From NCBI GenBank assembly GCA_014523485.1, contig JAATVK010000064.1:1-15767 (forward strand): 15,767 nt of DNA, in the 5' to 3' direction. This stretch comes from Nitrososphaerales archaeon TH5894. Its GTDB lineage: Archaea > Thermoproteota > Nitrososphaeria > Nitrososphaerales > Nitrososphaeraceae. The first letter of the stretch is position 1; the number at the start of each line of letters is the position of its first letter. Position numbers and translations under genes: made by a program. The notes under the pieces are model-generated. The model did not search any database, was not told the DNA's origin, and worked only from the letters and a program-made list of their open reading frames with translations. Shown piece by piece: positions 1 through 15,767 of the stretch.

Positions 1-25
1 ATATGATATAGCAGCAAAAAGATAA
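1..25 (+). CDS. 3' end of an upstream gene (partial, uncertain)
   Basis: Reading frame 2 is open from the window edge and would end in ...YDIAAKR followed by TAA at 23-25, 26 bases before cobJ. The other two plus frames close earlier (TGA at 4-6, TAG at 9-11). With cobJ next on the same strand, this could be the last codons of another cobalamin-biosynthesis gene, but seven codons cannot identify it. Confidence 0.3.
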
Positions 26-51
26 ATTTTGTCTTTACCAGTATATACAAG

Positions 52-831
52 TTGTCAAAAGGAAAATTGTATGTGGTAGGTGTTGGACCAGGTAATCATG
101 ATCATATGACATTTAGAGCAAAGCATGTAATTGAAGAGAGTGAAATCATAGTTGGATATGACACTTATGTTTCGCTTGTAGAGGATTTAATTGAAGGAAA
201 GGAGATATATCGATACGCTATGACACAAGAGGTAGACAGAGCTAATCAAGCAATAGAATTTGCTGAAGATGGAAAAATAGTTTCACTAGTTTCCTCTGGT
301 GATCCAGGCATCTATGGAATGATAGGTTTAATTTATGAAATTTTAGCAGAGAAAGGATGGAATAAAGAAAGTGGAATGTATGTTGAATGTGTACCTGGTG
401 TTTCTTCATTAAATTCGTGTGGGGCCTTGGTTGGTTCTCCATTAATGACTGATTTTGCAGTAGTTAGTATGAGTGATCTATTGGTACCGTGGGAAATGAT
501 AGTTAAAAGAGTGGAAGCAGCGGCAATTGGGGATTATGTTACTGTAATCTATAATCCAGCAAGCAAAAAAAGAATTCATCAACTAAAGGATACGAGAGAT
601 ATTTTATTAAAATATAGGAAACCAAATACTCCTGTTGCAATAATAAAAGGAGCCTATCGCGATAGCCAAGAGATAGTATTAACTAATTTAGATGATATGT
701 TAAATCATAGTGAAATTATTGGAATGATAACTACTATAATTATAGGAAACTCATCTACATATAACTACAATAATATGATGATCAATCCAAGAGGATATAG
801 ATCGAAATACCAATTAGTAAAAGAGAAGTAA
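52..831 (+). CDS. cobJ: Precorrin-3B / cobalt-factor III C17-methyltransferase (CobJ/CbiH)
   Basis: This is a SAM-dependent tetrapyrrole methyltransferase of 259 residues, close to the usual CobJ/CbiH length. It methylates C17 and contracts the corrin ring in cobalamin synthesis. Visible motifs are VGVGPGN at residues 9-15 (N-terminal SAM-binding loop), SSGDPGIYGM at 81-90, VPGVSS at 114-119, the CobJ-like SDLLVPW at 141-147, YNPASKKR at 167-174, GNSST at 232-236 and PRGY at 246-249. The SDLL-PW and YNP-S--R motifs point to the C17 enzyme rather than the CobI, CobM or CobL paralogues. The start is TTG at 52; an in-frame TGA at 4-6 and the lack of another start codon before 52 leave little choice. 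No Shine-Dalgarno is visible. It is probably the last gene of a cob operon and converges on tyrS 47 bases downstream. Confidence 0.92.
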   Translation: MSKGKLYVVGVGPGNHDHMTFRAKHVIEESEIIVGYDTYVSLVEDLIEGKEIYRYAMTQEVDRANQAIEFAEDGKIVSLVSSGDPGIYGMIGLIYEILAEKGWNKESGMYVECVPGVSSLNSCGALVGSPLMTDFAVVSMSDLLVPWEMIVKRVEAAAIGDYVTVIYNPASKKRIHQLKDTRDILLKYRKPNTPVAIIKGAYRDSQEIVLTNLDDMLNHSEIIGMITTIIIGNSSTYNYNNMMINPRGYRSKYQLVKEK

Positions 832-878
832 AAATAAGGATAATTTAGTCTCCTACTTAATTAGCTTGTTAAAACATT

Positions 879-1922
879 TTACAATAAAGGTTCATTGTTC
901 TTAAAATGATTTCTAATTGGTGCGATCAGTTTGCACAGATATAATGAAGTGGATTGTTTAATGTCTTGAGGATGAATTTTTTGTTTATCATAATCTTCTT
1001 TTAACTGGGAATAATTATCATAAGAGATAGTTCCTCCATATTTTGAAGGACGCTCAATTATAAATTCTTTGAAACTATGCAGTATAACATATCTGATAAT
1101 TTCAAGAATGGGATTATTTTCTGAGAAACCTAAAGGACAAAATGATTTCTTAATTTTCGTTTCTATTGTTTTGTCATCATCATGAATAAAGATTCCACTC
1201 ATTGGCTTACTTTTACTCATTTTGCTGGAAATTCTTAAATCTTCTGAACTATCCTCTGTTAATCCTAACTTGACAGGTTCAGTGAGGCCAGGAAGTAAGT
1301 GATGATGTAAACTGACTGGAACTTTCCATTTCAATTTTGGGAAAACTTCTCTCATAAGCATATGGATTTTTCTTTGATCTGTACCCGAATGTACAAGGTC
1401 TAAATTAAGGGCATGGATATCTGTTGACTGCATAGCAGGATATAGAAATTGAGAAAAGTCAAGGTTTTCGTTTGTATTTCTCCCCATAATTGTCAAGGAT
1501 CTCATAGTTCTTGCTAAAGTAATTTGTTTGCAAAATTGCATAAAATTTTTCCAATATTCTTCATATTCATTATAAAGTTGACTTCCAAGAATGATATTTA
1601 CGCCAGGACAAAAAAATTTGAAGGCTTCAGAATAATATTTAGCTATTTCATTTATTTTATTCCAATTTCCCTCTAATTTATTATTGATAAAAGTATGCCA
1701 ATCAGCCAAAAAAACTGTAGTATTAAAATTCGCTTTTATTAAATCATTTATCTTAAAGCCTGGTAAAATAAGACTACCCAGGTGGAGTTTACCTGAAATT
1801 TCTAAACCGATATAGTGTTTAGGTTTTGAAATAGTCTGTAATAGATTCTTTAATTCATTCATTGTAACAATTTCTTCTGTTGGTTCAGAAGTTATAAGTG
1901 ATAACTTTGATTCTAAATCCAT
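879..1922 (-). CDS. tyrS: Tyrosyl-tRNA synthetase, archaeal type
   Basis: This class I aminoacyl-tRNA synthetase charges tRNA-Tyr. The 347-residue length fits the compact archaeal form without the bacterial S4 domain. YIGLEISGKLHLGS (37-50) holds the tyrosine-side Tyr37 and a HIGH variant, HLGS. FLYPAMQSTDIHAL (159-172) contains the Tyr161, Gln165, Asp168 triad equivalent to Tyr151, Gln155, Asp158 of the Methanocaldococcus enzyme, which separates TyrRS from the related TrpRS. TDQRKIHML (181-189) follows, and KMSKS lies at 234-238. The C-terminal part carries KYGGTISY and KIHPQDIK, typical of the archaeal tRNA-binding region. The start is ATG at 1922 on the reverse strand. The gene stands alone, convergent with cobJ, and no intact gene lies upstream for 1.6 kb. 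I see nothing abnormal in it. Confidence 0.97.
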   Translation of the reverse strand: MDLESKLSLITSEPTEEIVTMNELKNLLQTISKPKHYIGLEISGKLHLGSLILPGFKINDLIKANFNTTVFLADWHTFINNKLEGNWNKINEIAKYYSEAFKFFCPGVNIILGSQLYNEYEEYWKNFMQFCKQITLARTMRSLTIMGRNTNENLDFSQFLYPAMQSTDIHALNLDLVHSGTDQRKIHMLMREVFPKLKWKVPVSLHHHLLPGLTEPVKLGLTEDSSEDLRISSKMSKSKPMSGIFIHDDDKTIETKIKKSFCPLGFSENNPILEIIRYVILHSFKEFIIERPSKYGGTISYDNYSQLKEDYDKQKIHPQDIKQSTSLYLCKLIAPIRNHFKNNEPLL

Positions 1923-2007
1923 ATAAACTTTCGATATATTAACAGTAATTAAATTTTACATCATTGATAATTAATTAAGGAAATAATATTAAATTCTTGA
2001 ATACTTA

Positions 2008-2268
2008 TCAAAAAATGTTATTAAATGAAGTAGTACTAAATTTAAGCAATTCTTCTTTATTTGAATCCAGTCTTTTTTCGTTAGATCGGATAAAGTAATG
2101 ACACATTAAACTTCTTTGAAATTCATATTAAACAAAAGTTATGTATATTGTGTCAAATTATATTTTCCTCCATTTTAAAACTGTATAAATTTTAGGCTCT
2201 CGAGTTAAGGGATTAATGCCTTTCTTTAACTCAAAATCATTATTATCTGTTATAGTATTAATATTCAT
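2008..2268 (-). pseudogene. Possible decayed small gene, two in-frame stops
   Basis: From an ATG at 2268 (reverse strand) one frame reads 36 residues ending ...KIYTVLKWRKI, then TAA at 2160-2158. The same frame continues through a second stop and runs on from an internal ATG at 2106 (MCHYFIRSNEKRLDS...) to a TGA at 2010-2008. The amino-acid mix (TREPKIY, EKRLDSNKEELLKF) looks protein-like rather than like translated AT-rich spacer. I recognise no family. It could equally be one or two tiny genes, or chance. Confidence 0.25.
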
Positions 2269-2611
2269 TGAAACAAAAGAATTGTATCCAGCTTCGTATA
2301 CACATTAAGTTGCATTCAATTTTCTTCCTTTTAAATATAAATAGATACTAATCATCGAAACTCGCGAGTCTTATTCGACCATGTAATAGTCATACCCCTA
2401 ACGTGTGTAAAACTAGATATAGAAATGGCACCAACCTGTCAGTATATTATATATTATACTTTGTATTATCCATCAAATTATTATCCAAACTTTAAATATT
2501 TCGGTATACCTGTTTTGTTACTACTGTTGGTATACATTTTAGTTGCTCTTAATTTAAGAGTAATTGATCTCCTCTTTTAGCAGAAACAGAATTTTGGTTA
2601 TTGTAACGGTA

Positions 2612-3112
2612 CTATTATATGCATAAAAGTACAGTCTAAGGTAATTGTTAAATGATCTAAATCACAATTCTTATTTTTGTTACTACAAATTTAGTTATCT
2701 TCAAAGTTCTTTCTATTCTTAAAGTATAACATTCCCTTTTCTATTAAACTTTTTTTATCATAGTGAATACAATCTATGTTTCAAATCTAGAAAATTAAAT
2801 GCTTGAGGATACTACGTACCACCATCAGTCTATACGATATGTTTTCCATATTTTTGCACTAATGATCGTGAAATTATCTCATACAAAATGTTTCCTTGTT
2901 CAGAACTGTAGAGTATTTACAGATTTGTGAGCCTATCCAATTGTAATCCATAATCAATAATGCTGATGTCCAATTTGAATGACGGTTTCATCTATTATTG
3001 ATGCAGCTACTCTTGTCTTTATGTAAATTTGATAAGAACTAATTCTCTATAGCCATATACAAACAGAAAGATACCTTCTTTCACAATGGATGTATTTATT
3101 AAACTCAAACCA
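2612..3112 (-). pseudogene. Decayed IS6-like DDE transposase
   Basis: Reverse-strand translation gives ordered pieces of an IS6/IS240-type DDE transposase, broken by stops and frameshifts. First is a WFEFNKYIH piece near 3090-3112, resembling the W-x-x-KY-x-P end of the helix-turn-helix region. Next is SIIDETVIQIGHQHY, a stop, then LWITI (first catalytic Asp codon at 2990-2992). Then YGKHIV, a stop, TDGGT, a stop, and YPQAFNFLDLKHRLYS (second Asp at 2824-2826). KKSLIEKGMLYFKNR follows with the catalytic Glu at 2739-2741, then CDLDHL and a frameshifted NYLRLYFYAYN tail near 2612. All three catalytic positions and their expected order survive. The Asp-to-Glu spacing of about 28 residues fits the family as I know it. 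The element is clearly inactive; its ends and target duplication were not found. Confidence 0.8.
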
Positions 3113-3369
3113 AACCATGACTATTCAAATACAAAGAATACATAACTACAATTGTGGATATGGTATTTTTGATAGATTTGACTAACATTCCTTATTAAGT
3201 TAAGACCTTCACAAATAGATATTTCCTAAGTAAACAGCCCATGATTTTATAATGTTCGTTGTTTTTTTAATAGTTCAAAATAAATTGACTATGGCTCCTT
3301 TACATTTGTGTAAATTATAAGAAAAGTAATTTATAAAAATCCCTCACATCCCAAAATTTATGAATATGA

Positions 3370-3522
3370 GTAAACATCAAAAATGGAAAAATACAAGATA
3401 GGATTCTAAAAAATATTCAAAATTTACCGTTCGTAATACAATATCCCACAAGATTACCTAGAACATTAAAGATAATTGATGAAAGCACAAGAATATTAGA
3501 ATTGGTAGTAGGTAAAAAATAA
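3370..3522 (+). other. Open frame of 50 codons without a start, before sucC
   Basis: After an in-frame TGA at 3367-3369 the frame stays open to TAA at 3520-3522, and its centre reads PFVIQYPTRLPRTLKIIDES. No ATG, GTG or TTG lies where a start would be useful. The sequence is protein-like but I recognise no family. It may be the 3' remnant of a lost gene. It ends 38 bases before sucC, just ahead of the putative sucC TATA box. Confidence 0.3.
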
Positions 3523-3523
3523 G

Positions 3524-3532
3524 AATATAAAG
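3524..3532 (+). promoter_or_regulatory. Putative TATA box of sucCD
   Basis: AATATAAAG is centred about 33 bases before the sucC ATG. The archaeal spacing of about 26-27 bases to the transcription start would put the start near 3555, leaving a leader of only a few bases. This is consistent with the lack of a Shine-Dalgarno before sucC. Position is read from the sequence; function is inferred. Confidence 0.45.
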
Positions 3533-3560
3533 GCTCGTAAAAATATTTTCCTTGTAAAAA

Positions 3561-4661
3561 ATGAAATTATTAGAATATCAAGGAAAGGAACTTTTTAATC
3601 ATTATGGGATCAACGTGCCAAAATCATATTTGGCAAAAAATCTTGAAGAAGCTAAACAAGGATCTGAAAGAATTGGCTTTCCATTTGTATTAAAATCACA
3701 ATTAACAGTAGGAGGGAGAGGAAAGGCTGGAGCAATTTTAAAATGTAAAAATGAAAAAGAGCTTGTAGAAAAATTCGATGAACTAATCAATAAGGAAGTA
3801 TATGGAGAAAAACCTAAGACAATTCTCCTTGAAGAAATGGCTGATATAAAAAGAGAGTTTTATGTATCTTTATATCTCAATAGAACTAAAAGATGTTATT
3901 CAATTATCGCTTCTTCTCAAGGAGGCATAGAAATTGAAAGTGTAGATAAAAAGGTTATATTTGATATTCCAGATCTTAATGGAGTCCCTTCAGAATTAGC
4001 ATATAAAGTTGCAGAGAAAATTAACCTTAAAAATTCTGAAAAAAATGCTTTTGTGGAATTAATTCAAAAGTTATCAAAACTCATTTATGAGAAAGAAGCT
4101 GAATTGGCAGAAATCAATCCCTTAGCCATGGTAAATCATGGGAAATTTGTTGCATTGGATGCTAAAGTGATAATAGATGATAATGCTTTATTCAGACATG
4201 AGGACATAAAAAAGTATGAAGAATTGTCAGATTTAGAAGCCCATGCAAAAAATAATGGATTTTCATTTGTGGAGCTGGATGGTGACATAGCAATCATAGG
4301 TAATGGGGCAGGATTAGTAATGTCAACTTTGGATATGGTTACGGATGCTGGAGGAAAGGCTGGAGCATTTTTAGATTTTGGAGGAAGAGCTACGACTGAA
4401 TCAATATACCAAGCGTTAAAAGTGATAAGTAGAGTAGATAAAATTCGTGTAATTCTTGTCAATTTATTTGGTGGAATAGTAAGAACGGATCTAGTTGCAC
4501 AAGCAATTCTTAATGCATATAATGACGGTACTTTAAAGATCCCAGTTTTTGCAAGAATAACAGGAGCCGAATCTGAAAAGGCTCGAGAATTGCTGAAAAA
4601 TAGTAAAGCGAGGTTATTTAACACTGTAGAAGAAGCAATAAATGCAGCTGTCAAATACTGA
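3561..4661 (+). CDS. sucC: Succinyl-CoA ligase (ADP/GDP-forming), beta subunit
   Basis: This ATP-grasp subunit acts with SucD to interconvert succinyl-CoA and succinate with NTP synthesis in central carbon metabolism. At 366 residues it is slightly shorter than the usual 385-390. It begins with the family's MKLLEYQGKELFNHYGI. GGRGKAGAI (51-59) is the ATP-grasp loop. AEINPLAMV (183-191) and LDAK (199-202) supply the Mg-binding Asn186 and Asp200. GNGAGLVMSTLDMV (247-260) and FLDFGGRA (270-277) form the start of the CoA-ligase domain, and NLFGGIVRTD (301-310) is the near-invariant FGGI-R motif with Thr where Cys is usual. ITGAESEKARELL corresponds to the usual ITGTN-E-GR-IL segment. sucD follows after 17 bases, so the two form an operon. 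The archaeal 3-hydroxypropionate enzymes are a different ligase type, so this is best read as a citric-acid-cycle enzyme. Confidence 0.95.
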   Translation: MKLLEYQGKELFNHYGINVPKSYLAKNLEEAKQGSERIGFPFVLKSQLTVGGRGKAGAILKCKNEKELVEKFDELINKEVYGEKPKTILLEEMADIKREFYVSLYLNRTKRCYSIIASSQGGIEIESVDKKVIFDIPDLNGVPSELAYKVAEKINLKNSEKNAFVELIQKLSKLIYEKEAELAEINPLAMVNHGKFVALDAKVIIDDNALFRHEDIKKYEELSDLEAHAKNNGFSFVELDGDIAIIGNGAGLVMSTLDMVTDAGGKAGAFLDFGGRATTESIYQALKVISRVDKIRVILVNLFGGIVRTDLVAQAILNAYNDGTLKIPVFARITGAESEKARELLKNSKARLFNTVEEAINAAVKY

Positions 4662-4678
4662 ATAAAAAGTGAATTAAA

Positions 4679-5596
4679 ATGAGTTCTAAATTTGATTTAT
4701 TCGATATCCTAATTGGTAACGAAAATGATATAGATTATAAAAAAAAACCTATCATAATTCAAGGAATAACTGGTAGTTTTGGATCTACCCATACAAAATT
4801 AATGAAAGACTATGGAACAAATATTGTGGCAGGGGTCACTCCCGGGAAAGGAAGTCAATCCTTTGAGGATATCCCTGTGTTCAATACAGTTTTAGAAGCT
4901 GTAAAGAACAATCCTGTAGAAATTTCTGGAATTTTTGTTCCTGCACCATTCTTTTTAAATGCAGCAAAAGAAGCGATAGATAACGGAATAAAATTACTAG
5001 TCGCAGTTCCGGAACATGTTCCTATCATAGATTCGATAAAAATTTTTCAATATGCTGAAAAAAAAGGTGCCAGAATGATCGGACCAAATACTCCAGGAGT
5101 CATAGTACCAGGGATAATGAAGGTAGGGATTATGCCTGCTAAACCATTTAGTGAAGGTTCAACAGTTGTTTTTTCCAGAAGTGGCACCCTCATGTATGAA
5201 GTATCTTATACGTTATCTAACTCAGGATATGGACAAAGGTTATGTCTTGGAATAGGAGGAGATCCCATAAATGGAACAAATCTTATTGAAGCCTTTGATC
5301 TCATAAAAGAAAGAGAAGATATTGAATCAGTTGTAGTCGTGGGTGAAATAGGTGGTGACGCAGAAGAAAAACTAGCGGAATATATAGTTTCAACTAATTT
5401 TTCCAAACCTGTAGTTGCGTATGTTGCAGGTCGAGCTGCTCCAAAGGAAAAGAAAATGGGTCATGCAGGCGCCATAGTATATGGAAATTACGGTTCAGCA
5501 GATTCAAAAGTTTCAAACTATTCAAAGGCAAATGTACCAGTAGCAAAAAGGCCAGGAGAAGTCCCAGATTTATTAAAAACTAAACTAAAAAAATAA
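4679..5596 (+). CDS. sucD: Succinyl-CoA ligase (ADP/GDP-forming), alpha subunit
   Basis: This is the CoA-binding and phosphohistidine subunit, partner of the preceding sucC product. Its 305 residues match the family (about 290-300), with a short N-terminal extension. Motifs in order: IQGITGSFGSTHT (27-39, CoA-binding Rossmann loop), AGVTPGKGSQSFEDIPVFNTV (about 51-71), RMIGPNTPGVIVPG (132-145), SRSGTLMYEV (166-175), GIGGDPINGT (191-200), VVGEIGGDAEE (220-230) with the Glu near the active His, and MGHAGAIV (260-267) with the phosphorylated His262. All key residues are present, so it should be active. The ATG lies 17 bases after sucC with no clear Shine-Dalgarno. T-rich stretches just downstream suggest termination. 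Confidence 0.96.
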   Translation: MSSKFDLFDILIGNENDIDYKKKPIIIQGITGSFGSTHTKLMKDYGTNIVAGVTPGKGSQSFEDIPVFNTVLEAVKNNPVEISGIFVPAPFFLNAAKEAIDNGIKLLVAVPEHVPIIDSIKIFQYAEKKGARMIGPNTPGVIVPGIMKVGIMPAKPFSEGSTVVFSRSGTLMYEVSYTLSNSGYGQRLCLGIGGDPINGTNLIEAFDLIKEREDIESVVVVGEIGGDAEEKLAEYIVSTNFSKPVVAYVAGRAAPKEKKMGHAGAIVYGNYGSADSKVSNYSKANVPVAKRPGEVPDLLKTKLKK

Positions 5597-5610
5597 ACTA
5601 TACAGAGAAT

Positions 5611-5632
5611 CTTTTTAATAACTCCCCTTTTT
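5611..5632 (+). terminator. T-rich terminator-like stretch after sucD
   Basis: Two runs of five T (5612-5616 and 5628-5632) follow the sucD stop by 15-36 bases. Archaeal termination commonly uses such T-rich tracts without a hairpin. The same segment may also contain the promoter of the next small gene, so the two functions may overlap. Confidence 0.35.
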
Positions 5633-5651
5633 GATATATTATGTAAAACAA

Positions 5652-5822
5652 ATGCAGGAAAATAGATTTTGTGATAGATGTATGCAAAAAACTTTACATG
5701 AGATAACTGAAACTGAAGATACCATATATACATATAAACGTAAAAGGATTTACAAATGTACTCAGTGTGAATATTCGTCCTATAAAAGAGGGTTAAGACC
5801 ATCTGCAGAATCTGTATATTAA
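5652..5822 (+). CDS. Small zinc-ribbon-like protein
   Basis: This is a 56-residue protein with two CxxC knuckles: CDRC at residues 7-10 and CTQC at 36-39, separated by a polar segment rich in Thr, Glu and Lys. The pattern fits a single zinc ribbon of the kind found in small archaeal transcription- or RNA-related proteins; the exact role is unknown. I chose the ATG at 5652. A TTG at 5631 is in frame and would add seven residues, but it overlaps the T-rich region after sucD. The methyltransferase gene follows 37 bases later on the same strand and may be cotranscribed. The spacing of the four cysteines makes a real gene likely despite the size. Confidence 0.62.
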   Translation: MQENRFCDRCMQKTLHEITETEDTIYTYKRKRIYKCTQCEYSSYKRGLRPSAESVY

Positions 5823-5859
5823 ATAATAAAGAAAAGAAAATAAATATTAGACCCAAAAA

Positions 5860-6675
5860 ATGTTTACAAAAATTTTAGATAATTTTCTAGAAACTAAAAG
5901 AGTGTATATTAAAAACTTTAAACCAAGAAATATAATAGCAGAAATACTACCATATGAATTTTCGGATTATTTTCCTATCGATAAACAAATATTACTAAAG
6001 CTTCACCAATTTCTTTCAAATAATCCAATTTATTTTAAGAAAACAAATATTTCAATTAATAATCTAAATTTTGTGTCTTATGAAGGAGATGTAAATGAGT
6101 TTTACTTAAGTAGTAAAAAATATGATACAAATTATCAACCATTTTATCCAACTTGGATGTTATCTGCCTATCTGCTTTGCCTAAAATCAAAGCAGTTAGG
6201 ATTTACTGAACTAATCGATATTGGTGCAGGAGATGGAAGAATAGCATATTGTGGATCATTGCTTAATTCAAGATCCATAGGAATTGAGTTAGATACTAAT
6301 TTAACTGAATTACAAAATAATCTATGCAAACAAACTAATATTAATTTCGAGATAGTAAATGATGATGCTTCTAGTTTCGATTTTGCCAAACTTCAATTAG
6401 CTAAACCAATTTTTTTTGTGTCAGGTCTTCCGGAAATGGGAGAAATGTTCGTTGATAACTTAATTCAAACAACTATGCAAAATAGCCTTTTATCATTTGG
6501 TATTGTATTTTTGGGAAGTACATACCAAAGAAAATTTGTAAAGGATAATACGCTTTATGGGTGGGGAGAAATCATAAAAAAAAATAGTTTAAAAATAATA
6601 CAAGAAATAAATTTGCCTACCCATTGGACTAATGACAATAATAGTGAATCAAAATATTTGATAACAAAAAATTAG
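5860..6675 (+). CDS. Class I SAM-dependent methyltransferase-like protein
   Basis: The protein has 271 residues. The C-terminal half has a Rossmann methyltransferase core: LIDIGAGDGRIAY (118-130) is motif I, GIELD (141-145) ends strand 2 with the ribose-binding acidic residue, NDDA (167-170) fits motif III, and IFFVSGLPEMGEM (184-196) fits the region of motif IV, but without a canonical NPPY or DPPY. That argues against a standard N6-adenine or amino methyltransferase. The N-terminal 110 residues (with PFYPTWMLSAYLL at 94-106 leading into the core) match no domain I recognise. The substrate is unknown. It lies just after the small zinc-ribbon gene on the same strand. No membrane segment or signal peptide is present. 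Confidence 0.78.
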   Translation: MFTKILDNFLETKRVYIKNFKPRNIIAEILPYEFSDYFPIDKQILLKLHQFLSNNPIYFKKTNISINNLNFVSYEGDVNEFYLSSKKYDTNYQPFYPTWMLSAYLLCLKSKQLGFTELIDIGAGDGRIAYCGSLLNSRSIGIELDTNLTELQNNLCKQTNINFEIVNDDASSFDFAKLQLAKPIFFVSGLPEMGEMFVDNLIQTTMQNSLLSFGIVFLGSTYQRKFVKDNTLYGWGEIIKKNSLKIIQEINLPTHWTNDNNSESKYLITKN

Positions 6676-6904
6676 TATTAATTTAAAAAGTATAGGATAA
6701 ATAATATTAAAAAATCTGTTCAAATTTAAAAATTATAAGGAGAACAGTTAAATAAAAAAATTTGGACATAAAATCGACTGTATATCATGAAATTATAAAA
6801 TATTTAGTAGGAAAATCTAATTTTATTAGTTAAGATATGACAAGATAATTGGTTATTAAATTATTATAATATTTATTACAAGGGTTATATTCTTATTCAA
6901 ACTA

Positions 6905-7690
6905 TCAGGGTTTTTTTATAAGAGTCTGGTAATAAATTTTTGAAGCATTTTTAAAATACTCTGCTGCTAAATGCGATTCTCCAAGTTCTTCCAAGGATCG
7001 GGTTTTATAATAAATAGACACAAGTAGAGCTGGATCTATCTTTAAGGCTTCATTTAACCATTTTAATGCATTTTCATATTGACCAAGTCGGTAAAATGCA
7101 GAACCTTTATTGGCTAGTGCATCAAGAAATTTCGGGTCTGTTTTTAATGCTTTATCATATAATTCGAGAGCTTGCATGTAATTACCTTGCAAGTATAAAG
7201 AATAGCCTTTATTATTTAATACTTGTTTATTGTTAGGATCTATTAGTAATGCTTTATCATATAATTCGATAGCTTCCTGATGATTTCCTACTTCATCTAA
7301 AGTATAGCCTTTATTATTTAATACTTGTTTATTGTTAGGATCTATTTGTAATGCTTTATCATATAATTCGATAGCTTCCTGATGTTTCCCCAATTCAGAG
7401 AAGGATAAGCCTTTTCCATTAATGGCTACAATAGATAACGGATTTAAAGTTAAGGCTTTATTATACCACATAATTGCACTTTCATAGTCATTAAAATTAA
7501 ATGAAGATAATGCATTCTTAATGATATCATTAAAATCCAACCCTTTAGTGGAATTCATAGTGAAATTCGTGCCTAATGTATTATTAATATTTTGTATAAC
7601 TGAATCTGTTATGCTTGGTTGCGGATAGGAATATCCGAGAAAAAAAATATTCAAAATAAGTATAAAGAAAATTAATAAATAATAAGTCAT
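6905..7690 (-). CDS. Exported or membrane-anchored TPR protein
   Basis: This 261-residue protein starts with a hydrophobic segment (residues 4-20) followed by PQPS, consistent with a signal peptide or anchor, so the rest should lie outside the membrane. From about residue 56 it consists of tetratricopeptide repeats of 34 residues (about 56-89, 90-123, 124-157, 158-191, 192-225) plus a degenerate last one. Each has the A-E-Y-KAL-DP consensus. Repeats 2 and 3 are almost identical (GKHQEAIELYDKAL and GNHQEAIELYDKAL, each followed by IDPNNKQVLNNKGY). TPRs are protein-binding scaffolds; no catalytic domain is present and the partner is unknown. It is transcribed alone, divergent from the gene pair at 7984-9607. 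Confidence 0.92.
   Translation of the reverse strand: MTYYLLIFFILILNIFFLGYSYPQPSITDSVIQNINNTLGTNFTMNSTKGLDFNDIIKNALSSFNFNDYESAIMWYNKALTLNPLSIVAINGKGLSFSELGKHQEAIELYDKALQIDPNNKQVLNNKGYTLDEVGNHQEAIELYDKALLIDPNNKQVLNNKGYSLYLQGNYMQALELYDKALKTDPKFLDALANKGSAFYRLGQYENALKWLNEALKIDPALLVSIYYKTRSLEELGESHLAAEYFKNASKIYYQTLIKKP
7203..7384 (-). repeat. 102-base tandem duplication inside the TPR gene
   Basis: Bases 7203-7282 and 7305-7384 agree at 79 of 80 positions (difference at 7245 versus 7347), with a period of 102 bases, exactly one TPR unit. A shorter, more diverged match occurs in the next repeat at about 7145-7167. Near-identity at silent positions shows recent unit duplication or gene conversion rather than protein-level selection alone. 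Confidence 0.93.
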
Positions 7691-7711
7691 TTTATATTTA
7701 TATAATAAGTT

Positions 7712-7720
7712 AAATATAAA
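7712..7720 (-). promoter_or_regulatory. Putative TATA box of the TPR gene
   Basis: On the reverse strand TTTATATTT is centred about 26 bases before the ATG at 7690. Transcription would start at or very near the start codon, a leaderless arrangement. No Shine-Dalgarno is visible. Confidence 0.5.
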
Positions 7721-7983
7721 GTTTTCAATAGTATCTAATCTTTAGTTACAAATATCATGTATTTAAGACTCGCGGCAACATAAAATTATATTATAATAAT
7801 ATTAGGGGTAGATAGATATATTACAAGTGAATTCTACAAAAAATTGATAAATAATCCAATTCATTCATACCTCCCCGTTATCTAATGATCTCACTCAAAA
7901 TTAAATGTATTTTGATTTGAAACATAATAAAATAAATTCTTATAACATATTCTAATAAGGCTTGAATATTCAAAGAACTAATT

Positions 7984-8226
7984 TTGAACCAAAAAATATT
8001 TAAACTAGATATAAATAACAAAGCTGTGAAAGAGATACTTTTAACATCACTACTCTTAATCACTGTCATGGCAGTATTGCTCTATCTAAACGGGGTATCT
8101 GTAATAGCTCAAGACACCAGCCCAGGTATTGATACAAACAATATAACAGCACCTAATACCGATAATATGACTGGCGATGATAATGCTACTGAACCCGAAG
8201 CAGGTATGATATCTAGAAAAGATTAA
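7984..8226 (+). CDS. Small secreted or anchored protein with N-glycosylation sequons
   Basis: This 80-residue open frame starts with TTG at 7984. An in-frame TGA at 7963-7965 rules out a longer form, and GTG at 8026 is an alternative. Residues 18-41 form a hydrophobic segment ending in GVSVIAQ, which looks like a signal peptide. The remaining 38 residues are acidic and Asn/Thr-rich and contain three N-x-T sequons (NIT, NMT, NAT), suggesting a glycosylated extracellular tail. No domain is recognised. The membrane-protein gene begins 13 bases after its stop, so the two are probably cotranscribed and may work together at the cell surface. Confidence 0.58.
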   Translation: MNQKIFKLDINNKAVKEILLTSLLLITVMAVLLYLNGVSVIAQDTSPGIDTNNITAPNTDNMTGDDNATEPEAGMISRKD

Positions 8227-8239
8227 TTGAAATAATCAA

Positions 8240-9607
8240 ATGCTAGGTGCAAAAAATAACTTTTTAACTTTTTTTTCTAATTTAAAGAGACCAGAAAAAA
8301 CAATATTTATTATCATAAATGTTTGTCTAATTATTGATGTTGCTCTGTGTACAAGTCCAGAATTTATTCCAGAACAAGTCAAATCATCTTTTAGTTTTGT
8401 TATATTTAATTTTATAACTATCGTTATAATAATAGGGCAAATTTACTTACAAAGATTTGCAGAAAAAGAAAACAAATTACTTTTATCAAAGTCCAAATAT
8501 TTGTACTACCTATCGAAAATAACTAAAATATGTTGTCTTCTTTTAACAGCAAATTTAATTTTTGTTACTGGTTCTATGATCATTTTTAATGAATACCTTA
8601 TAATAAACCTCTTGATTGCAAATAATATATCCTGTTTTGTTGGCTCATTCTTTTTAGGCTCACTTGGACTTAAATTCATTATATGGTTTTCAATTAAACG
8701 AGACTCTTATGTATTATTATTTTATGGTATGGGATTGATCTTTTTGTTTCTCTCTTTTTTTACCATATTTTTATCTGATAATTTTTTAATTAGTGCTAAA
8801 CCCCCCTCTATTAATGCTAATTTAGAAATAACTTATCCTGAAATTGAAAATAATATTTTTGACATTATTAATAATTCTTACATTTTTTTACGTACTGCTT
8901 CTTATATTATGATGCTTATAGGCACTTTTATATTATTATCTTACTATTCAAATAAAACTCAAAAGATTAAATTATTTTTTGCTCTTGTTATTGTTTTTAT
9001 TATATATTTTCTTTCATCTCTTGATGCTTTTGGAATTATGGAAATATCTATCTATGAAGAAGACCTATTTTTCTATTATATCTTTCAATCTCTTATCACA
9101 ACTGTAGGAGGAATTATTTTTGGATATTCATTTTTAAAAGTAGCAAGTAAATTGGAGGTAGATAATCCAATAAAAAAATTATTAGTTATTACTGGATTTG
9201 GATTTATTTTGATATATACTGTAAATCAAACAACCGTAATAGCTACAGCTTATCCTCCCTATGGCCTACCAGCTCTATCTTTTATAGTGATAACTGTATA
9301 TTTGTTATGCTTTGGAATTTATTCATCTGCTATTTCTCTCTCCAATACTATAGTTCTTAGAAATAAAATAAGATCATTAACACAAAATAATAGTAATTTA
9401 TTTAGTAGTATAGGTGAAGCCCAAGTTACCTCTCAACTACAAAAGGCTGTGAACGCTGTTAAAACAATAGTGGAGCAAGAAGAAGAGAAATTAAAAGAAA
9501 AGACAGGTATCGAAGTTAATTTCACTGAAGATAAAGTTCAGGATTATATGCAACAAGTTGTGGAAGAAATGCTTAAACATAAATCAGTTTCTAAAAAAAC
9601 ATCATAA
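8240..9607 (+). CDS. Polytopic membrane protein with cytoplasmic coiled-coil tail
   Basis: This 455-residue protein has about ten predicted membrane helices (roughly 21-39, 51-70, 95-116, 118-140, 157-179, 218-236, 245-264, 281-300, 313-331, 345-368). A charged cytoplasmic tail of about 85 residues follows, with likely helical or coiled-coil segments (395-423 and 430-447). The tail motif SSIGEAQ (389-395) and the KTGIEVNFTEDKVQDYM stretch (421-437) resemble a multi-copy membrane family that I associate with ammonia-oxidizing archaea and whose function is not established. That link is from memory and not checked. No transporter signature, kinase domain or catalytic motif is visible. A sensor or signal-transducing role is possible from the helical bundle plus coiled-coil design. 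The ATG is 13 bases after the small exported protein gene. Confidence 0.88.
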   Translation: MLGAKNNFLTFFSNLKRPEKTIFIIINVCLIIDVALCTSPEFIPEQVKSSFSFVIFNFITIVIIIGQIYLQRFAEKENKLLLSKSKYLYYLSKITKICCLLLTANLIFVTGSMIIFNEYLIINLLIANNISCFVGSFFLGSLGLKFIIWFSIKRDSYVLLFYGMGLIFLFLSFFTIFLSDNFLISAKPPSINANLEITYPEIENNIFDIINNSYIFLRTASYIMMLIGTFILLSYYSNKTQKIKLFFALVIVFIIYFLSSLDAFGIMEISIYEEDLFFYYIFQSLITTVGGIIFGYSFLKVASKLEVDNPIKKLLVITGFGFILIYTVNQTTVIATAYPPYGLPALSFIVITVYLLCFGIYSSAISLSNTIVLRNKIRSLTQNNSNLFSSIGEAQVTSQLQKAVNAVKTIVEQEEEKLKEKTGIEVNFTEDKVQDYMQQVVEEMLKHKSVSKKTS

Positions 9608-10344
9608 TATGTTTTTACAGAATCTTTTATTAACAATTTTATGCGCTTAACAGGATCTCTAATAAGACTTTTTATTGCTCATAAATGGACTAAATTTAAA
9701 TATATGAAGACTATGAGGTATCAAATCCTTGTACGTTTTATGTTATCTCTTATAGGAACTTGAGATGTGAACTTTCATTGTATGAAGAAAAAAATAAAAT
9801 TAAAAAATTTTTCTATTATTACATAATCGTTTTTCTGTTAAATGTCAATTAATCTTTACAAAAGCTTTAAGATCTGGAACATATAAGTTTAGGTTTCCTA
9901 ACACTTATAGATTAAAAATACAAGAAAAAGTTTTTTTATAATTATATATCTCCTATTATTTATTTAACTATTTATTGAAAGTTATGGGAATTAGGTTCTC
10001 AAGTTTTAGAAAATGCTTTCTATTATTTTAAAGATAATATTCAGGAGATTTCTTCATTTAGCTCAGTTAATTTATCTAACATTTTCAATTAGTATTTATT
10101 ATTATTAAAATGCACTCTAATTTCAATATAAAAAATTGCAAATGATTATTATTATGAATTAATTTTATTTTTCAAAATTTACAATATGTGCAAAAAAAAG
10201 AAAGGGTATTCTTTAAAGTAATACCATATAATAAAAAAAGACCTTACTAAGTGATATCTGTGAAGGAGAGAAAAACCAAATTAGAATATTCTACTAATTA
10301 ACAATGATCTAACAGATAATGGAAATGATCAAAAGAATAACCCA

Positions 10345-10640
10345 AAATTCATTATATAAATAAAGAATTTAGCTGTGGGTTATTTGGCATATTTGGGTGA
10401 TTGCAATTGAATAAAGAGGATGTGAATTAAGATATTGTAATAAGAATATAGTAAGCCATTGATGATCGAAGAAAATGATAACTTAGTACTAGGGAATGTA
10501 ATACTATAATTCATTTCTACTTTAACGATTTTTTTATACCGGAATTTCTGGCTTCACTGATGACGGCACGTAATCAATTAATTTCTTTTCTTGGATTAGA
10601 CTTTAATAATCAAGTTATAAGAACTTCTCTTTAAATACCT
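10345..10640 (+). pseudogene. Second decayed IS6-like DDE transposase fragment
   Basis: The plus strand carries traces of the same family as at 2612-3112. KFII appears at 10345-10356, where the first DE motif has become stop-Ile. Then comes a frameshifted LWVIWHIWVIAIE (10373-10411), matching the family's WLWVAIEP strand. In the same frame 150 bases later is FTDDGT followed by a stop (10553-10573), matching TDGGTWYP with the second catalytic Asp at 10559-10561. SSYKNFSL near the end resembles the S-x-EKS-IE segment, but the Glu is not preserved. Many stops interrupt it. It is more degraded than the first copy, so it is older or under less constraint. The end abuts the promoter of the receiver gene. 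Confidence 0.6.
10630..10637 (+). promoter_or_regulatory. Putative TATA box of the receiver gene
   Basis: TTTAAATA is centred about 31 bases before the TTG at 10665, predicting transcription start near 10660 and an almost leaderless message. This spacing is the reason for preferring the TTG at 10665 over the one at 10656, which would lie upstream of the predicted start. Confidence 0.4.
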
Positions 10641-10664
10641 GGTAGAAGAAGAAGATTGATATAC

Positions 10665-11123
10665 TTGCAGGCAGAGGAAAACAATAATAAGGAAATAAAG
10701 TCTGAAGAAAATACTTCACGACCCAAAGAAACAACAACTGAAAAAAAGCCATCCTATAGGATTTTGTTTGTAGACGATAATAAGGATATTCTGTTAACCA
10801 TCAAAGAGGGATTGGAATATCATGGATTTATAGTTGATACATTTTCAAATCCTTTGGAAGCACTATCCTATTTTAAACCAGAATTATATGACTTAGTTTT
10901 AATTGATGTTAAAATGCCTCATATGAGTGGCTTTGAATTTTATCAAGAATTACGAAAAAAGGCAACTTATGGCACTGAAATAAAGTCCTGTTTTATTACA
11001 GCGTATGAAGTATATTTTGATACATTAAAGACCGAATTTCCAGAATTATATAGTGGATGTTTTATACACAAACCTATCAAAATAGAAGATTTGGTTAAGA
11101 AGCTAAATGAAGAATTAAAATAA
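10665..11123 (+). CDS. Stand-alone CheY-like response regulator receiver
   Basis: This is a single phosphoacceptor receiver domain with no output domain. A polar N-terminal tail rich in Glu, Lys and Thr of about 30 residues precedes the domain. Numbered from the upstream TTG at 10656, the receiver shows the acidic pair Asp40-Asp41 in ILFVDDNKD, the phosphorylated Asp84 in VLIDVKMP, the switch Thr115 in FITAYE and the conserved Lys139 in HKPI, so all catalytic residues are present. It would relay phosphate from an unlinked histidine kinase to a partner protein. No kinase is in the window. It converges on the ATPase-cyclase gene, 241 bases away. Both TTG starts are possible; no ATG fits. Confidence 0.92.
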   Translation: MQAEENNNKEIKSEENTSRPKETTTEKKPSYRILFVDDNKDILLTIKEGLEYHGFIVDTFSNPLEALSYFKPELYDLVLIDVKMPHMSGFEFYQELRKKATYGTEIKSCFITAYEVYFDTLKTEFPELYSGCFIHKPIKIEDLVKKLNEELK

Positions 11124-11188
11124 AAATCTAATATATATTAAGTTCCGTATATTAGAAATTACAAATTTATTTATTCATCTCTATTCTA

Positions 11189-11196
11189 TTTTTTTT
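11189..11196 (+). terminator. T8 tract after the receiver gene
   Basis: A run of eight T lies 66 bases past the receiver stop in the space between the two convergent genes. This is the form of intrinsic signal used by archaeal RNA polymerase. No hairpin precedes it. Confidence 0.4.
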
Positions 11197-11364
11197 CTTA
11201 ACTAGTATAGAATCCCATCAGATTTCCCAAACACAATGAAAGAAATATGTTATATTATATTTTAATTTAATTTAAGTAAAGAAAGTAATAACAACTATAC
11301 ATATTAAATAATTTTTTATAAAGATTTGATTGTTAAATTTCTAACAAATAAAAGTTAAAACAAG

Positions 11365-12867
11365 TTATACCTGTAAACATTTCATTTTTACTGGTATATT
11401 TTTATTTCCAAATTTATTTTCTTGATATACAGAATATAATTTAATTATTTGACCATGTTTAATCTGATAATCACCTATATAATGGATTATATCGTGGTAT
11501 TTATCATCCAATGTTAGCAAAGAGTGTGCTAACCCAGAATCAATTAAGATATGATTATCATCACCTACATCCATTACCCTTCTTGCAAAAATAATGCCAG
11601 GGCCCCAAATATTTTGATTGTTATTGGCATCATTAACTATAAAAACTGGACCAGATGCTATTCCAATTCTAACAGCTAGAGAAGATTCATCATCTTTTCC
11701 CATGTTATGTATTTTTAATTTAGTATGTAATTGTACACTCAAGTCTAGGGGTGCTTCAGGATTTGATGTAAATCCTATAGCCATTCCATCACCAGTAGGA
11801 AGGACCTTTTTATCTAAATTTTTTCTAAATATTTCACTAGATATTACAAAATTGTTTAAGAATTCTATTTTTTCTATTTGTTTTCGAACAGATAACCTAG
11901 GGCTTGAAAGTCCTACAATATCAATAAAGAAAAAATTTGCATTTATAACACTAGATGGACCCAGATCTGATATTCTAGTATTTCCATAGATTCCTATTAA
12001 TTTTTTATATAACTCTAAATGCTTTTGATGAAAAGCCATATCTAGGTAAAAGACAGGTTCCGTTTTTATTGGTGCTTTGCACACACTACAAATGAGAGAT
12101 GAAGAGCTAGGAAATGACAATAAAGAGTTTTTATCCAATTCAAATTTTATCCATGAAGGATATTTTGAACTAAATCCAGTTAATGATAAAAATTTCATTT
12201 TTCTAACTATTTCATCGTCTTTTTCATCTAATTTTATCTGTAAAACTCCATCAAAGAGGGGACGTATTTTATCTATTATAGACGGTTCAACAACTGTATC
12301 ATCTATCGTAAAAATTGAGAGTATATTATTATTTTTTAAGGAAAAAGACAAAGTATTAATAAATCGTAATACATCTTTTTCATCAAAAATATTGAAAAGG
12401 TGTGAAAGAGAATCTACAACCATGCATATTCTTTTTTGTGAGAGAGAAGGTGTCCTATTTTCTCCTTGTTCATTATTATGATTATTTTTTTGTTCTAGAT
12501 TTGAGGATAAAATAATTTTATCTATATCTTTTTTGATATCAGCTAGGTTATTAGAAAATACTGAATTGTTTGTTTCTAAAGAATTCATTTGTTCTCTCAG
12601 AAAAGGATTAATAAAAAAAGAATTAGATTCAAGGATAGAGGATACGCTATTAAATAAATTTTGATATTGTCTTTTAGTTAATGTTGAACTAACGAAAATA
12701 CCACTATTACCAATTTTCAAAATGGATTCGAAGAAAGTTTTACAATAAGTAGTTTTTCCAGATCTACCAGGCCCCATTATTAAGAAAAGAGTATTTTCAC
12801 CATTTTGATTTTCATGATAATCTTTTCCAAGTAATTCTTTATAACCTGGGATTGGCAATATTATCAT
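11365..12867 (-). CDS. RecA/KaiC-type ATPase fused to a class III nucleotidyl cyclase domain
   Basis: This 500-residue two-domain protein starts at ATG 12867. Residues 1-250 form a P-loop ATPase of the KaiC/RAD55/FlaH kind, with Walker A GPGRSGKTT (32-40) and Walker B ICMVVDSL (147-154, Asp152). A CSVC pair (260-263) with FHQKH (279-283) could form a C2H2 zinc site. Residues 310-485 form a class III adenylate/guanylate cyclase domain: FFFIDIVGLS (metal Asp316), VLPTGDGMAIGF (metal Asp360), VRIGIASGPV (399-408) and IWGPGIIFARRV (420-431, Arg430). Against mammalian adenylyl cyclase the adenine-selecting Lys is Leu356, the selecting Asp is Asn419 and the transition-state Asn is Ile426. It may use another nucleotide or act as a regulator or sensor. 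It diverges from the MinD-like gene upstream. No membrane segment is present. Confidence 0.93.
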   Translation of the reverse strand: MIILPIPGYKELLGKDYHENQNGENTLFLIMGPGRSGKTTYCKTFFESILKIGNSGIFVSSTLTKRQYQNLFNSVSSILESNSFFINPFLREQMNSLETNNSVFSNNLADIKKDIDKIILSSNLEQKNNHNNEQGENRTPSLSQKRICMVVDSLSHLFNIFDEKDVLRFINTLSFSLKNNNILSIFTIDDTVVEPSIIDKIRPLFDGVLQIKLDEKDDEIVRKMKFLSLTGFSSKYPSWIKFELDKNSLLSFPSSSSLICSVCKAPIKTEPVFYLDMAFHQKHLELYKKLIGIYGNTRISDLGPSSVINANFFFIDIVGLSSPRLSVRKQIEKIEFLNNFVISSEIFRKNLDKKVLPTGDGMAIGFTSNPEAPLDLSVQLHTKLKIHNMGKDDESSLAVRIGIASGPVFIVNDANNNQNIWGPGIIFARRVMDVGDDNHILIDSGLAHSLLTLDDKYHDIIHYIGDYQIKHGQIIKLYSVYQENKFGNKNIPVKMKCLQV

Positions 12868-13110
12868 AATTACATAAGATTTATTTAAAGGTAGAGATAA
12901 TTTTTCGAAGATCTTTACATTAAAATGGAAGTAGGTCGATCAATATTAATAATCTAATTTTGTGTCATTTAACCCTAGAGTATTTTTACAAAATGTATCA
13001 ATATTTTTGAAAACATCGCCGTTCACATGTCGCTAATTTTCAATGACTTAATTTTCTTTATGTTATATGAATAAAAAATATTCTTATTACACTTGTATTT
13101 AGTTAAAATA
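12868..13110. promoter_or_regulatory. Shared divergent promoter region (cyclase fusion / MinD-like gene)
   Basis: These 243 bases separate two divergently transcribed genes. On the plus side AAAAATATT near 13074-13082 is suitably placed for a start just before the ATG at 13111. On the minus side TTTAAATAA near 12881-12890 is too close to the ATG for a standard TATA position, so the minus promoter is unclear. No obvious operator palindrome is seen. Confidence 0.4.
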
Positions 13111-13980
13111 ATGAAAAAATGTGTTGCTTTTCATTCCTATAAAGGTGGAACAGGAAAATCTACAATTAGCTCTAATATTTCGGTTTTGCTAGTTAAAATG
13201 GGATACAATGTTCTTCTTATTGATATGGACGTTTATGCTCCAACCTTGCAAACTTATTTCAATCAAGAACCAAAGTATTGGATCAATAATTTTCTATTTA
13301 ATACAGCGGAATTTGAAAACGTTATTTACGATCTTACTCGTCTTATCAAAAATTTTCCCAATAAAAAAGAAACTCAAAATGAGTTAGGGAAATTTTTTGT
13401 GGCGTTCGCAAATTCTTCTAAGGAAGAAATAACAAAATTAGATGGAGCATTAGGACAGGATTCTTCAAAGCTAGAATTACTCCGTAAATTTATTCTAATG
13501 AAGGAGGAAATGGCTTACGAAAATGACATTGATTACATAATTATAGATACTAGTCCAGGAATACGGTATTGGTCCATAAATTCTCTAGCAATAGCAGATC
13601 TGATTATATTATCCCTAAAAATGGATAGCATTGACCTTGAAGGTACAAAAAAAATGGCCACTGAAATTTATTCAGCTTTTACAAAATTAGGGACCAAATC
13701 TCTTTTGCTGTTTAATAGAGCTGCTGGATATTGTCTTCCACCAAACTTAATTCAAGAAACATCCTATGCTCCAGAGGCAAATTATGCAAACATACTTTCT
13801 GAACAGTCAAAGGTTACAGATACTTTTAAAAAAGAAGTAGATATGGAAATAATTGGCAATATACCCTGTTATTGCGATATCCAATTTGATAGTAAAGAAT
13901 TTCTGACTGTATTGAAATACCCTTATCATCCATTTACTCATTTACTGCATGGTTTAGTAGAAAAGCTAGAAAATATATAG
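13111..13980 (+). CDS. MinD/ParA-like SIMIBI ATPase
   Basis: From ATG 13111 the protein has 289 residues. It starts MKKCVAFHSYKGGTGKST with the deviant Walker A (residues 11-18; signature Lys11 and catalytic Lys16) that defines the ParA/MinD/TadZ group. LLIDMDVYAPTL (35-46) is the switch I region with Asp38. YIIIDTSPG (142-150) is Walker B plus switch II. LLLFNRAAG (198-206) is the strand with the base-contacting Asn. Such ATPases dimerise on ATP and position or partition partners on DNA or membrane. The C-terminal FTHLLHGLVEKLENI could form a membrane-touching amphipathic helix, as in MinD (inference). A TTG at 13093 would add six residues; I prefer the ATG because of promoter spacing. No ParB- or MinE-like partner is adjacent. 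The divergent neighbour is the ATPase-cyclase fusion. Confidence 0.92.
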   Translation: MKKCVAFHSYKGGTGKSTISSNISVLLVKMGYNVLLIDMDVYAPTLQTYFNQEPKYWINNFLFNTAEFENVIYDLTRLIKNFPNKKETQNELGKFFVAFANSSKEEITKLDGALGQDSSKLELLRKFILMKEEMAYENDIDYIIIDTSPGIRYWSINSLAIADLIILSLKMDSIDLEGTKKMATEIYSAFTKLGTKSLLLFNRAAGYCLPPNLIQETSYAPEANYANILSEQSKVTDTFKKEVDMEIIGNIPCYCDIQFDSKEFLTVLKYPYHPFTHLLHGLVEKLENI

Positions 13981-13981
13981 A

Positions 13982-14028
13982 TTTTTTCCTCGTCATATTT
14001 ATAAAGTAATATGCTTGTTCATTTTTTT
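13982..14028. terminator. T-rich tracts between convergent genes
   Basis: T6 at 13982-13987 immediately after the MinD-like gene stop and T7 at 14022-14028 are suitable archaeal termination tracts for the plus-strand gene. The opposing small gene ends at 14068. Confidence 0.35.
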
Positions 14029-14067
14029 ATTTTAGGTTATATTGAATTTTAAAATATTTAATAAGTT

Positions 14068-14376
14068 TTAAATCCAATTCCATGGTTTAATATTTCTTAT
14101 ATGACATTGTTTAGCAATTATCGATTTAGCTTTATTAGATGCATCTTTTTCGTCCTTTAGATTTTTTAAATAATAGAGAAATAACTTTTCATATAGTTGT
14201 TTTGCTTTTTCTTCTGTAAAATCTTTATAAACGGATTTTTTTCCTTGGCTTTTCACGTCGTTTTTATGGATGATAAAGGTATCCTTACCTTCTAAACCCT
14301 TAATAAAGAAATATTCTTTCTTACATATTTCACATGTTTCATCAAAAAAATTTGGATGTTTTAAACATGAAACCAC
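14068..14376 (-). CDS. Small Cys/His protein, unknown function
   Basis: This 102-residue protein has the N-terminal pattern C4-x2-H7-x7-C15-x2-C18, which looks like a compact zinc site. A basic, helical and charged C-terminal part (TEEKAKQLYEKLFLYYLKNL at 54-73, then KPWNWI at the end) follows. I recognise no family; nucleic-acid or protein binding is possible but unproven. The start is GTG at 14376. A TATA-like TTTTATA on the reverse strand near 14400 would give a leaderless message starting at that GTG, which supports the choice. It lies between the MinD-like gene (convergent) and pyrI (divergent). Confidence 0.68.
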   Translation of the reverse strand: MVSCLKHPNFFDETCEICKKEYFFIKGLEGKDTFIIHKNDVKSQGKKSVYKDFTEEKAKQLYEKLFLYYLKNLKDEKDASNKAKSIIAKQCHIRNIKPWNWI

Positions 14377-14470
14377 AAATATATAAAACCAAATTACTAT
14401 AAAAGATTAATTTCTAATCTGAATATGACGGATTTTATTTAATTTTATTTAATTTCTAACGATATCCATA

Positions 14471-14478
14471 TTTAATAG
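14471..14478 (+). promoter_or_regulatory. Putative TATA box of pyrI
   Basis: TTTAATAG is centred about 27 bases before the pyrI ATG at 14502, predicting a leaderless transcript. It indicates that pyrI here has its own promoter. Confidence 0.42.
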
Positions 14479-14501
14479 ATTAAAGTAAAAATATCTAAGG
14501 G

Positions 14502-14966
14502 ATGTCAGAGCTCAATCAATTACTTGTTCGAAGAATTAAGGAAGGAACAGTAATAGATCATATTGATCCTGGAAAGGCTTTTAATGTTCTTAAAACTCTT
14601 AATATAACTGGTAAAGAAGGAAATATTGTTACAGTTGCCTTAAATGTGCCAAGTAGTAAAAAAAATAAGAAAGACATCATTAAAGTTGAGAATAGATTTT
14701 TAAAAAATTCTGACACAGATAAAATAGCCCTTATTTCGCCCCATGCCACTATAAATATAATAAAGAATTACAAGGTTGCTGAAAAAAGAAAAATTCAAGT
14801 TCCAGACTCTATTTCACGAATTTTTAAGTGTACGAATATTAATTGTATTAGTAACGAGGAAATAGGAATTTCGCCTACAATATTAGTTTTAGATAAGACG
14901 AAGATTGTTTTAAAATGTAAATATTGTGCGAGATTGATTGATATTAATGAATTACAAGAAATCTAG
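14502..14966 (+). CDS. pyrI: Aspartate carbamoyltransferase regulatory subunit
   Basis: This zinc-binding regulatory chain, which binds CTP and ATP, controls aspartate transcarbamoylase, the first committed step of pyrimidine synthesis. Its 154 residues match the family exactly. The N-terminal allosteric domain starts with the typical LLVRRIKEGTVIDHIDPGKA (7-26), including the nucleotide-contacting Asp19-His20 pair, and has KVENRFL (61-67) with the conserved Lys61. The C-terminal zinc domain has C110-x4-C115 and C139-x2-C142, aligned almost residue for residue with the Escherichia coli protein (109, 114, 138, 141). All functional residues are intact. Usually pyrB precedes pyrI; here neither neighbour is pyrB, so the catalytic subunit must be encoded elsewhere. 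Confidence 0.97.
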   Translation: MSELNQLLVRRIKEGTVIDHIDPGKAFNVLKTLNITGKEGNIVTVALNVPSSKKNKKDIIKVENRFLKNSDTDKIALISPHATINIIKNYKVAEKRKIQVPDSISRIFKCTNINCISNEEIGISPTILVLDKTKIVLKCKYCARLIDINELQEI

Positions 14967-15033
14967 ATAATTATTTTGTTTGAAATAAAATGAGGTCTAT
15001 TTTAGTATTTTAATCAAGCAGAAAAAAATAGTA

Positions 15034-15354
15034 TTAGGCTTGTCCCAATATAATAATAGCCATAACTATACCATAGATAGCTACTGCTTCGCCTAGTGCT
15101 GTAAATACTAAGGCTTGTGATCGCAAATCAGGTCTTTCACTAATAACCGCTAAACCTGCAGCTCCTACACCACCAATTGCAACACCTGCCCCCAATGCAG
15201 CTAAGCCAAAAGCTAATCCTGCTCCGATGAATTTCATCCCTGCGCTTGCACTCGGTTGTGATTCTTGGGCATAGGATTCACTTGTTAAATAACTTACTGT
15301 AATTAATGCAATAGTTGTTATTAATGCCATGGTCGAAATTGATTTCATTTCCAT
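15034..15354 (-). CDS. atpK: A-type ATP synthase proteolipid (subunit K/c)
   Basis: This is the membrane ring subunit of the archaeal rotary ATP synthase. The 106-residue protein starts with a hydrophobic segment (residues 7-23) and a plausible signal-peptidase site after SYA (27-29), so the mature proteolipid would be about 77 residues. The mature part is a helical hairpin: a Gly/Ala-rich first helix (about 42-70), a polar loop SERPDLR (72-78), and a second helix (about 81-103) carrying the ion-binding Glu89 in ALGEAVAIYG. The lack of a sodium-type ligand set suggests protons as coupling ion, an inference. The ATG at 15354 is used; a second ATG two codons later is possible. A TATA-like TATACATAA on the reverse strand near 15390-15399 suggests a separate promoter. 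It lies downstream of two minus-strand genes at the window edge. Confidence 0.94.
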   Translation of the reverse strand: MEMKSISTMALITTIALITVSYLTSESYAQESQPSASAGMKFIGAGLAFGLAALGAGVAIGGVGAAGLAVISERPDLRSQALVFTALGEAVAIYGIVMAIIILGQA

Positions 15355-15580
15355 AATTTAATTACGTAAGCAAGTTAAAATTTGCCCTATTTATGTATAT
15401 CTAATACTTTTTTACTAAATAAAATATTTAGTGGTTTCTTAGGAATATAATAAATATTTTATTTTTTCAGTATAGTTTAGATCCAAATTTTATAAAAACT
15501 CTATAAAATAATATATATCGTTTAGCCAAGTCTTAAAGAACAATATCGAGTGAATTGATAAGATTTCGAAAAGATGCTAA

Positions 15581-15736
15581 CTATCTCACCATATTTTTTT
15601 TTATTTTATATAATGTCTGTTGCCTTGAGTTTTTAACATCTTCTTTGATTTTGACTATAAAACTTTCGTATTCCTCTTTGAGCTTATCCTTAGAATCTTC
15701 AAAAAGTTTTTCAATTTTTTCAGTATTTATTGTCAT
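15581..15736 (-). CDS. 51-residue charged helical protein
   Basis: From ATG 15736 to TAG 15583-15581 the frame encodes a highly charged peptide (MTINTEKIEKLFEDSKDKL... to ...KKNMVR), likely a single amphipathic or coiled-coil helix. It has an unusually good ribosome binding site for this window (GGAAGG at 15749-15744, seven bases before the ATG). Its ATGA overlaps the stop of the preceding gene, so translation is probably coupled. Its position two genes from atpK and its Glu/Lys helix suggest a small peripheral-stalk-like ATP synthase component, but no family signature proves it. It could also be a truncated remnant of a longer subunit. Confidence 0.57.
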   Translation of the reverse strand: MTINTEKIEKLFEDSKDKLKEEYESFIVKIKEDVKNSRQQTLYKIKKNMVR

Positions 15737-15767
15737 TGGGTTGCCTTCCTTTCTATTACGGCTTTCA
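15733..15767 (-). CDS. 3' end of a gene entering from the right edge
   Basis: Reading leftward from the window edge, an open frame gives ...KAVIERKATQ and a TGA at 15735-15733 that overlaps the ATG of the 51-residue gene (ATGA). The overlap and the ribosome binding site within its last codons support a real operon. It is too short to identify; an ATP synthase subunit is a guess from context. Confidence 0.45.
   Translation of the reverse strand, partial: KAVIERKATQ

Follow-up and report, generated by a model that had tools for sequence, protein, structure and literature searches.

KaiC-type ATPases have been described as signal transduction hubs of Archaea (Makarova, Galperin and Koonin, 2017, mBio; as reported in PMC5847659, PMC6393860 and PMC13286277). 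With regard to class III nucleotidyl cyclases, a 2021 paper devoted to two other archaea stated that, of the adenylate cyclases predicted in archaea, very few belonged to this class (PMC8646023). Ma1120, a class III adenylyl cyclase of Mycobacterium avium, carries Ala at the position of the transition-state Asn and is active, and its A164N mutant showed lowered activity (PMC4215837). Mutation of its Asp157 reduced ATP turnover 3-5 fold at pH 8 (6 fold for D157H; D157N was not among the mutants made), exchange of the base Lys for Glu resulted in a 92% loss of activity at pH 7.5, and the guanylate cyclase base code is given as Glu combined with Cys, Gly, Thr or His (PMC4215837). Finally, in the pyrimidine cyclase EaPycC, Arg142 and Gln144 are located four and two residues before the metal Asp146 (PMC11224242).

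Here, we analyzed a 15,767-nucleotide stretch of DNA (hereafter the window) from a soil archaeon, in which a single minus-strand gene combines a KaiC/RAD55-type ATPase and a class III cyclase-homology domain (CHD) in one chain of 500 aa (Table 1). Our results suggest that this fusion is probably a conserved signaling switch.

Domain organization and fold

Both halves of the protein were supported by sequence and fold. The ATPase half matched PF06745 (35.7 bits versus a cut-off of 26.6) and contained Walker A and B motifs, and the CHD half matched PF00211 and adopted the fold of class III nucleotidyl cyclases; thus, the initial annotation, which had read a RecA-fold ATPase and a class III cyclase domain in a single chain, agreed with the profile matches and the predicted structure. 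No membrane part was present in the fusion chain. The full-length AlphaFold model had a pLDDT of 77.2 and a pTM of 0.49, the latter value meaning that the mutual placement of the two halves is unreliable. Because only KaiC-type chains were listed when the full-length model was searched with VIA-align, the CHD was folded and searched separately, which placed Ma1120 at rank 1 and Rv1900c at rank 10 in VIA-align and Rv1900c first in Foldseek.

Table 1. Features of the window and of related loci (residue counts refer to 110 full-length relatives for the ATPase half and to 238 relatives for the CHD)
Feature	Position	Strand	Remarks
Fusion of KaiC-type ATPase, predicted-zinc linker and CHD	11365..12867	-	500 aa + stop
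KaiC/RAD55/ArlH-type RecA-fold ATPase domain	12118..12810	-	residues ~20-250
Walker A, GPGRSGKTT	12748..12774	-	residues 32-40; K38 110/110
Thr62-Leu63, aligned to the KaiC Glu pair	12679..12684	-	no Glu at 62/63 in 110 relatives
Walker B Asp152	12412..12414	-	110/110
Predicted-zinc linker, C260-x2-C263...H280-x2-H283	11968..12102	-	residues ~256-300
Class III CHD	11383..11967	-	residues ~301-495
Asp316, first metal Asp	11920..11922	-	238/238
Leu356, at adenine-selecting Lys position	11800..11802	-	Leu 234/238
Asp360, second metal Asp	11788..11790	-	238/238
Asn419, at adenine-selecting Asp position	11611..11613	-	Asn 236/238, one gap
Ile426, at transition-state Asn position	11590..11592	-	Ile 199, Val 38, one gap (n=238)
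Arg430, transition-state Arg	11578..11580	-	237/238, one gap
ParA/MinD-family ATPase (KGGTGKS)	13093..13980	+	ATG at 13111; AAA_31 E 6.5e-22; divergent neighbor
Stand-alone response-regulator receiver	10656..11123	+	PF00072 E 1.4e-19; also adjoins fusion in L060, L061
Hydrophobic, probably multi-spanning membrane protein	8240..9607	+	7TMR-DISM_7TM E 0.004 (weak, below cut-off)
Small upstream CHDs (other loci)	L130:8840-9529, L132:8803-9519, L134:8825-9523, L136:8802-9521, L137:8807-9520		

Nucleotide-binding pocket of the cyclase domain

Profile alignment to Ma1120, with which the secondary structure agreed, placed Leu356 at Lys101, Asn419 at Asp157, Ile426 at Ala164 and Arg430 at Arg168 (residue names from PMC4215837). 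The assignments of the initial annotation, in which Leu356, Asn419 and Ile426 replace Lys, Asp and Asn while Asp316, Asp360 and Arg430 remain, were therefore reproduced, as was its view that the pattern is neither that of a standard adenylate nor that of a standard guanylate cyclase: Leu356 and Asn419 stand where adenylate cyclases have a base-selecting Lys and an Asp or Thr, and no Glu was found at position 356 in the 238 relatives. As to the transition-state Asn-Arg pair, which is usual though not universal, Arg430 is kept and Asn is replaced by Ile or Val. We know of no purine or pyrimidine code that fits a pocket with Leu356 and Asn419.

It had also been asked whether the three replacements are conserved together or represent a one-off mutation. 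Leu/Asn/(Ile or Val) occurred jointly at 356/419/426 in 233 of 238 relatives (the best-scoring proteins, a set that favors close relatives), which rules out a one-off mutation, and Leu356, Asn419, Ile426, Arg430, Asp316 and Asp360 were each present in 110/110 full-length relatives. A broader set of 48 CHDs combined the window protein and L012 with 46 CHDs retrieved from 398 genomes of the phylum, 34 of which gave a match, and included distant Nitrosopumilaceae forms; G374:C27, with four stops, was left out. In this set, position 356 was occupied by Leu (34), Ser (6), Asn (4), Phe (3) or Val (1), position 419 by Asn (34), Thr (5), Ala (5), Pro (2), Asp (1) or Ile (1), and position 426 by Ile (40), Val (6) or Thr (2), with both metal Asps and Arg430 retained in 48/48. 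A further census of 131 CHDs likewise spoke against a one-off mutation. It drew on two overlapping collections, so some genomes were counted twice (e.g., L063 and L014); ten fragments were classed separately, and the profile also caught one canonical-type CHD, a Lys/Asp/Ser/Lys row. As aligned, the charged base contacts are lost almost throughout the relatives, and the metal and Arg contacts are retained.

Analysis of three gene pairs revealed a dN/dS of 0.08-0.11 for the CHD versus 0.26-0.46 for the ATPase half. By this measure the CHD is under tighter constraint than the ATPase half, a point that the initial annotation had not raised. The whole-gene values (0.18-0.26, with dS near saturation in the L063 pair) ruled out a decaying gene.

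With respect to function, the presence of Ile426 does not mean that the enzyme is inactive or unusual, because Ma1120 is active without the Asn. Thus, of the weight that the initial annotation had put on the replaced residues, the base-contact swap stood, and the idea that loss of the transition-state Asn is special did not, Ma1120 having Ala there (PMC4215837). The near-complete conservation of the metal Asps and Arg430 argues against a mere scaffold, and the retained Asp/Asp/Arg set together with the activity of Ma1120 lacking this Asn (PMC4215837) favors catalysis. On the other hand, Leu at the Lys position gives the base no side-chain hydrogen bond, which speaks against the cyclase reading. 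Taken by itself, the pocket pattern does not show that the product is different or that the domain is dead.

Mycobacterial cyclases with pairs other than Lys/Asp are also known, such as Rv1900c and Rv0386. The domain might be an adenylate or dual adenylate/guanylate cyclase that has an unorthodox pocket and an ordinary output, a sub-case of our preferred explanation whose probability overlaps with it and which we consider rather unlikely. The presence of Ma1120 and Rv1900c among the closest folds (VIA-align, Foldseek) and the loss of only 3-6 fold in Ma1120 D157 mutants (PMC4215837) are in its favor; however, the change from Lys to Leu also removes the other adenine contact, at which Glu was costly in Ma1120 (PMC4215837), and ten sibling CHDs of the Lys/Asp type may already serve ATP in this genome.

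Sibling cyclase domains in the same genome

The genome contained 12 PF00211 matches. In a joint alignment, ten of these CHDs had Lys at 356 and Asp at 419, the exceptions being the window protein and L012. Hence chance or misalignment is ruled out, as is the objection that canonical residues could lie elsewhere in the domain, since the siblings display Lys/Asp at the very same columns. The ten siblings (L001-L010) had Asn (7) or Ser (3) at position 426 and Lys in place of Arg at 430, L008 had Glu at the first metal position, and five were CHD-receiver fusions (PF00211 and PF00072 in 5/5).

A tree was built from 51 selected rows and rooted on the ten Lys/Asp siblings, which lay on one side of a branch with support of 100/99. 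The window protein fell in a group of 19 rows (100/99) together with the remaining KaiC fusions and two zinc-CHDs linked to ParA. L012 was on a very long branch and its placement is unsure.

ATPase half and linker

The ATPase half scored far below the NCBIfam equivalog cut-off for ArlH (31.9 versus 215 bits) and the cut-off for KaiC (20 versus 408 bits). It differed from KaiC clock proteins in having a single ATPase domain instead of two and Thr62/Leu63 at the catalytic Glu pair, a placement obtained by profile alignment to KaiC chains up to that point followed by ungapped extension by eye. Because this Glu pair is absent, the ATPase half is likely to be a slow or non-hydrolyzing switch, which would bind ATP with weak or no hydrolysis; Glu163, present in 110/110 relatives, could be an alternative base.

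Between the two halves, C260, C263, H280 and H283 were each conserved in 110/110 close relatives. Among 38 loci matched by a linker profile, 36 had C-x2-C followed by HxxH, HxxC or DxxxC, the exceptions being L077, which is cut by the contig start, and L094. The profile missed the fusion locus L099, but the DxxxC form is seen in the aligned sequence of its twin, L017. Such exchange of Cys, His and Asp ligands is what a zinc site would show, and a bound zinc is predicted here. Neither this invariant Cys/His linker nor the missing Glu pair, nor the ParA partner gene considered below, had been noticed in the initial annotation.

Architectures and distribution

A scan of genome contigs, in which 80 of 117 loci were kept, provided the basis for the architecture counts and for the neighbor counts on named contigs. 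Four architectures were distinguished: KaiC-zinc-CHD (36), CHD plus C-terminal region (24, of which three were cut short), N-extended CHD plus C-terminal region (17) and zinc-CHD without KaiC (3). The C-terminal region (~200 residues), examined in L019, L029, L047 and L054, had no Pfam match.

Within 41 genomes of the family, the fusion profile matched 34 at E 1e-40, and 40 places in 32 genomes extended into the ATPase half. An ortholog is encoded in each of the single-contig genomes G354, G390 and G417. PF00211 domains were detected in 40 of the 41 Nitrososphaeraceae genomes, with up to 20 in one genome. Among the best 120 of 1420 and of 253 protein matches, the few rows that named an organism were Nitrososphaerota groups, and 78 of the 80 loci were titled as such, the remaining two being 'Archaeon MnTg01' and a TM6 bacterium (L087). 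The contig filed under the TM6 bacterium bears a fusion locus of the ordinary archaeal kind, ParA included, and was probably binned in error. CHDs that carry a comparable Asn...Gly-Ile-Asn motif are known in bacteria. A tblastn search with the CHD found no relative in plasmids and phages, and a peptide-pattern search found none in viral contigs, which is weak evidence against a mobile origin. In addition, the open frame at L053:3-1952 encoded both a CHD of the same subfamily and a SAM-dependent methyltransferase domain, and two CHD genes were present in three loci: in tandem (L139:6952-9888), ~5 kb apart (L124) and on opposite strands (L086).

In 5 of the 17 N-extended loci among the 80 kept, a separate Lys/Asp/Asn/Lys CHD was located 172-206 bases upstream on the same strand (Table 1); PF00211 was found in three of the four examined (L132, L134 and L137, not L130). 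The upstream canonical CHD and the altered-pocket CHD are a possible heterodimer pair in this subfamily. Extended to the window protein, the idea would be that it pairs with another cellular CHD, each providing residues that its partner lacks, and complementary sets do coexist in one genome (Lys/Asp and Lys at 430 in the siblings, Arg430 in the window protein). We nevertheless regard such a heterodimer as improbable: no such CHD neighbor was seen for the KaiC fusions, since the members of this cluster that lie near fusion loci (6 of 36) are all receivers, and both kinds of CHD have both metal residues (Glu at the first in L008), so that neither is an obvious half-site.

Gene neighborhood

ParA homologs were located within 5 kb of 30 of the 40 fusion places, 25 of them upstream on the same strand. 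The ten fusion places without ParA in this range argue against a ParA-linked switch; two of them start near the contig start (G419:C11 and G405:C222), all seven places of genera g164 and g168 lack it, and the genome of another (G283:C12) has a further fusion place with ParA. None of six CHD-only places had ParA within 5 kb. On named contigs, where neighbors may be hidden by short contigs and all counts are lower bounds, ParA lay within 7 kb of at least 26 of the 36 fusion loci and two of the three zinc-CHD loci, compared with 1 of 24 loci with CHD plus C-terminal region and 0 of 17 N-extended loci. ParA and zinc-CHD pairs without the KaiC part were present in L078 and L086, and in L078 the ParA frame stops three bases before the zinc-CHD frame. 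Because L078 pairs ParA with a zinc-CHD in a locus where no KaiC part was found, the ParA pairing appears to be independent of the KaiC part.

Other neighbors were less frequent, with receiver genes near at least 7 and homologs of the membrane-protein family near at least 8 of the 36 fusion loci. A small conserved protein of ~90-107 aa (cluster 8) was observed in L060, L071, L073, L077, L078, L086, L091 and L098, and it was present at all three zinc-CHD loci without KaiC. In the window, the ~1 kb between 9608 and 10655 lacked ORFs above 45 aa as well as Rfam matches and tRNAs, and no RNA elements or tRNAs were detected in the whole window at the thresholds of the tools.

Cyclic nucleotide receptors

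PF00027 (cNMP_binding) was found in none of six genomes of the genus (69-98% complete), in 21 of 41 genomes of the family and in 10 of 14 control genomes. Because it was not found in any of the six genus genomes, a cyclic nucleotide product would lack its usual receptor in this genus. This lowers the odds of the usual cAMP receptor there, and other receptors are possible.

This result, as well as the joint conservation of a neutral pocket (L356, N419, I/V426) and the frequent pairing with a second ATPase gene, would also fit the main rival of our explanation, in which the CHD is a catalytically silent nucleotide sensor whose metal-NTP occupancy regulates the KaiC half or the ParA partner. This is possible, if on the unlikely side, considering that both metal Asps and Arg430 are kept almost universally, probably beyond what nucleotide binding would need, and that Asn is dispensable for catalysis in Ma1120 (PMC4215837).

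A pyrimidine cyclase of a Pycsar-like anti-phage system is very improbable. A distant cousin with a divergent CHD (L054:674-2014) had a weak PycC match (E 0.0085), and clade D PycC requires a zinc site for activity (PMC11224242). However, the window protein had no PADLOC PycC match at E 0.1 (HMMER filters can drop weak matches) and showed a weak mads_8 match in the ATPase half (E 0.00039); EaPycC has Arg142 and Gln144 where the window protein has L356 and T358 (PMC11224242); the cNMP-binding effector expected of Pycsar was not found, with 0 PF00027 matches in the window's own genome (87.5% complete); and no relative turned up in the collections of phage, plasmid and viral sequences that were searched. 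Thus, membership in Pycsar fails on model, residues and receptor.

Discussion

The domains, residue conservation, linker pattern, gene linkage and constraint were all computed in this work, and on this basis a mechanism may be proposed. In soil ammonia-oxidizing archaea, the fusion would act as a signaling switch without a membrane part in the chain. Its KaiC/ArlH-like domain would bind ATP and, like its relatives, probably oligomerize on ATP, and the linker, presumably pinned by zinc, would relay the state of the ATPase to the CHD. The CHD may dimerize and bind a metal-NTP through Asp316, Asp360 and Arg430, and would most likely cyclize it with relaxed or altered base choice, because Leu356 and Asn419 replace charged pocket residues. 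The adjoining ParA-type ATPase is a likely partner, which could be either the input or the target. We regard the chances as evenly balanced that the fusion is a switch linked to ATP and ParA, with a CHD that binds a metal-NTP and probably cyclizes it, the base choice being left undefined by the pocket. A bolder form of this switch, which seems unlikely, is an archaeal cyclase subfamily with a signal outside the cAMP and cGMP codes, an unknown receptor, gating by a KaiC-type ATP switch and coupling to a ParA-type ATPase, possibly timing or placing a cell process.

The occurrence of class III CHDs in 40 of 41 family genomes contrasts with the rarity stated in the 2021 paper on two other archaea (PMC8646023). 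This subfamily, in which the pocket has changed in one consistent way and which is linked to a KaiC switch and a gene for ParA, offers an entry to nucleotide signaling in ammonia-oxidizing archaea and a natural test of class III cyclases without the usual base contacts. In the literature searched, which did not extend to the 2017 KaiC survey itself, no description of a KaiC-CHD fusion was found. Each half is of a known kind, and what appears new, although it may already be in print, is their combination with a pocket fixed in a non-canonical state, a linker resembling a zinc site and ParA as partner.

In comparison with known systems, PycC of Pycsar is of class III type as here, and its clade D has a zinc site essential for activity (PMC11224242). 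That site is C-terminal, whereas the predicted one precedes the CHD in the fusion; the specificity residues also differ, and no receptor partner was found here. Ma1120 (PDB 4WP8 and 5D0E) is the nearest solved cyclase by profile, with Lys101/Asp157 in place of Leu/Asn and without a KaiC part. To our knowledge, it has no zinc linker. The archaeal KaiC hubs reported in 2017 use KaiC-type ATPases as signaling modules, as proposed here, and KaiC-receiver fusions are mentioned among them (PMC5847659, PMC6393860 and PMC13286277). Finally, compared with the KaiC/ArlH (FlaH)/RAD55 RecA-like ATPases, the window protein has one ATPase domain fused to a CHD and Thr-Leu at the KaiC Glu pair.
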